Shown here: positions 1-64,000 of the stretch, piece by piece
Position numbering within the stretch: position 1 is the stretch's first letter
Layout of the letters: each line of letters begins with the position of its first letter
From: Kineosporia sp. NBRC 101731
Lineage (GTDB): Bacteria; Actinomycetota; Actinomycetes; Actinomycetales; Kineosporiaceae
NCBI RefSeq assembly: GCF_030269305.1
Contig: NZ_BSTC01000001.1
Location: forward strand, 1 to 64,000
Direction: 5' to 3'
Length of the DNA stretch: 64,000 bases
The notes under the pieces: model-generated
Databases searched by the model: none
What the model was told of the DNA's origin: nothing
The model's input: the letters and a program-made list of their open reading frames with translations, nothing else
Program-made: the position numbers and the translations under genes

Positions 1-366
1 CGCATCTCGCGGGTGCTTCCTTGATCCTCGGGCTGATATTCCGTCGCAAGAACATCATCCCAGGTCAGCGGGCACCCGCGGCCTATTTTGCGGTGACATC
101 ACTCATGCTGGCCGGTGGATCCGGGCTGAGAGACCTGACCGCGGGAGCGCCCCACCGGCACGGGCGTCCCGGCGTCCCTCCTTGCACGCCCCCGCGACCA
201 GGTCCATGACCATAGTTTTCTTGAATTTCTCCGGCCCCAGCCGGGAAAGCCGGTGAATCAGGTGTTTACCTGAGCCCGCACCACGCTTTGGACGGGTGTT
301 TGATTGAATTCTGGGCGCCTGGAGAAATCCGCATTCGGTATATCGGCGCTCTGTGTAATGAGGCGA
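1..366. other. Left-edge intergenic stretch without a supported gene
   Basis: No reading frame here has convincing protein character; a 62-codon frame at 21-209 has no recognisable content and no clear ribosome binding site. A short perfect inverted repeat, TCAGGT-GTTT-ACCTGA, lies at 258-273 and could be a small operator or hairpin. The stretch lies beyond the 3' end of the alkA-type gene, so any promoter in it would serve a gene outside the window. Confidence 0.5.
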
Positions 367-1860
367 TCACAGAATGTCCGGACCGGGCGGTGGCATCTGG
401 TTGACCGGGTGCCCACTCGTCCCCCAAAGGTGCTGCACCGCGTATGCCCGCCAGGGCCGCCAGATCTCGGCCCTCACCGTGAGCGGCCCGGGCTTGTCCG
501 GCAGCCCGAGCCGTTGCGCGGCCTGCCGCACCCCGAGATCACCGGGAATGAATGCGTCCGGATCACCCAGGGCCCGCATGGCGATCGATTCGACGGTCCA
601 CGGACCAAATCCGGGAAGCGCGGACAACTGCTCGCGAGCGGTATTCCAGTCACCGCCGATGTCCAGGACGACGTCGCCGGAATTGAGGGCTTCGACCAGC
701 CGCAACAGGGTCACCCGGCGGGCGCGGGGCAGGGCCAGACTCTCGGGGTCCAGCTCGGCCAGTGCCTGGCTGGTAGGGAAGAGGTGGGTCAGGCCGCCGG
801 CCGGGTCGTCGATCGGCTCGCCGTGGGCCTGCACCAGCCGGGCCGCGTGGGTGCGCGCAGCGGCGGTCGAGACCTGCTGGCCGAGAACGGCCCGGACGGC
901 GAACTGCTCGGGGTCGATGATGCGGGGCACCCGGCGGCCCGGCGTCTTCTCGACCAGCGGGGCCAGCACCTCGTCGCGGGCGAGCTGGTCGTCGATGGCC
1001 ACCGGATCGGCGTCGAGGTCGAGCAGCCAGCGACACCGGCTGATCGCCGCGGTCAGGTCGCGGGGGTCGGTCAGCCGGAGCTGGCAGGCGATGTGGTCGG
1101 GCAGCGGCCTCAGCGCAGCGATCGCGTGGCCGTTCGGCAGGCGAAAGGCGCATCGGTAGGCGCCGTCCCGCCACTCCTCGACCCCGGGCACGGCGGTCGC
1201 GGCCAGGTGGCCGAACAGGTTGTCGGGGAAGAACGGCCGGCGGAAGGGAAGTTTCAGGGAGATGGAGCCGGGCTGGGTCTGAGCGCGCGATCCGGCCCGG
1301 GCGCGGAGCTCGCCCGGGGTCAGGGCGAACACCTCGCGCACGGTCTCGTTGAACGAACGCACGCTGCTGAACCCGGCGGCCAGGGCGATCTCGGTGAACG
1401 GCATCGGTGTGCTCTCGATCAGCAGCCGGGCCGATTGGGCGCGCTGCATGCGGGCCAGGGCCAGTGGACCGGCGCCGAGCTCGGCCATCAGGTGCCGCTC
1501 GACCTGCCGCACGCTGTAGCCGAGGCGGGCGGCCAGACCCGGCACCCCGTCCCGGTCGATCACCCCGTCGGTGATCAGGCGCATCGCGCGGGCGACCAGG
1601 TCGGCGCGCACGTTCCAGTCCGGGGAACCGGGGGCGGCCTGGGGACGGCAGCGTTTGCAGGCGCGGAAACCGGCCCCGGCCGCGGCCGCCGCGCTCGGGT
1701 AGAACCGCATGTTCTTCGGCTTGGGCGGCACCGCCGGGCAACTCGGGCGACAGTAGATCTTCGTGGTGAGCACGGCGGTGAAGAAGAACCCGTCGAAGCG
1801 CTCGTCGTGCGACTGCACGATGCGCACGCACCGTTCGGGGTCTTCGTGCAGCGCGTTCAC
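367..1860 (-). CDS. alkA: Ada-like/AlkA DNA-3-methyladenine glycosylase II fusion
   Basis: Repairs alkylated DNA by excising 3-methyladenine and related bases, and probably also senses alkylation. The 497-residue protein has an Ada-type zinc domain with Cys37, Cys41, Cys68 and Cys71 (IYCRPSC and CKRC), an AraC-type helix-turn-helix at about 90-190, and a C-terminal AlkA glycosylase with the helix-hairpin-helix LPGFGPWT. The likely catalytic Asp is near 441 in IPGDLGV. This three-part layout is typical of actinobacterial AlkA (AdaA-AlkA) proteins. The start is a GTG placed where family members begin. The suicide methyltransferase domain (Ogt) is not encoded next to it. The family call is firm; the regulatory role is inferred from the domains. 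Confidence 0.93.
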   Translation of the reverse strand: MNALHEDPERCVRIVQSHDERFDGFFFTAVLTTKIYCRPSCPAVPPKPKNMRFYPSAAAAAGAGFRACKRCRPQAAPGSPDWNVRADLVARAMRLITDGVIDRDGVPGLAARLGYSVRQVERHLMAELGAGPLALARMQRAQSARLLIESTPMPFTEIALAAGFSSVRSFNETVREVFALTPGELRARAGSRAQTQPGSISLKLPFRRPFFPDNLFGHLAATAVPGVEEWRDGAYRCAFRLPNGHAIAALRPLPDHIACQLRLTDPRDLTAAISRCRWLLDLDADPVAIDDQLARDEVLAPLVEKTPGRRVPRIIDPEQFAVRAVLGQQVSTAAARTHAARLVQAHGEPIDDPAGGLTHLFPTSQALAELDPESLALPRARRVTLLRLVEALNSGDVVLDIGGDWNTAREQLSALPGFGPWTVESIAMRALGDPDAFIPGDLGVRQAAQRLGLPDKPGPLTVRAEIWRPWRAYAVQHLWGTSGHPVNQMPPPGPDIL

Positions 1861-2103
1861 CGGAAGCTGCCGTTGACCTCACCGAAGCCGGCGGCCCCGG
1901 CGTTGGCCGGAACCACCGGGTTCCCGGTGCGGTGCCGGTCGGCGAAGTGTCGGGCGGTGTTCCGGGACGTCATATTTCGAGCATCGCACGTGGATCGGCG
2001 CTGATGGCCGGGGCACGGGGTCGACGTCGTTTTCCTGCTGAACCACGGGTGGCTGGTGCTCGCGGGTGCTCTGTGTCTGTGCCTCACCCACTACCGTGCT
2101 CGA

Positions 2104-3318
2104 ATGACGCCGGACGGCTGGTTGGGTGCGGCCGGGGCGTTCGTCGTCATGGTGGTACTGATGATCAGCGTGTTCTCCTTTCGCCGGCGCCGACGCGGTC
2201 CCGATCTCGGCACCCCGGCCGAACGCGCCACCTTCGACACCCTGCACACCGCCTCGCTGGCGGCCCCACCTCTGCGGGACGGGCTCACACCCGAGAGCGC
2301 CCAGCTGGCGATCCGTCATCTGAGGACGCTTCTGGGCACCCCGGCGGTCGCCCTCGCCGACAGCTCCCGGTTGCTGGCGTGGGACGGCGACGGGGTGCAC
2401 CACCGCGAGCACGCCCGGCGGCATGCGGCCGGGGTGATCGCGAACGGCCGCACCAGCGTGCTCGACGCCGCCCAGATCGACGGGGACCAACCCTGCCGGG
2501 TCCTCGACTGCCCGCTGCGCAGTGCCGTGGTGGCCCCGCTGATCAGCGGCGAGACCGTGGTCGGGGCCCTGATCGCCTACGGCGGCGCGGCCAGCGCGGC
2601 CCTGGTGCGGGCGACCGGTGAGGTGGCGATCTGGGTGTCCACCCAGATCGAGCTGGCCGAGCTCGACCGTTCGCGCACCCGGGCGATCGAGGCCGAGGTG
2701 CGGGCGCTGCGGGCGCAGATCAGCCCGCACTTCGTCTACAACTCCCTGGCCGCGATCGCCTCGTTCGTGCGCACCGATCCGGAACGGGCCCGGGAGCTGC
2801 TGCTGGAGTTCGCCGACTTCACCCGCTACGCCTTCCGGACCGGCGGCGAGTTCACCACGCTGGCCGACGAGCTGCGCAACATCGAGCGCTACCTGGTGCT
2901 GGAGCAGGCCCGGTTCGGCGAGCGGCTGCGCGTGCGGTTGCGCGTGGCGCCGGAGGTGCTGCCGGTCGCCGTGCCCTACCTGTCGGTGCAGCCGCTGGTC
3001 GAGAACGCCGTGCGGCACGGCCTGCAGGCCAAGGAGGGCGGTGGCCTGATCACCCTGGGGGCCGCCGACTCCGGTGCCGATGCGCTGATCTGGGTGGAGG
3101 ACGACGGGGTGGGCGCCGATCCGGTGCTGATCGAGCGGATCCTGGCCGGGCAGAGCGGGGAGTCGGTCGGCCTGGGCAACGTCGACGCCCGGCTGCGCCA
3201 GGTGTTCGGTGACCGGTGCGGTCTGGTGGTGGAGACGGCGCCGGGTGCGGGCACAAAGGTGAGTTTCCGGGTACCGAAATACGCTCCGGGAGTTCACGCG
3301 GGGCCGCCCGGCCCATAG
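2104..3318 (+). CDS. LytS-type sensor histidine kinase
   Basis: Membrane sensor kinase of 404 residues: one N-terminal membrane segment (about 6-24), a GAF-like region (about 60-190), a His_kinase domain with His209 in QISPHFVYNSL, and an HATPase with the N box VENAVRHG. The family (LytS/YehU/BtsS) pairs with LytTR regulators, and in E. coli such pairs sense pyruvate and control carboxylate transporters. It lies 11 bp upstream of the LytTR regulator and two genes before a sodium:solute symporter, so a carboxylate-uptake role is inferred. I chose the ATG at 2104 because a -10-like TACCGT (2092-2097) ends 6 nt before it, suggesting a leaderless mRNA; an in-frame start at 2056 also exists. Confidence 0.9.
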   Translation: MTPDGWLGAAGAFVVMVVLMISVFSFRRRRRGPDLGTPAERATFDTLHTASLAAPPLRDGLTPESAQLAIRHLRTLLGTPAVALADSSRLLAWDGDGVHHREHARRHAAGVIANGRTSVLDAAQIDGDQPCRVLDCPLRSAVVAPLISGETVVGALIAYGGAASAALVRATGEVAIWVSTQIELAELDRSRTRAIEAEVRALRAQISPHFVYNSLAAIASFVRTDPERARELLLEFADFTRYAFRTGGEFTTLADELRNIERYLVLEQARFGERLRVRLRVAPEVLPVAVPYLSVQPLVENAVRHGLQAKEGGGLITLGAADSGADALIWVEDDGVGADPVLIERILAGQSGESVGLGNVDARLRQVFGDRCGLVVETAPGAGTKVSFRVPKYAPGVHAGPPGP

Positions 3319-3329
3319 GCTCAGCCGTT

Positions 3330-4070
3330 ATGGCAACGACGCCGAGCCCGCTTCGCGCCCTGGTGGTGGACGACGAGCCCCCGGCCCTGTCCGAACTGGC
3401 CTGGCTACTGGGTTCGGACGACCGCATCGGCCGGGTGCTGACCGCCGACAGCGGCGCCCAGGCCCTGCGCGTCCTCGAGACCGAGCAGGTGGACGTACTG
3501 TTCTGCGACATCTCCATGCCCGGGCTGAACGGCCTGGACCTGGCCCGGGTGCTGGCCCGCTACAGCTCCCGCCCGCACCTGGTCTTCGTCACCGCCTACG
3601 AGCAGCACGCCGTGGAGGCGTTCGACGTGCGGGCCGTCGACTACGTGCTCAAGCCGGTGCGGGCGCAGCGGCTGGCCGAGGCGGTGCGACGGGCGGTGGA
3701 GGCACAGAGTGCCGTGCCCGTGCCGGTGCCCGAACGCGACGAGGACATCCCGGTCGAGCTGGGCGGCGTCACCCGCTTCGTGCGGCGTTCCACCGTGCTC
3801 TTCGTCGAGGCCTCGGGCGACTACGCGCGGCTGCACACGGCCGGGGGCAGCCACCTGATCCGGGTGCCCCTGAGCACGCTGGAGGATCGCTGGGGCACGG
3901 CCGGTTTCGTGCGCATCCACCGCAGCACCCTGATCAACATGCGGCACGTGAGCGAGCTGCTGATGGACGGCGGCCGGTTCCACGTGCGGCTCGGCAGCCA
4001 CCACCTGACCGTGAGCCGGCGGCACACCCGCCAGGTGAAAGACCTGCTGATCCGCCGGGACGCCCGGTGA
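3330..4070 (+). CDS. LytTR-family response regulator
   Basis: A 246-residue two-component regulator with an N-terminal receiver domain (VVDDEPP acidic pocket, phosphoacceptor Asp60 in LFCDISMPG, Lys in YVLKPV) and a C-terminal LytTR DNA-binding domain beginning around residue 140 (FVRIHRSTLINMRHV). LytTR proteins bind pairs of direct repeats upstream of target promoters. It is the obvious partner of the LytS kinase just upstream. Its stop overlaps the GTG start of the next gene (GTGA), so all four genes probably form one operon. A frame extends upstream to 3216, but that would overlap the kinase; the ATG at 3330 gives the normal N-terminus. Confidence 0.92.
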   Translation: MATTPSPLRALVVDDEPPALSELAWLLGSDDRIGRVLTADSGAQALRVLETEQVDVLFCDISMPGLNGLDLARVLARYSSRPHLVFVTAYEQHAVEAFDVRAVDYVLKPVRAQRLAEAVRRAVEAQSAVPVPVPERDEDIPVELGGVTRFVRRSTVLFVEASGDYARLHTAGGSHLIRVPLSTLEDRWGTAGFVRIHRSTLINMRHVSELLMDGGRFHVRLGSHHLTVSRRHTRQVKDLLIRRDAR

Positions 4071-4486
4071 CCGAACGCGCGCGGGCGAACGACCGCGCCC
4101 GCGCGACCGAGCGGGTGCGAGCGACCGAGCGGGTGCGGGTGACCAGCCCGCGGATGTCGGCTGTCCCGCGGCCGGAGGTCCGCCCGGCCACCCGGGAGAT
4201 CGACGAGCAGACCGAGGTCGGCGAGGTCTACCTCAAGGCCCTGCTGCGTTCCCAGCTCCGGCCGGCCCTCGTGGTGCTCGGCGTGACACTGGGGGGTCTC
4301 GGCGCCCTGCCGCTGTTCTTCCTGGCTCTGCCCGAGGTGGCCGGCACCCGGGTCGGCCCGGTGACGGTGGCCTGGATCGTGCTCGGGGTCGCTGTGTTCC
4401 CGCTGCTGTTCGCGGCGGCCGGGTGGCACGTGCGCGCCGTGGAGCGGGCCGAACGCGACTTCACGGAGATCCTGCGGCGCCGGTGA
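4067..4486 (+). CDS. Small two-TM membrane partner of the symporter
   Basis: A 139-residue protein with a basic, Arg-rich first 30 residues and two membrane segments (about 66-90 and 101-123), ending in a charged tail (ERAERDFTEILRRR). It resembles the small DUF485-like proteins encoded just before SSS-family carboxylate symporters in actinobacteria. Both its start and its stop use GTGA overlaps, with the LytTR regulator upstream and the symporter downstream, so translation is probably coupled. The N-terminal repeats (RARATERVRATERV) may mean the true start is a later ATG at 4154 (MSAVPRPEV). The function is inferred from context only. Confidence 0.75.
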   Translation: MTERARANDRARATERVRATERVRVTSPRMSAVPRPEVRPATREIDEQTEVGEVYLKALLRSQLRPALVVLGVTLGGLGALPLFFLALPEVAGTRVGPVTVAWIVLGVAVFPLLFAAAGWHVRAVERAERDFTEILRRR

Positions 4487-5976
4487 GCACCTGGATCGCC
4501 GTTGCCCTGGTCTGCGCCGCGACCCTGCTGGTGGGTGCCCTCGGCCTGCGCCTGTCCCGCACCACCAGCGACTTCTACGTGGCCTCCCGGATGGTCAGCC
4601 CGCGCTGGAACGCCTCCGCCATCGGCGGCGAGTACATCTCCGGCGCCAGCTTTCTCGGAGTGGCCGGGCTGATCTTCGCGACCGGCAGCGACATGCTCTG
4701 GTACTCGATCGGCTACACCGCGGGCTACCTGGTGCTGCTGGCGCTGGTGGCCGCACCGCTGCGTCGCAGCGGCGCCTACACGCTGCCCGACTTCGCGCAG
4801 ATCCGGCTGCGCTCGGCCGGGGTGCGACGGGTCACCGCCGTCCTCGTCGTCGGTATCGGCTGGCTCTACCTGCTGCCGCAGTTCCTCGGCGCCGGGCTGG
4901 CCCTGCGCACGGCCACCGGGGCGCCGGGCTGGGTCGGCACGGCGATCGCGGTGCTGGTGGTCGTGGCGAACGTGACCGCGGGCGGCATGCGATCGGTGAC
5001 GTTCGTGCAGGCCTTCCAGTACTGGCTCAAGCTGACCGCGATCGCGCTACCCGTCGTCCTTCTCCTGATCGCCTGGCACTCCGACGGATCCCCGAGCCCC
5101 GCGTCCGTACCCGGTTCTGCGTGGTCCGAGCCACTGAGCGGTGGGGACCACCCGGTCTACCGCACCTACTCACTGCTGCTGGCCCTGCTCTTCGGCACGA
5201 TGGGCCTGCCGCACGTGCTGGTGCGGCTCTACACCAACCCCGACGGCCGGGCCGCCCGCCGCACGGTGCTCTCGGTGATCGCCCTGCTCGGTGCCTTCTA
5301 CCTGTTCCCGCCGGTCTACGGGGCCCTGGGCCGGATCTACGCCGGCGACCTGCTGGACAGCCCCGACTCGATGATGCTTCTGCTGCCGGGCCGGATGCTC
5401 GGCGAACCCTGGGGAGACCTGGCCACCGCCCTGCTCACCGCGGGCGCGTTCGCCGCGTTCCTGTCCACCTCCAGCGGGCTCACCATCTCCGTCGCCGGGG
5501 TGCTGAGCCAGGACCTGCTGCGGGGACGCTTCCGCACCAGCGTCAGCGGGTTCCGGGTCGGCGCCGCGCTGGCTGTGCTGGTCCCGGCCACGCTGTCGCT
5601 GCTCGGTGTGCGCACCGGCCTGGCCGACACCGTGACCCTCGCCTTCGCCCTGGCCGCGTCCACCTTCTGCCCCCTGCTGGTGCTGGGCATCTGGTGGCGG
5701 GGCCTGACCCGCGCCGGGGCGCTGGCCGGGCTGGTCGTCGGGGGCCTGCTGGCCAGTGCCGCCGTGCTGCTGACGGTCTCCGGGGCGGTCTCGTCCGGCT
5801 GGCCCGCCGCCCTGCTCGGGCAGCCCGCCGCCTGGACCGTGCCGTCGGCGTTCCTGGTGATGGTGGTGGTCTCCCTGCGCACCCGCCGTACCCCCGGGGT
5901 GAACACGATCATGGTGAGACTGCACGCCCCAGAAGCCCTGGACCTGAACCGGGGCGATCACCCCACCCCGCCGTAA
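4483..5976 (+). CDS. Sodium:solute symporter, acetate/monocarboxylate type
   Basis: A 497-residue transporter of the SSS family with about 13 membrane segments. Recognisable stretches are the N-terminal FYVASRMVSPRWNASAIGGEYISGASFLG and the GLPHVLVRLYTNP region, both shared with ActP/MctC-type cation:acetate or pyruvate symporters. It is the last gene of the LytS-LytTR-small protein operon, starting with GTG inside the preceding stop. It is a paralogue of the symporter at 6629-8278 but clearly diverged, and lacks the long C-terminal insert seen there. The substrate (acetate, pyruvate or propionate) cannot be told from sequence. Confidence 0.88.
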   Translation: MSTWIAVALVCAATLLVGALGLRLSRTTSDFYVASRMVSPRWNASAIGGEYISGASFLGVAGLIFATGSDMLWYSIGYTAGYLVLLALVAAPLRRSGAYTLPDFAQIRLRSAGVRRVTAVLVVGIGWLYLLPQFLGAGLALRTATGAPGWVGTAIAVLVVVANVTAGGMRSVTFVQAFQYWLKLTAIALPVVLLLIAWHSDGSPSPASVPGSAWSEPLSGGDHPVYRTYSLLLALLFGTMGLPHVLVRLYTNPDGRAARRTVLSVIALLGAFYLFPPVYGALGRIYAGDLLDSPDSMMLLLPGRMLGEPWGDLATALLTAGAFAAFLSTSSGLTISVAGVLSQDLLRGRFRTSVSGFRVGAALAVLVPATLSLLGVRTGLADTVTLAFALAASTFCPLLVLGIWWRGLTRAGALAGLVVGGLLASAAVLLTVSGAVSSGWPAALLGQPAAWTVPSAFLVMVVVSLRTRRTPGVNTIMVRLHAPEALDLNRGDHPTPP

Positions 5977-5992
5977 CCCTCCTCAACTTCCT

Positions 5993-6077
5993 CCGTGATC
6001 ATGCAAATCCTCCCCGGCGTTCTAGAACTCTCCGGACCACAGTTCTAGAACTCCGGGGAGGTTTTGCATGATCACGG
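5993..6077. repeat. Long palindromic intergenic element, copy 1
   Basis: An 85-bp inverted repeat between two symporter operons. The outer arms run from CCGTGATCATGC into CCTCCCCGG and back out through CCGGGGAGG to GCATGATCACGG. Inside are two copies of the palindrome GTTCTAGAAC (6019-6028 and 6042-6051). Closely related copies are at 44179-44262, 49547-49659 and 56301-56384. It could act as a bidirectional terminator after the upstream symporter, but it also occurs between divergent genes, so that is not its only setting. Confidence 0.9.
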
Positions 6078-6190
6078 AAAGGTTTTTGGGTGATCACGCA
6101 CCGCCCGGGGATGGCCACTCATCGTGTCTGGGTGACCGCTCGGCCCTCTCGCATTCACCGCACATCGCCCGCCGGGAACCATCCACCGAA

Positions 6191-6234
6191 GTGACGGCGG
6201 TCACCCCTATCGGCGGGCGAGTGACCCGGCTCAC
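6191..6234 (+). promoter_or_regulatory. Two CRP/GlxR-like operator sites upstream of DUF485-actP
   Basis: Two matches to GTGA-N6-TCAC, the core recognised by CRP/GlxR/Crp-family regulators: GTGACGGCGGTCAC at 6191-6204 and GTGACCCGGCTCAC at 6221-6234, centres 30 bp apart. They lie 54-97 bp upstream of the ATG of the DUF485 gene. In E. coli the acs-yjcH-actP operon is CRP-activated through tandem sites, so the arrangement is biologically sensible. A clear -10 was not identified. Confidence 0.55.
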
Positions 6235-6287
6235 AGTGGGCGCGCATCTGCGCAATCGACGCGTACCGAGTCATGTGAGGAGCTGTG

Positions 6288-6632
6288 ATGTCCGACGATC
6301 AGCCCGACCGCCCCCTCGGCGGCACCGGATACCAGGAGGTGCAGGCGAGCGACGAGTTCCAGGAGTTGCGTACGCGCTTCCGCCGGTTCGTCTTTCCGCT
6401 GACCGGCGTCTTCCTGGCCTGGTACTTCCTCTACGTGGCGCTCTCCGCCTACGCCCCCGACTTCATGAGCACCGAGGTGATCGGCCGGGTCAACATCGGC
6501 CTGATCATCGGCCTGCTGCAGTTCGTCTCGACCTTCGCGATCACCATGACCTACGCCCGCTGGGCCGACCGTGAGTTCGACCCGACCGCCGACCGCCTGC
6601 GCGCGCACATCGAGAGCGGTGAGACGAAGTGA
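6288..6632 (+). CDS. DUF485 (YjcH-like) membrane protein
   Basis: A 114-residue protein with two membrane segments (about 36-58 and 70-92) and the DUF485 pattern FRRFVFPLTGVFLAWYFLYV. YjcH-type proteins are encoded immediately before actP in many bacteria, and their exact function is not settled. The GTG stop/start overlap (GTGA at 6629-6632) couples it to the symporter gene. The ATG at 6288 is preferred to the GTG at 6285 because GAGGAG lies at the right distance upstream (6277-6282). Confidence 0.9.
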   Translation: MSDDQPDRPLGGTGYQEVQASDEFQELRTRFRRFVFPLTGVFLAWYFLYVALSAYAPDFMSTEVIGRVNIGLIIGLLQFVSTFAITMTYARWADREFDPTADRLRAHIESGETK

Positions 6633-8278
6633 AGTGGCCCATGCCTGCTGCGGCAACGGCTTCCGGTGACATCGGCAGCCCCGCACTGAACATCACGATC
6701 TTCCTCGTCTTCGTCGTGATCACCCTGGGGATCGTGCTGCGGGCCTCCCGCAACAACCGCACGGCCGCCGACTACTACGCCGGAGGGCGCGCCTTCACCG
6801 GGCGGCAGAACGGCATCGCGATCGCCGGCGACTATCTCTCCGCCGCCAGCTTCCTCGGCATCGCCGGGGCCATCGCGACGGTCGGCTACGACGGCTTCAT
6901 GTACTCCATCGGCTTCCTCGTGGCCTGGCTCGTCGCCCTGCTGCTCGTGGCCGAACTACTGCGCAATACGGGCCGTTTCACCATGGCCGACGTGCTCAGC
7001 TTCCGCCTGCGACAGGGTCCGGTGCGCACCGCGGCCGCGATCTCGACCCTGGCGGTGAGCTTCTTCTACCTGCTGGCCCAGATGGCCGGCGCCGGCGGCC
7101 TGGTGAACCTGCTGCTGGGCGTGGACGGTTCGGCCGGACAGAACCTCACCATCGCGGTCGTCGGCATCCTGATGATCGTCTACGTGCTGGTCGGCGGCAT
7201 GAAGGGCACCACCTGGGTGCAGATCATCAAGGCCGTGCTGTTGATCATCGGCGCCGCCCTGATGACGGTCTGGGTGCTGGGCCGGGCCGGGCTGAACTTC
7301 TCCGCGCTGCTCGGTGACGCCGCCGCAGCTTCCCCGGCCGGTACCGCGCTGCTGGAACCCGGTCTGCGGTACGGCCTCACGGACACCACGAAGCTGGACT
7401 TCATCTCGCTCGGCCTGGCCCTGGTGCTCGGTACGGCCGGCCTGCCGCACGTCCTGATGCGCTTCTACACCGTGCCCAGCTCGAAAGAGGCTCGGCGCAG
7501 TGTGGTCTGGGCGATCTTGCTGATCGGGATCTTCTACCTGTTCACCCTGGTGCTCGGTTTCGGCGCGGCCTGGCTGGTAGGGCCGGAGAAGATCCTGGCC
7601 GCCCCGGGCAAGGCCAACTCGGCGGCGCCGCTGCTGGCGTTCGAACTCGGGGGCACCTTGCTGCTCGGGGTGATCGCGGCCGTCGCCTTCGCCACCATCC
7701 TGGCGGTGGTGGCCGGGCTGACCATCACCGCGAGCGCGTCGTTCGCCCACGACATCTACGCGAACGTGATCAAGAAGGGCTCGGTGCGGGCGGACGACGA
7801 GGTCCGGGTCGCGCGGATCACGGCCGTGGTCATCGGTGCGGTCGCGATCGTCGGCGGCATCTTCGCCAAGGACCAGAACGTGGCCTTCCTGGTGGCCCTG
7901 GCCTTCGCGGTGGCGGCCTCGGCCAACCTGCCGACGATCCTCTACTCGCTGTTCTGGAAGCGGTTCAACACCCGGGGTGCCCTGTGGAGCATCTACGGCG
8001 GGCTGACCTCGGCGATCGTGCTGATCATCTTCTCCCCGGTGGTCTCCGGGAAGATCGACGCGAAGACCGGGGCCTCGTTGTCGATGATCACCGACACCGG
8101 GATCGACTTCCACTGGTTCCCGCTGGACAACCCGGGCATCGTGTCGATCCCGATCGGCTTCCTGCTCGGCTATCTCGGCACCATCACCAGCAAGGAGGTC
8201 GGCTCGGCGGAGAAGTACGCCGAGATGGAGGTCCGATCCCTGACCGGTGCGGGCGCCGAGAAGGCCGTGGATCACTGA
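6629..8278 (+). CDS. actP: Cation:acetate symporter ActP
   Basis: A 549-residue SSS-family transporter with about 13 membrane segments, similar in length to E. coli ActP. The N-terminal block DYYAGGRAFTGRQNGIAIAG, the stretch MLFG-like region LGTAGLPHVLMRFYTVP and the C-terminal FHWFPLDNPGIVSIP are typical of acetate permeases. It takes up acetate or short monocarboxylates with sodium. It is coupled to the DUF485 gene and ends 3 bp before the convergent GntR gene. An in-frame ATG at 6641 is an alternative start. It probably serves acetate growth together with pckG elsewhere in the window. Confidence 0.9.
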   Translation: MKWPMPAAATASGDIGSPALNITIFLVFVVITLGIVLRASRNNRTAADYYAGGRAFTGRQNGIAIAGDYLSAASFLGIAGAIATVGYDGFMYSIGFLVAWLVALLLVAELLRNTGRFTMADVLSFRLRQGPVRTAAAISTLAVSFFYLLAQMAGAGGLVNLLLGVDGSAGQNLTIAVVGILMIVYVLVGGMKGTTWVQIIKAVLLIIGAALMTVWVLGRAGLNFSALLGDAAAASPAGTALLEPGLRYGLTDTTKLDFISLGLALVLGTAGLPHVLMRFYTVPSSKEARRSVVWAILLIGIFYLFTLVLGFGAAWLVGPEKILAAPGKANSAAPLLAFELGGTLLLGVIAAVAFATILAVVAGLTITASASFAHDIYANVIKKGSVRADDEVRVARITAVVIGAVAIVGGIFAKDQNVAFLVALAFAVAASANLPTILYSLFWKRFNTRGALWSIYGGLTSAIVLIIFSPVVSGKIDAKTGASLSMITDTGIDFHWFPLDNPGIVSIPIGFLLGYLGTITSKEVGSAEKYAEMEVRSLTGAGAEKAVDH

Positions 8279-8281
8279 TCC

Positions 8282-9025
8282 TCAGCCGAAACGCCAGGTG
8301 TGCGTGACCTCTGAGGTGCGGCGGTCGGTCACGATCCGCAACCGCTCGTCGAGGATCGTGGCCGTGTCCACCACGTAGGCCCGGCCCGTTCCGTCGAAGG
8401 TCGTCCGGCGCATCACCAGCGCCGGGCGGCCTTCTGCGGTCGAGGTGAGCCCGGCCAGACCGGCGGTCAGGGCCTCGGCGGTGAGGGCTTCCTCGGCCCG
8501 TTCGGGGTGGGTGCCGGTGGCCTCGCCGATCGCGCCGTAGAGCGGGGTGACCCGGAAGTCGACCTCCGCGATCGCCTCGGCCCACGGCTGCGGCACCCAG
8601 GAGATCTGGTGCAGCAACGGGATTCCGCGGACCGACCGCAGCCGCTCCAGCCGCAGGGCGGGTGCCTCGGCGGGCATGCCCAATTCGATCGCCACCTCGC
8701 GCGGCAGCTTGCCGGTCTGCACATCGAGCACCTCGGTGCGCAGCGGCACTCCCTGGGTGTTCAGCTCGTCGGCGAGGCTGCGCAGGTTGGCCTGGTCGTG
8801 GGCGACCTCGGGGGGAACCACGAAGGTGCCCCGCCCGGCCCTCTGCTCGATCAGCCCGTCGTCTTGCAGCGCCTTCAGTGCCTGACGCAGAGTCATCAGG
8901 GTCACGCTGTACTCGTCGCTCAGGACGCGCTGCGGGGGTAGGGCGCCATCAGCACCGAAATCCCCGGCGCGAATCCGCTCGGCCAGTGCGTCGGCGATCC
9001 GGCGGTACTTCGGTTCAACTGCCAC
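8282..9025 (-). CDS. GntR-family (HutC/UTRA) transcriptional regulator
   Basis: A 247-residue regulator with an N-terminal GntR winged helix (about 5-70; LPPQRVLSDEYSVTLMTLRQALKALQ) and a C-terminal UTRA ligand-binding domain (about 90-240). It is the third gene after trpB and trpA on the same strand, 9 nt after the trpA stop, so it is probably co-transcribed with them. HutC-type GntR proteins bind palindromes of the GTnTAnAC kind, and two perfect copies of AGAGTTCTAGAACTCT overlap the trpB promoter. I infer that this protein represses its own operon there. The ligand is unknown. Confidence 0.9.
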   Translation of the reverse strand: MAVEPKYRRIADALAERIRAGDFGADGALPPQRVLSDEYSVTLMTLRQALKALQDDGLIEQRAGRGTFVVPPEVAHDQANLRSLADELNTQGVPLRTEVLDVQTGKLPREVAIELGMPAEAPALRLERLRSVRGIPLLHQISWVPQPWAEAIAEVDFRVTPLYGAIGEATGTHPERAEEALTAEALTAGLAGLTSTAEGRPALVMRRTTFDGTGRAYVVDTATILDERLRIVTDRRTSEVTHTWRFG

Positions 9026-9034
9026 ACCCTCAGA

Positions 9035-9850
9035 TTAGGGCCAATGCGGCTCGACGATCGCGTCCAGGGCCGTGCGCACCTCCCGCACCAGGCCGGCCAC
9101 CTCGTCCGCGTTCTCGCCCGCCAGCACCCGGCGCATCACGGCGGCTCCCATGATCACACCGTCCGCATGCCGGGCCGCCTGTGCCGCGGTCTCCGGTCCG
9201 GAGATGCCGAAACCCATCAGCACCGGCCGGTCGGTGGCCGCCCGCACCCGGGTGGCCAGGTCGGCCGCCTGGTCACCGAGCACGATGCGCTCACCGGTGG
9301 TTCCCATGACGGTGGACGCGTACACGAACCCGGATCCCAGGCGCGCGATCGCGTCGATGCGGTCGGGTGGAGTGGAAGGTGCCACGATCAGCACGGTCTC
9401 GATCCCCTGCGACCGGGCGGCGGCGACCAGGGGCGAGGCCTCGTCCAGCGGGGTGTCGACGGGGATCAGCCCGGACACCCCGGCGCCGGCCAGACGTTCG
9501 CAGAACACCCCGGCCCCGCGGTGCCGGATCAGATTGCTGTAGGTCATGACGACCAGCGGGATGTCGAGGTCCAGCTCCGCCACCGCCGCCAGCGCCCGCT
9601 CGGTGGTCATCCCCTGCTCCAGCGCCCGTTGTGAGGCCTCCTGGATGGTCGTGCCCTCGAGCATCGGGTCGGAGAAGGGCAATCCGATCTCGATCGCGTC
9701 GGCCCCGGCCGCGGCCAGCGCCTCGACCAGCCCGGTCCAGCCGGGCACCACTCCGGCGGTGACATAGGGCACGAGAGCCTTGCGGCCCTGGTCACGGTGG
9801 TCGCGGAGGTGTCGTTCCAAGGGTGGACGCCCGACCGTCACGGTGGTCAT
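9035..9850 (-). CDS. trpA: Tryptophan synthase alpha chain, unusual active-site residue
   Basis: A 271-residue TIM barrel that would cleave indole-3-glycerol phosphate to indole and glyceraldehyde 3-phosphate. The catalytic Glu (E. coli Glu49) is Glu54 in IEIGLPFSDP, but the position of the catalytic Asp60 is Glu65 (MLEGTTIQ instead of the usual DGPTIQ). The phosphate-binding GFGISGPE is present. The ATG at 9850 overlaps the trpB stop by 4 bp (ATGA); a longer frame reading upstream through trpB is a shadow. Indole made here would normally pass to the beta subunit. Activity on the standard substrate is not certain given the substitution. Confidence 0.9.
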   Translation of the reverse strand: MTTVTVGRPPLERHLRDHRDQGRKALVPYVTAGVVPGWTGLVEALAAAGADAIEIGLPFSDPMLEGTTIQEASQRALEQGMTTERALAAVAELDLDIPLVVMTYSNLIRHRGAGVFCERLAGAGVSGLIPVDTPLDEASPLVAAARSQGIETVLIVAPSTPPDRIDAIARLGSGFVYASTVMGTTGERIVLGDQAADLATRVRAATDRPVLMGFGISGPETAAQAARHADGVIMGAAVMRRVLAGENADEVAGLVREVRTALDAIVEPHWP

Positions 9851-11028
9851 GCGAGCAGCTCCCTCACCTGGGCGGCGTCTTTGTCGCCGCGGCCGGACAG
9901 GGTCACCAGCACCGTTGACCCGGTGGGCAGCTCGTCGGTACCGGCGGCACGCAGCACCCAGGCCACGGCGTGGCAGCTCTCCAGGGCACCGAGAATGCCC
10001 TCGGTGCGCGCCAGTTTGACCATCGCGGCCAGCACCTCGTCGTCGTCGGCGCTGACGTAGGTGGCGCGGCCGGAGTCGGCGAGATGAGCATGCTCCGGGC
10101 CGACACCGGGATAGTCCAGGCCGGCCGAGAGCGAGTGCGCCTCCAGCACCTGCCCGTCGTCGTCCTGCAGCAGGTAGGACTCGAAGCCGTGCAGGATGCC
10201 GGGCGAACCGTTGCCGATCGCGGCCCCACCGGCCGCCTCCACGCCGACCAGCCGGGCGGAGGTGCCGACGAACCCGGCGAAGGTGCCCGCCGCGTTCGAG
10301 CCACCGCCCACACAGGCGACCACGACGTCCGGAATTCCGGCCGGCAGCAGCTGCGCGCACTGCCCCCGCGCCTCTTCGCCGATGACCCGCTGGAACTCCC
10401 GCACCATCCACGGGTACGGATGCGGACCCATCACCGAACCGATGCAGTAGTGCGCGGTGTCGGACTGCCCCACCCAGTGCCGGAACGCCTCGCTGGTGGC
10501 GTCGGCGAGCGTCTGGCTGCCCGCCGTCACCGGCACCACCTTCGCGCCGAGCAGCTCCATCCGGAACACATTGAGCGCCTGCCGCTCGACGTCTTTCGCG
10601 CCCATGAACACTGTGACATCGAGCCCGAGCAGTGCCCCGACGGTGGCGGTGGCCACGCCGTGCTGCCCGGCCCCGGTCTCGGCGAGCAGGGTGGTGCGGC
10701 CCATGCGCTGAGCCAGAAGCGCTTGCCCCAGAACGTTATTGATCTTGTGTGAGCCGGTGTGGGCGAGATCTTCGCGCTTCAGCAGCACGGTGACCCCGAG
10801 CTCGGCGGAGAGCCGGGCGGCGGGCGTGACCGGTGTGGGGCGCCCGGCGTACACGGCGAGCGTGCGGGTCAGATGCTCACGGAACGCCGAATCCGACCAG
10901 GCGGAACGAAACTCGCGCTCGAGGGTGCGACAGGCCGGGATCAGCGCCTCGGGTACGTAACGACCACCGAAGGCGCCGAACCGGCCGTCGGCGCCGGGAT
11001 CGGCCAGGACGGATGCGGTCTGCGTCAT
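9847..11028 (-). CDS. trpB: Tryptophan synthase beta chain
   Basis: A 393-residue PLP enzyme condensing indole with serine. The Schiff-base lysine is Lys95 in HTGSHKINN, the catalytic Glu is in AETGAGQHG, the phosphate loop is GGGSNAAG and the conserved SAGLDYPGVGPEHA is intact, so this is an ordinary TrpB1. There is no trpE, trpD, trpC or trpF nearby; the pair stands alone with a GntR gene behind it. That suggests either a split tryptophan pathway or a second copy with its own control. The ATG lies 6 nt after a good -10 box, so the mRNA is probably leaderless. Confidence 0.95.
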   Translation of the reverse strand: MTQTASVLADPGADGRFGAFGGRYVPEALIPACRTLEREFRSAWSDSAFREHLTRTLAVYAGRPTPVTPAARLSAELGVTVLLKREDLAHTGSHKINNVLGQALLAQRMGRTTLLAETGAGQHGVATATVGALLGLDVTVFMGAKDVERQALNVFRMELLGAKVVPVTAGSQTLADATSEAFRHWVGQSDTAHYCIGSVMGPHPYPWMVREFQRVIGEEARGQCAQLLPAGIPDVVVACVGGGSNAAGTFAGFVGTSARLVGVEAAGGAAIGNGSPGILHGFESYLLQDDDGQVLEAHSLSAGLDYPGVGPEHAHLADSGRATYVSADDDEVLAAMVKLARTEGILGALESCHAVAWVLRAAGTDELPTGSTVLVTLSGRGDKDAAQVRELLA

Positions 11029-11034
11029 GCCTTG

Positions 11035-11063
11035 ACCGTAAGAGTTCTAGAACTCTCCGTCAA
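11035..11063 (-). promoter_or_regulatory. trpBA-gntR promoter
   Basis: Read on the minus strand: -35 TTGACG (11058-11063), a 17-bp spacer (11041-11057), -10 TACGGT (11035-11040), then 6 nt and the trpB ATG. The spacing is ideal for a housekeeping sigma factor and implies transcription starting at or next to the start codon. The spacer is almost entirely the palindrome AGAGTTCTAGAACTCT. Confidence 0.75.
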
Positions 11064-11078
11064 GAGTTCTAGAACTCT
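11041..11078. promoter_or_regulatory. Tandem TTCTAGAA operators at the trpB promoter
   Basis: Two perfect 16-bp palindromes AGAGTTCTAGAACTCT at 11041-11056 and 11063-11078, with centres exactly 22 bp apart, about two helical turns. The first fills the promoter spacer and the second touches the -35 box, so a dimeric repressor bound at both would block RNA polymerase. The core GTTCTAGAAC resembles known HutC-subfamily GntR sites such as the DasR site. The GntR protein encoded at the end of this operon is the natural candidate. Confidence 0.7.
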
Positions 11079-11257
11079 TACTCGAAAGTGCCCGTCCCCG
11101 GGAATCGATCTTGAGGAACCGCCACGCTCGGCCCGAAGGCCTCCCTGAGGAAAAATGCCTGCCTGATGGGGCCATCTGAGGCGAGTACGGAAACTTCTCT
11201 GCCAAAGCTCAAGTTGGGACCGACAGAGCAGGTAGTCGATAAAACATCTATGGATCG

Positions 11258-11665
11258 GTGGTGAGCACCATGAGCTCGATGACCATCCTGCCGGTCGCGA
11301 ACCAGCACCTCACGGCCAGCAGTTATGCCCCCGTGCTGCAGCACAACAGCCGTACTGACCTGCGGGCCCTGGTGAAGTCGGAGGCCACCTCGGACACGGC
11401 CCGTCAGCTGGCCGGAGCGGTGCAGACCCGTGTCGGCGTCGAGGCCGCGACCGCGGTGCTGGCCACGAACACGGAGAACCGCGCCCGGCAGTACGAGGAA
11501 CGCTCGACCACGAGCACCGTCACGGCCCGGCGGAGCACCACCAGCGCGGGTGCGGGCAGCGCCGGCGAGACGGCCGGCTCACCGGAGTCCGACACCGGGG
11601 CCGCCCCGGGACAGGCCCGTCCGGACCCGTCCCAGCTCGGCGCCGTGATCGACCTCTACCTGTAG
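11258..11665 (+). CDS. Hypothetical protein, Ser/Thr-rich tail
   Basis: A 135-residue protein that I do not recognise. The first 75 residues look folded (an Ala-rich helix around DTARQLAGAVQTRVGVEAATAVLATNTENRARQ), followed by a low-complexity Ser/Thr/Gly/Ala tail and a short conserved-looking end, LGAVIDLYL. No signal peptide or membrane segment is visible. Starts at GTG 11258, ATG 11270 or ATG 11279 are all possible. It is convergent with the ECF sigma factor gene. A short AT-richer stretch just upstream may hold its promoter. Confidence 0.6.
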   Translation: MVSTMSSMTILPVANQHLTASSYAPVLQHNSRTDLRALVKSEATSDTARQLAGAVQTRVGVEAATAVLATNTENRARQYEERSTTSTVTARRSTTSAGAGSAGETAGSPESDTGAAPGQARPDPSQLGAVIDLYL

Positions 11666-11701
11666 ATCATCGGCCGGTAGATCATCTTCACGGGCGTCGG
11701 C

Positions 11702-12292
11702 TCAGCGCACGAGCCGGCGTCGCACCTCCTGCCGCGCCTGGTTCAGGCGCGACTTCACTGTTCCCAGCGGCAGGTCCAGACGCCGGGCGATCTCCTCGTA
11801 CTCCAGATCGGCCAGGTCGCGGTAGACGAAGGGCAGCACCAGCTGCGGGTGCGAGCTCTCCAGCGACTCCAGGGCCTCCAGCAGGTCGATGCGCGACCCG
11901 GCGATCACACTGGTGCGCCGGGGGTCGGGGCGCACCTGTTCCTCCACGGTGAGGGGCTGCTCGCCCGCTCTGCGCTTCAGGTCGCGGTAGGTCTGCCGGG
12001 CGGCGTTCGACACGACCACGTAGAGCCACGTGCGGAACGAACTGCGGCCCTCGAAGCTGCTGATGCGACGCGCGACCTGGAGCAGGGCGTCCTGCGCGGC
12101 CTCCTCGGCGTCTTCCCGATGGGGCAGCATCTTGCCGGTCCGTCGTAACACTTCCGGCTGGATGGCGGCGAGGAGATCGTTGAGAGCTGCGTCATCGCCG
12201 GCCGCGGCAGCCCTCGCCAAGATATCGATCCGGTCACTACCGGGTCGAGTAGCGCCCTGAGGGGCAGCGAACTCTTCGGGTACGTCGGTCAT
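11702..12292 (-). CDS. ECF-type RNA polymerase sigma factor
   Basis: A 196-residue sigma factor with sigma-2 (about 33-105; HREDAEEAAQDALLQVARR and GRSSFRTWLYVVVSNAA) and sigma-4 (about 140-194; EEIARRLDLPLGTVKSRLNQARQEVRRR). It directs RNA polymerase to a small regulon in response to a signal. No anti-sigma factor gene follows it; instead a receptor-type Ser/Thr kinase starts 17 bp away on the opposite strand. Some ECF groups (for example EcfP/PknT in Vibrio) are switched on by kinase phosphorylation, so kinase control is a reasonable inference. The chosen ATG gives the usual N-terminal length. Confidence 0.92.
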   Translation of the reverse strand: MTDVPEEFAAPQGATRPGSDRIDILARAAAAGDDAALNDLLAAIQPEVLRRTGKMLPHREDAEEAAQDALLQVARRISSFEGRSSFRTWLYVVVSNAARQTYRDLKRRAGEQPLTVEEQVRPDPRRTSVIAGSRIDLLEALESLESSHPQLVLPFVYRDLADLEYEEIARRLDLPLGTVKSRLNQARQEVRRRLVR

Positions 12293-12309
12293 AGCGGCAT
12301 GATGCTGCC

Positions 12310-14268
12310 ATGCCTCTGCCCGAGCTGATCGGCCGCTACCGGCCCGTCCGTCGCCTCGGTGCCGGTGGTTTCGCTGTGGTGTGGCTCGCCCACGACGAGT
12401 CACTGGACGCCGAGGTCGCTGTCAAGGTCATGGCCGACAACTGGGCCGACCGCCTCGACCTGCGTGAACGCTTCCTGCGCGAGGCCCGCATGCTGCGCCA
12501 GGCGGCGTCGCAGCGGATCGTGCAGGTCTTCGACATCGGGGAGCTGACCGACGGTCGGCCCTACCTGGTGATGGAATACGCCGATCGCGGAACTCTCGCC
12601 GATCGGGTCAAGGCCGACGGCGCCTATCCCCTGGCCGAAGCGCTCCGGGTCACCGCCGAGGTGGCCCGGGGTGTGGCCGAGCTGCATTCCGCCGGGGTGG
12701 TGCACCGCGACCTGAAGCCCTCGAACGTGCTGATCACATCGGTGCGCGGAGGCGGAGAACGGCTACTGGTGGCCGACCTCGGAGTGGCCAAGAGCCTGGC
12801 CCACGGCTCGGGCGTGACGATGTCGGTCGGCTCGGCCGGGTATATGGCCCCCGAGCAGATGGAACCGCAGATCGGCGTCGACCCCCGCGCCGACGTGTAC
12901 AGCCTGGGTGCGTTCGCCTACCACCTGATGACGGCCGAGAGGCCCCCGATCTCGCTGGTCCTGCGCGAGAAGCTGCCGTCCGACCTGCCGCCCGCGGTGC
13001 GCGAGACACTGCTGCTCACACTGCTGAGCGACCGGGAGAGCCGCTGGCCCGACGCCGCGAGCCTGGCCGCGCGGTTCGACGAGCTGGCCTCCCACATCGA
13101 TGACGACGTCACCGTGGCCTCGATCCCGACGATCGGTCACGGCGGTTCGGCCTCCACCCCGACGCCGGGTTCCTTCACCCCCGGCGGGACGGGCCGCTCC
13201 GGTTATCCGCAGCCGGTCAGCCCGACGCCGGGCTGGAACTATCAGGGGACGCCGGGGCCGCAGGGCCCGCAGCCGGCTCCGACCGGGCCGGGATGGCAGA
13301 ACCACCAGAACCACCAAGGCGCCCCGGCCGGCTCGGACCAGTTCAGCCCGCAGCCCCAGTTCACCCAGCAACCCCGGTTCGGGCAGCAGCCGGCGTCCCA
13401 GGGCGGTTATCAGAGCAGCTACCAGGGCGGTTACGCGAACCCTCCCTCGAACACCCCGCACCGGACGCCGGACCCGCAGGGCTGGAACCAGAGCGGATAC
13501 GCCCAGGCCCCTCCGGTCACCGAGCAGCAGTACAACCATCCCCAGCAGGCCCAGCAGGCCCAGCAGGCCCAGCAGGCCCAGCAGGCCCAGCAGGCCCAGC
13601 AGGCCCAGCAGGCCCACAGCCCTCTTCAGGGGTTCCAGTCGACCCAGGGGCCTTCCACGACCCCGGCCCGACCGCTGAACCAGGGGCACGGACGCTGGAT
13701 CGCGACGATGACGGCCGTGGTGGTCCTGGCCGCCGCCACCGGTATCGGAGCGGTACTGCTCTGGCAGTGGCGGGCGAACCGCGACCTGACGGTCAGCGAT
13801 GCCAGCCGTTCGATCACTCTCACCGCGCCCCCCGCCTTCGGTTCGCAGCTGGTGGAGACCGGCTGGAACCCGACCACGATCGGTCTCACCGCCACGGAGG
13901 CCGACGGGCTGCTGCTCTCGGACAGCGTGCAGAACTGGTCGGACCTCGAAAAAGACGTCAACGGTGTGTTCGTGGGACTGAGCGATTCTGAGAACCTGCC
14001 GAAGAAGGTCATGGCCATCACCCACGACACGTGCACGGACGGCAAGGCCAAGGCGTTCGGGGTCGAGAGCACGTGGACGGGTCAGATCCACACCTGGACC
14101 GACTGTGAGGGTGGCACCGGCCAGGTGCAGGAGGTGTACCTGGAGCCCCAGGAGGGCAGCAGCACATACGTCTACCTGCAGATCCGCCGCACCAGCGACA
14201 ACGACCACGCCCCCCAGGAACTGATCGACCAGCTGGTTGTCGACGAGGGATCCGCGGCCCGGAGCTGA
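12310..14268 (+). CDS. Receptor-like Ser/Thr protein kinase (PknB family), STK1
   Basis: A 652-residue membrane kinase: kinase domain about 8-265 with the glycine loop LGAGGFAVVW, Lys39, HRDLKPSN and the DLG variant of DFG; a Gly/Pro/Gln-rich cytoplasmic linker (about 275-455) including eight Gln-Gln-Ala units; one membrane helix (about 462-482); and an extracellular domain of about 170 residues with two or more cysteines (TCTDGKAKAFG, DCEGGTG). It should sense an outside signal and phosphorylate cytoplasmic targets. The divergent ECF sigma factor and the downstream lipoprotein are the nearest candidate partners. PASTA repeats are absent. The ectodomain family is not recognised. Confidence 0.9.
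   Translation: MPLPELIGRYRPVRRLGAGGFAVVWLAHDESLDAEVAVKVMADNWADRLDLRERFLREARMLRQAASQRIVQVFDIGELTDGRPYLVMEYADRGTLADRVKADGAYPLAEALRVTAEVARGVAELHSAGVVHRDLKPSNVLITSVRGGGERLLVADLGVAKSLAHGSGVTMSVGSAGYMAPEQMEPQIGVDPRADVYSLGAFAYHLMTAERPPISLVLREKLPSDLPPAVRETLLLTLLSDRESRWPDAASLAARFDELASHIDDDVTVASIPTIGHGGSASTPTPGSFTPGGTGRSGYPQPVSPTPGWNYQGTPGPQGPQPAPTGPGWQNHQNHQGAPAGSDQFSPQPQFTQQPRFGQQPASQGGYQSSYQGGYANPPSNTPHRTPDPQGWNQSGYAQAPPVTEQQYNHPQQAQQAQQAQQAQQAQQAQQAQQAHSPLQGFQSTQGPSTTPARPLNQGHGRWIATMTAVVVLAAATGIGAVLLWQWRANRDLTVSDASRSITLTAPPAFGSQLVETGWNPTTIGLTATEADGLLLSDSVQNWSDLEKDVNGVFVGLSDSENLPKKVMAITHDTCTDGKAKAFGVESTWTGQIHTWTDCEGGTGQVQEVYLEPQEGSSTYVYLQIRRTSDNDHAPQELIDQLVVDEGSAARS
13543..13614 (+). repeat. Eight tandem CAGCAGGCC units inside STK1
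   Basis: A perfect 9-bp unit repeated eight times encodes (Gln-Gln-Ala)8 in the kinase linker. The absence of any divergence between units points to recent expansion by slippage. Gains or losses of whole units stay in frame, so this would change linker length rather than switch the gene off. Confidence 0.95.
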
Positions 14269-14361
14269 GCTCCGGGAGAACCACCCCGAACTTTTCCGCC
14301 GTCCGACGCATCCAAGGATTCAGCGCCCGCCCCGGGCGCTCGTGATCCGGAAGGAGCGACC

Positions 14362-15201
14362 ATGATCTCCCCCCGCGCCGCCCACACCGGTCGCCGCCGG
14401 GCTCTCTCGGCGATGGCCCTGATTCCCGCGGGCCTGCTCACCCTCGCCGCCTGTGGCTCGCCCTCGGCCACGCCGGTGGCCGACGCCACCGCCGGCCCGG
14501 CGGGCCTCACTACCTCCCGACCGTCGAGCAGCGCCACCAGCGACTCAAGCTCGACGTCGTCCTCCAGCACCACGACCAAGGACGACGCCGAGCCGACCGC
14601 GGACGGCGAGGGGTGCGCGGCGGACGGCTCCGACATCCCGGCCGGCGCCGCCACGGCCAAGGCCGGTGACCTGGACGGTGACGGTCAGGCCGACCAGATC
14701 TGGCTGGCTGACGACGGCGACACCCGGCTGCTCGGCGTGAAGACAGCCACCGGCGCGATCTTCGACACCACATTCACCAGCGCCAGCCCGATCGCCGGCT
14801 CGGCGGTGGCCAACCGGCTGAGTGACGGTTCGGCCATCATCCTGCTGAGCACCGGCCGCAGCGCCGCGCTCTACGCGGTGATCGACTGCCAGATCATCAA
14901 GACCCGGAACAAGAACGACCAGCAGTACACCTTCGACCTCGGCTACACGGGCTACGGCAACGGGGTCGCCTGCCCGGCCGTCGACGACAAGCTCTACCTG
15001 GCCGGTTACCGGGCCGATGCGACCGGCTCGGGGGCCTACACCATCACCCGCACCCGCATCGATCTCAGCGAGGGCGGCACCCGGGCCGACAACGGCACGG
15101 AGAGCATCCTGGGCGACTTCGCCCAGGGATCTGCCACCTACCGCATCGCTCACAGCGTCGGCTGCGGCGACGCCGGTACCGCCAAGGAACCGCAGGGCTG
15201 A
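14362..15201 (+). CDS. Secreted lipoprotein with FG-GAP-like motif
   Basis: A 279-residue lipoprotein: basic N-terminus, hydrophobic core, and a lipobox LAAC with Cys31 as the lipidated residue, followed by a Ser/Thr-rich spacer (about 35-75). The mature part begins with AGDLDGDGQADQIWLADDGD, an Asp/Gly calcium-loop motif of the kind seen in FG-GAP/integrin-like repeats, and contains several cysteines. It sits outside the membrane just downstream of STK1, in the same direction, with a strong ribosome binding site (GGAAGGAG). A link to kinase sensing is inferred from position only. Confidence 0.8.
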   Translation: MISPRAAHTGRRRALSAMALIPAGLLTLAACGSPSATPVADATAGPAGLTTSRPSSSATSDSSSTSSSSTTTKDDAEPTADGEGCAADGSDIPAGAATAKAGDLDGDGQADQIWLADDGDTRLLGVKTATGAIFDTTFTSASPIAGSAVANRLSDGSAIILLSTGRSAALYAVIDCQIIKTRNKNDQQYTFDLGYTGYGNGVACPAVDDKLYLAGYRADATGSGAYTITRTRIDLSEGGTRADNGTESILGDFAQGSATYRIAHSVGCGDAGTAKEPQG

Positions 15202-15217
15202 GAATTCCGCTCCTGGA

Positions 15218-15251
15218 GGGGTGACCGACGATTGAGGACGTCGGCCACCCC
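15218..15251 (+). terminator. Hairpin after the lipoprotein gene
   Basis: GGGGTGACCGACG at 15218-15230 pairs with CGTCGGCCACCCC at 15239-15251 (one mismatch, 8-nt loop), 17 bp after the stop. There is only a short T-run, so termination is likely but not certain. It lies between convergent genes. Confidence 0.6.
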
Positions 15252-15431
15252 TTCGTCCGTTCGGTGCCGGTTCGGTGTCCGTTCGGGCGGGAAATCCCGA
15301 GCATCAGTGAAACCCGGTCATTTCCAAGAGCTTTTTCAGAACGGGTGGGACACCCAAGTGATGCGGTTTCAGCGGCGGTGACGACGAGCCGGCCCGGATG
15401 TCGTAACCCCGGGCCCGGCGCGGGTCAGCTT

Positions 15432-18392
15432 TCAGTCCACCCGCGTCAGGGTGCCCGACGCCGTGTTGCCGACCGCGGTCTTGTCCGTCCAGGTGTAACT
15501 GATCGTGTCGGCACTGGTCCCGATCAGGATCACCTCGGCCCGGCGGGCGCAGGCCTGGTTCGGGTCGTCCGCGGCCTTCACCGGCGCATTGAGCTGGGCC
15601 GTGGTGAGACCCGAGCTCTCCACGGTGAGCTTCGCGAGACAGCCCAGCTCGGGCATGGTCATCGTGCCCGCGCGCTTCTTGCCGCCGGTCAGCTCCAGGT
15701 GCACGGTGAAGCTCGAGACCTTGCCCAGCGGCTGCGAGACCTCGCCCTCCCAGGTGCCGTCCAGGCCGTAGGGCAGCGTGCCGGAGGCTGCGACCTTGTC
15801 CGTACCGCTGCTGGAGTCGTCGGCCGAGGACGAGTCGTTCGACACCGAACTGTCCGAGGCGCAGTCGGAGTCGGCCCCGACGTTGATGCGCCCGCCACAC
15901 GCGGCCGGATCCGGCGCGCTCTTCGAACCGCTGCCGGAGCTACTGCCCGAGGTGTCACCCGAACTACTGCTCGACGAACCGTCCCGGCTCACGGTGTTGT
16001 CGATCACCCGGTCCCAGACCACGATGGCAGCGGCCAGGATCAGCACGGCCGCCGCCGTGACGAGAACCACCGGGCGGCCCCGGTTCGGCGCCTTCTGACG
16101 CGGCCCCGGGACACCGGAGTTACCGGCACCCCAGGTCTGGGGCTGGGACGGCTGGGGCTGGGGGCCGCTCCAGCCGGGTCCGTTCGAGGGCTGGGACACG
16201 GCTGCGCCGCCGCGCTGAGCCGAACCGGGAACTGCGGACGACGGTCCCCCGTACGTGGGCAGCACCCCGTAGTCCGGCGAGGGAGTGCCGAAGTTCGACG
16301 GCGGAGTGCCGTGGTTCGCTGGAGCGCCATAGCTCGGAGCAACACCCTGGCCCGGGGACGAAGCGCCCCGGTCGGGCGGTGAAGCAGGCCGGTTCGAGGG
16401 GGCGCCATAGGTCGGTGCGGTGCCATGGTTGGGCGAAGCACCCGGGTGCGCGGGTGCCGCCGTGCCCTGGTTCGGCGAGACCGCGCCACGGTTCGACGGA
16501 GTCCCGTAGCTCGGCGCCGCACCGTGGCCGGGAGAGACACCGTGATTCGGCCCACCAGTGCCATGGTTCGGCCCAGTGCCGTGGCCCGACGCAGCACCCT
16601 GGCCCGACGAGAAGCCCTGGCTCACTGGCGACGTGCCCTGGTTCGACGGCACCGAACCACGGTTCGACGGAGCTCCGTAACTCGGCGAAGTGCCCTGGCC
16701 CGATGCTGGGACGCCGCGGTCCGGCGGGGTGCCGTAATTCGGCGGAGCACCCTGGTTCGACGAAGCGCCCGGGTTCGACGGAGCGCCAGGGTTCGATGGA
16801 GCGCCAGGGTTCGACGACGGAGCGCCGGCACTCGACGGCGAAGTGCCTTGCGGCTGCCCCCAACCCCGGTTCTGCTGGTGATTCTGACCCGGTGGTGCCC
16901 AGGACTGCTGGCCCGGCGCCGAGCCGCCGGAGGCCGACTGCGCACTCTGCCACGAACTCTGACCCTGCTGTACCTGACCCTGCTGTACCTGACCCTGCTG
17001 TACCTGACCCTGCTGTACCTGACCCTGACCCGGGCCCGGCTGCCCCTGGCCCCGCGAAACCGGGCTCTGCGGAACTTGCCCCGGTGAAATGTGGCCCGGC
17101 TGGAGGCCCGTACCCTGCTTGTTCTGGCTGGCTGCACCACCCCGGCCGACTGCACCACCCTGCCCCGCAGGCCCCTGTGGTCCCGGCGCACCCTGCTGGG
17201 GCTGCGTGTAGAGGGCCCGGCTGTGCTGGGGCGGGCCGTACTGGGGCTGCTCGGGGGTGCTCGGCGCGTACGTGCCCCACGGCGGCAGCTGCCCCAGGCC
17301 CGCACCGGAATCCGGGACCGCACCAGCAGCGGCACCGGTCGCGGACGCCGCGGTGGGCCGGCCCTTCCCCGCCGGGCCACCGGGGCCGGTGACCGGGGTG
17401 GCCGGGAGGCCAGATGCGTCTGTCATTGAGTGGTCCACCCGGGTCTCGCCCATCGACGCCGGCTGGTGCACCGCCGTGAGGCGGGCGTCGGGGTGGGCCG
17501 CGGTGTAGCCCACGGTCGGGCCGGTGGAACTGGCCTCGACCAGCTGCGTGGCCTCGGCCAGCACGATCGTCGCGTTCGGGGTGTCGAGCTCGGAGGGCCG
17601 CCCCAGCAACATGTACAGCGTCTGCTGGGCGGTGGGCCTCCGGGCTGGGTCCTTGCTGAAGCAGTGCCGCAGCACGGTGAGCAGTTCCGGCGGTATGCCG
17701 GTGAGATCCGGCTCCTCGTGGGCAATCTTGTTGATCGCGGCCATGATGTGGTTGGCCTCGAACGGGGCCCGGCCGGTGGCGGCGAAGGCCATCACCGAGC
17801 CCCAGGCGAACATGTCGGTGGCGGGGCCCACCTTCTCGGCGCGCAGCTGCTCCGGCGACATGTAGGCCGGGGTGCCGAAGAGCTTGCTGACCTTGGTGGT
17901 GTCTTGCGCGAGGTCGCGGGCGATGCCGAAGTCGATGACCCGCGGACCCTCCGGCGACATCATCACGTTGGCCGGCTTGAGGTCGCGGTGCACCACACCG
18001 ACCTGGTGGATGGCGGCGAGCGCGGTGGACGTGCCGATGGCGAGGCGCTGCAGGCGGGTGCCGGTCAGGGGCCCCCGCTCGGCGACGTACTGCTGGAGGG
18101 ACGGGCCCTCGATGAACTCGCTGATGACGTACGGCGACGGGCCGTCCGTCTCGAAGTTGATGATCTGCGCCGTGCAGAACGGCGCGACCCGGCGGGCGGC
18201 GGCGACCTCCCGGGCGAAGAGCTGGCGCGAGTGGTCGTCCTCGACGCGTAGCAGCTTGACCGCGACCCGCTCGTCATCGGGGGAAACACCCAGGTAAACA
18301 ACACCCTGACCACCGGCCCCGATGCGGCCGGTGAGCCGGTACCCGGCCACCTGCGCAGGGTCTCCGGCACGTAAGGGGGCGATGTCAGGCAC
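15432..18392 (-). CDS. Receptor-like Ser/Thr protein kinase with long disordered linker, STK2
   Basis: A 986-residue kinase: kinase domain about 17-275 (GAGGQG loop, Lys46, HRDLKPAN, DFG), a linker of roughly 500 residues made of Gly, Pro, Ser, Gln and Asn with many near-repeats (GQVQQ, PSNPGA, PSYGAPSNRG), a membrane helix (about 780-803), an acidic/Ser stalk, and an extracellular domain of about 110 residues (LDGTWEGEVSQPLGKV to GTLTRVD). The kinase and ectodomain are paralogous to STK3, encoded just upstream on the same strand. The linker is unusually long and could span the periplasm-like space on the cytoplasmic side or mediate assembly; its role is unknown. Confidence 0.9.
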   Translation of the reverse strand: MPDIAPLRAGDPAQVAGYRLTGRIGAGGQGVVYLGVSPDDERVAVKLLRVEDDHSRQLFAREVAAARRVAPFCTAQIINFETDGPSPYVISEFIEGPSLQQYVAERGPLTGTRLQRLAIGTSTALAAIHQVGVVHRDLKPANVMMSPEGPRVIDFGIARDLAQDTTKVSKLFGTPAYMSPEQLRAEKVGPATDMFAWGSVMAFAATGRAPFEANHIMAAINKIAHEEPDLTGIPPELLTVLRHCFSKDPARRPTAQQTLYMLLGRPSELDTPNATIVLAEATQLVEASSTGPTVGYTAAHPDARLTAVHQPASMGETRVDHSMTDASGLPATPVTGPGGPAGKGRPTAASATGAAAGAVPDSGAGLGQLPPWGTYAPSTPEQPQYGPPQHSRALYTQPQQGAPGPQGPAGQGGAVGRGGAASQNKQGTGLQPGHISPGQVPQSPVSRGQGQPGPGQGQVQQGQVQQGQVQQGQVQQGQSSWQSAQSASGGSAPGQQSWAPPGQNHQQNRGWGQPQGTSPSSAGAPSSNPGAPSNPGAPSNPGASSNQGAPPNYGTPPDRGVPASGQGTSPSYGAPSNRGSVPSNQGTSPVSQGFSSGQGAASGHGTGPNHGTGGPNHGVSPGHGAAPSYGTPSNRGAVSPNQGTAAPAHPGASPNHGTAPTYGAPSNRPASPPDRGASSPGQGVAPSYGAPANHGTPPSNFGTPSPDYGVLPTYGGPSSAVPGSAQRGGAAVSQPSNGPGWSGPQPQPSQPQTWGAGNSGVPGPRQKAPNRGRPVVLVTAAAVLILAAAIVVWDRVIDNTVSRDGSSSSSSGDTSGSSSGSGSKSAPDPAACGGRINVGADSDCASDSSVSNDSSSADDSSSGTDKVAASGTLPYGLDGTWEGEVSQPLGKVSSFTVHLELTGGKKRAGTMTMPELGCLAKLTVESSGLTTAQLNAPVKAADDPNQACARRAEVILIGTSADTISYTWTDKTAVGNTASGTLTRVD
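16974..17027 (-). repeat. 15-bp tandem repeats inside STK2
   Basis: The plus strand reads CTGACCCTGCTGTAC repeated nearly perfectly about four times; on the coding strand this gives repeated Gly-Gln-Val-Gln-Gln. Together with the degenerate PSNPGA/PSYGAPSNRG repeats between about 16290 and 16830 it shows that the linker grew by repeat expansion. Confidence 0.85.
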
Positions 18393-18487
18393 CGTTGCAG
18401 TCTGCCATCCGAAGCGAGTGATTCAGTAGTACTCAGGGTGAACGACCACGGCTGTACCGGTTGATGTCACTCTGCGCCGAAGAAATA

Positions 18488-20179
18488 TCACTGTGAGGTA
18501 AGCGTTCCGTAAGCAGTGTTGCCGTCCGCGTCGTTGTCCACCCAGTCGAACGTCAGTTCGTTGTCGCTCGTGTGCCGCAATCTCACCGAGCTGTCGTCGG
18601 AGCACTGGTCCCACAGGTCGTTCTCCAGGAGCGTCGCCATCTCGATCGAGTCGCCACTGCCGCCGCTGTAGGTGAGCACGCCGTCGCAGCCGAGGTCGCG
18701 ACTGGTCATCCGGCCCGTGGTCGCGTCGGCGTCCAGGGTGATGGACACGTCCCACTTGGCCACCCCGCCGAGGGGCTGCACGATCGTGCCCGTCCAGACC
18801 CCGTCGGCCCAGGCGGGCAGCGTGAAGGCCGAATCATCGGTGGACGACGGCACGCCACCGCCTGTCGGCGGCCCGTCGGTCGTGGGCACCGGAGCCGGGG
18901 TCTCCCCCTGCCCGGAAGGAGTCGATGCGTCGTGGTCCAGGAGCGTGCGCACCACGATCGCGCCGCCGGCCACCAGAGCGATCGCGAGCACCAGCACAGC
19001 CACCACCGCTCCGACGGACGATCCGAAGCCGTTCTTCCGCAGCGGCCGGGCCGACAGCGGGGAGCCGTCGGGCAGTGTGACAGGGGTTCCGTAGCGCGGG
19101 ATCTCGACCCCCACGGCGGTGGGCAGGGTGTCCGGCCCGGCGACCGAGGCGACCGGCGCCACCGGAACGACGGGCTTCTCCGCCACCTTGGCCTGCGCCA
19201 CCTTGGCCTGTTCGAGCTTCTCCTGCTCGGCCTTGGCCCGCTTCAGTTTCGCCTGCTGGGTCACCGGGGTGGGCACGGTCTCGTCCGCCGGGTGGGTCTT
19301 GCCCGCGGTGCTCGCCTGCGCGAAGCGACTTCCCTCGGCCAGCACGGCCGTCGGATTGGGGACGTCCTGGTCGGGTGTCGGTCGCCCGAGCAGCATCGCG
19401 AGGGCCTGCTGGGCGGTCGGGCGCTGCTTCGCGTCCTTGGCCAGGCACTGGAGGAGCACGTCGACGAGGGCGTCCGGCACACCGTCGAGCATCGGCTCCA
19501 TCGTGGTGATCCGGTGGACCACAGCCATCATGTGCCCGGCGTCGAACGGGGCCCGGCCGGTGGCGGCGAACGCGACCACGGACGCCCAGGCGAACATGTC
19601 GGTCTGCGGACTCACCCGCTCGTTGCGGATCTGCTCCGGGGCCATGTAAGCCGGGGTCCCGAAAATCCGGCTGGTGACCGTGGTCTCACTGGACATGTCG
19701 CGGGCGATACCGAAGTCGATCACCCGCGGACCGTCCGGGGAGACCATCACGTTGGCCGGCTTGAAGTCGCGGTGCACGACACCCGCCTGGTGAATGGCAG
19801 CGAGTGCGGTGACGGTTCCGATGGCCAGCCGCTCGAGGCGGGTGCCGGTCATCGGGCCGGAGTCGCGCACCAGACGCTGCAGCGACGGACCTTCAATGAA
19901 CTCGCTGACCACGTGTGGCTTTTCGCCGTCCAGGTCGAACGAGATCACCCGCGCGGTACAGAACGGGGCCACCCGCCGGGCGGCGGCGACCTCCTTGGCG
20001 AACTGCCGTCGCGCCTGCTTGTCCTCCACCTGGCGCAACTGCTTGATGGCGACCTTCTGGCCGTCGGCGCCGAGTGCGAGGAAGACGACTCCCTGACCAC
20101 CCTGACCGAGGCGGCGAACAATGCGGTAGCCCGCGACCTGCGCGGGGTCGCCGGTGCGAAGCTCGGTCGCGTCAGGCAT
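18488..20179 (-). CDS. Receptor-like Ser/Thr protein kinase, STK3
   Basis: A 563-residue kinase with the same plan as STK2 but a shorter linker: kinase domain about 17-275 (GQGGQG loop, Lys46, HRDFKPAN with Phe in place of Leu, DFG), a charged Lys/Ala/Glu segment around 305-335 that may form a coiled coil, a membrane helix about 382-405, and an extracellular domain (ADGVWTGTIVQPLGGV to YGTLTS). Alignment with STK2 over MPD-x-x-L-R-x-GDPAQVAGYR supports the start at 20179 rather than the more upstream ATG. STK2 and STK3 are a tandem duplication that has diverged. Confidence 0.9.
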   Translation of the reverse strand: MPDATELRTGDPAQVAGYRIVRRLGQGGQGVVFLALGADGQKVAIKQLRQVEDKQARRQFAKEVAAARRVAPFCTARVISFDLDGEKPHVVSEFIEGPSLQRLVRDSGPMTGTRLERLAIGTVTALAAIHQAGVVHRDFKPANVMVSPDGPRVIDFGIARDMSSETTVTSRIFGTPAYMAPEQIRNERVSPQTDMFAWASVVAFAATGRAPFDAGHMMAVVHRITTMEPMLDGVPDALVDVLLQCLAKDAKQRPTAQQALAMLLGRPTPDQDVPNPTAVLAEGSRFAQASTAGKTHPADETVPTPVTQQAKLKRAKAEQEKLEQAKVAQAKVAEKPVVPVAPVASVAGPDTLPTAVGVEIPRYGTPVTLPDGSPLSARPLRKNGFGSSVGAVVAVLVLAIALVAGGAIVVRTLLDHDASTPSGQGETPAPVPTTDGPPTGGGVPSSTDDSAFTLPAWADGVWTGTIVQPLGGVAKWDVSITLDADATTGRMTSRDLGCDGVLTYSGGSGDSIEMATLLENDLWDQCSDDSSVRLRHTSDNELTFDWVDNDADGNTAYGTLTSQ

Positions 20180-20389
20180 GACCGCCATAGTGCCAGTCCG
20201 CACTGAGCAACCCCCAGAAACCGCCACATTGTGACCTGCGGATCACGACCCGTCACTACGGGATGTGACCGAAGGGCTCAGGGAGAACCCTGATGCTGTC
20301 GGGCGATTACGCATGGTTCACTGGCCCTGGGCCGGGCAAGTGGGGATGACGAACGCCGGCCCGCGTCGGTTCGAGGGGGCGGTGGCGGA

Positions 20390-21142
20390 ATGGTCCGCGC
20401 GTGGCAAGGTGTTCGGGAACTCATTCTGCTGGGCGCACTCTGGGGTCTCTACTCACTGTCCCGGCTGCTGGCGTCGGCCGATCTGCACCCGGCCCTGGAT
20501 CGCGCGAGGTCGTTGCTGTCGTTCGAGGGGTTCACCGGGCTCGACCTCGAGCTGGGGCTGAACCGGTTCGCCGCGCATCACGAATGGCTCGGAGTCAGCG
20601 CGAGTTTCTACTACGCGGCCGCGCACTACGTGGTCACCGCGGCCGTGCTGGTGGCGCTCTGGTTCAGTGGCCCGGGGCACTATCGACTGGCCCGCAACGC
20701 ACTGGTGCTGTCCACGGTGATCGCGCTGGCGGCCTACCTCACCCTGCCCACGGCACCGCCCCGGTTCCTGCCGGGCTACACCGATGTGGTGGCCGCCAGC
20801 TCACATCTGGGCTGGTGGGGCCACGGTGACTCGTTACCCGGCTCGATGGGACGGATGACCAACGAGCTGGCGGCCATGCCCTCGATGCACGCCGGCTGGG
20901 CCCTGTGGGTGGCCCTGGCCGTGCCCCTGATCACCGCGAACCGGCCGCTGAGGGCGCTGGGCTGGACTCACGCCGGGCTGACCACCCTGGTCGTCGTCAG
21001 CACCGCCAACCACTGGACGCTCGACGTGCTGGCGGGCTGGCTGGTGGTCGCCGGGGCCTGGGCGGTGACGACCAGGATCGAGGCGGGACGCCACCCCACC
21101 GAGCCCCTCAGTCCCGCTGGGGCTGGTACCCCGCGGCCGTGA
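20390..21142 (+). CDS. PAP2-superfamily membrane phosphatase/transferase
   Basis: A 250-residue integral membrane protein with about six membrane segments. It carries PAP2 motifs C2 (AMPSMHAGW) and C3 (NHWTLDVLAGW), containing the catalytic His residues and Asp of the acid phosphatase fold. The arrangement resembles actinobacterial Aur1/inositol-phosphate transferase-like PAP2 proteins that act on phospholipid or polyprenyl phosphates. The substrate cannot be assigned. The 3' end overlaps the end of the convergent threonine dehydratase gene by 35 bp. No strong ribosome binding site precedes the ATG. Confidence 0.8.
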   Translation: MVRAWQGVRELILLGALWGLYSLSRLLASADLHPALDRARSLLSFEGFTGLDLELGLNRFAAHHEWLGVSASFYYAAAHYVVTAAVLVALWFSGPGHYRLARNALVLSTVIALAAYLTLPTAPPRFLPGYTDVVAASSHLGWWGHGDSLPGSMGRMTNELAAMPSMHAGWALWVALAVPLITANRPLRALGWTHAGLTTLVVVSTANHWTLDVLAGWLVVAGAWAVTTRIEAGRHPTEPLSPAGAGTPRP

Positions 21143-22334
21143 GGTCGGCCACCACCTGCTCGCAGTGCGCCGGACCCCGGGTCTCCAGCCAGAGCGCCAC
21201 CTCGACCTCGTTCACCGGGGTGTGCGGGCCGGTGCGCACGTGCTCGACCTCCATCACGTTGGCGTCGGTGGTGGCCAGGCGCATGAGCAACGCGGCGAGC
21301 GAGCCCGGGGAGTCGGGTACCCGGACCTGTAGCCGCAGGTACCGCCCGGACGAGGCCAGGCCGTGCCGGATCAGGCGCATGAGCAGCAGCGGGTCGACGT
21401 TGCCGCCGGAGAGCACGGCCAGGGCCGGGGTCTCGATCTCCAGTTGCCCGCTGAGCAGGGCCGCGACGGCCACCGCCCCGGCGGGCTCGATCAGCAGCTT
21501 CTGCCGTTCCAGCATCAGGATCAGGGCCCGGGAGATCGTCTCCTCGTCGACCGTGACCACCTCGTCCACCAGGTGGTCGACGATCGTGAACGGCACGTCT
21601 CCGGGGCGGCCGACCGCGATACCGTCGGCCATGGTGCTCATCGAGGGCAGCGACTCGGGCTTACCGGCGGCCAGCGAGGGAGGGTAGGCGGCGGCGGTCT
21701 GGGCCTGCACGCCGATCACCCGGATGTCCGGTCGGCGGGCCTTGATCACGGTGGCCACCCCGGCCAGAAGACCCCCGCCACCGGTGCTGACCAGAACGGT
21801 CTTCACCTCGGGCTGCTGTTCCAGCAGCTCCAGCGCAATGGTGCCCTGACCGGCCACCACGTCGGGGTGGTCGAACGGGTGGATCATCACCGCACCGCTG
21901 GACCCGGCGTGCGCCAGCGCACTGGACAGGCACTCGTCCACGGTGCTGCCGGTGAGTACCACCTCGGCGCCGTAACCGCGGGTGGCGTCGAGCTTGGGCA
22001 GCGGAGCCCCGACCGGCATGTAGACCCGGGACTCGATCCCGAGCAGGCGGGCGGCGAGCGCGACCCCCTGGGCGTGGTTACCGGCGCTGGCCGCGACCAC
22101 GCCGCGGGCCTTCTCCTCGTCGGAGAGCCGGGCCATCCGGGTGTAGGCGCCCCGGATCTTGAACGACCCGGCGCGCTGCTGGTTCTCACACTTCAGGTAG
22201 ACCGGGCCGCCAAGCAGGTCGGACAGGGCGCGACTGCGCACCACCGGCGTGCGCCGGATCACCGGTTCGAGCAACCGGGCCGCCGCCTCGACATCGGCAA
22301 CGGTCACGGGCAGGACGAGGTCCTCGACGGGCAT
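21108..22334 (-). CDS. ilvA: Threonine ammonia-lyase (threonine dehydratase) with ACT domain
   Basis: A 408-residue PLP enzyme converting threonine to 2-oxobutyrate, the first step of isoleucine synthesis or of threonine breakdown. The PLP lysine is in QQRAGSFKIRGAY, the phosphate loop is STGGGGLLAG, and SGGNVDP is conserved. A C-terminal ACT domain (about 330-405; LRLQVRVPDSPGSLAALL) gives allosteric control. The length matches the single-ACT actinobacterial form. The ATG at 22334 has AAGGA upstream; a longer frame to 22487 runs into an intergenic repeat. It stands alone and is divergent from a two-component system. Confidence 0.93.
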   Translation of the reverse strand: MPVEDLVLPVTVADVEAAARLLEPVIRRTPVVRSRALSDLLGGPVYLKCENQQRAGSFKIRGAYTRMARLSDEEKARGVVAASAGNHAQGVALAARLLGIESRVYMPVGAPLPKLDATRGYGAEVVLTGSTVDECLSSALAHAGSSGAVMIHPFDHPDVVAGQGTIALELLEQQPEVKTVLVSTGGGGLLAGVATVIKARRPDIRVIGVQAQTAAAYPPSLAAGKPESLPSMSTMADGIAVGRPGDVPFTIVDHLVDEVVTVDEETISRALILMLERQKLLIEPAGAVAVAALLSGQLEIETPALAVLSGGNVDPLLLMRLIRHGLASSGRYLRLQVRVPDSPGSLAALLMRLATTDANVMEVEHVRTGPHTPVNEVEVALWLETRGPAHCEQVVADLTAAGYQPQRD

Positions 22335-22420
22335 GAACGGAATCCTTGCACGCCCGCACGGATGGCCGTGAGCCGACTGCGTCCGCCGTCTACCTCGTCC
22401 AAAAGCCCAGGACTCTCTCG

Positions 22421-22488
22421 CGTGATCATGTAATCCCCGGGGAAGTGGGACACCTCCCGGCCGAAGGCAGGGGGATCGCCTGATCACG
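22421..22488. repeat. Degenerate copy of the GTGATCATG palindromic element with a nested repeat
   Basis: Ends CGTGATCATG (22421-22430) and TGATCACG (22481-22488) match the outer arms of the four long palindromic elements, but the TTCTAGAA cores are missing. The centre instead holds CACCTCCCGGCCGAAGGC, the reverse complement of a sequence also found inside the copy at 49547-49659. It lies between divergent genes (ilvA and a sensor kinase). Confidence 0.65.
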
Positions 22489-22528
22489 ATGGAAAAGGGG
22501 GCGCGGAAAAGAGGGGAGACTGGGGGCC

Positions 22529-23776
22529 ATGTGGGGCGACCGCGGCCTGCGCCGGATTCCGTTGCTCCGGTTCGACGAGGAGGGCCTCGTGGACCGGGGC
22601 CGCATCTGGCTGCTCGAACTCGCCCATGTCTTTCTGGCCGTGCCGTGCCTGGTGTTCTTCGTCTTCATCGTGGTGGGCTGGCCGACCGCGACCGTGCTGG
22701 CCGGGCTCCTGCTGCTCTACCTGGCCGTGCCGGCGGCGGCGCAGCTCGGCCGCCTGCACCGGTTCCTGGCCGGTGCCGCCCTGCGGCAGCCGGTCGAGGT
22801 GCCCGACTACAAGCAGTCGAAAAAGACCGGTCTGGCCGCGATCTGGTCCCGCCCGTGGACGTGGCTGCAGGACTCGCGGCGGTGGCTCGACCTGGCCTTC
22901 ATAGCGTTCGCCTCGACCGGTGGCTTCGTGATGTCGGTCGTCGTGGTCAGTCTGCCCGCCGGGGTGATCGGCCACGTGGTGCTGGCCATGGTGTTCAGGA
23001 ACCCCTGGTGGCTGCTGCCGATCACGCTCGAGCTGGCCCTGTGGTGGATCCTCACCCCGGTGCTGTCGAGGGTGCGGGCCATCACCACGCTGGGCATGTA
23101 CGGCAACACGCTCACGGCCCAGCTGGAACGGCGCGTCGCGGCGGTGGCGGAGTCGCGGGCCGAGTCGATCGACCACTCGGCCGCCGAGATCCGGCGCATC
23201 GAACGTGACCTGCACGACGGAGCCCAGGCCCGGATCGTCTCGCTGGGGATGAACATCGGCCTGGCGGAACAGCTTCTGCACCGCGATCCGGAGGCCGCCG
23301 CGGCGTTGCTGGCCGAGGCCCGGCAGGCGACCACCGATGCACTCGAAGATCTGCGCGGGGTCGTGCGCAGCATCCACCCGCCGGTGTTGGCCGACCGAGG
23401 GCTGACGGGGGCCGTCGAGGCACTCGCGGTGCAGCTCGCGCTGCCGGTCACGACGTCGGCCGACCTGTCCGGGCCGATCCCGGCCCCGATCGAGACCGCG
23501 GTCTACTTCGCTGTCGCCGAGGCTCTGGCCAACGTGGTGAAACACGCGGGTGCCCAGCGGGCCTGGGTCAGGCTCGCACTCCGGGAGGGCAGGTTGCGAG
23601 CAGAAATTGGGGACGACGGGGTCGGCGGGGCCACGCTGGGTTCCGGTTCCGGGCTGGCCGGAGTGGCCCGGCGGTTGCGTGCGTTCGACGGCACACTGGT
23701 GATCGACAGCCCTGCCGGGGGCCCGACAAGTGTCATCGTGGAGGTGCCGTGCGCGTCGTCATCGCCGAAGACCTAG
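22529..23776 (+). CDS. NarL-type sensor histidine kinase
   Basis: A 415-residue kinase with an N-terminal membrane sensor region of four or more helices (about 30-70 and 125-200), a HisKA_3 dimerisation domain with His229 in IERDLHDGAQARI, and a C-terminal HATPase (GDDGVGGA). The last 28 bp overlap the response-regulator gene in another frame, so the pair is translationally coupled. This kind of kinase carries the short hydrophobic sensor common in actinobacteria and probably detects an envelope signal. AGAGGGGAG upstream of the ATG is a good ribosome binding site. Confidence 0.92.
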   Translation: MWGDRGLRRIPLLRFDEEGLVDRGRIWLLELAHVFLAVPCLVFFVFIVVGWPTATVLAGLLLLYLAVPAAAQLGRLHRFLAGAALRQPVEVPDYKQSKKTGLAAIWSRPWTWLQDSRRWLDLAFIAFASTGGFVMSVVVVSLPAGVIGHVVLAMVFRNPWWLLPITLELALWWILTPVLSRVRAITTLGMYGNTLTAQLERRVAAVAESRAESIDHSAAEIRRIERDLHDGAQARIVSLGMNIGLAEQLLHRDPEAAAALLAEARQATTDALEDLRGVVRSIHPPVLADRGLTGAVEALAVQLALPVTTSADLSGPIPAPIETAVYFAVAEALANVVKHAGAQRAWVRLALREGRLRAEIGDDGVGGATLGSGSGLAGVARRLRAFDGTLVIDSPAGGPTSVIVEVPCASSSPKT

Positions 23777-24396
23777 CCCTACTGCGGGACGGGCTGATCC
23801 GGTTGTTCAAGGCGCACGACTTCGAGGTGGTCGCGGCCGTCGACAACGCCCAGACCCTGCTGCAGGAGCTGGAGACGAAAGACGCCGACATCGCCGTGCT
23901 CGACGTGCGGCTGCCGCCCAGCTTCACCAATGAGGGGTTGATGGCGGCCGTCGAGATCCGGCGTCGCCGGCCGTCGTTCCCGGTGCTGGTGCTGAGCCAG
24001 TACGTGGAGCAGCTCTATGCCAAGGAGCTGCTCGCCTCCGGCCAGGGCGCCATCGGCTACCTGCTGAAAGACCGCATCACCGATGTGAAGGCGTTCGTCG
24101 AGGCGGTGCAGCAGGTGGCCGAAGGCGGCACGGTGCTCGACCCGCAGGTGGTGTCGAGCATCCTGAGCCGGGCCCAGCGCGAGGCACCGATGGAGCGCCT
24201 GACCGAGCGCGAGCGGGAGGTGCTGGCGCTGATGGCCCAGGGCCGGTCCAACGCCGCGATCGCCGCCCGGCTGTTCGTGTCGGAGAAGGCCGTGGGCAAG
24301 CACACCAACAGCATCTTCACCAAGCTGGACCTGCCTCAGGCCGCGGACGACAACCGCCGGGTGCTGGCCGTTCTCGCCTACCTGCACTCGGACTGA
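23749..24396 (+). CDS. NarL/LuxR-family response regulator
   Basis: A 215-residue regulator with receiver domain (acidic pair in VVIAED, phosphoacceptor Asp52 in IAVLDVRLPP, Lys in GYLLKDR) and a C-terminal LuxR helix-turn-helix (about 148-205; LTEREREVLALMAQGRSNAAIA). It begins with GTG inside the 3' end of the kinase gene, its cognate partner. Targets are not apparent; the adjacent acyltransferase gene is convergent and so is not obviously controlled. Confidence 0.93.
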   Translation: MRVVIAEDLALLRDGLIRLFKAHDFEVVAAVDNAQTLLQELETKDADIAVLDVRLPPSFTNEGLMAAVEIRRRRPSFPVLVLSQYVEQLYAKELLASGQGAIGYLLKDRITDVKAFVEAVQQVAEGGTVLDPQVVSSILSRAQREAPMERLTEREREVLALMAQGRSNAAIAARLFVSEKAVGKHTNSIFTKLDLPQAADDNRRVLAVLAYLHSD

Positions 24397-24418
24397 GCCA
24401 GGGGCCTGAGGCCTGGGC

Positions 24419-25492
24419 TCAGGCGATCTGCTCGCCGACTCCCGCGGCCGGCGCGGGCAGTACGACGCGGCCGCCGGTGGCCAGCCGGTCTTTCAGCCGG
24501 AGCGCGGGCTTCTCCACCAGGAACCAGGAGAAGACGGTCAGCGTCACGGTCACCGAGATCTCGAGGGAGTGCTGCACCAGGCGCGGGTACCCCTGGTGCT
24601 GAATGATCATGAAGACCGGGAAGTGGTACAGGTAGAGGCCGTACGAGACCATCCCGATCGCGACGAACGGTTTCAGCGAGAGCAGGCTCACCATCGGCCC
24701 GTCGGTCCGGGTGACCAGGTGGTGCACGACCATCGCGCTGAGCAGCGCGGCCAGCGGCAGACGCCAGTGGTAGGTGTTGGCGGCCTCGATGTACGAGGTG
24801 GCGAACAGCGCCGCCAGCCCCAGCACGCCCACCCAGGCCACGGTCTCGGACCTCCGCACCAGGGTTTCGCGGTTCTGCAGGAGCACGGCCATCAGACTGC
24901 CGAGCAGTAGACCGTCACAGTGCGAGGTGGTGGCGTAGTAGATCCACAGGGTGCTGTCGGAGTTGTGCACGCTGAGCCAGCGCACCACGATCACGACCGC
25001 GATCAGCGCGGCCAGGCCGAGGGCCGGAGCCTTGCGGCGCCGGACCAGCACGGCGATCAGCACCACCGGCCAGATCAGGTAGAACTGCTCCTCGATCGAC
25101 AGCGACCAGGTGTGCGTCCAGATCCCGGTGCCCTCGTTCACCCACACGTTCGCCCAGTTCGCCACGTACAGAAGCACACTGAGCACGGCCACGAGCGGAT
25201 TGATCGTGAGGTCGTAGTGCATCCACGTCAGCGCGAACGGCAGCGTGATGACCAGCATGAACACCAGCGGCGGGAGCAGGCGCAACCCCCGGCGCAGGTA
25301 GAACTGCCGCAGGTCGATACGGCCCGTACGCGTCCATTCCCGCAGTAGCAGGGCCGTGATCAGGTACCCGCTGATGACGAAGAAGACGTCCACCCCGAGG
25401 AAGCCGCCGTGCGCGGCCGGTGAGGTGTGGAAGGCCATCACGGCCAGCACGGCGAAGGCCCGCAGGCCGTCGAGCGCGGGGCGACGCGACAT
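24419..25492 (-). CDS. Acyltransferase 3 (OafA-like) membrane protein
   Basis: A 357-residue integral membrane O-acyltransferase with about ten membrane segments. The N-terminus LDGLRAFAVLAVMAFHTSP and the block GGFLGVDVFFVISGYLIT are diagnostic of the family, which transfers acetyl or longer acyl groups to sugars, peptidoglycan or small molecules. No C-terminal SGNH domain is present. The ATG at 25492 follows AGGACACC, a fair ribosome binding site; an in-frame ATG at 25561 would add 23 residues with no family similarity. The substrate is unknown. Confidence 0.88.
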   Translation of the reverse strand: MSRRPALDGLRAFAVLAVMAFHTSPAAHGGFLGVDVFFVISGYLITALLLREWTRTGRIDLRQFYLRRGLRLLPPLVFMLVITLPFALTWMHYDLTINPLVAVLSVLLYVANWANVWVNEGTGIWTHTWSLSIEEQFYLIWPVVLIAVLVRRRKAPALGLAALIAVVIVVRWLSVHNSDSTLWIYYATTSHCDGLLLGSLMAVLLQNRETLVRRSETVAWVGVLGLAALFATSYIEAANTYHWRLPLAALLSAMVVHHLVTRTDGPMVSLLSLKPFVAIGMVSYGLYLYHFPVFMIIQHQGYPRLVQHSLEISVTVTLTVFSWFLVEKPALRLKDRLATGGRVVLPAPAAGVGEQIA

Positions 25493-25671
25493 GGTGTCCT
25501 CGAAATCACTGGACCGATCGGGAACCTTCTGGCGCCCCGCCCCAACTGTGTACTCCTTCACCGCCGGATCCAGAAGAAGGATCGGCGGTGATTTCCACCG
25601 GAGTCACGGATTCGGCTCAGTGATATTTCAGATTGTCACCACATTGAACTTCCGGTCACCGTCAGTAGACG

Positions 25672-27978
25672 TCACAGGTCATCGAGGCCCTTCGGCAGAT
25701 CGCCGTGGTGAACGATCGAGAGCCGTTGGGTCGGCCGGGTCAACGCGACGTACAGATCGCTGGCCCCGCGCCGTGAGGCGGCGATGATGCCCGCCGGGTC
25801 GACCACGGTGACCGCGTCGTACTCCAGGCCCTTCACGTCGTCGACGCTGAGCACCGACACCCGATCGGCCGACACCGCGAACTCCGGCGCCAGCAGCGAC
25901 TTGCGCACCCGCTCCGAGACCTCGCCGGTCACCGCCTCCCTCGACAGGATCACGGCGAACTGGCCCCCGCCGAGGGCCTTGTCGTCGGCGGTCAAGGCCT
26001 CGAGCACAGCCCCCACCACCTCGTCGGTGGTGCGGGCGACCGGGAACAGGGACGGGTCCCAGTCACCCTCACGGGCCGACTCGGGCAGCCGCACACTGAT
26101 GCCCTCGGTCGTCAGCATGGCCGCCGCCGGGCGCATGATCTTGGCCGGCGTGCGGTAGTTCACCGTCAGCTCGGCCACCCGCCAGCGGTCCTTGGCGATG
26201 GTGTCCAGCGCCCCGGCCCAGGTGGTGGCGCCGGCCGCGGAGCTGGTCTGGGCCAGGTCGCCGACCACCGTCATCGAACGGGTCGGCACCCGGCGGGCCA
26301 GCGTGCGCCAGAACATCGGCGAGACCTCCTGGGCCTCGTCCACCACGACGTGCCCGTAGGTCCAGGTGCGGTCGTCGCGGGCCCGCTCGGCGACGGTCAG
26401 GCTGCCACCCGGCCCTTCGAAACGGTCGGCCAGCATGTCGGCCGTCATCATCGCCGACGCCTCACCGGACATCTGCAGCACACCCTGGGCGTAGCGCACG
26501 GCCTCGGCCCGCTCGGCCGCCGCCCGGGCCCGCTCCCGGGCCGCCGTGGCACTCACCGTCACGTCGGCCCCGATCAGTTCGGAGACCTCGTCGAGCAGCG
26601 GCATGTCGGCCTGGGTCCACGGGCTGCCGGCCTCACGCAGCAACAGCCGCGACTCGGCCTTCGACAACTTGCCCTCGGCCGCCGCCCGCAGCCGGGCCGG
26701 GCTGGAGAACAGCTTGTCCAGGAACGACTCGGCCGACAGCGGCATCCAGCGCAGGTTGATCTCCCGCCGGACGTCGATGCTGTCGCGCAGCTCGGGGATC
26801 AGGTCCTGCCGGGTCTCCGGATCGTTCTCCAGACGCCGTGACCGGGCCAGCTGCCCGGCCAGGTCGTCGAGCAGGTGCTTCACGAACGTGTTGCGGGCCT
26901 CGTTGTGCGGCCGGCCGTTCTGCCGCGCCCGCGAGCGCGCCTCGGCCACGGCGGCCGGGCGCAGTGTGATCTGGTCACCGTCGAGGCTCATCGGGATCGG
27001 CTTCGGCAGGAGCAGCTGGCGCTGGCGCACCGCCTCCCGGATCACCCGGGCCATCCGCAGGTCGCCCTTGAGCACGGCCACCTCGGGCCGGTCGACCACG
27101 GTCGCCTCGACGCCCGGGAAGATCTGCCCCGGGGTGGAGAGCACCACGCCGGTCTCACCCAGCGAGGGCAGCACCCTCTCGATGTAGCGCAGGAACACCG
27201 GTGACGGGCCGACCACCAGCACACCGCTCTTCGCGATGCGCTCACGGTGGGTGTACAGCAGGTAGGCCGCACGGTGCAGGGCGACCGCGGTCTTGCCGGT
27301 ACCCGGACCACCCTGCACGACCAGCACACCGGTCAGCGGGGCGCGGACGATCTCGTCCTGCTCGGACTGCAGGGTGGCGACGATGTCGCGCATCTTGCCG
27401 GTGCGGTGCTCGGTGAGCGCCGTCATCAGGGCACCGTCACCGGTCACGGTGGTCAGGTCGTCGGCGTTCAGACCGGCCGCGTCGAGCAGTTCGTCGTCGA
27501 TGCCCGTCACCGTGCGGCCGCGCGTGGCCAGGTGCCGACGGCGGGCCACACCGCTCGGAGAAGCGGCCGTGGCCTGGTAGAAAGCCGCCGCCGCGGGTGC
27601 CCGCCAGTCGACCAGGAGCTGCTGCTGCGCCTCGTCGGACATGCCGATGCGCCCCACGTAGCGGCGCTCGCCGCCGGTCATGTCGAGACGGCCGAACACC
27701 AGACGGTCCTCGACCGCACCGAGCTGGGCCAGGCGCTCCGTGTGCAGGGCGTCGAAGGCGTCCTTCTCGGCCCGGCCGGCCGGGGTGTTCGACGACGACG
27801 ACCTGCGCAGATCGTCGAGGGTCCTCTCGGCCCGGGACCGGATGTCGTCGAGGCGCCCGTAGAGCACGTCCACATAGGCCTGCTCCTGTGACACCTCACG
27901 TTCGGTGGCATTCTGCGTTCCACCGGCGGCATCGCCCACGCCGTCGACTCCCATTTCGTATCCCACCTGTTCGCCCAC
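25672..27978 (-). CDS. HelD-like UvrD/Rep-family helicase (RNA polymerase recycling)
   Basis: A 768-residue superfamily 1 ATPase. Visible features are an N-terminal helical region (about 25-75), the Walker A stretch GGPGTGKTAVALHRAAYLLY, motif II DEAQEVSP and the C-terminal motif VDDVKGLEYDAVTVVDP. The family (HelD of Bacillus and Mycobacterium, HelR in actinomycetes) removes stalled RNA polymerase from DNA, and some members give rifampicin tolerance. The inverted rifampicin-associated element known upstream of some helR genes was not found here. GTG start; a later in-frame ATG (residue 9) is possible. Confidence 0.9.
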   Translation of the reverse strand: MGEQVGYEMGVDGVGDAAGGTQNATEREVSQEQAYVDVLYGRLDDIRSRAERTLDDLRRSSSSNTPAGRAEKDAFDALHTERLAQLGAVEDRLVFGRLDMTGGERRYVGRIGMSDEAQQQLLVDWRAPAAAAFYQATAASPSGVARRRHLATRGRTVTGIDDELLDAAGLNADDLTTVTGDGALMTALTEHRTGKMRDIVATLQSEQDEIVRAPLTGVLVVQGGPGTGKTAVALHRAAYLLYTHRERIAKSGVLVVGPSPVFLRYIERVLPSLGETGVVLSTPGQIFPGVEATVVDRPEVAVLKGDLRMARVIREAVRQRQLLLPKPIPMSLDGDQITLRPAAVAEARSRARQNGRPHNEARNTFVKHLLDDLAGQLARSRRLENDPETRQDLIPELRDSIDVRREINLRWMPLSAESFLDKLFSSPARLRAAAEGKLSKAESRLLLREAGSPWTQADMPLLDEVSELIGADVTVSATAARERARAAAERAEAVRYAQGVLQMSGEASAMMTADMLADRFEGPGGSLTVAERARDDRTWTYGHVVVDEAQEVSPMFWRTLARRVPTRSMTVVGDLAQTSSAAGATTWAGALDTIAKDRWRVAELTVNYRTPAKIMRPAAAMLTTEGISVRLPESAREGDWDPSLFPVARTTDEVVGAVLEALTADDKALGGGQFAVILSREAVTGEVSERVRKSLLAPEFAVSADRVSVLSVDDVKGLEYDAVTVVDPAGIIAASRRGASDLYVALTRPTQRLSIVHHGDLPKGLDDL

Positions 27979-28266
27979 TGCTCACCGTGCGGGGCGCCCC
28001 GGCGTCCGGTGCCCCGACCTGCCCCTGGCAGGCCTTTGGTTCATTCCGCGCTGCATGCCCTACTGCACCGATGTCACCGATGTCACCGACTGCAGCAATG
28101 TCATCGCCTGCAGCCGTATCACCGCGGCCCGGCCATGATCCTTCACGCCCGGCACGTCAGTGCCGGCACAGGTCATCGTCCCGACTCACTGACACGGTCC
28201 GCCGGTGCTGCCACCACTCCTCCGTCGTCGTGATCCGGCGACAAAGGGACTTACAAGTATGGCCTC
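27979..28266. other. helD upstream region with short GATGTCACC repeats
   Basis: No gene is supported. Around 28066-28110 there are close repeats of CCGATGTCACC followed by two CTGCAG palindromes, which may be protein-binding sites in the helD promoter region. Nothing else is recognisable. Confidence 0.4.
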
Positions 28267-29319
28267 TCAGACGACCTCGCGCTGGCCCTGGGCGACGCGG
28301 TTCTCCGTGACCCACCCGTCGATCTGGCGCCACCACTCGTACAACCAGGCGATGCGCTGCTCCCGATCCTGCGGGACGCTGCCCGCCGGGACCTGCCACC
28401 AGCGCATCTTCAGGTCGATACGGACCGGCAGGGCGCCCCACACGTCGGCCACCGTGAGCAGGTGATCGGTGCCGGTGTGAGCCACCCACACCACGTCGGC
28501 CTCGGGCGCGTTCTCCAGCACCGCGAGCACCCCGCCGGGCCGGGGCGGCAGCACGTACCGCATGGCCTCGGCCTTCGCGGCCTCGGCCATCAGCCCGCGC
28601 CGGCGCAGCCGGGCAATGGCCCGGGCGCGGCGCCGGGCCGTGAAGTTGCCACCTTCGGGGAAGAGAACGAGCGCGTCGTCGTGGTCGAGCCGCCGGGCCA
28701 GATCACCGATCTGGGTCTCGGCGTCGGGGCCGGCGGCCGGGTCGATCGTGGCCCGGCCCGGCGCACCGGACCGGATGAACCGGGTCGGCAGGCGGTTCAG
28801 CACGATGTCGATCGCCGGGTCCCACTGCAGCGTGTCCTTGAGAACGATGCGCGGTTCCCGGTCGTACCAGTTCATCAGGGCGTGGACCAGGAGGAACGAG
28901 TCGCCCGGGCCGGCGTGGCGGCTGAACACGATCAGGGGCTTGTCGCGGTAGGCCTCGGGGATCGGGCCCTCCACCCGTACCTGAACCTGCAGTACGTGGT
29001 TGACCAGCCAGAAGATCCAGCGCAGGAAGGTACGCACGCAGACGTAGTGCCGGCGCTCGTGCTTCGGCTCACGCACCCGGCGACCGAACCCCGCCGCCAC
29101 CCACAGATAGGCGAGCACGAACAGGGCCACGCCCTCGGCGGCCAGGTAGCCGATCACCAGTGCGGTGATACGGAACAGGCGCCCCTTCTGACCGGGTACG
29201 GCGAAACCGGCGATCGCGGCGAGCAGCAGGGTGACCGGGGACGTGACGACGGCGAACAGACTGATGACGAGCATCAGCGGAACCAGGAGCAGACGGCGGA
29301 CCCAGTACGGGGGAAGCAT
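28267..29319 (-). CDS. PlsC-like phospholipid/glycerol acyltransferase
   Basis: A 350-residue membrane acyltransferase with N-terminal hydrophobic segments (about 8-75) and the PlsC domain: SRHAGPGDS supplies the catalytic HX4D, and LVLFPEGGNFT is the acceptor-binding block (FPEG). It would acylate lysophosphatidate or a similar lipid acceptor. It starts 3 bp after the patatin-like gene on the same strand, so the two form a lipid-metabolism operon (deacylation plus acylation). Confidence 0.88.
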   Translation of the reverse strand: MLPPYWVRRLLLVPLMLVISLFAVVTSPVTLLLAAIAGFAVPGQKGRLFRITALVIGYLAAEGVALFVLAYLWVAAGFGRRVREPKHERRHYVCVRTFLRWIFWLVNHVLQVQVRVEGPIPEAYRDKPLIVFSRHAGPGDSFLLVHALMNWYDREPRIVLKDTLQWDPAIDIVLNRLPTRFIRSGAPGRATIDPAAGPDAETQIGDLARRLDHDDALVLFPEGGNFTARRRARAIARLRRRGLMAEAAKAEAMRYVLPPRPGGVLAVLENAPEADVVWVAHTGTDHLLTVADVWGALPVRIDLKMRWWQVPAGSVPQDREQRIAWLYEWWRQIDGWVTENRVAQGQREVV

Positions 29320-29322
29320 GGG

Positions 29323-30153
29323 TCAGTCCTGCCCAACGGCCGGGAGTGTCTCCAGGTAGGTGCGCGAGGCCTGGTAGGCCTCGTCGATGCGTAGGCGCAC
29401 GCGCTGGGTGTTGCGGTAGCGGAGGTTCGCGCTCGGGCTCACCACGGCGCCGGCCGGCATCACCCGCACGGTGACGCCCTCGGGCACCGCGGCCATGTCG
29501 GCAGCGAACCGGTGCCGACGGGCGATCTCGAAGGCCACGGTCGCGACCTCCCAGGGCCGGGTGGGCACCTTCAGCGGCTGCTCGATGCGGCCCACGTGAA
29601 GCACGAAGATCTCGGTGGCGCCGAGCGCGACGGCCCGGCCCACCGGCAGGCTGTTGACCAGGCCGCCGTCGAGGTAGTGCTCACCGTTGATCTGCACCGG
29701 CCCGAACATGCCCGGCACCGCACACGACGCAGCCACCGCGGCCGCCACCGGGCCCTGGGTGAACCAGGTCTCGGCCGCCCGCTCGATACTGGAGGCACAG
29801 CACTGGAACGGCACGGCCAGGTCTTCGATCCCGATCGGCCCCAGCCGGCGCTCGATCAGTGCGCGCAACGGCTCGATCGAGTGCAGGTGCGTGCGGGTAC
29901 TGGCCGCCACCCGAAGTCGCTGGAGCGGGCCGGAGAAAAGCTCCCGGCCGCCCAGCGACTCCCAGGTCTCCACCAATTCGTCCACGCAGCCGAGTGTCGG
30001 ATCGGCGGCCAGCACGGCTCCGTTGATCGCGCCGACGCTGGTACCGAGGACGAGATCGGGACGGTGCCCGGCCTCCATCACGGCGCGGAGCATGCCCACC
30101 TCACTGGCCCCGAGCATGCCCCCGCCACCGAACACGAATGCGGTCTTGCCCAT
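29323..30153 (-). CDS. Patatin-like phospholipase (RssA-type)
   Basis: A 276-residue serine acylhydrolase. The glycine-rich oxyanion loop FGGGGMLGASEVGML, the nucleophile elbow GTSVGAINGA and the DGG of the Ser-Asp dyad (YLDGGLVN) are all present. It probably releases fatty acids from phospholipids at the membrane. It is followed directly by the PlsC-like gene, so lipid remodelling is the likely job. No signal peptide is apparent. Confidence 0.9.
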   Translation of the reverse strand: MGKTAFVFGGGGMLGASEVGMLRAVMEAGHRPDLVLGTSVGAINGAVLAADPTLGCVDELVETWESLGGRELFSGPLQRLRVAASTRTHLHSIEPLRALIERRLGPIGIEDLAVPFQCCASSIERAAETWFTQGPVAAAVAASCAVPGMFGPVQINGEHYLDGGLVNSLPVGRAVALGATEIFVLHVGRIEQPLKVPTRPWEVATVAFEIARRHRFAADMAAVPEGVTVRVMPAGAVVSPSANLRYRNTQRVRLRIDEAYQASRTYLETLPAVGQD

Positions 30154-30209
30154 ACCTGCCTGTTACCCCTCTTGGGCTGCCGGGACCCGCAGACCGTACG
30201 CCATATCGG

Positions 30210-30626
30210 TCATTCCAGCGTGCCGAGGTCGGCCACCGCCCGCTGATCGAGATCGCAGATCTCGCCCAGCAGCCCGAAGGCCGGGTGGTGGTGGAGCACC
30301 GTGAGGTCATGCTCCAGCGCCGTCGCGGCGACGAGCAGATCCCGCGGCCGCACCGGGGCTCCTGCCCACCGGCCGAGCCGGGCCTGCAGTCGTAGGGCCC
30401 GCTCCCCGACGGCGGGTCCGAACGGCACCGAGCGGTAGGCCCGTTGCCGGTCGGCCCGCATCTCGCGGTAGACCTGCGGCGTGGCGGCCGTGCCCAGAGC
30501 CTCCAGGTCGAGCACCGGGCAGGTGTAGAGCACACCGGCCGTCAGCATCGGCCGCAGCCGGGCCGCCACCTCCTTGTGGTGCGCCAGACCGATCGCGCTG
30601 CTGTCGAGCAGCCACCCAACGTTCAT
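30210..30626 (-). CDS. PIN-domain toxin, VapC-like
   Basis: A 138-residue PIN ribonuclease. Acidic positions are Asp8 (LLDSSAI), a Glu in VLDLEALGTAA and an Asp in RDLLVAATAL. The fourth acidic position is lost: family members usually have a sequence like LHYDADFD, here LHHHPAFG. PIN toxins cleave tRNA or rRNA and arrest growth; three acids can be enough, so activity is uncertain. Its start overlaps the antitoxin stop by 4 bp (ATGA), the normal VapBC arrangement. Confidence 0.85.
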   Translation of the reverse strand: MNVGWLLDSSAIGLAHHKEVAARLRPMLTAGVLYTCPVLDLEALGTAATPQVYREMRADRQRAYRSVPFGPAVGERALRLQARLGRWAGAPVRPRDLLVAATALEHDLTVLHHHPAFGLLGEICDLDQRAVADLGTLE

Positions 30627-30982
30627 TCCCCTCCCCCTCTCTGCACCGTCGGCACCGCCGGACCGGTCGGCACCGTCGGCCCGTCCGGCCCGGCCGGTCC
30701 CGCGCCCCCGGCCGCCCCCGACCGCCCGGCCAGTCCCGCGAACTGACCGGACTCGTATCGTTCGATCTCCGCAGCGACCGCACGCCGCTGATTGCGATCG
30801 CGGATGAGCTCGGCGAGAGCCTGATCGACCACCGCCGCACCCTCCACCCCCAGGAGTCGCGTGGCCTGCCGGAGCAGTGCCAGGTCGACCCCCTCGACCA
30901 TGATCGTCGTAGCCAGCCGGGCCCCCTCGGAGGCTGGCGGCTGACCCCCCTCCCTCTCTCTGCTCATATCCCCATAATGCAA
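30623..30982 (-). CDS. VapB-like antitoxin with Gly/Pro-rich tail
   Basis: A protein of up to 119 residues upstream of the PIN toxin. The central part (ATTIMVEGVDLALLRQATRLLGVEGAAVVDQALAELI) matches the ribbon-helix-helix antitoxin pattern. The C-terminal 35 residues are an unusual Gly/Pro/Ala/Thr-rich tail (GPAGPDGPTVPTGPAVP) following the usual toxin-binding region. The start is uncertain: ATG at 30982 or 30967. It should neutralise the toxin and repress the operon. Confidence 0.7.
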   Translation of the reverse strand: MHYGDMSREREGGQPPASEGARLATTIMVEGVDLALLRQATRLLGVEGAAVVDQALAELIRDRNQRRAVAAEIERYESGQFAGLAGRSGAAGGAGPAGPDGPTVPTGPAVPTVQRGGGE

Positions 30983-31162
30983 CCCACCACCGACAATTTC
31001 GCCGATCGTCCCGGACCTGCCCCGTCGTCGCAGGTCAGGCGCCCGACCCGGAGACGGACCGGGCGGCGGCCGCCGCCCACACCGCCCGGGCGACCATCTC
31101 GTCCATCATTTGGCCTCTCGCAATTACTTTCGCAATATTACGTCGAAACAAACTGCAGTGCT

Positions 31163-32044
31163 TTACTTTCTATCAGACCGACCACCCGACCGCTCGGCCC
31201 CGATCCCGGCCGCCACCACGAACCCCACACCGAGGGCGGCCGACCAGCCGGGCACCTGCCCCAGCACCAGCAGGCCGATCGCCGTGGCGACGGCGGGTTC
31301 CAGGCTCATCAGCGTGCCGAACGCCGCCGCGGTCAGCCGGCGCAACGCGAACATCTCCAGTGTGAACGGCACCACCGGAACCAGGATGGCCAGGAAAAGC
31401 CCGTGCAAAAAGAGGTTTCCGTCCAGGTCGACCTCTTTCAGACCGGGCAGGGCCACGGCCGTGGCGAGCAGACCGGCCACAGGCATCGAGATACCCAGCC
31501 CGCGCAGCCCCGAGACCTCGTCACCGATCTTCTGGGTGAGCAGGATGTACGCCGCCCAGCAGCAGGCCGCGCACAGGGCGAGGGCGACCCCGGCCGGGTG
31601 CGTACCACCCGCCCACGGTTGTGTCAGCAGCAGCACGCCGGTCAGCGCGAGCACCGGCAGCAGACGGGCCCGGCCCTGGCCCCGGAACACCGCCACGCCC
31701 AGGGGCCCGAGGAACTCCAGGGCGCTGGCGGTACCCAGCGGCAGGTACTGCAACGAGGCCATGAACAGCATCGTCACACCCGCCGTCACCGCCCCGAGCA
31801 GCGTGGCGGCGAGCAGGGCGGACCGGCTCAGGCCGCCCGGCCGGGGCCGGACCAGGACGGCGAACAGCAGCCCGGCCCAGCCCAGTCGCAGCCAGGCCGT
31901 GGTCAGGGCGCCGACCTCGTCGAGCAGGGGCACGGCGACGGCCAGGCCCAGCTGGACGCTGACGATGGCACCGGCCGCCATCAGGGTGCCGGTGCGCGCG
32001 GAGGCGGTGGGCCGGGTCAGAGTCGCTGCACTCATGCGGATCAT
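31163..32044 (-). CDS. EamA/DMT-family exporter (RhtA-like)
   Basis: A 293-residue drug/metabolite transporter with ten predicted membrane helices in two EamA repeats (roughly 20-145 and 155-285). Length and layout fit RhtA-type threonine/homoserine or purine-metabolite exporters. It is transcribed divergently from a LysR-type regulator 75 bp away, a common pairing in which the regulator controls the exporter. An in-frame ATG at residue 4 is an equally good start. The substrate is unknown. Confidence 0.85.
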
Positions 32045-32119
32045 CCGAACGCCTGGGCATCGTTCGCGTCCACGTGCCGACCATGGACATACCGTTCATC
32101 GATCCCGAACAATGACGGG

Positions 32120-33016
32120 ATGGAGACCCGCCGTCTGGAACTGCTCCTCGAGCTCTCCCGGCAGGGCTCGATGCGCGGGGTGGCCGACGAACTCGGCATT
32201 ACCACGTCGACCGTCTCGCAGCAGATTGCCGTGCTGGCGCGGGAAGTCGGCGTGCCGCTGATCGAGCCGGACGGGCGGCGGGTGCGGTTCACCCCGGCCG
32301 GGCGTCGCCTGGCCGGGCACGCGGTGACCATCCTGGCCGCGGTCGAGGCCGCCCGGGTCGATCTCGACCCGACGGCCGAACCCACGGGCACGGTGCGGGT
32401 CAGCGGTTTCGCCACGGCGATCCGGCGGGCGCTGCTGCCGATCGCGACGCAGCTGGCGCAGACCCGTCCGGGAGTTCGGCTCCTCATCCACGAGTACGAG
32501 CCCGCCGAAGGGCTGGCGTCGCTCCTCGCGGACCAGGTCGACCTGGCCCTGACCTACGACTACAACCTCGCCCCACGCGCCAAAGATTCCTCTCTGCAAT
32601 TCTTTCCACTGTGGTCCGCGCCGTGGTCCATCGGCGTGCCCGAGCGATGGGCGCACGCCGCCGGGCCGACGTCCACCCAGACGATGGACGCCCTGGCCGG
32701 CGAGGCGTGGATCGTCAACTCCCGCAATTCCGCCGATGAGGACGCTGTGCGAACCCTGGCATCGATGGCCGGTTTCGAGCCCCGCATCAGCCATCAGGCC
32801 GACAGCCTGGAACTGGTGGAAGACCTGATCATCGCCGGGCAGGGCATCGGGCTGCTGCCGGCCGACCGCCGCACCCGTCCCGGAGTCACTCTGCTGCCCC
32901 TGCCCGACCCGGAGATACGCCTGCGCGCCTACGCCGTCACGCGCCAGGGCCGGGCCGAATGGCCGCCGCTGGCGCTCCTTCTTCACCTACTGGATTCCGT
33001 CAAAACACCCAATTAG
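32120..33016 (+). CDS. LysR-family transcriptional regulator
   Basis: A 298-residue regulator with an N-terminal winged helix (about 4-62; GSMRGVADELGITTSTVSQQIAVLAREVG) and a LysR substrate-binding domain (about 88-290). It is divergent from the EamA exporter, and the 75-bp gap contains GTTC-N9-GAAC (32094-32110), a possible operator. The reading frame continues upstream as a long shadow across the exporter; the ATG at 32120 gives the normal family start. Confidence 0.88.
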   Translation: METRRLELLLELSRQGSMRGVADELGITTSTVSQQIAVLAREVGVPLIEPDGRRVRFTPAGRRLAGHAVTILAAVEAARVDLDPTAEPTGTVRVSGFATAIRRALLPIATQLAQTRPGVRLLIHEYEPAEGLASLLADQVDLALTYDYNLAPRAKDSSLQFFPLWSAPWSIGVPERWAHAAGPTSTQTMDALAGEAWIVNSRNSADEDAVRTLASMAGFEPRISHQADSLELVEDLIIAGQGIGLLPADRRTRPGVTLLPLPDPEIRLRAYAVTRQGRAEWPPLALLLHLLDSVKTPN

Positions 33017-33140
33017 GTCGGTATTGCGTTACCCCTGTGACTGGAGTGACTGACCCTCGCCAGTAATCGATAGATCGTGCAGACTGCCGGACCTGACCGG
33101 TTGACGCCGGGTAGCCTGATCCGTCATGGAGGGGGCGGGA

Positions 33141-34013
33141 ATGAAGAAAATAGGGTGGCACGAAGCGAGGTTGATCCCGACCACGGGAATCAGCTCACAG
33201 GTGGAGCAGGAGCGCCGGGCGACAGCCGCGCTGCTGGCCACCATGACCGCGGTGGAACGGTTCGGGCGCGCCCTGACGGAGCCTCTCGAGGCACCGGAGG
33301 GCACGATCGAGACCTTCACCGAGGTGCCGTTCTCGATCGGCGACAACGAATGCCTGCCGCACGGCGTGATCCGCGTGAGCGACGGCGGCACTCTCTGGAC
33401 GGCTCTGGTCGAGGTGAGCACGGGCCCTCGACCGCTGCGCAGTTCCCGGCTGGAGGCCTATCTCGACCTGGCCACCGAGCACGGCATCGACGCACTGCTG
33501 ACGATCAGCAACGAGATTCCCCCGGTGGCCGGGCAGCACCCCACCCCGGTGGCCAAGGAGAAGCTCGGCACGGTACCCATGCTGCACTTCCCGTGGAGCA
33601 CGATCGTGGCCGAGGCGGTGGTGGAGCGCGAAGAGTGCTCCAGCGAAGATCCCTCCACCGCATGGATTCTCGGCGAACTGATCCACTACCTGGAACATCC
33701 TCGGTCGGGAGCTCTGCTGTTCGAGATCACCGACGACGCACCCACGACCTATCTGCCCCGCATCGACACTGCCGCGGAGCACGAACCGAACCCGGTGGCC
33801 GACCTTCCCGCACCGCGCGGGCCGGTGCGCCGGGAGATCCGGATCGCCCTGCGGGAAGACCCCGAACCCGAACCGCCGGGTGAGCCCGGCTGGTACCGCG
33901 ACCAGGATCAGCAGGAGAACGCCGGCCGGATGCGCTGGTGGGACGGCAGCACCTGGACCGAGCACGTCTACCGGCTGCCACCGGCCCCCGAGAGCGAAAA
34001 GGTCGACAACTAG
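33141..34013 (+). CDS. PD-(D/E)XK-like protein with C-terminal DUF2510
   Basis: A 290-residue protein. The first 220 residues resemble an actinobacterial family with a nuclease-like fold (WTALVEVSTG followed by YLDLATEHGIDALLTISNE, then AWILGELIHYLEHPRSGA). As I recall the family, the core usually reads EVKTG; here the Lys is Ser, so nuclease activity is doubtful. The C-terminal 30 residues (PGWYRDQ to RWWDGSTWTEH) are a DUF2510 motif, usually found near membrane proteins. I prefer the ATG at 33141, which has GGAGGGGG upstream, to the one at 33126. The stop overlaps the convergent pcaJ stop by 4 bp. Confidence 0.7.
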   Translation: MKKIGWHEARLIPTTGISSQVEQERRATAALLATMTAVERFGRALTEPLEAPEGTIETFTEVPFSIGDNECLPHGVIRVSDGGTLWTALVEVSTGPRPLRSSRLEAYLDLATEHGIDALLTISNEIPPVAGQHPTPVAKEKLGTVPMLHFPWSTIVAEAVVEREECSSEDPSTAWILGELIHYLEHPRSGALLFEITDDAPTTYLPRIDTAAEHEPNPVADLPAPRGPVRREIRIALREDPEPEPPGEPGWYRDQDQQENAGRMRWWDGSTWTEHVYRLPPAPESEKVDN

Positions 34014-34636
34014 CGAAGTTCGATGTCGAGGCGGGTCTGGAGTTCGTCCGGCGTGATGCCGAAGGTCTCCCGCACCCGAACTCCGCCCTCCTCGATCTCG
34101 AACACGCCGAGCTCCGTGTACACCCGGCTCACGCACTGCCGACCGGTCAGCGGGTAGGTGCATTCCGGCACCAGCTTCGGGGTTCCGTCGCGGGTGAAGA
34201 GCGTCATCATCACGAACACCTGCTTGGCCCCGATGGCCAGATCCATCGCACCGCCCACCGCCGGGATCGCCCCCGGCTCACCGGTGTGCCAGTTGGCCAG
34301 GTCGCCACGGGCCGACACCTGGAACGCACCGAGCACACACACGTCGAGGTGACCGCCCCGCATCATGGCGAAACTGTCGGCGTGGTGGAAGTACGCGGCC
34401 CCGGGCGGCTGCGTCACTGGCACCTTGCCCGCGTTGATCAGGTCCGGGTCGATCTCGTCACCGACGGCGGCCCGGCCCATGCCCAGCATGCCGTTCTCGG
34501 TGTGCAGCACCACCCCGCTGTCCGGCGCCAGGTAGTCGGCCACGGTGGTCGGCTGCCCGATGCCGAGGTTCACGTAGGCACCCTGCGGGATATCCCGGGC
34601 GACGGTCGCGGCCAGCTCGGCCTTGCTCAGGCTCAT
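34010..34636 (-). CDS. pcaJ: 3-oxoadipate CoA-transferase subunit B
   Basis: A 208-residue CoA-transferase beta subunit with the catalytic-glutamate motif HTENGMLGMG and the GIGQPT block. With PcaI it moves CoA from succinyl-CoA to 3-oxoadipate in the beta-ketoadipate pathway for aromatic degradation. Its start overlaps the pcaI stop by 4 bp. The thiolase of the same operon is clearly of the 3-oxoadipyl-CoA type, which favours this role over acetoacetate CoA-transferase. Confidence 0.87.
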   Translation of the reverse strand: MSLSKAELAATVARDIPQGAYVNLGIGQPTTVADYLAPDSGVVLHTENGMLGMGRAAVGDEIDPDLINAGKVPVTQPPGAAYFHHADSFAMMRGGHLDVCVLGAFQVSARGDLANWHTGEPGAIPAVGGAMDLAIGAKQVFVMMTLFTRDGTPKLVPECTYPLTGRQCVSRVYTELGVFEIEEGGVRVRETFGITPDELQTRLDIELR

Positions 34637-35292
34637 CGGATCTCCACTACCCGGTCGACGAAAATTCCCGGCGTGACAACGGCTTCCGGGTCGAGATCGC
34701 CGGTCGGCACGATCTCGCCCACCTGCACGACCGTCGTGGTCGCGGCCGTGGCCATCACCGGGCCGAAGTTGCGCGCGGTCTTGCGGTAGACCAGGTTGCC
34801 CATCCGGTCGGCCCGGTGCGCCTTGATCAGGGCGATGTCACCGCGGATCGGATACTCCAGCACGTACTGGCGACCGTCGATCGTCCGTTCCTCCTTGCCC
34901 TCGGCCAGCGGGGTACCCACGCCGGTCGGGCCGAAGAAGGCACCGATCCCCGCGCCGGCCGCGCGCATCCGCTCGGCGAGGTTGCCCTGCGGCACCACCT
35001 CGAGCTCGATCTTGCCCGCGCGGTAGAGCTCGTCGAACACCCAGGAGTCGCTCTGCCGCGGGAACGAGCAGACCATCTTGCGCACCTGCCCGGCGGCCAG
35101 CAGCGCGGCCAGCCCGAAGTCACCGTTTCCGGCGTTGTTGCTGACCACGGTCAGATCGCGGGCACCGAGCCGGCGCAGGGCGTCGATCAGTTCCACGGGT
35201 TGCCCGGCCGATCCGAAGCCACCGATGAGAACTGTTGAACCGTCGGCAATTCCGGCGACTGCGGCATCGGCGGAGTCATAGAACCCGGCCAT
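34633..35292 (-). CDS. pcaI: 3-oxoadipate CoA-transferase subunit A
   Basis: A 219-residue CoA-transferase alpha subunit with the glycine-rich CoA-binding segment VLIGGFGSAGQP and a conserved NLVYRKTARNF. It forms the enzyme with PcaJ. Its ATG overlaps the stop of pcaF by one base (TGATG), so pcaF, pcaI and pcaJ are translationally linked. Confidence 0.87.
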   Translation of the reverse strand: MAGFYDSADAAVAGIADGSTVLIGGFGSAGQPVELIDALRRLGARDLTVVSNNAGNGDFGLAALLAAGQVRKMVCSFPRQSDSWVFDELYRAGKIELEVVPQGNLAERMRAAGAGIGAFFGPTGVGTPLAEGKEERTIDGRQYVLEYPIRGDIALIKAHRADRMGNLVYRKTARNFGPVMATAATTTVVQVGEIVPTGDLDPEAVVTPGIFVDRVVEIR

Positions 35293-36458
35293 CAGGCGAC
35301 GCTCTCCAGCACGACGGCCAGAGCCTGGCCGACACCGATGCAGATAGCCGCCACACCCCAGCGCTCATTCCGTTCGGCCAGGACGGCCGCCAGGTTCCCG
35401 ATCAGCCGGCCGCCGGATGCACCCAGCGGATGACCGATCGCGATCGCCCCGCCCCGCACATTGACGATCTCCGGGTCGATCTTCCAGGCGTCGACACAGG
35501 CCAGAGCCTGCACCGCGAAGGCCTCGTTCAGCTCGACCGCGCCGACGTCACCCCAGTCGATACCCGCGCGTTGCAACGCCTTCTGCGCCGCGGCCACCGG
35601 CGCGAACCCGAACTCCGGCGGATCGCAGGCGTGGGCCGCGCGCCCGGCGATGCGGGCCCGTGGCGCCAGCCCGAGCAGGTCCGCGGCCTTCGGCGACCCG
35701 ACCAGAACGGCGGACGCCCCGTCGTTCAGCGGGGAGGCGTTGGCCGCGGTGATCGTGCCGTCGGGGCGGAAGACAGGTTTCAGCGAGGCGAGTTTCTCCA
35801 CGGTGGAAGAGGCCCGGATTCCCTCGTCCTTCGTCAGCCCGGCCGTGGGCGTCACCAGTTCGTCGTAGAAGCCGTCGTCCCAGGCCTGCTGCGCGAGCCG
35901 GTGCGAGCGCAACGCGAACTCGTCCTGCCGCTGCCGGCTGATCGAGAACCGTTCCCGCAGCTGCTCGTTCGCTTCACCCAGCGATACCGTCCACTCGTCG
36001 GGCATCTTCTCGTTGACCAGACGCCACCCCAGGGTGGTGGACACCAGCGAGGCGTCGCGCGCGGGTGCCGGTTTCATCAACACCCAGGGCGCCCGCGTCA
36101 TCGATTCCACGCCGCCCGCGATCACCACGTCCGCGTCACCGGTCTCGATCGAGCGCGAGGCCGAGATCACCGCGTCCAGACCGGACCCGCACAGCCGATT
36201 CACCGTGGTGGCCGGCACCGAGGTCGGCAGCCCGGCGAGCAACCCGGCCATCCGGGCCACGTTGCGGTTGTCCTCACCCGCGCCGTTGGCGTTGCCCAGC
36301 ACGATCTCGTCGATCCGCGCCGGGTCCAGAGCCGGAGCACTGCTGGTCAGAGCCTTGACCACGTGAGCGGCGAGGTCATCGGGGCGGCTGTCGGCGAGCG
36401 CACCGTTGAACCGCCCGAACGGTGTGCGCAGGGCTTGGTAGACGTACGCGGCGGGCAT
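35292..36458 (-). CDS. pcaF: 3-oxoadipyl-CoA thiolase
   Basis: A 388-residue thiolase that splits 3-oxoadipyl-CoA to succinyl-CoA and acetyl-CoA, the last step of protocatechuate and catechol breakdown. The nucleophile Cys is in NRLCGSGLDA, the catalytic His in GHPLGASG and the second Cys in CIGVGQA. The block AGEDNRNVARMAGLLAGLP is the signature of PcaF/PaaJ-type thiolases. It is first in the pcaFIJ operon, with an IclR gene upstream. The upstream ring-cleavage genes (pcaGHBCD) are not in the window. Confidence 0.9.
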   Translation of the reverse strand: MPAAYVYQALRTPFGRFNGALADSRPDDLAAHVVKALTSSAPALDPARIDEIVLGNANGAGEDNRNVARMAGLLAGLPTSVPATTVNRLCGSGLDAVISASRSIETGDADVVIAGGVESMTRAPWVLMKPAPARDASLVSTTLGWRLVNEKMPDEWTVSLGEANEQLRERFSISRQRQDEFALRSHRLAQQAWDDGFYDELVTPTAGLTKDEGIRASSTVEKLASLKPVFRPDGTITAANASPLNDGASAVLVGSPKAADLLGLAPRARIAGRAAHACDPPEFGFAPVAAAQKALQRAGIDWGDVGAVELNEAFAVQALACVDAWKIDPEIVNVRGGAIAIGHPLGASGGRLIGNLAAVLAERNERWGVAAICIGVGQALAVVLESVA

Positions 36459-36470
36459 TCGTCGACTCCC

Positions 36471-36513
36471 AGTGTTCGCTGAGCGAACGCTTGTGCGTTC
36501 TGAGAACAGAATA
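36471..36513 (-). promoter_or_regulatory. pcaF promoter and IclR-type operator
   Basis: Just upstream of the pcaF start lies GTTCGCT-G-AGCGAAC (36474-36488), a perfect 15-bp palindrome within a nearly perfect 21-bp one, overlapping a second palindrome GAACGC-TTGT-GCGTTC (36485-36500). On the minus strand a -10-like TATTCT is at 36508-36513, which places the operators just downstream of the predicted start point. PcaU/PobR-type IclR regulators bind comparable repeated half-sites, so the nearby IclR protein is the likely ligand. Confidence 0.6.
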
Positions 36514-36895
36514 GTTCATTCGTGGGTCGCCGGGGAAGAAGTGGGTGGCATCCGGTCGCACAACAGAGGACGCCTGTGGGGGTCGTAGCCACCATGCGGG
36601 CACACGGGTCAGGAATTGTGGGCGTGGCAGTAGGGGATGAGGAGCACTGGTGGGCTGCCCTGAGCAGGGGTATCGGTGACCAGGCTCTTCGGAGCCGATC
36701 CGGACCGGCCGGGAACCGCCGACGATGTGTACACCTGGTACATCCGGTACCCGATGTACCAGGTGTACACACGGCGCATGCCTCGCCGGCGGCCGGACCG
36801 CGGCGTGAGCGGCTCGCACGTGGCCGCTGTTGAACTCTTGACGTTGTGGCCGGCGTGAGAAGCGAGCCACAAGCCATGAGGTTGTTGCGCCAGAG
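36514..36895. other. Intergenic region between pcaF and the IclR gene
   Basis: No gene is supported in these roughly 380 bp; short frames lack protein character. The notable content is a perfect inverted repeat at 36727-36770 (listed separately). The region is less GC-rich than its surroundings, consistent with regulatory DNA. Confidence 0.5.
36727..36770. repeat. Perfect 18-bp inverted repeat
   Basis: GTGTACACCTGGTACATC (36727-36744) and its exact reverse complement (36753-36770) flank an 8-nt spacer CGGTACCC that contains a further palindrome, GGTACC. A stable hairpin could form about 125 bp past the IclR gene, but no T-tract follows. It could be a terminator, a recombination-type site or a large operator. 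Confidence 0.85.
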
Positions 36896-37681
36896 TCAGT
36901 GGTTGTGTGCCCGCGCCCGGGCCAGGTCGGCGCCGATCTCCCGGGCACAGGCCAGGAGGGGTTCCAGGAGCTCGGCCCGGATCTCCTCGATGCTGCGGCG
37001 GGTGGTGGTGGAGATGTTCACCGCCGCGATCACCTCGCCGGACGGCGCGATCACCGGCGCGGCGACCGAGCGCAGGCCGGGTTCCAGTTCCTCGTCGACC
37101 AGGCACCAGCCCTGGTCGCGAACCCGATCCACCTCGGAACGGAGCTGACCGGCGTCCTCCATCGTGTGGCTCGTGAACCCGACCAACGGCACCCGCGAGA
37201 GATAGGCGTCCACCCACGCAGCCGGCCGCCCGGCCAGCAACACGCGACCCATCGACGTGGCGTAGGCCGGGAACCGGGTGCCGATGCCGATCGCGACGGT
37301 CATGATGCGCCGCCGTTCCACCCGGGCGACGTAGACGATGTCGTCGCCGTCGAGTTCGGACATCGAGCTCGACTCGTCGCAGGTCGCGGTGAGGTCGGAC
37401 AGGTGCGGACGCGCGAGGACGGGCAACGGGGACGAGGCCAGATAGGCCCCTCCCAGTTCCAGCACCCGGGGTGTGAGCGTGAACCGGGCGTCCCGCATGC
37501 GCACGTAGCCGAGGTCTTCGAGCGTGTGCAGAATGCGGCGGGCGGTGGCGCGGGAGGTACCGGACCGGCGGGCGACGTCGGACAGGGTGAGCTCGGCGTG
37601 ATCGGCGTCGAAACAACGGATCACGGCAAGCCCCCGGGTGAGCGACTGCAGGCTCTCGGCGCGGGGGCCCGGATCCGTCAT
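36896..37681 (-). CDS. IclR-family regulator (PcaR/PcaU-like)
   Basis: A 261-residue regulator with an N-terminal IclR winged helix (about 10-70; LTLSDVARRSGTSRATARRILHTLEDLGYV) and a C-terminal effector-binding domain (about 85-250). Close position and orientation to pcaFIJ, and the operator-like palindromes ahead of pcaF, suggest that it controls them in response to protocatechuate or 3-oxoadipate. The ATG at 37681 gives the normal length. The start is only 35 bp from the divergent sensor kinase. Confidence 0.9.
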   Translation of the reverse strand: MTDPGPRAESLQSLTRGLAVIRCFDADHAELTLSDVARRSGTSRATARRILHTLEDLGYVRMRDARFTLTPRVLELGGAYLASSPLPVLARPHLSDLTATCDESSSMSELDGDDIVYVARVERRRIMTVAIGIGTRFPAYATSMGRVLLAGRPAAWVDAYLSRVPLVGFTSHTMEDAGQLRSEVDRVRDQGWCLVDEELEPGLRSVAAPVIAPSGEVIAAVNISTTTRRSIEEIRAELLEPLLACAREIGADLARARAHNH

Positions 37682-37716
37682 GGTCGAAGACTTTAGAGCT
37701 TGCGTACGCTGCCGGT

Positions 37717-39048
37717 ATGAGGGGTGGGATCCGGCAGGTGGCGCAATGGGCCAGCAGCACGGCCGATGACGACGGCTACGCACGGCCCGGGCCGTCCGCG
37801 CGGCAGCTGCGGTGGGACGTGATCACCGGCCTCCTGCTGACCGCGGGCATGGTGCTCAGTGCCTTCCTCTACCGCAGTATCTCGAGCGACGACGACGATC
37901 TGATGAAGATCTCGATCCTGGAGTCGGTGCTCTGGTCGTTCGCCGTGGGGCTACCGCTCTGCCTGCGCCGCCGGCACCCCCTGCCCGTGTTGCTGGTGGT
38001 GTCCGTCGCGTTCATCGGGATGCAGTCGCGGGCGATCATCGAGAGCACGATGAGCTCGATCGCCCTGTTCTGCACGCTCTACACGGCCGGGGCCTGGGGC
38101 CGTGACCGGCGCCTGACGAACGCCGCCCGCACGATCGTCGTGGTGGTGATGTTCTGCTGGCTGGCCTACGCGATCAGTGCGACGGCCTGGGCGGAGGGCG
38201 AGGGCCACGAGGGCGAGGGACCGATCCCCGCGCATCTGGCGACCGTTCTCTACAGCACTCTGTACAACGTCCTCTTCTTCGCCGGCGCCTGGTATTTCGG
38301 TGATGCCTCGTGGCGGCAGGAGCGGCAGCGGGAGCAGTTGCACGAGCGCACGCTGGAGCTGGCCCGCGAGCGCGACGAGAGCGCGCGCCGGGCCGTGCTG
38401 GCCGAAAGAGTGCGCATCGCCCGGGAACTGCATGACGTGGTGGCTCATCACGTGAGCCTGATGGGGGTGCAGGCGGGAGCCGCGCGGCGGGTGCTCGACC
38501 GCGACCCGGAACTCACCCGCCGGACGCTCGGCGTGATCGAGGAGTCGGGACGTTCCGCGGTGGAGGAGATGCGCCGGCTGCTGGTGGTGCTGCGCGACAC
38601 CGATGAGAAGCCGATGGGGGACGACACCCCACCACCCCCGGGTGTCGACGGTCTGCCGCATCTCCTGGAGAATGCCGCGTCACCCGGCCTGGCAACGCAT
38701 TTCACCGTGGTCGGCACACCCGTGCCGCTGACCGTGGCGGTCTCGGTGTCGGTCTACCGGATCGTGCAGGAGGCCCTGACGAACGCCCTGAAGCACGCCG
38801 GGGCCAGCCGGATCGACGCCCGGCTGCGGTACCTGGCCGAGGCGGTCGAGGTGGAGGTCGTCGACAACGGTCGGGGCGTGGGGCTTGTCGGCAGTCAGGG
38901 TTCCGGACTGGGTCAGGTCGGCATGCGCGAGCGGGTGGAGGTGCACGGCGGCACGCTCGACCTGGGCCGTCGTCCCGAGGGCGGTTACCGGGTGCGCGCC
39001 CGGCTGCCGCTGGTCAGAACCACGAACGAGGAGATGGCGGGCAAGTGA
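37717..39048 (+). CDS. DesK-like sensor histidine kinase
   Basis: A 443-residue kinase with an N-terminal membrane part of five or six helices (about 35-190), a HisKA_3 domain with His239 in IARELHDVVAHHVS, and an HATPase domain (DNGRGVG). It forms a pair with the response regulator whose GTG start lies in its stop (GTGA). Together with the ABC genes downstream this is a common actinobacterial module in which the pair controls an exporter. A -10-like TACGCT ends 6 nt before the ATG, suggesting a leaderless transcript. Confidence 0.92.
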   Translation: MRGGIRQVAQWASSTADDDGYARPGPSARQLRWDVITGLLLTAGMVLSAFLYRSISSDDDDLMKISILESVLWSFAVGLPLCLRRRHPLPVLLVVSVAFIGMQSRAIIESTMSSIALFCTLYTAGAWGRDRRLTNAARTIVVVVMFCWLAYAISATAWAEGEGHEGEGPIPAHLATVLYSTLYNVLFFAGAWYFGDASWRQERQREQLHERTLELARERDESARRAVLAERVRIARELHDVVAHHVSLMGVQAGAARRVLDRDPELTRRTLGVIEESGRSAVEEMRRLLVVLRDTDEKPMGDDTPPPPGVDGLPHLLENAASPGLATHFTVVGTPVPLTVAVSVSVYRIVQEALTNALKHAGASRIDARLRYLAEAVEVEVVDNGRGVGLVGSQGSGLGQVGMRERVEVHGGTLDLGRRPEGGYRVRARLPLVRTTNEEMAGK

Positions 39049-39707
39049 CCGAGTCGATCAGAGTGCTGCTGGCGGACGATCAGGAATTGATGCGGGCCGG
39101 GTTCCGGATGATCCTGTCCAGCGAGCCCGGTCTGGAGGTGGTGGCGGAGGCCTCGAACGGCGCCGAGGCGATCGCCCGGGCCGCCGAATGCGCACCTGAC
39201 ATCATCCTGATGGACGTGCAGATGCCGGGCACCGACGGCATCACCGCCACCCGGGAGATCACCAGGACGTCGAGCGCGAAGGTGGTCATCCTCACCACCT
39301 TCGACCGGGAGGACTACCTGTTCGAGTCGTTGCAGGCGGGAGCAGCCGGGTTCCTGCTGAAGAACTCCACCCCGGAAGACCTGATCCACGCCATCCGCAT
39401 CGTGGCCCGGGGCGACGCCATGCTGGCCCCCGAGCTGACCCGCCGGGTGCTCGACCGGTTCACCGTCAACCCGGGGTCTGTGCAGCGTCCGGCCCTGCTC
39501 GACCAGCTGACCGATCGGGAGTGGGACATCCTGCGGCTGCTGGCCGCCGGTTCGAGCAACGCCGAGATTGCCGCCGCACTCTTCGTCGGCGAGGCCACCG
39601 TGAAGACCCACGTGTCCCGGGTGCTGGCCAAGCTCGGCGTACGCGACCGGGTACAGGCCGTGGTGTTCGCCTACGAGAGCGGTGTGGTGACGCCCGGGGA
39701 TCGCTGA
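39045..39707 (+). CDS. DesR-like (NarL-family) response regulator
   Basis: A 220-residue regulator: receiver domain with phosphoacceptor Asp57 (IILMDVQMPG) and Lys in FLLKNS, and a LuxR helix-turn-helix near the end (LTDREWDILRLLAAGSSNAEIAAAL). It is the partner of the kinase upstream and probably acts on the ABC transporter promoter that follows, where four spaced GTCGC repeats are seen. Confidence 0.93.
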   Translation: MTESIRVLLADDQELMRAGFRMILSSEPGLEVVAEASNGAEAIARAAECAPDIILMDVQMPGTDGITATREITRTSSAKVVILTTFDREDYLFESLQAGAAGFLLKNSTPEDLIHAIRIVARGDAMLAPELTRRVLDRFTVNPGSVQRPALLDQLTDREWDILRLLAAGSSNAEIAAALFVGEATVKTHVSRVLAKLGVRDRVQAVVFAYESGVVTPGDR

Positions 39708-39710
39708 GGG

Positions 39711-39767
39711 CACGTCGCAGGTCCGTCGCAGGTCCGTCGCAAGGGGGACACGGCCGGTCCGTCGCGC
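39711..39767 (+). promoter_or_regulatory. GTCCGTCGCA direct repeats upstream of the ABC genes
   Basis: Between the regulator and the ABC operon, GTCGCAG/GTCCGTCGCAG/GTCCGTCGCAA occur in succession with 11-bp spacing, and a fourth GGTCCGTCGCG follows at about 39756. Phase-matched repeats of this type are typical of binding sites for dimeric LuxR-type response regulators. A -10-like TAGCGT lies further downstream, near 39798. Confidence 0.5.
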
Positions 39768-39842
39768 GCCGGACGACGAGTGATCAGGTGAGCGCCTAGC
39801 GTCGGTGGGGTCAGCAGAACCACCCACGAAGGAGCGCGGATC

Positions 39843-40727
39843 ATGCTTGAGCTGAACGGCATCAGTCGTTCGTTCGACGGCCGCCGGGTCCTGGACGGCA
39901 TCTCGTTCACCGTCGGGCCGGGTCGGCTCACCGGGTTCGTCGGCTCGAACGGCGCCGGCAAGACCACCACCATGCGGATCGTGCTGGGCATTCTCGCCCC
40001 CGACTCCGGCACGGTGAGCTGGAAGGGGCAGCCCGTCGATCGGGAGGCCCGCCGGGGGTTCGGCTACATGCCCGAGGAACGCGGTCTCTATCCCAAGATG
40101 AACCCCCTCGACCAGCTGATCTTCCTGGCCCGCCTGCACGGGGTGGACGCGGGCGCGGCCCGGCGCCGGGCCACCGACCTGCTGGAGCAGCTCGGCCTGG
40201 GCGACCGGATGACCGACAAGCTGGAGTCGCTGTCGCTGGGCAACCAGCAGCGGGTGCAGGTGGCCGCGGCCCTGATCCACGAACCGGCGCTGCTGGTGCT
40301 GGACGAGCCGTTCAGCGGTCTCGACCCGATCACCGTGGACACGATGACCACGATCCTGCGCACCAGCGCCGCGACCGGTGTGCCGGTGCTGTTCTCCAGC
40401 CATCAGCTCGACCTGGTCGAGCGGATCTGCGACGACCTGGTGATCATCGCCGGGGGCGGCGTGGTGGCGCAGGGCCCGGTCGAGGCACTGCGGCACGAGC
40501 GGGCGGGTGCCCGTTTCCGTCTGGTGCTGGGTGAGGACGCGGGCTGGCTACGGGACGTCGACGGTATCCAGGTGCTCGACGTGGACGGGCCGAAGGCCCT
40601 GGTCGAACTGCCCGACGTGTCACACGACCAGCAACTGCTCTCCGTGGCCCTGAAACACGGGCCGGTCCACGAGTTCAGCCGGGTCATTCCCGCCCTGGCC
40701 GACATCTATCGGGAGGTGTCCCAGTGA
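39843..40727 (+). CDS. ABC transporter ATP-binding protein (NatA-like)
   Basis: A 294-residue ATPase with Walker A GSNGAGKTTT, signature LSLGNQQRVQ, Walker B LLVLDEPFSG and the switch His in SSHQLD. It belongs to the drug/sodium exporter branch that pairs with six-helix ABC-2 permeases. AAGGAG precedes the ATG. Its stop overlaps the permease start by 4 bp. The two-component genes upstream suggest inducible efflux, for example of antibiotics, lipids or sodium; the substrate is unknown. Confidence 0.93.
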   Translation: MLELNGISRSFDGRRVLDGISFTVGPGRLTGFVGSNGAGKTTTMRIVLGILAPDSGTVSWKGQPVDREARRGFGYMPEERGLYPKMNPLDQLIFLARLHGVDAGAARRRATDLLEQLGLGDRMTDKLESLSLGNQQRVQVAAALIHEPALLVLDEPFSGLDPITVDTMTTILRTSAATGVPVLFSSHQLDLVERICDDLVIIAGGGVVAQGPVEALRHERAGARFRLVLGEDAGWLRDVDGIQVLDVDGPKALVELPDVSHDQQLLSVALKHGPVHEFSRVIPALADIYREVSQ

Positions 40728-42013
40728 TCGAGACCATTCGCCTGATCGCGGCCCGGGAGATCACGACCAAGCTCCGCGACAAGGCCTTCCTCATCTCCAC
40801 CGCGGTGATGCTGCTGATCGTGGCCGGCTCGGTGGTGGTGCCGATGTTGCTGAGCGGCGACGACGGCCATCCGAAGTTCCGCCTCGCGGTGGCCGGGTCG
40901 AGCGCGACCACGATCGGCGAGACCGCCAAGACCGTCGGGGCCGCCGCGATCACCAGCGCCGACGAGCAGGAGAAGGCCGACGACAAGGCCAGCGAGGACG
41001 ATCTGCCGCTGGTCACCCGCGCCGCCGAGACCGGGGTGCCGCCAGCCGACCTGACGCTGGTGAACGCGGACTCGGCCGACGCCGCCACCGCCCTGGTGCG
41101 TTCCGAGGACGCGGACGCCGCGCTGGTCGAGAACGCCGACGGCACGCTCGAGGTGATCGGCCGCGACGAGGTCGACAGCGACCTGAGCACGCTGATCACC
41201 GTGGCCGCGCAGGCCGACGAGACCAGGGCGGTGCTGGCCGAGGCCGGGGTCGGTGACGACGTGCTGACCCAGCTGCAGAGCACCCGGCCGCCGGGTGAGC
41301 GCCTGCTGGAGCCCGGCTCCCCGAACGAGGGCGTTGCCACGGTGCTCAGCTTCGCCTTCGCCGCCCTGTTCTACTTCACCGCCATCGTCTTCGGCCTGAC
41401 CATCGCGCAGAGCGTGGTGGAGGAGAAGCAGAGCCGGGTGATCGAGATCCTGGTCGCGGCCACCCCGGTGCGGCTACTGCTGGCAGGCAAGATCGTGGGC
41501 AACGCGGTGCTCGCCCTGGGCCAGGTCGCCCTGTTGCTGGCGATCGGCCTGGCGGCGGCCAGCGCGACCGGCCAGGGGGCCGCGGCCAGTCTGCTGCTCA
41601 GCTCGGGCGGCTGGTTCCTGCTCTTCTTCGCCCTCGGCTTCGTGATGCTGAGCTGTGCCTGGGCCGCCGCGGGTGCCCTGGCCGCGCGACAGGAAGACCT
41701 CCAGTCGACCACGATGCCCCTGCAGATGGCCCTGATCATCCCCTTCTTCCTGGCCTTTTCGTTCACCGATCCCGGTACCGGCCTGAAAGTTCTTTCCTAC
41801 GTCCCCTTCACCTCACCGATGAGCATGCCCCGGCGACTGCTGATCGAGGACGCGTCCTGGTGGGAGGCCCTGATCTCGCTCGGCATCATCGCCGCCACCG
41901 GGGCCCTCCTCATCGTCCTCGCCGCCCGTCTCTACGAGGGATCTCTGCTGCGCACGAGCACCAAGACCTCGATCGCCGCGGCCTGGAAGAGGGAGAAGCA
42001 GACCTCCGCGTAA
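40724..42013 (+). CDS. ABC-2 permease (NatB-like)
   Basis: A 429-residue permease with one N-terminal membrane helix (about 20-42), a large extracytoplasmic domain (about 45-205) and five or six C-terminal helices (about 210-415). This is the layout of NatB/YhaP-type exporters. The conserved cytoplasmic VEEKQSRVIEILVAATPVR is present. It forms the transporter with the NatA-like ATPase in the same operon. Confidence 0.92.
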   Translation: MIETIRLIAAREITTKLRDKAFLISTAVMLLIVAGSVVVPMLLSGDDGHPKFRLAVAGSSATTIGETAKTVGAAAITSADEQEKADDKASEDDLPLVTRAAETGVPPADLTLVNADSADAATALVRSEDADAALVENADGTLEVIGRDEVDSDLSTLITVAAQADETRAVLAEAGVGDDVLTQLQSTRPPGERLLEPGSPNEGVATVLSFAFAALFYFTAIVFGLTIAQSVVEEKQSRVIEILVAATPVRLLLAGKIVGNAVLALGQVALLLAIGLAAASATGQGAAASLLLSSGGWFLLFFALGFVMLSCAWAAAGALAARQEDLQSTTMPLQMALIIPFFLAFSFTDPGTGLKVLSYVPFTSPMSMPRRLLIEDASWWEALISLGIIAATGALLIVLAARLYEGSLLRTSTKTSIAAAWKREKQTSA

Positions 42014-42149
42014 GCCCTGCACCGACCCGAACCCCGTCACTGAATGCTTTCACCGGCCAGTGGCGGGGTTCGCTGCTGTCACCGGGGCTGCAAGTTCGTG
42101 CAGCATCGACGCAAGGCCTTGCAATCGGGTTTGCCCACGTCAGAGCGAT

Positions 42150-42163
42150 GTGAAGAGCGTCAC
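42150..42163 (+). promoter_or_regulatory. CRP/GlxR-like site upstream of pckG
   Basis: GTGAAGAGCGTCAC matches GTGA-N6-TCAC exactly. Its centre lies about 63 bp upstream of the predicted pckG start point, close to the -61.5 position used by CRP at class I promoters. The same core occurs upstream of the ActP operon. Confidence 0.5.
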
Positions 42164-42172
42164 CGATTCCTA

Positions 42173-42213
42173 TGTCCGGACAGGTTCACAACACCTGTCC
42201 GGACAGGTACGGT
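42173..42213 (+). promoter_or_regulatory. pckG promoter with two TGTCCGGACA operators
   Basis: A -35 TTCACA (42185-42190), a 17-bp spacer and a -10 TACGGT (42208-42213) form a good promoter. TGTCCGGACA palindromes lie at 42173-42182 and 42196-42205; the second is part of CCTGTCCGGACAGG (42194-42207) and fills the spacer. Centres are 23 bp apart. This geometry fits a repressor dimer pair blocking the promoter. The regulator is not identified. Confidence 0.65.
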
Positions 42214-42344
42214 GGAGAAAACCCCGCGGACAACGACGTTCCGGCTACCGCCCGTGACATCAGAACGTCGTTCTCATGTTGTCGGGGCGAGCCGGGGCGC
42301 TGTCTGTTCCAGGCGTGATTCACACCCACGAGGAAGGCAGCCCC

Positions 42345-44171
42345 GTGACGACATTCCAGAACGACGCCATCACCCCCGCGCAGGCCCCGACCAGGCATCC
42401 CGGCCTGCTGGCCTGGGTCTCGCAGACGGCCGCACTGACCACTCCGGAGCGCGTGGTGTGGATCGACGGTTCGGCTGAGCAGCACCAGGAGATCATCGAC
42501 GAGCTCGTCGCCGCAGGCACTTTCGTGAAACTTGCGAAGAAACCGAACTCGTACTGGTGTGCCTCCGACCCCACTGACGTGGCCCGGGTCGAAGACCGCA
42601 CCTTCATCTGTTCCGTCGACGAGGCCGACGCCGGCCCGACGAACAACTGGATGGACCCGGGCGAGATGCGGGCCGTTCTGAAAGACCTTTACCGCGGCTG
42701 CATGAAGGGCCGCACGATGTATGTGATCCCTTTTGTGATGGGGCATCTCGATGCCGAGAAACCGATGTTCGGCGTGGAGATCACCGACTCCCCCTACGTC
42801 GTCGTCTCGATGAACGTGATGGCCAAGACCGGCACCCGGGTGCTCGAGAAGATGGGCCCGTCGGCGGACTACGTGCCGGCGATGCACTCGATCGGTGCCC
42901 CGCTGGAGCCCGGCCAGGAGGATGTGGCCTGGCCCTGCAACGACACCAAGTACATCGTGCAGTTCCCGGAGAGTCGCGAGATCCAGTCGTTCGGTTCGGG
43001 TTACGGCGGCAACGCCCTGCTCGGCAAGAAGTGCTACTCGCTGCGCATCGCCTCGGCGATGGCCCGCGACGAGGGCTGGCTGGCCGAGCACATGCTGATC
43101 CTCAAGCTCACCTCACCGTCGAACGTGGTGAAGTACATCGCCGCCGCGTTCCCGAGTGCCTGCGGCAAGACCAACCTGGCGATGCTCGAGCCGACGATCC
43201 CCGGCTGGAAGGTCGAGACGCTGGGCGACGACATCGCCTGGATGCGGTTCGGCCACGACGGCCGGCTCTACGCCACGAACCCCGAGAACGGCCTGTTCGG
43301 AGTGGCTCCCGGTACCGGCTGGGACACCAACCCGAACGCGATGCGGGCGATCGAGGCGGGCGGATCGGTGTTCACCAACGTGGCGCTGACCGACGACGGC
43401 GACATCTGGTGGGAGGGCATGACCCCGCAGCCACCCGAGCATCTCACCGACTGGCACGGCAACGACTGGACACCCGCGTCCGAAAGCCCTTCGTCGCACC
43501 CGAACTCGCGGTTCTGCACGCCGATCCGCAATTGCCCGATCCTCGCCGCCGAATACGACGACCCGGCCGGTGTGCCGATCTCAGCCATCCTCTTCGGCGG
43601 GCGCCGCAAGACCACGATCCCGCTGGTCACGCAGTCGCGGGACTGGACCCACGGCACGTTCATGGGTGCGACCCTGAGCTCCGAGACCACCGCCGCCGCG
43701 ACCGGCGCGGTCGGCGTGGTGCGCCGTGACCCGATGGCCATGCTGCCGTTCATCGGCTACAACGCCGGCGACTACTTCCAGCACTGGATCGACGTGGGCA
43801 AGGGCGCCGACGCCGACAAACTGCCGAAGATCTTCTACGTCAACTGGTTCCGGCGTGATGAGGACGGCGGGTTTCTCTGGCCGGGCTACGGCGAGAACGG
43901 CCGCGTGCTGAAGTGGGTGGTGGAGCGGCTGGAGGGCCAGGTCGCCGCCGTCGAGACCCCGATCGGCCATGTGCCGGCGCCGGGCACGCTCGACATCAGC
44001 GGCCTCGATCTCGGCGAGGACCAGCTGGAGCAGGCCGTGCGCGTCGACCCGGACGAGTGGAGGGCCGAGATCCCGCTGATCGAGGAGTGGTTCGACAAGA
44101 TCGGGGAGAAAACGCCGACCACCCTGCTCACCGAGCTGAACGATCTGAAGGCCCGCCTGGGCGCCGCCTGA
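42345..44171 (+). CDS. pckG: Phosphoenolpyruvate carboxykinase (GTP)
   Basis: A 608-residue enzyme converting oxaloacetate and GTP to PEP, GDP and CO2, the entry to gluconeogenesis. The reactive-Cys P-loop [13 protein letters not shown], the GTP-binding region and the PEP-carboxykinase signature are present, and the length equals that of the GTP-type family. The GTG at 42345 is favoured by GAGGAAGG just upstream and by the normal N-terminus; a frame upstream to 42276 would add an unrelated extension. It works with acetate uptake and with the pca pathway, which feed the TCA cycle. Confidence 0.96.
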
Positions 44172-44178
44172 ACCCCTT

Positions 44179-44262
44179 CGTGATCATGCAAGACCTCCCC
44201 GGAGTTCTAGAACTCATCGCGCGGTGAGTTCCAGAACGCTGGGGAGGTCTTGCATGATCACG
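44179..44262. repeat. Long palindromic intergenic element, copy 2
   Basis: Same design as copy 1: CGTGATCATGCAAG at one end and CTTGCATGATCACG at the other, CCTCCCC/GGGGAGG next, then GTTCTAGAAC on one side and GTTCCAGAAC on the other. It lies between the convergent pckG and lipoprotein genes and may act as a two-way terminator. Arm changes relative to the other copies are compensated on the opposite side. Confidence 0.9.
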
Positions 44263-44269
44263 GAAGGCT

Positions 44270-45349
44270 TTATTCGTAGAGGACATACTCCGGGCGGGGC
44301 TTCAGCTTCAGTACCTGCGACGGCGTCATCAGCTTTCCGTGCTCCCGGTCTTCCTCGAAGAACAGCTTGAAACCGGCGTGGGTACCGTCAGGCAGGGGTT
44401 GCACCAGCTTGCGCCAGGTCTTCTCCTTGTCCACCCGCGCGCCGATCCCGTCCACGCTCAGGATGAACTGCAGGCCCTTGCGCTTCCGGATCTTCGGCAC
44501 GTCACTGATGATCCGGGGCGCGAGCTGGTGCACCACGAAAGCCTTTTCCGGCAGACCGCGCTGGGTCACGAACTTCGAGAGCCACAGCGACACCTGGTTG
44601 AGCTCACCCGCGCTGGTGTGGCCGTAGACATGGCCGGGTGTCTGCTTCGGCCCGACCGCCCATTCCGGGTCCAGGGCCAGGCCCACGTCGGGCTCCTCCA
44701 GCCACTTGCTCATCGCGGTGACCTCGGTGAGGAAGTCGGCCCGGCCGGGCTGGATGTTCAGCAGCAGCAATGCCTTGTTCGCACGGGCCACCTTCAGGTA
44801 GCGCTCGATCTCGGTGTCCCGGGTGCGGGCCCGGTACATCTTGTCCCGGCCCGGCGACGCCTGCACCACGGTGGTGATGAGCTCCAGCACCGGCAGCGGC
44901 TCCCGCCCGTCACCGGCGTACTTCCGGCCGAGCTTCTCGATCTCGTCGACCCGGGCCTGCAGATCGCCGATGCCCAGCCGGCCGAACGACTTGGCAGCCC
45001 CTCCGGAATAGCCCACGAGGCGATAGCGCGGGAAGAGCTCGGTACCGCCCCGCGGCAGTTCCTGGGCCGCCGGGGCGGCCGTCGAGGTCGTTTCCGAGGT
45101 CACCGGTGCGGTGGTCGGGTCGACCGCACTGCCTGAGGACGCCGTTGAGCTTCCCTGCGGATCCGCGGTTCCCGGGGTGGCTGGGGTCGTCGAGGTGGCC
45201 GGGGCGGGTGGGGAACTGCTCGTGGACGTGGCGAGGGGCGGGGTGTTCGTCGTCCCCGATCCGCACCCGGCGACCACCAGGGAAGCCAGCGACACCAACC
45301 CCACCCCCACAGACAGATTCCGGCGCAACAAGGGCCGAGCGGGGCGCAT
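44270..45349 (-). CDS. Secreted lipoprotein with a conserved TIM-barrel-like domain
   Basis: A 359-residue lipoprotein with signal peptide and lipobox VVAGC (Cys29), a Ser/Thr/Pro stalk (about 30-95) and a domain of about 260 residues. The domain has the pattern of a conserved actinobacterial family (VLELITTVVQASPG, KALLLLNIQPGR, LALDPEW, VVHQLAP, GFKLFFEED) that looks like a TIM barrel and may act on cell-wall glycans; no catalytic assignment can be made. GGAGG lies 8 nt before the ATG. A longer frame upstream overlaps the tRNA region and is not supported. Confidence 0.8.
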   Translation of the reverse strand: MRPARPLLRRNLSVGVGLVSLASLVVAGCGSGTTNTPPLATSTSSSPPAPATSTTPATPGTADPQGSSTASSGSAVDPTTAPVTSETTSTAAPAAQELPRGGTELFPRYRLVGYSGGAAKSFGRLGIGDLQARVDEIEKLGRKYAGDGREPLPVLELITTVVQASPGRDKMYRARTRDTEIERYLKVARANKALLLLNIQPGRADFLTEVTAMSKWLEEPDVGLALDPEWAVGPKQTPGHVYGHTSAGELNQVSLWLSKFVTQRGLPEKAFVVHQLAPRIISDVPKIRKRKGLQFILSVDGIGARVDKEKTWRKLVQPLPDGTHAGFKLFFEEDREHGKLMTPSQVLKLKPRPEYVLYE

Positions 45350-45490
45350 AGGGGCAACCTCCGGGTGCTGTGGGTCTGATGTGACTCTCGTATGACTCTC
45401 GGGTGGCGCACCCATCCGACCACGACTCGGACGAACGGCGCACCTCTGGGCACCCGAACGGATGAGATCCGGAGAAGGCCGACAAAACAC

Positions 45491-45525
45491 GAGAGGGCCC
45501 TGTCAACTGGTGACAGGGCCCTCTC
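45491..45525 (-). terminator. Terminator of the tRNA-Ser gene
   Basis: A perfect 15-bp stem, GAGAGGGCCCTGTCA and its reverse complement around a 5-nt loop, lies directly 3' of the tRNA and is followed on the minus strand by GTGTTTTGTC. This is a textbook factor-independent terminator. Confidence 0.9.
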
Positions 45526-45531
45526 GGACCG

Positions 45532-45622
45532 CGGAGGCGGCGAGATTTGAACTCGCGATGGGGGATAAACCCCAAACCCGCTTAGCAGGCGGGCGCCATA
45601 GACCGGACTAGGCGACGCCTCC
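45532..45622 (-). tRNA. tRNA-Ser (anticodon GCU)
   Basis: The 91-nt sequence folds as a class II tRNA: acceptor GGAGGCG/CGCCTCC with discriminator G, the anticodon stem GCCCGCC...GCGGG-type arm with loop CTGCTAA (anticodon GCT), a long variable arm (TTGGGGTTTATCCCCCA) and a T arm with GTTCAAAT. The CCA is not encoded. It reads AGC and AGU serine codons. Confidence 0.96.
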
Positions 45623-46006
45623 TCGTGGTGCGGCAAGGCTACCGGTCCGGCACGCCTGACGGCAAAGCAGATGTCGCGGCGCGCCGTGATCAACCGGATT
45701 CAGAGCAAAGGAACGGGCCCGGAGAGGCACAGATCGGGCCTGGGCGAGACTGAATGAGATGGGACTGGTAGCCAACACAGCCGAAGCCCTTATTGTTAGC
45801 CACTAGCCAGATCCGCGCATATCGCGCTGATACGCCACGAATCCGGCCGTGTCACTTCGGTAACAATCTGATCGTGTGACCCACCGCACGACAGCAATGT
45901 TGTAACGAATTATCTATCTGCAGCGAGGCAGAGGGTTGGCACCGGTAGTGCATGCTCTTCCGGTCAGCATGTTCACGAGGCACCACCGATACGGCAGGAG
46001 ACGCGG
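45623..46006. other. Regulatory region upstream of tRNA-Ser and LCP1
   Basis: No gene is supported in these 384 bp. It is the least GC-rich intergenic stretch here. Around 45850-45935 are clustered motifs GTGTCAC, GGTAACA, CGTGTGAC and TTGTAACGAATTATCTAT, which look like a promoter with binding sites for an envelope regulator. These serve LCP1; the tRNA promoter should lie just above 45622. No individual site is firm. Confidence 0.5.
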
Positions 46007-47827
46007 GTGACGCAGGTCGAGCCTTCATCTCGGCGCTCGCGACGATCCGATGCCGATGCCCGTTACGGCGAGCAGTCGCGCGGTAACGAGCAGGCTCGAC
46101 CGGGGCGCTCCGGCGGGCCCGGCTACGGCGGCGGGCACGACGATCGCGCGGGCAACCGGGCTCCCCGGGAACCGTGGGACTCCCCCGACAGCCGGGGTGA
46201 ACGTCCCCCGAGCCGTTCCGGGAGCCGCGCCGGTGGGCCCTCCTCGCGACGTACGCAGCCCGCTCCCGAGCCGCTCCTGGACGACGAGGACGGCCGCCGC
46301 GGTAGCCACGCCACCACCTACGGCCAGGGTTTCTCCTGGGTCGTGGCCTGGACCATCATCGGTGCCCTGATCCCGGGCCTCGGCCTGATCGCCGCCGGCT
46401 GGCGCCGGCTCGGCGCCGCGGTGCTCGGCGTGCTCGCCCTCGTCGGTGCGGCCATCGCGGTCTGGGCCCTGAGCGGCAACATCATGAAGAAGGGCGTCTC
46501 GTTCGCCGTCGACCCGCAGAAGCTGCTGATGCTCGCCGTCGCAGCGGTGCTGATCGGCGTGCTCTGGGCCCTGACCATTCTTCTCACCAACAGCCAGCTG
46601 CGCCGCTACGCCACGCTCGACGCCGGTCAGAAGGCCTTCAGCTGGGTGGTGGTCGCGGCTCTCGTCATCGGCGTCGGCGTGCCCACCTACACCGTCGGTG
46701 ACTACGCGCTCGTGCAGCGTGACCTGGTCAAGAGCCTGTTCAACAGCGAGAACGACAGCGACGCGGACGATGCCAAGCCCGATGCCGAGGCCGCCGACCC
46801 GTGGGCCGGCACCGATCGCATCAATGTGCTGCTCATCGGCTCCGACGCCGGCGCCACCCGGGAGGGCATCCGGCCCGACACGATGATCGTGGCGAGCATC
46901 CAGCCCTCCAGCGGCAACACCGTGCTTTTCAGCATCCCCCGCAGCCTGCAGCGGGTGCCGTTCAAGGCCGGTACACCGGGTGCGGAAGCCTGGCCCGAGG
47001 GCTACTACTGCCCCGAGGCCGGAGTCGGCAACGAGTGCCTCATCAACGCCATCTGGCGCTGGGCCGAGGGCGACGGTGCGCAGTACTACCCCAAGACCAA
47101 GTTCAAGAACCCCGGTCTACGAGCCACCGAAGACGCTCTCACCGGCGCCACCGGCCTGGAGATCGACACCTACGCGATGCTCAACCTCGAGGGCTTCGCC
47201 GACTTCATCGACGCCATCGGCGGCCTGACGCTGAACGTCTCCGAGCGCCTGCCGATCGGTGGTAACTCCAAGAACCCGGTCGCCAAGGCCTGGATCGAGG
47301 TCGGCGACAACCAGAAGATGGATGGTTACCACTCGCTCTGGTACGCCCGGTCGCGCTGGAGCACCGACGACTACGACCGCATGCGCCGCCAGCGTTGTGT
47401 GATCGCCGCCGTGACGGATCAGGCCGACCCGGTCACCATCGCCAAGAGCTGGACCAAGATCGCCAAGGCCCTGAAGAACAACATGGCCACCGGCATCCCA
47501 CAGTCCGACCTCCAGGCCTGGGTCGAGCTCGCCACCCGCGTGCAGGGCGGCAAGGTCACGAGCCTCTCATTCACCAACGAGGCCGTCGGCGGCACCACGG
47601 TCAACCCGGACTTCGACCTGATGCACTCGAAGGTGAAGAAGGCGATCAAGAAGTCCGAGAACGCCGGCAAGAAGAAGTCGACCGCCACCTCGACCGCCAC
47701 GCCGAGCGCGGGCGCCTCGACCGGCACGGACAAGAGCACGGGGTCGGGCACCAAGAAGGACGACACCGACAAGACCGCCAAGGCCGAAGACCCGGACAAC
47801 GCACAGGACGTCACCGAGGTCTGCTGA
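46007..47827 (+). CDS. LCP-family glycopolymer transferase (LytR-CpsA-Psr), LCP1
   Basis: A 606-residue membrane enzyme that attaches teichoic-acid-like or arabinogalactan-type polymers to peptidoglycan. It has an Arg/Gly-rich N-terminal cytoplasmic tail (about 1-105), four membrane helices (about 110-235), the LCP domain (about 270-500) with NVLLIGSDAG and the Arg/Asp pattern IRPDTMIVASI, then a Lys/Ser/Thr-rich C-terminal tail. The GTG at 46007 has GGCAGGAG upstream. It is the first of two paralogues in the same direction. Confidence 0.93.
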   Translation: MTQVEPSSRRSRRSDADARYGEQSRGNEQARPGRSGGPGYGGGHDDRAGNRAPREPWDSPDSRGERPPSRSGSRAGGPSSRRTQPAPEPLLDDEDGRRGSHATTYGQGFSWVVAWTIIGALIPGLGLIAAGWRRLGAAVLGVLALVGAAIAVWALSGNIMKKGVSFAVDPQKLLMLAVAAVLIGVLWALTILLTNSQLRRYATLDAGQKAFSWVVVAALVIGVGVPTYTVGDYALVQRDLVKSLFNSENDSDADDAKPDAEAADPWAGTDRINVLLIGSDAGATREGIRPDTMIVASIQPSSGNTVLFSIPRSLQRVPFKAGTPGAEAWPEGYYCPEAGVGNECLINAIWRWAEGDGAQYYPKTKFKNPGLRATEDALTGATGLEIDTYAMLNLEGFADFIDAIGGLTLNVSERLPIGGNSKNPVAKAWIEVGDNQKMDGYHSLWYARSRWSTDDYDRMRRQRCVIAAVTDQADPVTIAKSWTKIAKALKNNMATGIPQSDLQAWVELATRVQGGKVTSLSFTNEAVGGTTVNPDFDLMHSKVKKAIKKSENAGKKKSTATSTATPSAGASTGTDKSTGSGTKKDDTDKTAKAEDPDNAQDVTEVC

Positions 47828-47833
47828 TCTCCT

Positions 47834-47865
47834 CCGGTCGGTCGACCCTCGGGTCGGCCGACCGG
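47834..47865 (+). terminator. Hairpin between the LCP genes
   Basis: CCGGTCGGTCGAC and GTCGGCCGACCGG form a 13-bp stem with one mismatch 7 bp after LCP1. No T-run follows, so it may only attenuate transcription between the two genes. Confidence 0.5.
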
Positions 47866-48001
47866 ACAGGCCAGGATCGGGCAGTCGCACACAAGTAGCC
47901 CGGTTGTCCCTTTCCGGACCCGGGATTTACTGCTCTGCGGGCATACTCACCGCTCAGTGCGCGAAGCGCGGCCGCCCGGGCCACCCGCGCCGAGGGGTGC
48001 G

Positions 48002-49537
48002 ATGTCCGACCTACGCCAGCCGGATACCGGTCGACCCATGGCCGGCGGCCGGGTGGGCTCGTACGACGATGCGCCGATCGTCTCGGCCGGACGGCGCGGC
48101 AGTCACGCCACACGTCACGGTCAGGGCTTCTCCTGGGTGATCGGCTGGACGATCATCGGTTCCCTGCTGCCCGGTTCGGGCCTGCTGGCGGCCGGGCGCC
48201 GTCGCACGGGCGGGTTCGTCCTCGGCCTGACCGGTGCCGGGCTCGTGGCCCTGGGCTGGGCCGCCCTGGAAGGCGATCCGCTGGACCGGGTCCAGAGCCT
48301 GGTGGTCGAGCCGGGCCGGCTGATGATCGCGACGGTCTCGATCGCCGTCGTCGCCACGATCTGGGTGCTCTCGATCGTGATCACCCACACCCAGCTGCGC
48401 CGCGAGGCCTCGCTCGGCACCGGCCAGCGGCTGTTCTCCACCGTGCTGGTGCTGGCCCTGGTCATCGCTGTGGCCCTGCCCGCCTATCAGCTCGGGCGGT
48501 ACGCGCTGATCGGGCGGGACCTGGTGGACGCCGTGTTCCAGGACCGGGTCGACGCCGAGACCAGCTCGGTGCTGGCTGATTCCGCGCTGGCCGACCCGTG
48601 GGCCGGCACCCCGCGGGTGAACGTGCTGCTGATCGGGTCGGACGCGGGTGAGGACCGGGTCGGCATCCGCCCGGACACGATGATCGTCGCGAGCATCGAC
48701 ACCCGGACGGGCAACACCGTGCTCTTCAGCCTGCCCCGCAACCTGGAGAGGGTGCCCTTCCCGCTGGGCACCCCCGGGAACAGTGCCTGGCCGGATGGTT
48801 TCGACTGCGGCGACGCCTGCCTGTTGAATGCCGTCTGGACCTGGGCCGAGGGACCAGGCTCGGGCTACGACGATTTCCGCAACCCGGGCCTGGCCGCGAC
48901 CGAGGATGCGATCGAGGGCGCCACCGGCTTGAAGATCGACACCTACGCCATGCTCAACCTCAAGGGCTTCGCCGAATTCGTCAACGCCATCGGCGGTCTC
49001 ACGGTCAACGTGCGCGAGCGACTGCCGATCGGCGGTGACAGCAACCCCGCCTCACCGATTTACCGCACGGCCACCGGCGGCTGGATCGAGATCGGCGACC
49101 AGCAGCACCTGGACGGCTATCACGCCCTCTGGTTCGCCCGGTCGCGGTGGGCCAGCGACGACTACCACCGCATGCAGCGCCAGCGGTGCGTGATCGCCGC
49201 GTTCGTCAGCCAGGTCGACCCGGTGACGGTGGCCCTGCAGTTCCCGAAGCTGGCCAAGGCCGCCAAGCGCAACATCACCACCGGCATCCCGCTGAGCGAT
49301 CTGGACGCCTGGGTGGACCTAAGCAAGCGGGTGCAGGGCGGCCGGGTGACCAGCCTGCCCTTCACCCGCCAGGTGGTGGACGTGGTCCACCCGGACTTCG
49401 ATCGCGTGCACGAACTGGTCGAGCGGTCGATCAGCAGCTCCGAGCAGGCCACCACGCCGAAACCCAAGCCAGGTAAGGCCAGGACAGCCAAGCCGGCGAA
49501 CCCGAACAAGGCCCAGGACGTGAAGTCGGTCTGCTGA
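48002..49537 (+). CDS. LCP-family glycopolymer transferase, LCP2
   Basis: A 511-residue paralogue of LCP1 with the same plan: short N-terminal tail, four membrane helices (about 38-165), LCP domain (about 190-430; NVLLIGSDAGEDRVGIRPDTMI) and a Lys-rich tail. The N-terminal tail is much shorter than in LCP1. The two share segments such as NPGLxATEDAIxGATGLxIDTYAMLNL, so they arose by tandem duplication. The ATG at 48002 with AGGGGTG upstream is chosen over an extension upstream to 47957. Confidence 0.93.
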   Translation: MSDLRQPDTGRPMAGGRVGSYDDAPIVSAGRRGSHATRHGQGFSWVIGWTIIGSLLPGSGLLAAGRRRTGGFVLGLTGAGLVALGWAALEGDPLDRVQSLVVEPGRLMIATVSIAVVATIWVLSIVITHTQLRREASLGTGQRLFSTVLVLALVIAVALPAYQLGRYALIGRDLVDAVFQDRVDAETSSVLADSALADPWAGTPRVNVLLIGSDAGEDRVGIRPDTMIVASIDTRTGNTVLFSLPRNLERVPFPLGTPGNSAWPDGFDCGDACLLNAVWTWAEGPGSGYDDFRNPGLAATEDAIEGATGLKIDTYAMLNLKGFAEFVNAIGGLTVNVRERLPIGGDSNPASPIYRTATGGWIEIGDQQHLDGYHALWFARSRWASDDYHRMQRQRCVIAAFVSQVDPVTVALQFPKLAKAAKRNITTGIPLSDLDAWVDLSKRVQGGRVTSLPFTRQVVDVVHPDFDRVHELVERSISSSEQATTPKPKPGKARTAKPANPNKAQDVKSVC

Positions 49538-49546
49538 AAACCCTCT

Positions 49547-49659
49547 CCGTGATCATGCAAATCCCCCAGCCTTCGGCCGGGAGGTGCCCCCACTCCCCAG
49601 AGTTCTAGAACTCCGTCACCCACAGTTCTAGAACGCCGGGGAGGTTTTGCATGATCACG
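49547..49659. repeat. Long palindromic intergenic element, copy 3, with nested repeat
   Basis: Outer arms CCGTGATCATGCAAA and TTTTGCATGATCACG, two GTTCTAGAAC cores, as in the other copies, but the left arm is interrupted by about 30 bp (49568-49597) containing CCTTCGGCCGGGAGGTGCC. It lies between convergent genes (LCP2 and an acyl-CoA ligase), followed by TTTTTT. Confidence 0.88.
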
Positions 49660-49668
49660 AACGGTTTT

Positions 49669-51318
49669 TTAGGGGGTTGCCACCGGCTGCTCCACCGTCA
49701 GGGCCCCGTCCGCATAGGCCGCGCGCAGCACCTTCTTGTCGAACTTGCCCACGCTGGTCTTGGGCACCTCGGTGACGAACGCCCAGCGCTCGGGCACCTG
49801 CCAGCGCGCCACCCGGGTCTGGAGATAGGTCCGTAGCTCCTCGACGTCCGGCACCGCCCCCTCACCGAGCACCACCACCGCCAGGGGCCGCTCACCCCAC
49901 TTGTCGTCGGGCACCCCGACCACGCTGGCCTCGTGCACCGCCGGATGCCCCATCAGGGCGTTCTCCAGGTCGATGGAGCTGATCCACTCACCACCGGACT
50001 TGATCACGTCCTTGGCGCGGTCGGTGACGGTCAGGTACCCGTCGGGCGTCAGGCTGCCGATGTCGCCGGTGCGCAGCCAGCCGTCGTCGAACTTGTCCGG
50101 GTCTTCTTCGCGGTAGTAGGAACCGGTGATCCACGGCCCGCGAACCTCGATCTCGCCCACCGCCTCGTTGTCCCAGGGCTGCGCGGAACCGTCCGGGCCG
50201 ACCAGCCGGGCCTCCACGTGCAGGGCGAGCCGGCCCTGGCTGTGCCGGTATTGCCAGTACTCCTCGCCTTCGGTGCCGACCGGCGCGATGGCGACCGTGC
50301 CCAGCGGCGAGGTCTCGGTCATCCCCCAGCCGTGCAGGATGGTGACGCCGTACCGGTCGTGGAAGGCGTGCATCAGCGCGGGCGGGCAGGCCGACCCGCC
50401 GATGATCACCTCGCCGAGGGAGCTGACGTCGGCCTCCGGGTGCGCGTCGAGGTACTCCAGCACGCCGGTCATGATCGTGGGAACGGCGCCGCCGCAGGTG
50501 ACCTTCTCCGCCTCGATCATCTTCACCAGCGGCTCGGCCTGGAGGAAGCGGTCGGGCATCACGATGCTCGCGCCCGACAGCATCGCCGCGTAGGGCAGGC
50601 CCCAGGCATTGGCGTGGAAGAGCGGCACGATCGAGAGGGCCCGGGCGTTCTGGTTCAGACTCAGGGCATTGCTGCCGGCGCAGAACGTGGCGTGCAGCAG
50701 ATTCGAACGGTGCGAGTAGACAACGCCTTTCGGGTTGCCGGTGGTGCCCGAGGTGTAACACATCAGTGCGCCGTCGTTCTCGTCGAGCTCCGGCCACACG
50801 AAGGTGTCGGGCTGGGCGTCGAGCAGGGCGCGGTAGTCGTGCACCTGACGCTTGCCACCGCCCGCCAGCGCCTGGGCCACCTCGTCGGGCACCGGGCCGT
50901 TGACCACCACGTGCTGCACCAGCGGGGCATGCTCGAGGAGCGCGGCGAACGGCTGGGCCAGGGAGTTGTCGACGAAGACCACGTGGTCCTCGGCGTGGTT
51001 CACCACGTAGACCAGCTGCTGCGGGAACAGCCGGATGTTGATCGTGTGCAGCACGGCGCCGGCGGCCGGCACGCCCAGGTAGAGCTCGAGATGCTCCTCG
51101 TTGTTCCACATGAACGTGCCGACCCGCTGGTCACCGTCCACCCCGAGCGAACGCAGGGCGTTCGCCAGGCGGCGGCAGTCCTTGGCGACGTCGGTGAACG
51201 ACGAGCGCCGGGGGCCGTCGGCCCCCCAGGTCACCACCTCGGAACCGGGGTAGACCGTTCCCGCGTACTCAATCAGCCGGGAGGTCAGAAGCGGAACATT
51301 CTGCATCGTGCTGCGCAT
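49669..51318 (-). CDS. Long-chain acyl-CoA synthetase (AMP-binding enzyme)
   Basis: A 549-residue adenylate-forming ligase activating a fatty acid to acyl-CoA. The AMP-binding signature [17 protein letters not shown], the A5 motif GWGMTE and the C-terminal hinge [29 protein letters not shown]-type region are visible. The C-terminal catalytic Lys is in [10 protein letters not shown]. The family resembles medium/long-chain FadD or AlkK. An in-frame ATG at residue 5 is an alternative start. It stands alone, convergent with LCP2. Confidence 0.92.
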
Positions 51319-51409
51319 GTGAGATCACCTCGTCGTGACACGGGACACATCGACGATCAAACGCACACGGTAGGTCAGAGGTTTCCCCGGCGGGGGGTTT
51401 CGGGGGCGA

Positions 51410-51979
51410 TCAACCGTTCCAGTGGTCGATCACCGCGGTTCCGCGGTCCCAGTTGAGCACGCTGAGCGTGGAGGTGTGCAGAGCCAGGTGCGCGGCAAGG
51501 TGCGGCTCCTGACCGATCCAGCGGGCCGCCAGCACCCGCAGGAAGTGGGCGTGGGCCACCACCACGGCCCGGGTGGGCGCCTCCCGGCGCACCCGGGCGA
51601 TCACCGCGTCCGCCCGCTCCGCCACCTGCTCGACGGTCTCCCCGCCGGGCACCGGCGAGTCCCAGATCGACCAGCCCGGCGCCTTCTCCTGGATCTGGGC
51701 GGTGGTGATGCCCTCGTAGTCGCCGTAGTCCCATTCCACGGCCTGAGGCTCGGGCTCCGGGGCCAGACCGGCCAGTTCGGCGGTTCGCCAGGCGCGCTGC
51801 AGCGGGCTGGCCAGTTGCAGGTCGAAGTGCACGCCGGCCAGACGGGGAACGAGGGCGGCGGCCCCCTCCTCACCCTCGGGCAGGAGCGGGATGTCGGAGC
51901 GGCCGGTGTGCCGACGGTCACGGGCCCATTCAGTGAGGCCGTGACGGATCAGCCAGAGTTCTGGTTCGTACGAGGTCAC
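51410..51979 (-). CDS. Histidine phosphatase family protein
   Basis: A 189-residue member of the phosphoglycerate mutase-like branch. The phospho-accepting His is in LIRHGLTEW, with the second His in VVVAHAHFLR. Its acid residue is in EWDYGDYEG. The GTG at 51979 starts 11 nt after the ACT gene ends, so it is probably the second gene of that operon. A frame up to 52045 would overlap that gene. The substrate is unknown. Confidence 0.87.
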   Translation of the reverse strand: MTSYEPELWLIRHGLTEWARDRRHTGRSDIPLLPEGEEGAAALVPRLAGVHFDLQLASPLQRAWRTAELAGLAPEPEPQAVEWDYGDYEGITTAQIQEKAPGWSIWDSPVPGGETVEQVAERADAVIARVRREAPTRAVVVAHAHFLRVLAARWIGQEPHLAAHLALHTSTLSVLNWDRGTAVIDHWNG

Positions 51980-51990
51980 ACGGCCGATCT

Positions 51991-52638
51991 TCACACGGGC
52001 GCGAGAACAGTTCCCACGATCTGCCCCACCTGGCCCACCCTCCACAACTCCGACCGGTGGAAGTCGAGGCCGGACGAGCGCACCAGCACCAGGCCGAGCG
52101 GGCTGCTGCCGATCGGGACGAGCGCCGTGCCGCTGTTCGGCTCGGCGGCCCCCGGGGCGGTCATCCGCACCGAGGCCAGGCGCAGCGGCGAGGTCAGCAC
52201 CACGTGCTCCGGCCCCGGACTGGCGGAACTCACGGTGAGCACGGAGGAGACGACGGCCAGGTCAGTGCCGTACTCCACCAGCGCCGCCCAGTCGGCCCCG
52301 AAGCAGTGCGGGGCGCCGTCGACCAGGGTCTGCAGGCCCCGCTCGGGCCGGGACAGCACCTGATCGATCAGTTCCAGGTCGGCGTGACCGGTGACCGGCG
52401 GGGCGGGGTACTGCAGGCCGGTGACGCTGACGCCCGGCAGGCCGTCGAGCCGGGCGGCGACCCGTTCCAGGTGGGCGACATCACGGACCCGCACGAACAC
52501 GTCGTCCAGGGCCCGCCCGGACTCGCTCTCCAGCACGTCGATCTCGGCGATGTCGGCGCCCACCGAACCGATGGCAGAGGTGACGCGGCCGAGCGTGCCA
52601 GGCCGGTCCGGGATGCTGAACCGTACGCGCGCGAGCAA
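51991..52638 (-). CDS. ACT-domain amino-acid-sensing protein
   Basis: A 215-residue protein with an N-terminal ACT domain (about 1-75; MLARVRFSIPDRPGTLGRVTSAIG) and a second region of about 130 residues with no clear fold assignment that may be a degenerate sensor. ACT proteins bind amino acids and regulate enzymes. It is upstream of the histidine phosphatase, with which it probably forms an operon. Function is unassigned. Confidence 0.8.
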   Translation of the reverse strand: MLARVRFSIPDRPGTLGRVTSAIGSVGADIAEIDVLESESGRALDDVFVRVRDVAHLERVAARLDGLPGVSVTGLQYPAPPVTGHADLELIDQVLSRPERGLQTLVDGAPHCFGADWAALVEYGTDLAVVSSVLTVSSASPGPEHVVLTSPLRLASVRMTAPGAAEPNSGTALVPIGSSPLGLVLVRSSGLDFHRSELWRVGQVGQIVGTVLAPV

Positions 52639-52787
52639 ACCGGTCCTCCTGGTTCAGTCCCCCGTCGATGATGAGAGGAACAGGATTCCACACCGCACCG
52701 GGCCGCCACCGGCCACCCACGAGACGCCCACAGGCCAGGTGAAGAGGGGTACGTCACGAAAGGCGCACCAGCCCCAAAGGGCCCAGA

Positions 52788-53303
52788 ATGATCATGGTGA
52801 GCGAAAGACGACCGAACGAGACCCCGTCCGAACGCGCCGATCGCAACTTCGGCGACCTGTTGCAGGAACTGCGGGTCACCCAGACCGGTGTGCAGATCCT
52901 GTTCGCCTTCCTGCTGACGCTTCCGCTGCAGAGCCGCTTCGAGTCGCTGGACGCCTGGGAGCGCGACGTCTACGTGGCGTCGCTCCTGCTCTCGGCCATG
53001 GCCACGGTGTGCCTGATCGCCCCCGTCGCCTATCACCGGGCGGTGTTCTCCCTCCACAAGAAGCCTTTGGTGGTGCGGGTCGCCGCCCGCTTCGCCATCG
53101 GCGGCCTCTTCTTCCTCGCCCTGGCCATCTGCTGCGCGGTCGACCTGGTGCTCGACCTGGTGCTGGGGCGGGGCACCGCACTCGCCATCACCGGCGGTCT
53201 GGCCCTGGTACTGCTGGCCACCTGGGTGATCTTCCCGTTGCTGCAGCGCGTGGGCGATCTGCCCGAAGACGCGGCGGAGAGCACGCCGCCCGAAGACCAC
53301 TAA
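52788..53303 (+). CDS. DUF6328 membrane protein
   Basis: A 171-residue protein with a cytoplasmic N-terminus (about 1-45) carrying the family motif ELRVTQTGVQILFAFLLTLPLQ, then four membrane helices (about 46-62, 66-85, 105-125, 133-155). The family is common in actinobacteria and of unknown function. An ATG two codons later is equally possible. Confidence 0.85.
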   Translation: MIMVSERRPNETPSERADRNFGDLLQELRVTQTGVQILFAFLLTLPLQSRFESLDAWERDVYVASLLLSAMATVCLIAPVAYHRAVFSLHKKPLVVRVAARFAIGGLFFLALAICCAVDLVLDLVLGRGTALAITGGLALVLLATWVIFPLLQRVGDLPEDAAESTPPEDH

Positions 53304-53349
53304 GCTGTGTACGAAGCTACCGGTCGGCACGAAGCTGACCGAAGTCGGC

Positions 53350-54165
53350 ATGGAGGTGGTCACCGTGACGGGGCCGGACGAGGTCCATGCCCTCGATCGC
53401 TCGAGTCCCATGCCGCTCTGGGCCCAGCTCCAGCAGGAGCTGACCAGAAGACTTCAGGCGGGCGCGTTCGATCAGGAGTTCCCGGGCGAGCTCGAGCTGG
53501 TCGAGGCCTACGCCGTATCCCGCTACACCGTGCGGGAGGCACTGCGGCGTCTGCGTGAGTCCCGGCTGATCGACTCGGCCAAGGGCCGGGGTTCGTGGGT
53601 GCGTCGTGGGGGTGACTCCAACCCGCCGCTCGGCAGCCTGTACTCGCTGTTCCGCGAGGTCGACGCGCAGGGCATCCGGCAGCGCAGCATCGTGATCGCG
53701 CAGGAGATCGTCACCTGGGCGGCAGCGGCCGAAGAGCTCGGGCTCGAGCCCGGCACCCCGCTGTTCCACCTCGAGCGCATGCGGCTGGCCGACGAACTGC
53801 CGATGGCGCACGACCGGGTCTGGATCCCGGCCGACATCGCCGGCCCGCTGCTCGACGTCGACTTCACCGTGTCCGGCCTCTACGACGAGCTCGCCGCCCG
53901 CTGCGGTGTCTCGATGGCCGGGGGGCGCGAGCGGATCGGCGCGATCATGCCCACGCAGCGCGACCGCGACCTGCTCGCCGTACCGCCCGACGTCGCCTGT
54001 TTCCAGATCGAGCGGGTGAGCACCGTGCAGCAGCGCCGCATGGAATACCGCCACACCGTGGTGCGGGCCGACCGCTACTCGGTGCTGGCCGAGTGGTCGC
54101 CGCAGGGCTACACCGTGGCGGCCGAACCGCTCGACGGCCCCCCGAAGGCGTCCTCAGAGAGCTGA
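53350..54165 (+). CDS. GntR-family (UTRA) transcriptional regulator
   Basis: A 271-residue regulator: GntR winged helix (about 22-85; ELELVEAYAVSRYTVREALRRLRESRLI) and UTRA domain (about 105-255). It is a second member of the family but distinct from the one at 8282, and its sensor part differs strongly. Direct repeats ACGAAGCT at about 53310 and 53330 precede it and may be its operator. Targets are unknown. Confidence 0.9.
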   Translation: MEVVTVTGPDEVHALDRSSPMPLWAQLQQELTRRLQAGAFDQEFPGELELVEAYAVSRYTVREALRRLRESRLIDSAKGRGSWVRRGGDSNPPLGSLYSLFREVDAQGIRQRSIVIAQEIVTWAAAAEELGLEPGTPLFHLERMRLADELPMAHDRVWIPADIAGPLLDVDFTVSGLYDELAARCGVSMAGGRERIGAIMPTQRDRDLLAVPPDVACFQIERVSTVQQRRMEYRHTVVRADRYSVLAEWSPQGYTVAAEPLDGPPKASSES

Positions 54166-54177
54166 ACCCCACCAGAA

Positions 54178-54220
54178 TTGAGGACGCGGACGCGCACCGG
54201 TGGTGCGCGTCCTCAATTTT
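54178..54220 (+). terminator. Terminator after the second GntR gene
   Basis: TTGAGGACGCG (54178-54188) pairs with CGCGTCCTCAA (54206-54216), with further pairing inside the loop, and is followed by TTTT. Good hairpin 12 bp after the stop. Confidence 0.8.
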
Positions 54221-54244
54221 CGCTTCTCGCACCGGGGAGAGCCC

Positions 54245-54808
54245 GTGACACTCGCCTACACGTTCTGGCACCGGCCGCAGGCCGGAATCTCGCCCGAGGG
54301 CTACGAGCGTGATCTCTCGCTCTTCCACGAGCGGCTGGGCATGCTCGGCACCGGGCAGATTCCGGGCTACCTGGGGTCGTACTCGCTGCGGGTGCCCGAC
54401 CTGCCCTGGCAGAGCGGTGGCGGTTACGAGGACTGGTACCTGGTCGACGGTTACGCCGCGCTCGGGGTACTGGCCGACGCGGCCGTCGACGAGACCCGCC
54501 TGGCCCGGCACGACGCCCTGGCCGGAGCGGTGCTCGACGGCACGGGCGGTCTGTACGGGCTGCGTCTCGGCAGCGCCGCCCCGGCCGAGGGTGCCTGGGT
54601 GGGCTGGGGTCACAAACGCCCGGGGGTGGGCTACGCCGAGCTGTTCTCCGACCTCGAGTCCCGGGTGGAAGACGGCTCGCTGAGCGCGGTCTGGCAGCGC
54701 CAGCTGGTGCTGGGCCCGGCGCCGGAGTTCCGCCTCGAAGGACGTACCCCGGTCACCGTGGCCGGTCTGGATCTACTGCTGGGGCTTGCCGTCGGTACCG
54801 TCGCCTGA
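54245..54808 (+). CDS. Hypothetical protein of 187 residues
   Basis: I do not recognise this family. It begins TLAYTFWHRPQAGISPEGYERDL and contains a Gly/Tyr/Trp-rich core (GGGYEDWYLVDGYAALGVLADAAVD and WVGWGHKRPGVGYAELF), suggesting a compact alpha/beta fold without membrane segments. The GTG at 54245 has GGGGAGAG upstream. Its last 36 bp overlap the end of the convergent zwf gene. No partner gene points to a function. Confidence 0.6.
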   Translation: MTLAYTFWHRPQAGISPEGYERDLSLFHERLGMLGTGQIPGYLGSYSLRVPDLPWQSGGGYEDWYLVDGYAALGVLADAAVDETRLARHDALAGAVLDGTGGLYGLRLGSAAPAEGAWVGWGHKRPGVGYAELFSDLESRVEDGSLSAVWQRQLVLGPAPEFRLEGRTPVTVAGLDLLLGLAVGTVA

Positions 54809-56197
54809 GATGAGCCAGCCGTGCGGCGCCGCCAGTTCGTCCGCCGCCGCGGGGCCCATGCTGCCCGGCTCGTACGGCTGCGGCGTGGGCTTGTTCTTCA
54901 GCACCGGATCCGCCACGCGCCAGGCGTGTTCGAGGCCCGCGCTGCTGGTGAACAGGGAACGGTCACCGGTCAGCACGTCGTAGAGCAGAGCCACGTAGGG
55001 CGGTAGCGGATCCGCGTCCTCGATCCGGTCGAGTTCGAGCGTCTGCCGCACGTGTGCGAGCCGGATCCCCGCCCCCGGCCGCTTCAGCACGAAATCGGCT
55101 TCCACCGAACCGGATCCCGCCAGCGACAGGGAGATCGTACTGGGCTCGTCCGACTGCGGCAGGGGCCCTTCGACCGGCTTCATCACCAGGCTGACCCGCT
55201 GCTCGCTGACGCCCAGCCGCTTGCCGCTGCGCAGCAGGAACGGCACGCCGTGCCAGCGATCGGTGTCGACCCACAGCCGCACCGCGCAGAACGTGTCGGT
55301 CTGTGAGTCGTCGGCCACACCCTCCAGGTCGCGGTAACCCTCGAACTGCCCGAGCACCACATCGTCCGGCGACAACGGCCGGAACGCGGCGATCACCGAT
55401 TCCCGGGCGTCCTGCAGGTCCTGGGCGTCCAGGCTCAGCGGCGGCTCCATCGCGATCTCGGCCGCGACCTGCATCAGGTGGGTCACCACCATGTCCATCA
55501 TCGCGCCGGTGGCGTCGTAGAAGCCCGCGCGGTTGGCCACGTCGAGGGTCTCCGGCACGTCGATCTGCACGGCGGCCACGTGGTGGCCGTGCCAGGCCGT
55601 GCTGAAGGTCTGGTTCGCGAACCGCAGCACGTGCAGGTTCTGCGTGGCCTCCTTGCCGAGGAAGTGGTCGATGCGGAAGACCTGCTCCTCGTCGAGAGCA
55701 TCGTGCACCGTGGCGTCGAGCTGCCGGAAGTCGTCGGGCGAGGTGCCGTAGGGCTTCTCGAACACCACCCGGGCGTGGTCGGTGAGGCCGTGCTTCTTCA
55801 GGGCTTTCGCGGTCGGCTCGAAGGCGACCGGCGGAATCGCCAGGTAGTGGATGAAGTTCGGCTGGACCTCGTCGTCGAGCTCGTCCTCGACGTCGCGGAT
55901 GACGTCTAGCAGACTGCCCGGACCGGTCTCGTCGAAACCCCCGCCGGCGAACAGCAGGTTTTTCGAGAAGGCCTCCCACTCGGCATCTTCCACGTCATCG
56001 CCGAGGGATTCGCGCACCTTGGCCCGGAAGTCCTCATGGGCCACGTCACCCCGCCCGTTGCCGATGAGTCTCCACTCCTTCGGCAGCAGGTTCTTCTGCG
56101 CCAGGGTGTAGAAGGCGGGCAGCACCATTCGCGCGGCGAGATCGCCGGTTGCGCCGAACAGCACGAAGATCGTGGGTGAAGCCGGGGTCTCAGGCAC
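54773..56197 (-). CDS. zwf: Glucose-6-phosphate dehydrogenase
   Basis: A 474-residue enzyme making 6-phosphogluconolactone and NADPH, the first step of the oxidative pentose phosphate pathway. The Rossmann motif GATGDLA, the substrate-binding RIDHFLGKE and the conserved EKPYGTSPDD are present. The GTG at 56197 with GAGGAT ahead gives a sensible N-terminus; an extended frame to 56314 would encode a Gly/Arg-rich run off a pyrimidine-rich tract. OpcA and tal are not adjacent, so this may be a second zwf copy. Confidence 0.92.
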   Translation of the reverse strand: MPETPASPTIFVLFGATGDLAARMVLPAFYTLAQKNLLPKEWRLIGNGRGDVAHEDFRAKVRESLGDDVEDAEWEAFSKNLLFAGGGFDETGPGSLLDVIRDVEDELDDEVQPNFIHYLAIPPVAFEPTAKALKKHGLTDHARVVFEKPYGTSPDDFRQLDATVHDALDEEQVFRIDHFLGKEATQNLHVLRFANQTFSTAWHGHHVAAVQIDVPETLDVANRAGFYDATGAMMDMVVTHLMQVAAEIAMEPPLSLDAQDLQDARESVIAAFRPLSPDDVVLGQFEGYRDLEGVADDSQTDTFCAVRLWVDTDRWHGVPFLLRSGKRLGVSEQRVSLVMKPVEGPLPQSDEPSTISLSLAGSGSVEADFVLKRPGAGIRLAHVRQTLELDRIEDADPLPPYVALLYDVLTGDRSLFTSSAGLEHAWRVADPVLKNKPTPQPYEPGSMGPAAADELAAPHGWLISGDGTDGKPQQ

Positions 56198-56213
56198 AAC
56201 AAGATCCTCACCC

Positions 56214-56300
56214 GATCCCACCCCCCTCGCCATCCGAGTCCCACCCCCTCTTCCCCCTTCCTCCCCCCTTCTTGCCCCCCTTCTTGCCCCCCTTCTTTCT
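56214..56300. other. Pyrimidine-rich tract upstream of zwf
   Basis: About 85 bp with almost only C and T on the plus strand, including two copies of TTCTTGCCCCCC and runs of five or six C. On the zwf strand this is a G/A-rich tract covering its 5' region. Such tracts can form H-DNA or slip. No motif with known function is seen. Confidence 0.75.
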
Positions 56301-56384
56301 CCGTGATCATGCAAAACCTCCCCGGAGTTCTAGAACAGTCGACGCAAGAGTTCTAGAACGCCGGGGAGGTTTTGCATGATCACG
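56301..56384. repeat. Long palindromic intergenic element, copy 4
   Basis: CCGTGATCATGCAAAA to TTTTGCATGATCACG with CCTCCCCGG/CCGGGGAGG and two GTTCTAGAAC cores around a 12-nt loop. This is the cleanest copy. It lies between divergent genes (zwf and DUF1275), so it cannot be simply a terminator. Confidence 0.92.
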
Positions 56385-56474
56385 AGATAGGAAAGCGCCG
56401 ACGTCTCATAAATTGGATCCAATCTTTACCTGATTGAACCCAACGACACGCTCGCGCCGGGATACGGTCCAGAG

Positions 56475-57200
56475 ATGGTCACGGAGCAGAGCGAAGCAAT
56501 AGTCGTGGACGGCCGGGAACAGGCCGCCCGAGCCCGTGACCGGGCGGCCGTGTCCCTGGCCTTCGTCAGTGGGGCGACCGACGCGACCGGTCTGCTCGCG
56601 CTGGGCGGCACCTTCACCAGCGTGATGACCGGCAACCTCGTCCTCCTCGGGAGCGGCCTGGCCCAGGGCGAACCGGACATCTGGGCGCACGCCGCCTACG
56701 CCATCGCCGCCTTCGTCATCGGCGCTGCGATCGGCACCCGGGTGGCGGGCACCTCGGTGTCCAGCGACCCGGTCTGGCCGGCCGCCGTGAACCGCGCGCT
56801 GCTGGTGGAGTTCGTCGTCTTCGCGATCTACGCCGCCTTCTACTGGGGCACCGGCAACCATCCCGAGGGCACGCTGATGGCCGTGCTGCTGGCCCTGAAC
56901 GCCTTCGCCCTGGGCATGCAGAGCAGCGCGATCCAGCGGTACGGCGTCTCCGGGCTGTCCACCACGTACATGACCGGAACCCTGACCACCCTGGTCATCC
57001 GGCTGGCCTCGGGCAAGCCGCTGCGTGATGTCGCCCACAGCGGCACCCTGCTGATCTCGCTGATCGTGGGCGCGGCCGCGGCCGCGGCCGCCCTGCGCTG
57101 GGCCCCGGGACTCGTGCCCGCGCTCCAGCTGACCGGCGTCGCCCTGGCCCTGGGGCTGGGCGCGTGGAGCCACCGCCGGCACGGTCAGGCACCCCGCTAG
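56475..57200 (+). CDS. DUF1275 (YoaK-like) membrane protein
   Basis: A 241-residue integral membrane protein with six membrane segments. The motifs SGATDATGLLALGGTFTSVMTGNLVLLG and STTYMTGTLTTL are diagnostic of DUF1275. The role is unknown; some members are tied to stress tolerance. It begins a run of three small membrane genes. Confidence 0.9.
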   Translation: MVTEQSEAIVVDGREQAARARDRAAVSLAFVSGATDATGLLALGGTFTSVMTGNLVLLGSGLAQGEPDIWAHAAYAIAAFVIGAAIGTRVAGTSVSSDPVWPAAVNRALLVEFVVFAIYAAFYWGTGNHPEGTLMAVLLALNAFALGMQSSAIQRYGVSGLSTTYMTGTLTTLVIRLASGKPLRDVAHSGTLLISLIVGAAAAAAALRWAPGLVPALQLTGVALALGLGAWSHRRHGQAPR

Positions 57201-57209
57201 ATTGACGGC
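57198..57209 (+). promoter_or_regulatory. -10 element TAGATT, leaderless start
   Basis: TAGATT ends 6 nt before the ATG of the following gene. The identical TAGATTGACGG sequence occurs again just before the next gene (57472-57489), so both small genes probably have their own leaderless promoters. The -35 boxes are poor. Confidence 0.5.
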
Positions 57210-57440
57210 ATGCCCGAGTTCAATCTGACCCCGCGAGCACGCATCTGGATCGCCGTCTGGCTGACCGGCGTGGTCGCGCTGGTGCTGATCACGGTGCTGA
57301 CCGACCTCAACGACACCGTGGTGGGCGGTGCCCTGGGCGCCTGGTGCGGTCTCGCGATCGCCGTGGTCATGGTGCGGTACGAGCGCGCCAAGAAGCAGCC
57401 GCCGACCCAGCTGGCCAAGGAGCGTTACGGCAAGAGGTGA
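57210..57440 (+). CDS. Small two-TM membrane protein
   Basis: A 76-residue protein with two helices (about 12-32 and 40-58) and a basic C-terminal tail (RAKKQPPTQLAKERYGKR). Not recognised. It lies 9 bp after DUF1275 but seems to have its own promoter. Confidence 0.65.
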   Translation: MPEFNLTPRARIWIAVWLTGVVALVLITVLTDLNDTVVGGALGAWCGLAIAVVMVRYERAKKQPPTQLAKERYGKR

Positions 57441-57489
57441 CCCGATCGTGACTGCCGGAATTCTCTGACCAGCAGGTAGATTGACGGGC

Positions 57490-57729
57490 ATGACCAAGGG
57501 ACAGCGATACCGGATCATCGGCTGGTCCGTCTTCGCCTTTCTCGGCCTGCTCCGCGCCGCCTACGGGGTGAGCCAGGGCTATGAGTTCGGCATCCTGCTC
57601 GGCGTGCTCTGGTGCGCCTTCGGCGCCTGGAAGGCCTGGTCGGAGGCCACGATCGTCGACGAACAGGCGCTCGCCGGGGGGCGCCTGCGCAAGCAGCCCG
57701 ACCGTCCCGCGAAGACGAAGCGTCAATAG
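57490..57729 (+). CDS. Small membrane protein
   Basis: A 79-residue protein with two membrane segments (about 7-27 and 30-49) and a basic tail. Not recognised. The ATG at 57490 is chosen because TAGATT ends 7 nt before it; the gene ends 3 bp from the convergent GDPD gene. Confidence 0.6.
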   Translation: MTKGQRYRIIGWSVFAFLGLLRAAYGVSQGYEFGILLGVLWCAFGAWKAWSEATIVDEQALAGGRLRKQPDRPAKTKRQ

Positions 57730-57732
57730 CGC

Positions 57733-58461
57733 TCAGTCGGTCCGCTCCACCGCCGCCCGGTCCCGGACGTCCACCGCGTCGTCGTCCACCTCGTCCTTCA
57801 CGTCGTCTCCCAGGGGCCCGGCCATCGCCCGGAAGACCTCCGGCAGGTCCGACGTGACGCCGTCGACGCCCAGGCCGGCCAGTTCCACGGCCCGCCGCGG
57901 ATCGTTCACGGTCCACGCCATCACCTGACCGAGCCGCCGCAACCGCTCCAGCGAGCCCGGCGTCAGCAGCGGGTGCCGCACGGTCGTGGCGTAGGCGGGT
58001 TTGCCCTCGTCGAGCAGGCTGCGCAGGGCCAGAGGGTGCGCCACACTGCGCCAGGTGCGGAAACCCTCCCGTTCCAGCTCTTCCAGCGAGCGCCAGTTCT
58101 TGCTGCTCGCGTAGCACCGTGAGGGGTCGAGGCCGAGAGTCAGGACCTTGCGCACCAGCCGGAAGGCCTCGGTGCCGCGGTCGCACTTGAGGTCGAGCAG
58201 GATCTCCACGTGCGGAGGAAGCAGATCGGCCACGGCCTCCAGCGGCGGGCCCACCGGGTGCCGGGACAGCGAGAACCGCAGCCCGTCGTGGCGGAACCAG
58301 GGCAGCCTGGTCAGCAGCGGGATGTCGTGCGAGAGCACGATCTCGTCGTCGGCGGCGAGCATGACGTCGACCTCGAACACGTTCGCACCGGCAGACACCA
58401 GGGCCTCGCAGCCGGGCCGGTCAGCCGGTGTGCGGTGCGCGATCAGCAGGGGATTCGGCAC
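57733..58461 (-). CDS. Glycerophosphodiester phosphodiesterase
   Basis: A 242-residue GDPD-fold enzyme hydrolysing glycerophosphodiesters to sn-glycerol 3-phosphate and an alcohol. The catalytic His is in IAHRTPA, the metal residues in FEVDVMLAADDEIVLSHD, and LLDLKCDRG and TVNDPR are conserved. No signal peptide is present, so it is cytoplasmic. GATAAT ends 6 nt before the GTG start (leaderless). It may recycle lipid head groups released by the phospholipase and PAP2 genes. Confidence 0.88.
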   Translation of the reverse strand: MPNPLLIAHRTPADRPGCEALVSAGANVFEVDVMLAADDEIVLSHDIPLLTRLPWFRHDGLRFSLSRHPVGPPLEAVADLLPPHVEILLDLKCDRGTEAFRLVRKVLTLGLDPSRCYASSKNWRSLEELEREGFRTWRSVAHPLALRSLLDEGKPAYATTVRHPLLTPGSLERLRRLGQVMAWTVNDPRRAVELAGLGVDGVTSDLPEVFRAMAGPLGDDVKDEVDDDAVDVRDRAAVERTD

Positions 58462-58576
58462 ATGTCGATTATCCCGGACTTCCTACTCGCCAGTCAGGGC
58501 GCGTCCGGGTTACCGGCAATCAAAGGTTGTCGGTATCGAAGCTTGACTGGAGCACCGGCACCGCCGAAACCACGGC

Positions 58577-60928
58577 ATGGCCATCGTCCTGCGCCGAGCC
58601 CGGCCCGCGCGGCCGGAGCAGGTACGCAGGTATACCCGTGCGGCGATCTGGGCCCTTCTGGTGCTGTGTGTCCTGATGATCGTCGCGCTCCTGCTGGGGC
58701 AGGCCGCCAACCGCGCGGTCCGGGCCCAGAGTGATCTGGCCACGGTCGCGTCCGACCTGTACGCCCAGGACGCGATGACCTGGCGTGCTGTCAGCGGGCG
58801 CACGGACGACGTCACCGCGCTGGCCTGGCTGGACGCGAGTCGCGCACGCACAGCCGCGAAGATCACCGGGCTGGATTCGCCGGGTCTGACCAGCGCTCAG
58901 GTCGGCGACCTGCTCACCTCGTACCGGGCCTACGCGCGGGCGGCCGACCGCGAACTGCAGTTGCTGAACGACAGCGAGAACCAGATGGCGGACGCGGAGG
59001 TGCGGCAGAGCGTCGACCCCGCCTACCACCAGACCCGGCGGCAGATCCGGACGTTGTCCGGCCAGGTGAGCCGGAAGGCTTCCCGGGCCGGTCAGATGGC
59101 AGACATCGGCGTCGCCGGCACTTTCGGCGTGGCCGTGCTGATGTTCGGGTTACTGACGAGTGGACGCCGGTTGTCCCGGATCGTCGAAGAGACACAGGCC
59201 CGCGGGGTACTGCGCTACCGGATGCTCGCTGCCGAATCGCCCGTGATCGTCGTGGTGATGCGTCGCGACGGTCTGGTCACCTTCCTGAGCCCGGCGGCCG
59301 AGCGCATGCTGGAGGTGGAACCGGCAGACAGCGGCCTGCTCGAGAAGGGCAGTGAGGTGATGCTCCAGCGCATCCATCCGGGCGACCGCACCCTGCTGCT
59401 GACCAGCGTCCTCAGTGCCCGTCCCGATTCCCGGGGACTGCGCACCGAGCTACGGCTGCGCGCCGCGCAGGGGCAGTCCGGTGAGAAGGATGCGGCCGGT
59501 CTCTGGCGCACCTACGAGGTCTCGTTCCGCGACCACAGTGACCAGCCCGGGGTCGAGGGTGTGCTGCTCACCGCCCACGACGTCACTGAGCAGAGGGAAC
59601 TGCAGAACGAGATCCACCGGCGCGCCCTGCACGACGACCTGACCGGGCTGCCGAACCGGGCGCTGCTGACCGACCGGATCCAGCAGGCCCTGCGGGACGG
59701 CGCCCGTCACGGCTTCCCGATCGGCCTGCTGATCATTGATCTCGACCGCTTCAAGGAGATCAACGACACCCTCGGCCACCACTACGGCGATGAGCTCCTG
59801 ATCCAGGTCGGCCAGGCCCTGCAGCAGTCCCTGCGGGATGTCGACACCGTCGCGCGGCTCGGCGGCGATGAGTTTGCCGTGCTGTTGCCGCAGGTCAGCG
59901 ACTTGAACGGGGCCTGCGCCGTGGCCTGGAAGCTGCACGACGCCATGGAAGGCCCGTTCCTGGTGGAGGGGGTGGAGCTCGACGTCGAGGCCAGCATCGG
60001 GGTCACGGTTTCCGAGCTGGCCACACAGGACTCCGCCGCCGGGCTGCTCCAACGCGCCGACGTGGCGATGTACGTGGCCAAGGGGCGCAGCACCGGGGTG
60101 GCCGGCTACGACCCGCTGGAGGACGTGAACACCATCGAGCGCCTGGCCCTGCTCGGCGACCTGCGCCGCGCTCTGAGCAACGACGAGCTGTATCTCGTCT
60201 ACCAGCCGAAGATCTCCCTCACCGACGGCGCGCTGGGCTCGGTCGAGGCGCTGCTGCGGTGGAAGCATCCCGAACGCGGCCTGATTCCCCCCGACGCCTT
60301 CATCCCACTGGCCGAGAACACAGGCCTGATCGGGGCTCTCACCCGACAGGTGCTCGATCTGGCGCTCGCCCAGAGTCGCGCCTGGATGGACGCCGGAACA
60401 CCCCTGCGCATCGCGGTGAACACCTCGGCCCGCAACCTGCACGACGAGGAGTTCGACCGCACCGTGCGCGGTCTGCTGACCCAGCACGGCGTCGAGCCCT
60501 CCATGCTCATCCTCGAGGTCACCGAGAGCGCCCTGATGGCCGACCCCGTGCGCGCCCGGCAACTGCTGCAACGCCTGGCCGCGCAGGGCATCACGATCTC
60601 CATCGACGACTTCGGCGCCGGGTACACGAGCATCAAGCAGCTCCGCAGCCTGCCGATCACCGAGCTGAAGGTGGACCGGTCGTTCGTCCAGGCCATGGAA
60701 CAGGACGAGGGTGAGGAGTTGATCGTGCGCAGCGTGATCGAGCTCGGCCGCAATCTCGGTCTCACCACCGTCGCCGAGGGTGTCGAAACCCCCGAGGCTC
60801 TGGTCAAACTTGCTTCGTTCGGCTGCGACGTGGCCCAGGGCTACGTGCTGGCCAAGCCGATGACCGCGCCGGACCTCGACCACTGGCGATCGCAGTGGCG
60901 AGGGCTGGCGGTGCTCATCTCACCGTAG
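58577..60928 (+). CDS. GGDEF-EAL cyclic-di-GMP protein with PAS
   Basis: A 783-residue membrane protein: helices at about 20-43 and 175-195 enclosing an extracytoplasmic helical sensor (about 45-170), a PAS-like region (about 210-340), a GGDEF domain (about 350-510) with the intact RLGGDEF motif, and an EAL domain (about 520-775) with EALLRWKHPERG. Both active sites look intact, so it may make and break c-di-GMP. It is tail-to-tail with a second such gene, 3 bp apart. Confidence 0.93.
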   Translation: MAIVLRRARPARPEQVRRYTRAAIWALLVLCVLMIVALLLGQAANRAVRAQSDLATVASDLYAQDAMTWRAVSGRTDDVTALAWLDASRARTAAKITGLDSPGLTSAQVGDLLTSYRAYARAADRELQLLNDSENQMADAEVRQSVDPAYHQTRRQIRTLSGQVSRKASRAGQMADIGVAGTFGVAVLMFGLLTSGRRLSRIVEETQARGVLRYRMLAAESPVIVVVMRRDGLVTFLSPAAERMLEVEPADSGLLEKGSEVMLQRIHPGDRTLLLTSVLSARPDSRGLRTELRLRAAQGQSGEKDAAGLWRTYEVSFRDHSDQPGVEGVLLTAHDVTEQRELQNEIHRRALHDDLTGLPNRALLTDRIQQALRDGARHGFPIGLLIIDLDRFKEINDTLGHHYGDELLIQVGQALQQSLRDVDTVARLGGDEFAVLLPQVSDLNGACAVAWKLHDAMEGPFLVEGVELDVEASIGVTVSELATQDSAAGLLQRADVAMYVAKGRSTGVAGYDPLEDVNTIERLALLGDLRRALSNDELYLVYQPKISLTDGALGSVEALLRWKHPERGLIPPDAFIPLAENTGLIGALTRQVLDLALAQSRAWMDAGTPLRIAVNTSARNLHDEEFDRTVRGLLTQHGVEPSMLILEVTESALMADPVRARQLLQRLAAQGITISIDDFGAGYTSIKQLRSLPITELKVDRSFVQAMEQDEGEELIVRSVIELGRNLGLTTVAEGVETPEALVKLASFGCDVAQGYVLAKPMTAPDLDHWRSQWRGLAVLISP

Positions 60929-60931
60929 CCC

Positions 60932-63658
60932 TCAGGCCGACAGGGCTCTCGCCACGCTGTTCGCGTTCTGATCCATCACCAGCTTCGACACCGTGTCCGC
61001 CGGGGCCGGACGGCCGAAGTGGTAACCCTGGGCCATGGTGCAGCCCAGACGGCGCAGGGCGATCAGCTGGCTGTGTTCCTCGATGCCCTCGGCAATGGTC
61101 TCCAACTGCAGGGTGTGGCCCAGTTGCACGATGCTCTGCACCAGGCTGTCCTGCGCGTCCGCACCCGAGAGCCGGTCCACGAACGAGCGGTCGATCTTCA
61201 GGATGTCCACCGGGAAGCGGTGCAGGTAGCTCAGCGACGAGTAGCCGGTACCGAAGTCGTCGATGGCGATGCGCACGCCCCTGTCCTTGAGTTCTTTCAG
61301 GGTATTCATGGCGCTCTCGGTGTCGTTCATCAGCACGCTCTCCGTCATCTCGAGCACGAGACTGCCTGCGTCGAGACCACTGTCGGCGAGCGCGCGACTG
61401 ACCTCGTCGGCGAAGTCGCGACGCTGCAGCTGTTTGCCCGAGACGTTCACACCGATGTTCATCGGGGTGGACGGAGACATCCGAGCCCACTCCTGGCCCT
61501 GGAAACAAGCTTCCCGCAATACGAATCGTCCGATGTCGTGAATCAGGCCGGTCTGCTCGGCGATCGGTATGAAGAGGTCGGGCCGCACCATGCCCCGCTC
61601 GGGATGGGGCCACCGCACCAGGGCCTCGACCCCCACCAGCTCCCCCGTGTCCAGCACGTAGGTCGGCTGGTAGTGCACCTGGAGCTGGTTGTCCGCGACG
61701 GCCTTGCGCAGTTCGGCCTCCAGCGCCAGACGCTCCACCAGGCTGCTGTGCATGATCGGGTCGTACAGGGCCGGCTCACCGTCCTGCCGTTCCTTGGCCC
61801 GGTACATCGCCAGGTCGGCGTTGCGGATCAGCTGGTCGGCGCTCACCGTGCCGACCTCGGCGCTGGCGATACCGATACTGGCCCGGATGAACAGGTCCCG
61901 GCCGTCGATGACGACCGCCGACTCCAGGCATTGACTGATCCGCGCCGCCACGGCAACGCACTCGGAGCCGGTCAGCGCCCCCTCCATCAGGATCCCGAAC
62001 TCGTCACCACCGAGCCGGGCGATCGTGTCGCCCGGGCGCAGACAGCTGGTCAGCCGTCGGGCCACATCCACCAGCAGGGCGTCACCGGTGGCGTGCCCCA
62101 GGCTGTCGTTGACCTCCTTGAACCCGTCGAGGTCGAGGAACAGCACGCCCACGGTCTCCGGACCGAGCACCCGGCGGCGCATCGCGTGACGCACCCGGTC
62201 GAGGAAGAGGGCGCGGTTGGCCAGGCCGGTCAGCGAGTCGTGGAAGGCCTGGTGCACGAGCTCGTCCTCGAGCTGGCGGCGTTCACTGATGTCGCGCGAG
62301 TTCAGCACGATGGCCTGTACGGCCGGGTCGTCCAGCAGGTTCGTCACGGTGTTCTCGACAGCGACGCGGCGACCGTCGGGGAAGAAGACAACTGCCTCGA
62401 GGGTCGCCGTGGCCAGGGGCGTGGCCGAAATGCTCGCCAGAGCCTCGGTCATCGAGATTCTCGACGCCTCGTCCATCCATTCCTGCACCTGGGCGCCGGC
62501 CAGTCGCTCCGGCGACACGCCGAATACGCGGGTCACCGAGTTGCTGGTGTAGATGAACCGGCCGTTTCGGTCGACCATCGACACCACGTCGGAGCTGTTC
62601 TCGACGAGGGCCCGGAACCGCTGGTGGCTGGTGTCGAGTTCCTGCGTGCGCGAGACCACTCGATGTTCCAGTTCCCTGGTCAGGACGAGGTTCTCCCGCA
62701 TGCTGAAGAGCTGTCGCGCCACCATGAGCAGGATCAGACCGGCCTGGATCCAGCGCGTTCCGTCCTCGGGTGTCCCGGTGATGGCCGGGATCACCAGCGA
62801 CAGTCCGGTCGCGCCGAGAATCACGACGTAGGGCAGCAGCAGGCCGAACTGCCTTGGCAGGGAATCGCTCTCGACGATCTTCTTCGGCGGCATCACGGCC
62901 GAGACCAGCAGCAGCGTGTAGGCGGCCAGCCAGCCCGCGTCGACGGCCTGACCCGACCGGTACTCGCCCGTCAGCTCCAGGTAGGCGTAGGCGCAGTCGG
63001 AGACGCCGAAGACCAGCACGGTCAGGGCGATCGGCTCGATCGGCAGTGCCGACCTGGTTCCGTCGCCCCGGGTGCGCAGCACCAGGTAGGTGGCCAGGGT
63101 GATGAGTGCGATGTCGGCCGAGGGGTAGACGAGCAGCAGCAACTTCTCGGCCGAACCGGTGCTGCTCAGGCGCATCGTCGGCCCGAGCACGCTGACCCAG
63201 CCCACGAGCAGCACGGCCACGCTGACCATCAGGCCGTCGACCAGTGCCCGGATCCGGGCGGCGGCGTTCGGTTCGGGCACCACCATGCGCAGCAGCCCGG
63301 CCACCAGCAGCACGCCGGCGAGCAGGAACCCGATGTCAGCCACCGACGGCGAGGGACTCTCCCGCTGCCGCACCACTGCGTAGAACCCGTTCACGAACTC
63401 GCCGAAGCTCCAGGCCAGCGCCGTCCCACCGAAGAGGAACCAGGTGACCCGGGTGCGACGGTCGTCCCGCACCCGGATCCCCCGCACCCAGCACGCCAGG
63501 CCGGCCAGGATCGCCGTTCCACTCAGGGCGACAGCCGACAACCAGGCCTGGGCCAGGTGCGACCCCGGATGGGCGATGAAGCCCGTGGCCACGACCAGAT
63601 ATCCGATCGCGGCCAGGGCCACCAGGAAGGTGCGCACGCCGGGCCGGGTCAAGGTCAT
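60932..63658 (-). CDS. GGDEF-EAL cyclic-di-GMP protein with seven-TM sensor and PAS
   Basis: A 908-residue protein with an N-terminal membrane region of seven to nine helices (about 10-300), a PAS domain (about 340-460), GGDEF (about 475-635; ARLGGDEF intact) and EAL (about 645-900; VEALVRWPHPERG intact). The sensor differs completely from that of the convergent neighbour, so the two respond to different signals while sharing an output. GGAGGT abuts the ATG, so the true start may be slightly downstream. Confidence 0.92.
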   Translation of the reverse strand: MTLTRPGVRTFLVALAAIGYLVVATGFIAHPGSHLAQAWLSAVALSGTAILAGLACWVRGIRVRDDRRTRVTWFLFGGTALAWSFGEFVNGFYAVVRQRESPSPSVADIGFLLAGVLLVAGLLRMVVPEPNAAARIRALVDGLMVSVAVLLVGWVSVLGPTMRLSSTGSAEKLLLLVYPSADIALITLATYLVLRTRGDGTRSALPIEPIALTVLVFGVSDCAYAYLELTGEYRSGQAVDAGWLAAYTLLLVSAVMPPKKIVESDSLPRQFGLLLPYVVILGATGLSLVIPAITGTPEDGTRWIQAGLILLMVARQLFSMRENLVLTRELEHRVVSRTQELDTSHQRFRALVENSSDVVSMVDRNGRFIYTSNSVTRVFGVSPERLAGAQVQEWMDEASRISMTEALASISATPLATATLEAVVFFPDGRRVAVENTVTNLLDDPAVQAIVLNSRDISERRQLEDELVHQAFHDSLTGLANRALFLDRVRHAMRRRVLGPETVGVLFLDLDGFKEVNDSLGHATGDALLVDVARRLTSCLRPGDTIARLGGDEFGILMEGALTGSECVAVAARISQCLESAVVIDGRDLFIRASIGIASAEVGTVSADQLIRNADLAMYRAKERQDGEPALYDPIMHSSLVERLALEAELRKAVADNQLQVHYQPTYVLDTGELVGVEALVRWPHPERGMVRPDLFIPIAEQTGLIHDIGRFVLREACFQGQEWARMSPSTPMNIGVNVSGKQLQRRDFADEVSRALADSGLDAGSLVLEMTESVLMNDTESAMNTLKELKDRGVRIAIDDFGTGYSSLSYLHRFPVDILKIDRSFVDRLSGADAQDSLVQSIVQLGHTLQLETIAEGIEEHSQLIALRRLGCTMAQGYHFGRPAPADTVSKLVMDQNANSVARALSA

Positions 63659-63756
63659 ACCTCCAGCAGTCGACTAGACGCTGGGGGTTGTTGATGGCCC
63701 GTTGGAGTAGCGCGGAGTGTCTGGACAACCCTTTTGGCGGATGGCCCACCCCGGAA

Positions 63757-64000
63757 TCAGCGAGCTTTCCAGTCGGACAGTGAACTCAGCATGAATCCGG
63801 CGCCACCCGGATCGGCGACACCCGCCAGGCGGCCGAACGGCGTGTCCTCGGGGCGCATGTTCACCGTGCCACCGTTCTTCTCGATGGCGGCCACCGTGGC
63901 GTCCACGTCGTCGCACCCCAGGTAGAAGTGCCAGTTCGCGGGCACGCCCGGCGGCAGGAAAGTGGCGTCCATGATTCCGGCCACCGGCTCGCCGCCGGCG
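63757..64000 (-). CDS. VOC-family protein, partial at the right edge
   Basis: The C-terminal part of a glyoxalase/bleomycin-resistance fold protein; the reading frame stays open through the window end. Visible motifs are WHFYLGCDDVDATVAAIEKNGGTV and FGRLAGVADPGGAGFML, with the beta-alpha-beta pattern and the acid/His-poor pattern of a non-metal VOC protein. The N-terminal half, with its start, lies outside. Confidence 0.85.
   Translation of the reverse strand, partial: AGGEPVAGIMDATFLPPGVPANWHFYLGCDDVDATVAAIEKNGGTVNMRPEDTPFGRLAGVADPGGAGFMLSSLSDWKAR

Follow-up and report, generated by a model that had tools for sequence, protein, structure and literature searches.

What do two identical palindromes do in the promoter of a tryptophan synthase operon, and does the regulator gene at the far end of that operon act on them? 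The question arises at a locus in the window, by which we mean the whole stretch of 64,000 nucleotides from Kineosporia sp. NBRC 101731 that was analyzed here. A first-pass annotation, made from the letters of this DNA, had proposed that a ligand-responsive GntR protein binds the palindromes and represses its own operon. Here, we compare the locus with its counterparts in the genus and across the class, and we weigh this proposal against other readings.

Genes and promoter of the locus

Three genes run in a row on the minus strand: trpB (9847 to 11028), trpA (9035 to 9850), and gntR (8282 to 9025). The coordinates bear out this order, as do the Pfam matches of the products (PALP for TrpB, PF00290 for TrpA, and GntR plus UTRA for the regulator). 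TrpB and TrpA also score above the cut-offs of TIGR00263 (529 versus 392.45) and TIGR00262 (208 versus 102.35), by which trpBA is predicted to encode a genuine tryptophan synthase and not a TrpB-like enzyme. The same genome has another trpB, which is 59% identical to that of the locus and is flanked by frames resembling trpC and trpA (translations read by eye). Because of this other trpB and its flanks, we regard the trpBA of the locus as a second copy, with a non-canonical trpB.

The regulator combines an N-terminal GntR winged helix (PF00392; 64.4 bits, cut-off 27) with a C-terminal UTRA domain (PF07702; 85.9 bits, cut-off 23.8), the architecture of the HutC subfamily. It scores below the curated NCBIfam cut-offs for HutC itself (TIGR02018; 97.2 versus 220), PhnF (80.7 versus 156.8), PhnR (95.8 versus 296.75), and TreR (64.2 versus 211.95).

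Upstream of trpB, the minus strand reads as a promoter: TTGACG as the −35 box (11058 to 11063), a spacer of 17 nucleotides, TACGGT as the −10 box (11035 to 11040), and then six nucleotides (CAAGGC) before the ATG at 11028. Given the six nucleotides between the −10 box and the ATG, the trpB mRNA is probably leaderless. Two exact copies of the palindrome AGAGTTCTAGAACTCT, with centers 22 bp apart, lie within this sequence and are treated here as candidate operators. The upstream copy (11063 to 11078) overlaps the −35 box by one base, and the downstream copy (11041 to 11056) occupies 16 of the 17 bases of the spacer. The first-pass annotation had described the promoter, the palindrome in its spacer with a second copy touching the −35 box, and a HutC/UTRA GntR as third gene of the row; on direct reading, promoter and palindromes proved exact to the base, and both domains of the regulator were confirmed.

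The 16-mer AGAGTTCTAGAACTCT has 10 matches with up to three mismatches in the window, against 0.02 expected from dinucleotide shuffles. The trpB pair accounts for two of these, and the other eight form four pairs within a dispersed hairpin repeat that is discussed below. At a spacing of 22 bp and with up to three mismatches, the trpB promoter is the sole place in the whole genome with such a pair.

Divergent from trpB lies a gene of 135 amino acids (11258 to 11665), which is fast-evolving (33 to 85% identity within the genus) and has no match in Pfam or NCBIfam.

Conservation within the genus

The genus set comprised six genomes, G000 (the window species) to G005. A search of each genome for GTTCTAGAAC-12-GTTCTAGAAC with up to three mismatches finds the pair exactly once in five of the six, always before trpB, and finds no match in G003. 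In four of the five, the promoter boxes are kept with it: TTGAC and TACGGT are present in G000, G001, G004, and G005, while G002 has TTGCGC and TAGGGT. An exact scan for GTTCTAKAAC-12-GTTCTAGAAC in a named collection, which by its own description covers 84,980 species and possibly leaves out the window's own genome, returned three records, all of them Kineosporia (K. mesophila, K. rhizophila, and K. babensis).

Orthologs of gntR (80 to 96% identity) occur in all five other genus members, with varying gene orders. The gene follows trpA in G000, G002, and G004. A block comprising the symporter genes and gntR is inverted in G001 and G005, placing gntR ~7 kb from trpB on the opposite strand. In G003, trpBA is gone from the locus and gntR (85% identical) stays; a decayed trpB promoter (GTTCCAGAAC, TTGACG; L105) remains ~500 bp upstream of gntR, and the 16-kb region around gntR holds no intact palindrome pair. 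The trpB of G003 (72%) lies with trpA elsewhere in the genome and has one imperfect palindrome, GTTCTAGAAG. From these gene orders and sites across the genus, we conclude that the operator travels with trpBA. The GntR of G003, kept with no intact pair nearby, may have other targets.

At the end of trpA, the hexamer TAATCT (9032 to 9037, minus strand) overlaps the stop codon and lies six bases before the gntR start, as a possible −10 box of a separate leaderless promoter. Five of the six genus members, including the three in which trpA is not upstream (G001, G003, and G005), have it equally far from the start of gntR; G004 has TAGGGT in its place. This suggests that gntR has a leaderless promoter of its own. 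The autorepression inferred by the first-pass annotation needs a correction here. Autorepression through the operon is possible where gntR follows trpA, and its generality within the genus is contradicted by the promoter-like TAATCT, by the inversion in two relatives, and by the loss of trpBA in a third.

Linkage of regulator and motif across the class

We searched 394 genomes of the class, a number that includes the window's own genome; the counts of 13 given below do not. Thirteen genomes have a GntR homolog of 38 to 47% identity by tblastn, and the remaining homologs listed reach at most 34% in the tblastn search and up to 35% in a second search. All 13 homologs are linked to trpBA. Ten are arranged as trpB-trpA-gntR on one strand (G072, G109, G182, G202, G211, G305, G321, G351, G359, and G412), and three are divergent from trpBA (G093, G162, and G248). 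The clade of the second trpB (69 to 75% identity) comprises 11 class genomes besides the window's, all of which are among these 13. In G162 and G248, gntR is paired with a trpB of 54% identity; gntR thus accompanies two trpB lineages.

Related palindromes lie upstream of these trpB genes. In eight genomes, two GTTATAGAAC-type sites stand at a distance of 20 bp (in G359, one site with a mismatch), G321 has two copies of GTTCTAGAAC 17 bp apart, and G202 has one. The three divergent loci have GTTCTAGAAG or CTTCTAGAAG. Within 300 bp upstream of trpB, the core TTMTAKAA is present at 19 of 19 trp loci and at none of 26 control loci. First-order shuffles predict 0.01 exact occurrences of the longer GTTMTAKAAC and 0.1 with up to one mismatch, whereas 15 and 17 of the 19 loci, respectively, have one; among the controls, 0 of 26 do in either case. 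The 19 loci are the 13 of the class and the six of the genus, including the unlinked trpB of G003; the controls are the 18 best-scoring trpB genes outside the clade, drawn from a trpB search with a match in 359 of the 394 genomes, and eight canonical or family-level trpB genes from another search.

The first-pass annotation had pointed to related genomes as the place where operon and palindromes should recur together, and to operons that keep the regulator and lack both palindromes as evidence to the contrary. Linkage and motif coincide at all 13 class-level loci, and no operon of the contrary kind is found among them.

Seven regions outside the genus were also compared with the proteins of the window. 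Six have trpBA beside gntR. The exception, G401 (L212), has a GntR of 33% identity (with Lys33 and Val43) ~3.4 kb from a trpB of 55 to 56% identity; AAAACTAGTTTT lies upstream of this trpB, and the TTCTAGAA motif was not found in that upstream region.

Covariation of regulator residues and operator bases

In the structure of NagR from Bacillus subtilis bound to DNA, Arg38 reads G−5, Arg48 reads G−4, and Gly69 of the wing contacts G−7 (PMC4333415). The window GntR aligns with Arg33, Leu43, and Gly64 at these three positions. We tabulated operator bases by hand, taking the best site or pair per locus and excluding further CTAG-bearing partial matches in G093, G162, and G248.

Position 43 is Leu, Met, or Val in 19 of 19 trp-type GntR proteins, and 65 of 66 half-sites have T at −4. 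Of the 20 other homologs that were readable (from 22 loci tabulated), 19 have Arg at position 43, and that of G401 has Val. Sixteen of the 19 trp-type proteins have Arg at position 33. In the 15 Arg33 genomes with trpBA at the same locus, G−5 is present in 58 of 58 half-sites. The unlinked site of G003 has G at −5 in one half-site and C in the other, though its GntR also has Arg33. Where position 33 is Ala (G093), G−5 is lost in one half-site, and where it is Gln (G162 and G248), in both. All 19 proteins keep Gly64. At the level of these alignments, operator and GntR covary, and where G−4 is lost, the Arg predicted to read that base is lost as well. Because the genomes are related, few independent changes underlie this covariation.

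The motif itself differs from what had been expected. HutC-subfamily operators follow the consensus NyGTMTAKACNy, with exceptions such as FarR and NagQ, according to a comparative study (PMC4494728). The center TMTAKA of that consensus is identical in the trp-type operator, whereas GT and AC stand four bases apart in GTMTAKAC and six apart in GTTMTAKAAC, which has T at −4. The GTnTAnAC-type palindrome named by the first-pass annotation therefore has to be corrected, and the typical GTMTAKAC, which does not define the subfamily, is absent at trpB.

A candidate double operator and its alternatives

The sites lie in a promoter-like setting, are unique at their spacing, recur with the regulator across families, and covary with its residues. 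The proposal that a UTRA-type GntR controls trpBA through the palindromes is supported by the linkage (13 of 13), by the controls (0 of 26), and by the residue-base covariation. We thus consider it very probable that the palindromes are a double operator of the GntR/UTRA regulator encoded at the same locus, which would repress trpBA until a ligand releases it. One GntR dimer would bind between the −35 and −10 boxes, and a second at the −35 box, about two turns upstream on the same face of the DNA. RNA polymerase would be excluded and trpBA repressed, together with whatever part of gntR transcription starts at the trpB promoter. A small molecule bound to the UTRA domain would then release GntR and relieve trpBA; a metabolite of the tryptophan pathway is the obvious guess. 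What we infer from the sequences is that GntR binds the sites directly, that it represses and does not activate, that the dimers cooperate, and that a ligand exists.

If this is true, actinomycetes have a group of GntR/UTRA repressors dedicated to tryptophan synthase. The shifted operator code would follow from two residues, which can be checked by mutation.

Acting through the pair, GntR might instead activate transcription or regulate it both ways, and not simply repress it. The sequence is compatible with this, and in the divergent loci the site lies far from trpB (at −198 in G093). In the window, however, one palindrome fills the spacer between the −35 and −10 boxes, where a palindrome normally blocks RNA polymerase. 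We consider activation unlikely.

Alternatively, the pair could serve another regulator encoded elsewhere, with gntR as a passenger that has other targets, for example, the sodium:solute symporter genes. These genes are convergent with gntR and adjacent to it in all six genus members examined, and G003 keeps gntR with neither an adjacent trpBA nor an intact pair nearby. Outside the genus, however, none of the seven regions compared has a symporter match, while six have trpBA beside gntR. The decayed trpB promoter of G003 fits a loss of trpBA, candidate operators accompany gntR at 13 of 13 loci across families, and the covariation falls on exactly the positions with which GntR is predicted to read DNA. 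A separate regulator is therefore, in our judgment, quite improbable.

That the trpB palindromes are a truncated copy of the hairpin repeat with no regulatory role is highly improbable: many repeats of the window species and G002 do contain a near-identical pair 23 bp apart, but the trpB pair is also present where repeats with an exact pair are not (G001, G004, and G005), so that the trpB site is independent of the repeats, and it is spaced by 22 and not 23 bp, conserved in its position in the promoter, and devoid of outer-arm remnants by eye in six upstream regions.

Two further candidates were rejected. A large promoter regulon does not fit, since all 98 exact 23-bp pairs examined lie between called genes, all but one of them carry an outer arm of the hairpin repeat, and the 22-bp spacing is found only at trpB. 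A resemblance of GTTCTAGAAC to heat-shock elements was set aside, the literature on this motif, as sampled, being mostly eukaryotic and irrelevant here.

Comparison with known systems

The best matches among solved structures are NagR (YvoA) of B. subtilis and DasR of Streptomyces coelicolor, GntR proteins of the HutC subfamily with the same two-domain architecture. Their operators are likewise TA-centered palindromes. The equivalents of Arg38, with G−5, and of the wing Gly69 are kept here. In contrast, Arg48 is replaced by Leu, Met, or Val and G−4 by T, and the trp-type site at our locus consists of two full palindromes 22 bp apart. The targets also differ: trpBA here, and amino-sugar genes in the case of NagR and DasR.

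TrpI of Pseudomonas is a known regulator of trpBA. To our knowledge, TrpI, TrpR, and YtgR belong to other protein families, and none is a GntR/UTRA protein. They share with the present case either linkage of the regulator's own gene to trpBA or an operator in the promoter of trpBA. TrpR and YtgR regulate trpRBA of Chlamydia (PMC7755916). The first-pass annotation had known of no GntR control of trpBA, and in agreement with this we found no report of GntR control of trpBA or tryptophan synthase among open-access PMC titles and abstract openings. The word tryptophan is likewise absent from the main text of the HutC comparative study of 16 orthologous groups (PMC4494728).

A dispersed hairpin repeat with operator-like pairs

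The four other pairs in the window belong to copies of a hairpin repeat. The copy at 5994 to 6076 has an inner operator-like pair spaced by 23 bp, that at 44179 to 44262 has an imperfect inner pair spaced by 24 bp, that at 49548 to 49659 has a second hairpin nested in one arm, and the last lies at 56302 to 56384. Folded as RNA (positions 56300 to 56386), this last copy forms an outer stem of 24 pairs and an inner stem of 12, with a minimum free energy of −65.2 kcal/mol and a z score of −15.2. This was the one copy folded. A bidirectional intrinsic terminator would combine a stable hairpin with a following T-run where genes end; T-runs stand beside some of the copies inspected, and the repeats are biased toward the 3′ ends of genes.

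Across the genome of the window species, GTTCTAGAAC occurs 188 times. G000 has 68 exact pairs with a 13-bp spacer, that is, with centers 23 bp apart, and G002 has 74; none was found in the other 56 relatives searched. When up to two mismatches are allowed, G000 gives 88 matches on the forward strand and 86 on the reverse; most elements appear in both counts. The pairs sit within a hairpin with arms CGTGATCATGCAAAACCTCCCC. Arm matches with up to two mismatches number 118 and 109 on the two strands in G000, 151 and 141 in G002, one in G004, and zero in the other 10 genomes of the arm search. Some copies consist of the arms alone, with no inner pair; conversely, a plain outer arm stands on at least one side in 97 of the 98 pairs examined.

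In the 75 of 98 copies that have both plain arms, the outer 22 columns contain 20 matched changes (2.55 expected), and the three inner columns contain 10 (20 expected). This covariation fits hairpin pairing, be it from selection on RNA, template-switch repair, or shared descent of subfamilies. The second small hairpin, CCCCCAGCCTTCGGCCGGGAGGTGCCCCCA, that is nested in one arm of the copy at 49548 to 49659 is likewise nested in other copies (e.g., L006, L010, L012, and L025).

Repeat context was determined with a home-made gene caller for 98 copies, comprising all 68 of G000 and 30 of the 74 of G002. Every copy lies between genes. In G000, 30 copies lie between convergent genes, 29 between tandem genes, and 8 between divergent ones, with 1 unassigned. 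As raw counts, 25 of 29 tandem copies in G000 and 14 of 16 in G002 lie nearer the 3′ end of the upstream gene. The copy at 5994 to 6076 precedes a gene of 115 amino acids at 6285, which may encode a DUF485 protein, and this site is empty of the repeat in G001, G003, G004, and G005.

The center of the repeat is a 7-bp core that is near-random between copies. Among 40 ortholog pairs between G000 and G002, matched by their flanks, the core has the same orientation in 29, looks inverted in 7 (one weakly), and is unclear in 4. Core identity in the best orientation is 0.736 in ortholog pairs versus 0.413 in random pairs. We considered whether the varied cores arose by decay of one ancestral core: they are near-random between copies but similar in orthologs, with 7 of 40 inverted-looking. 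Examples of core/flank inversion are L147/L052, L136/L262, and L143/L045. The inner flanks TCT and ACA (best orientation) occur in 39 of the 68 copies of G000 and in 10 of the 30 of G002, and they are also those of the trpB pair of G004.

REP/REPIN-type elements are short extragenic hairpins that occur in many copies near the 3′ ends of genes. The present repeat resembles them in all of these respects, and it differs in its operator-like pair and its near-random 7-bp core. Spread by a Y1 transposase in the manner of REPINs is not supported, as neither G000 nor G002 has a PF01797 (RAYT/Y1 transposase) match at an E value of 0.001; among the six genus genomes, one, G005, has a match.

Because relatives that lack exact element pairs have the trpB pair, we think that the repeat acquired the operator and not the reverse. 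It is conceivable, though doubtful, that this happened in an ancestor of the window species and G002, and that the double operator then spread with the hairpin to dozens of intergenic sites, most of them close to the 3′ ends of genes. These sites could soak up the regulator like a sponge and so reset the control of trpBA, or they could give the regulator a roadblock or folding role at gene ends. If so, a one-target repressor would face a genome-wide array of high-affinity sites, the 188 palindromes in the genome of the window species. With the dispersed pairs, a local regulator would be confronted with more than 100 extra palindromes in a natural setting, and close relatives without the pairs could serve as controls.

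One further locus, L165, has two half-repeats ~1 kb apart (contig positions 1543699 and 1544765), as though an insertion had broken a copy apart at its core.
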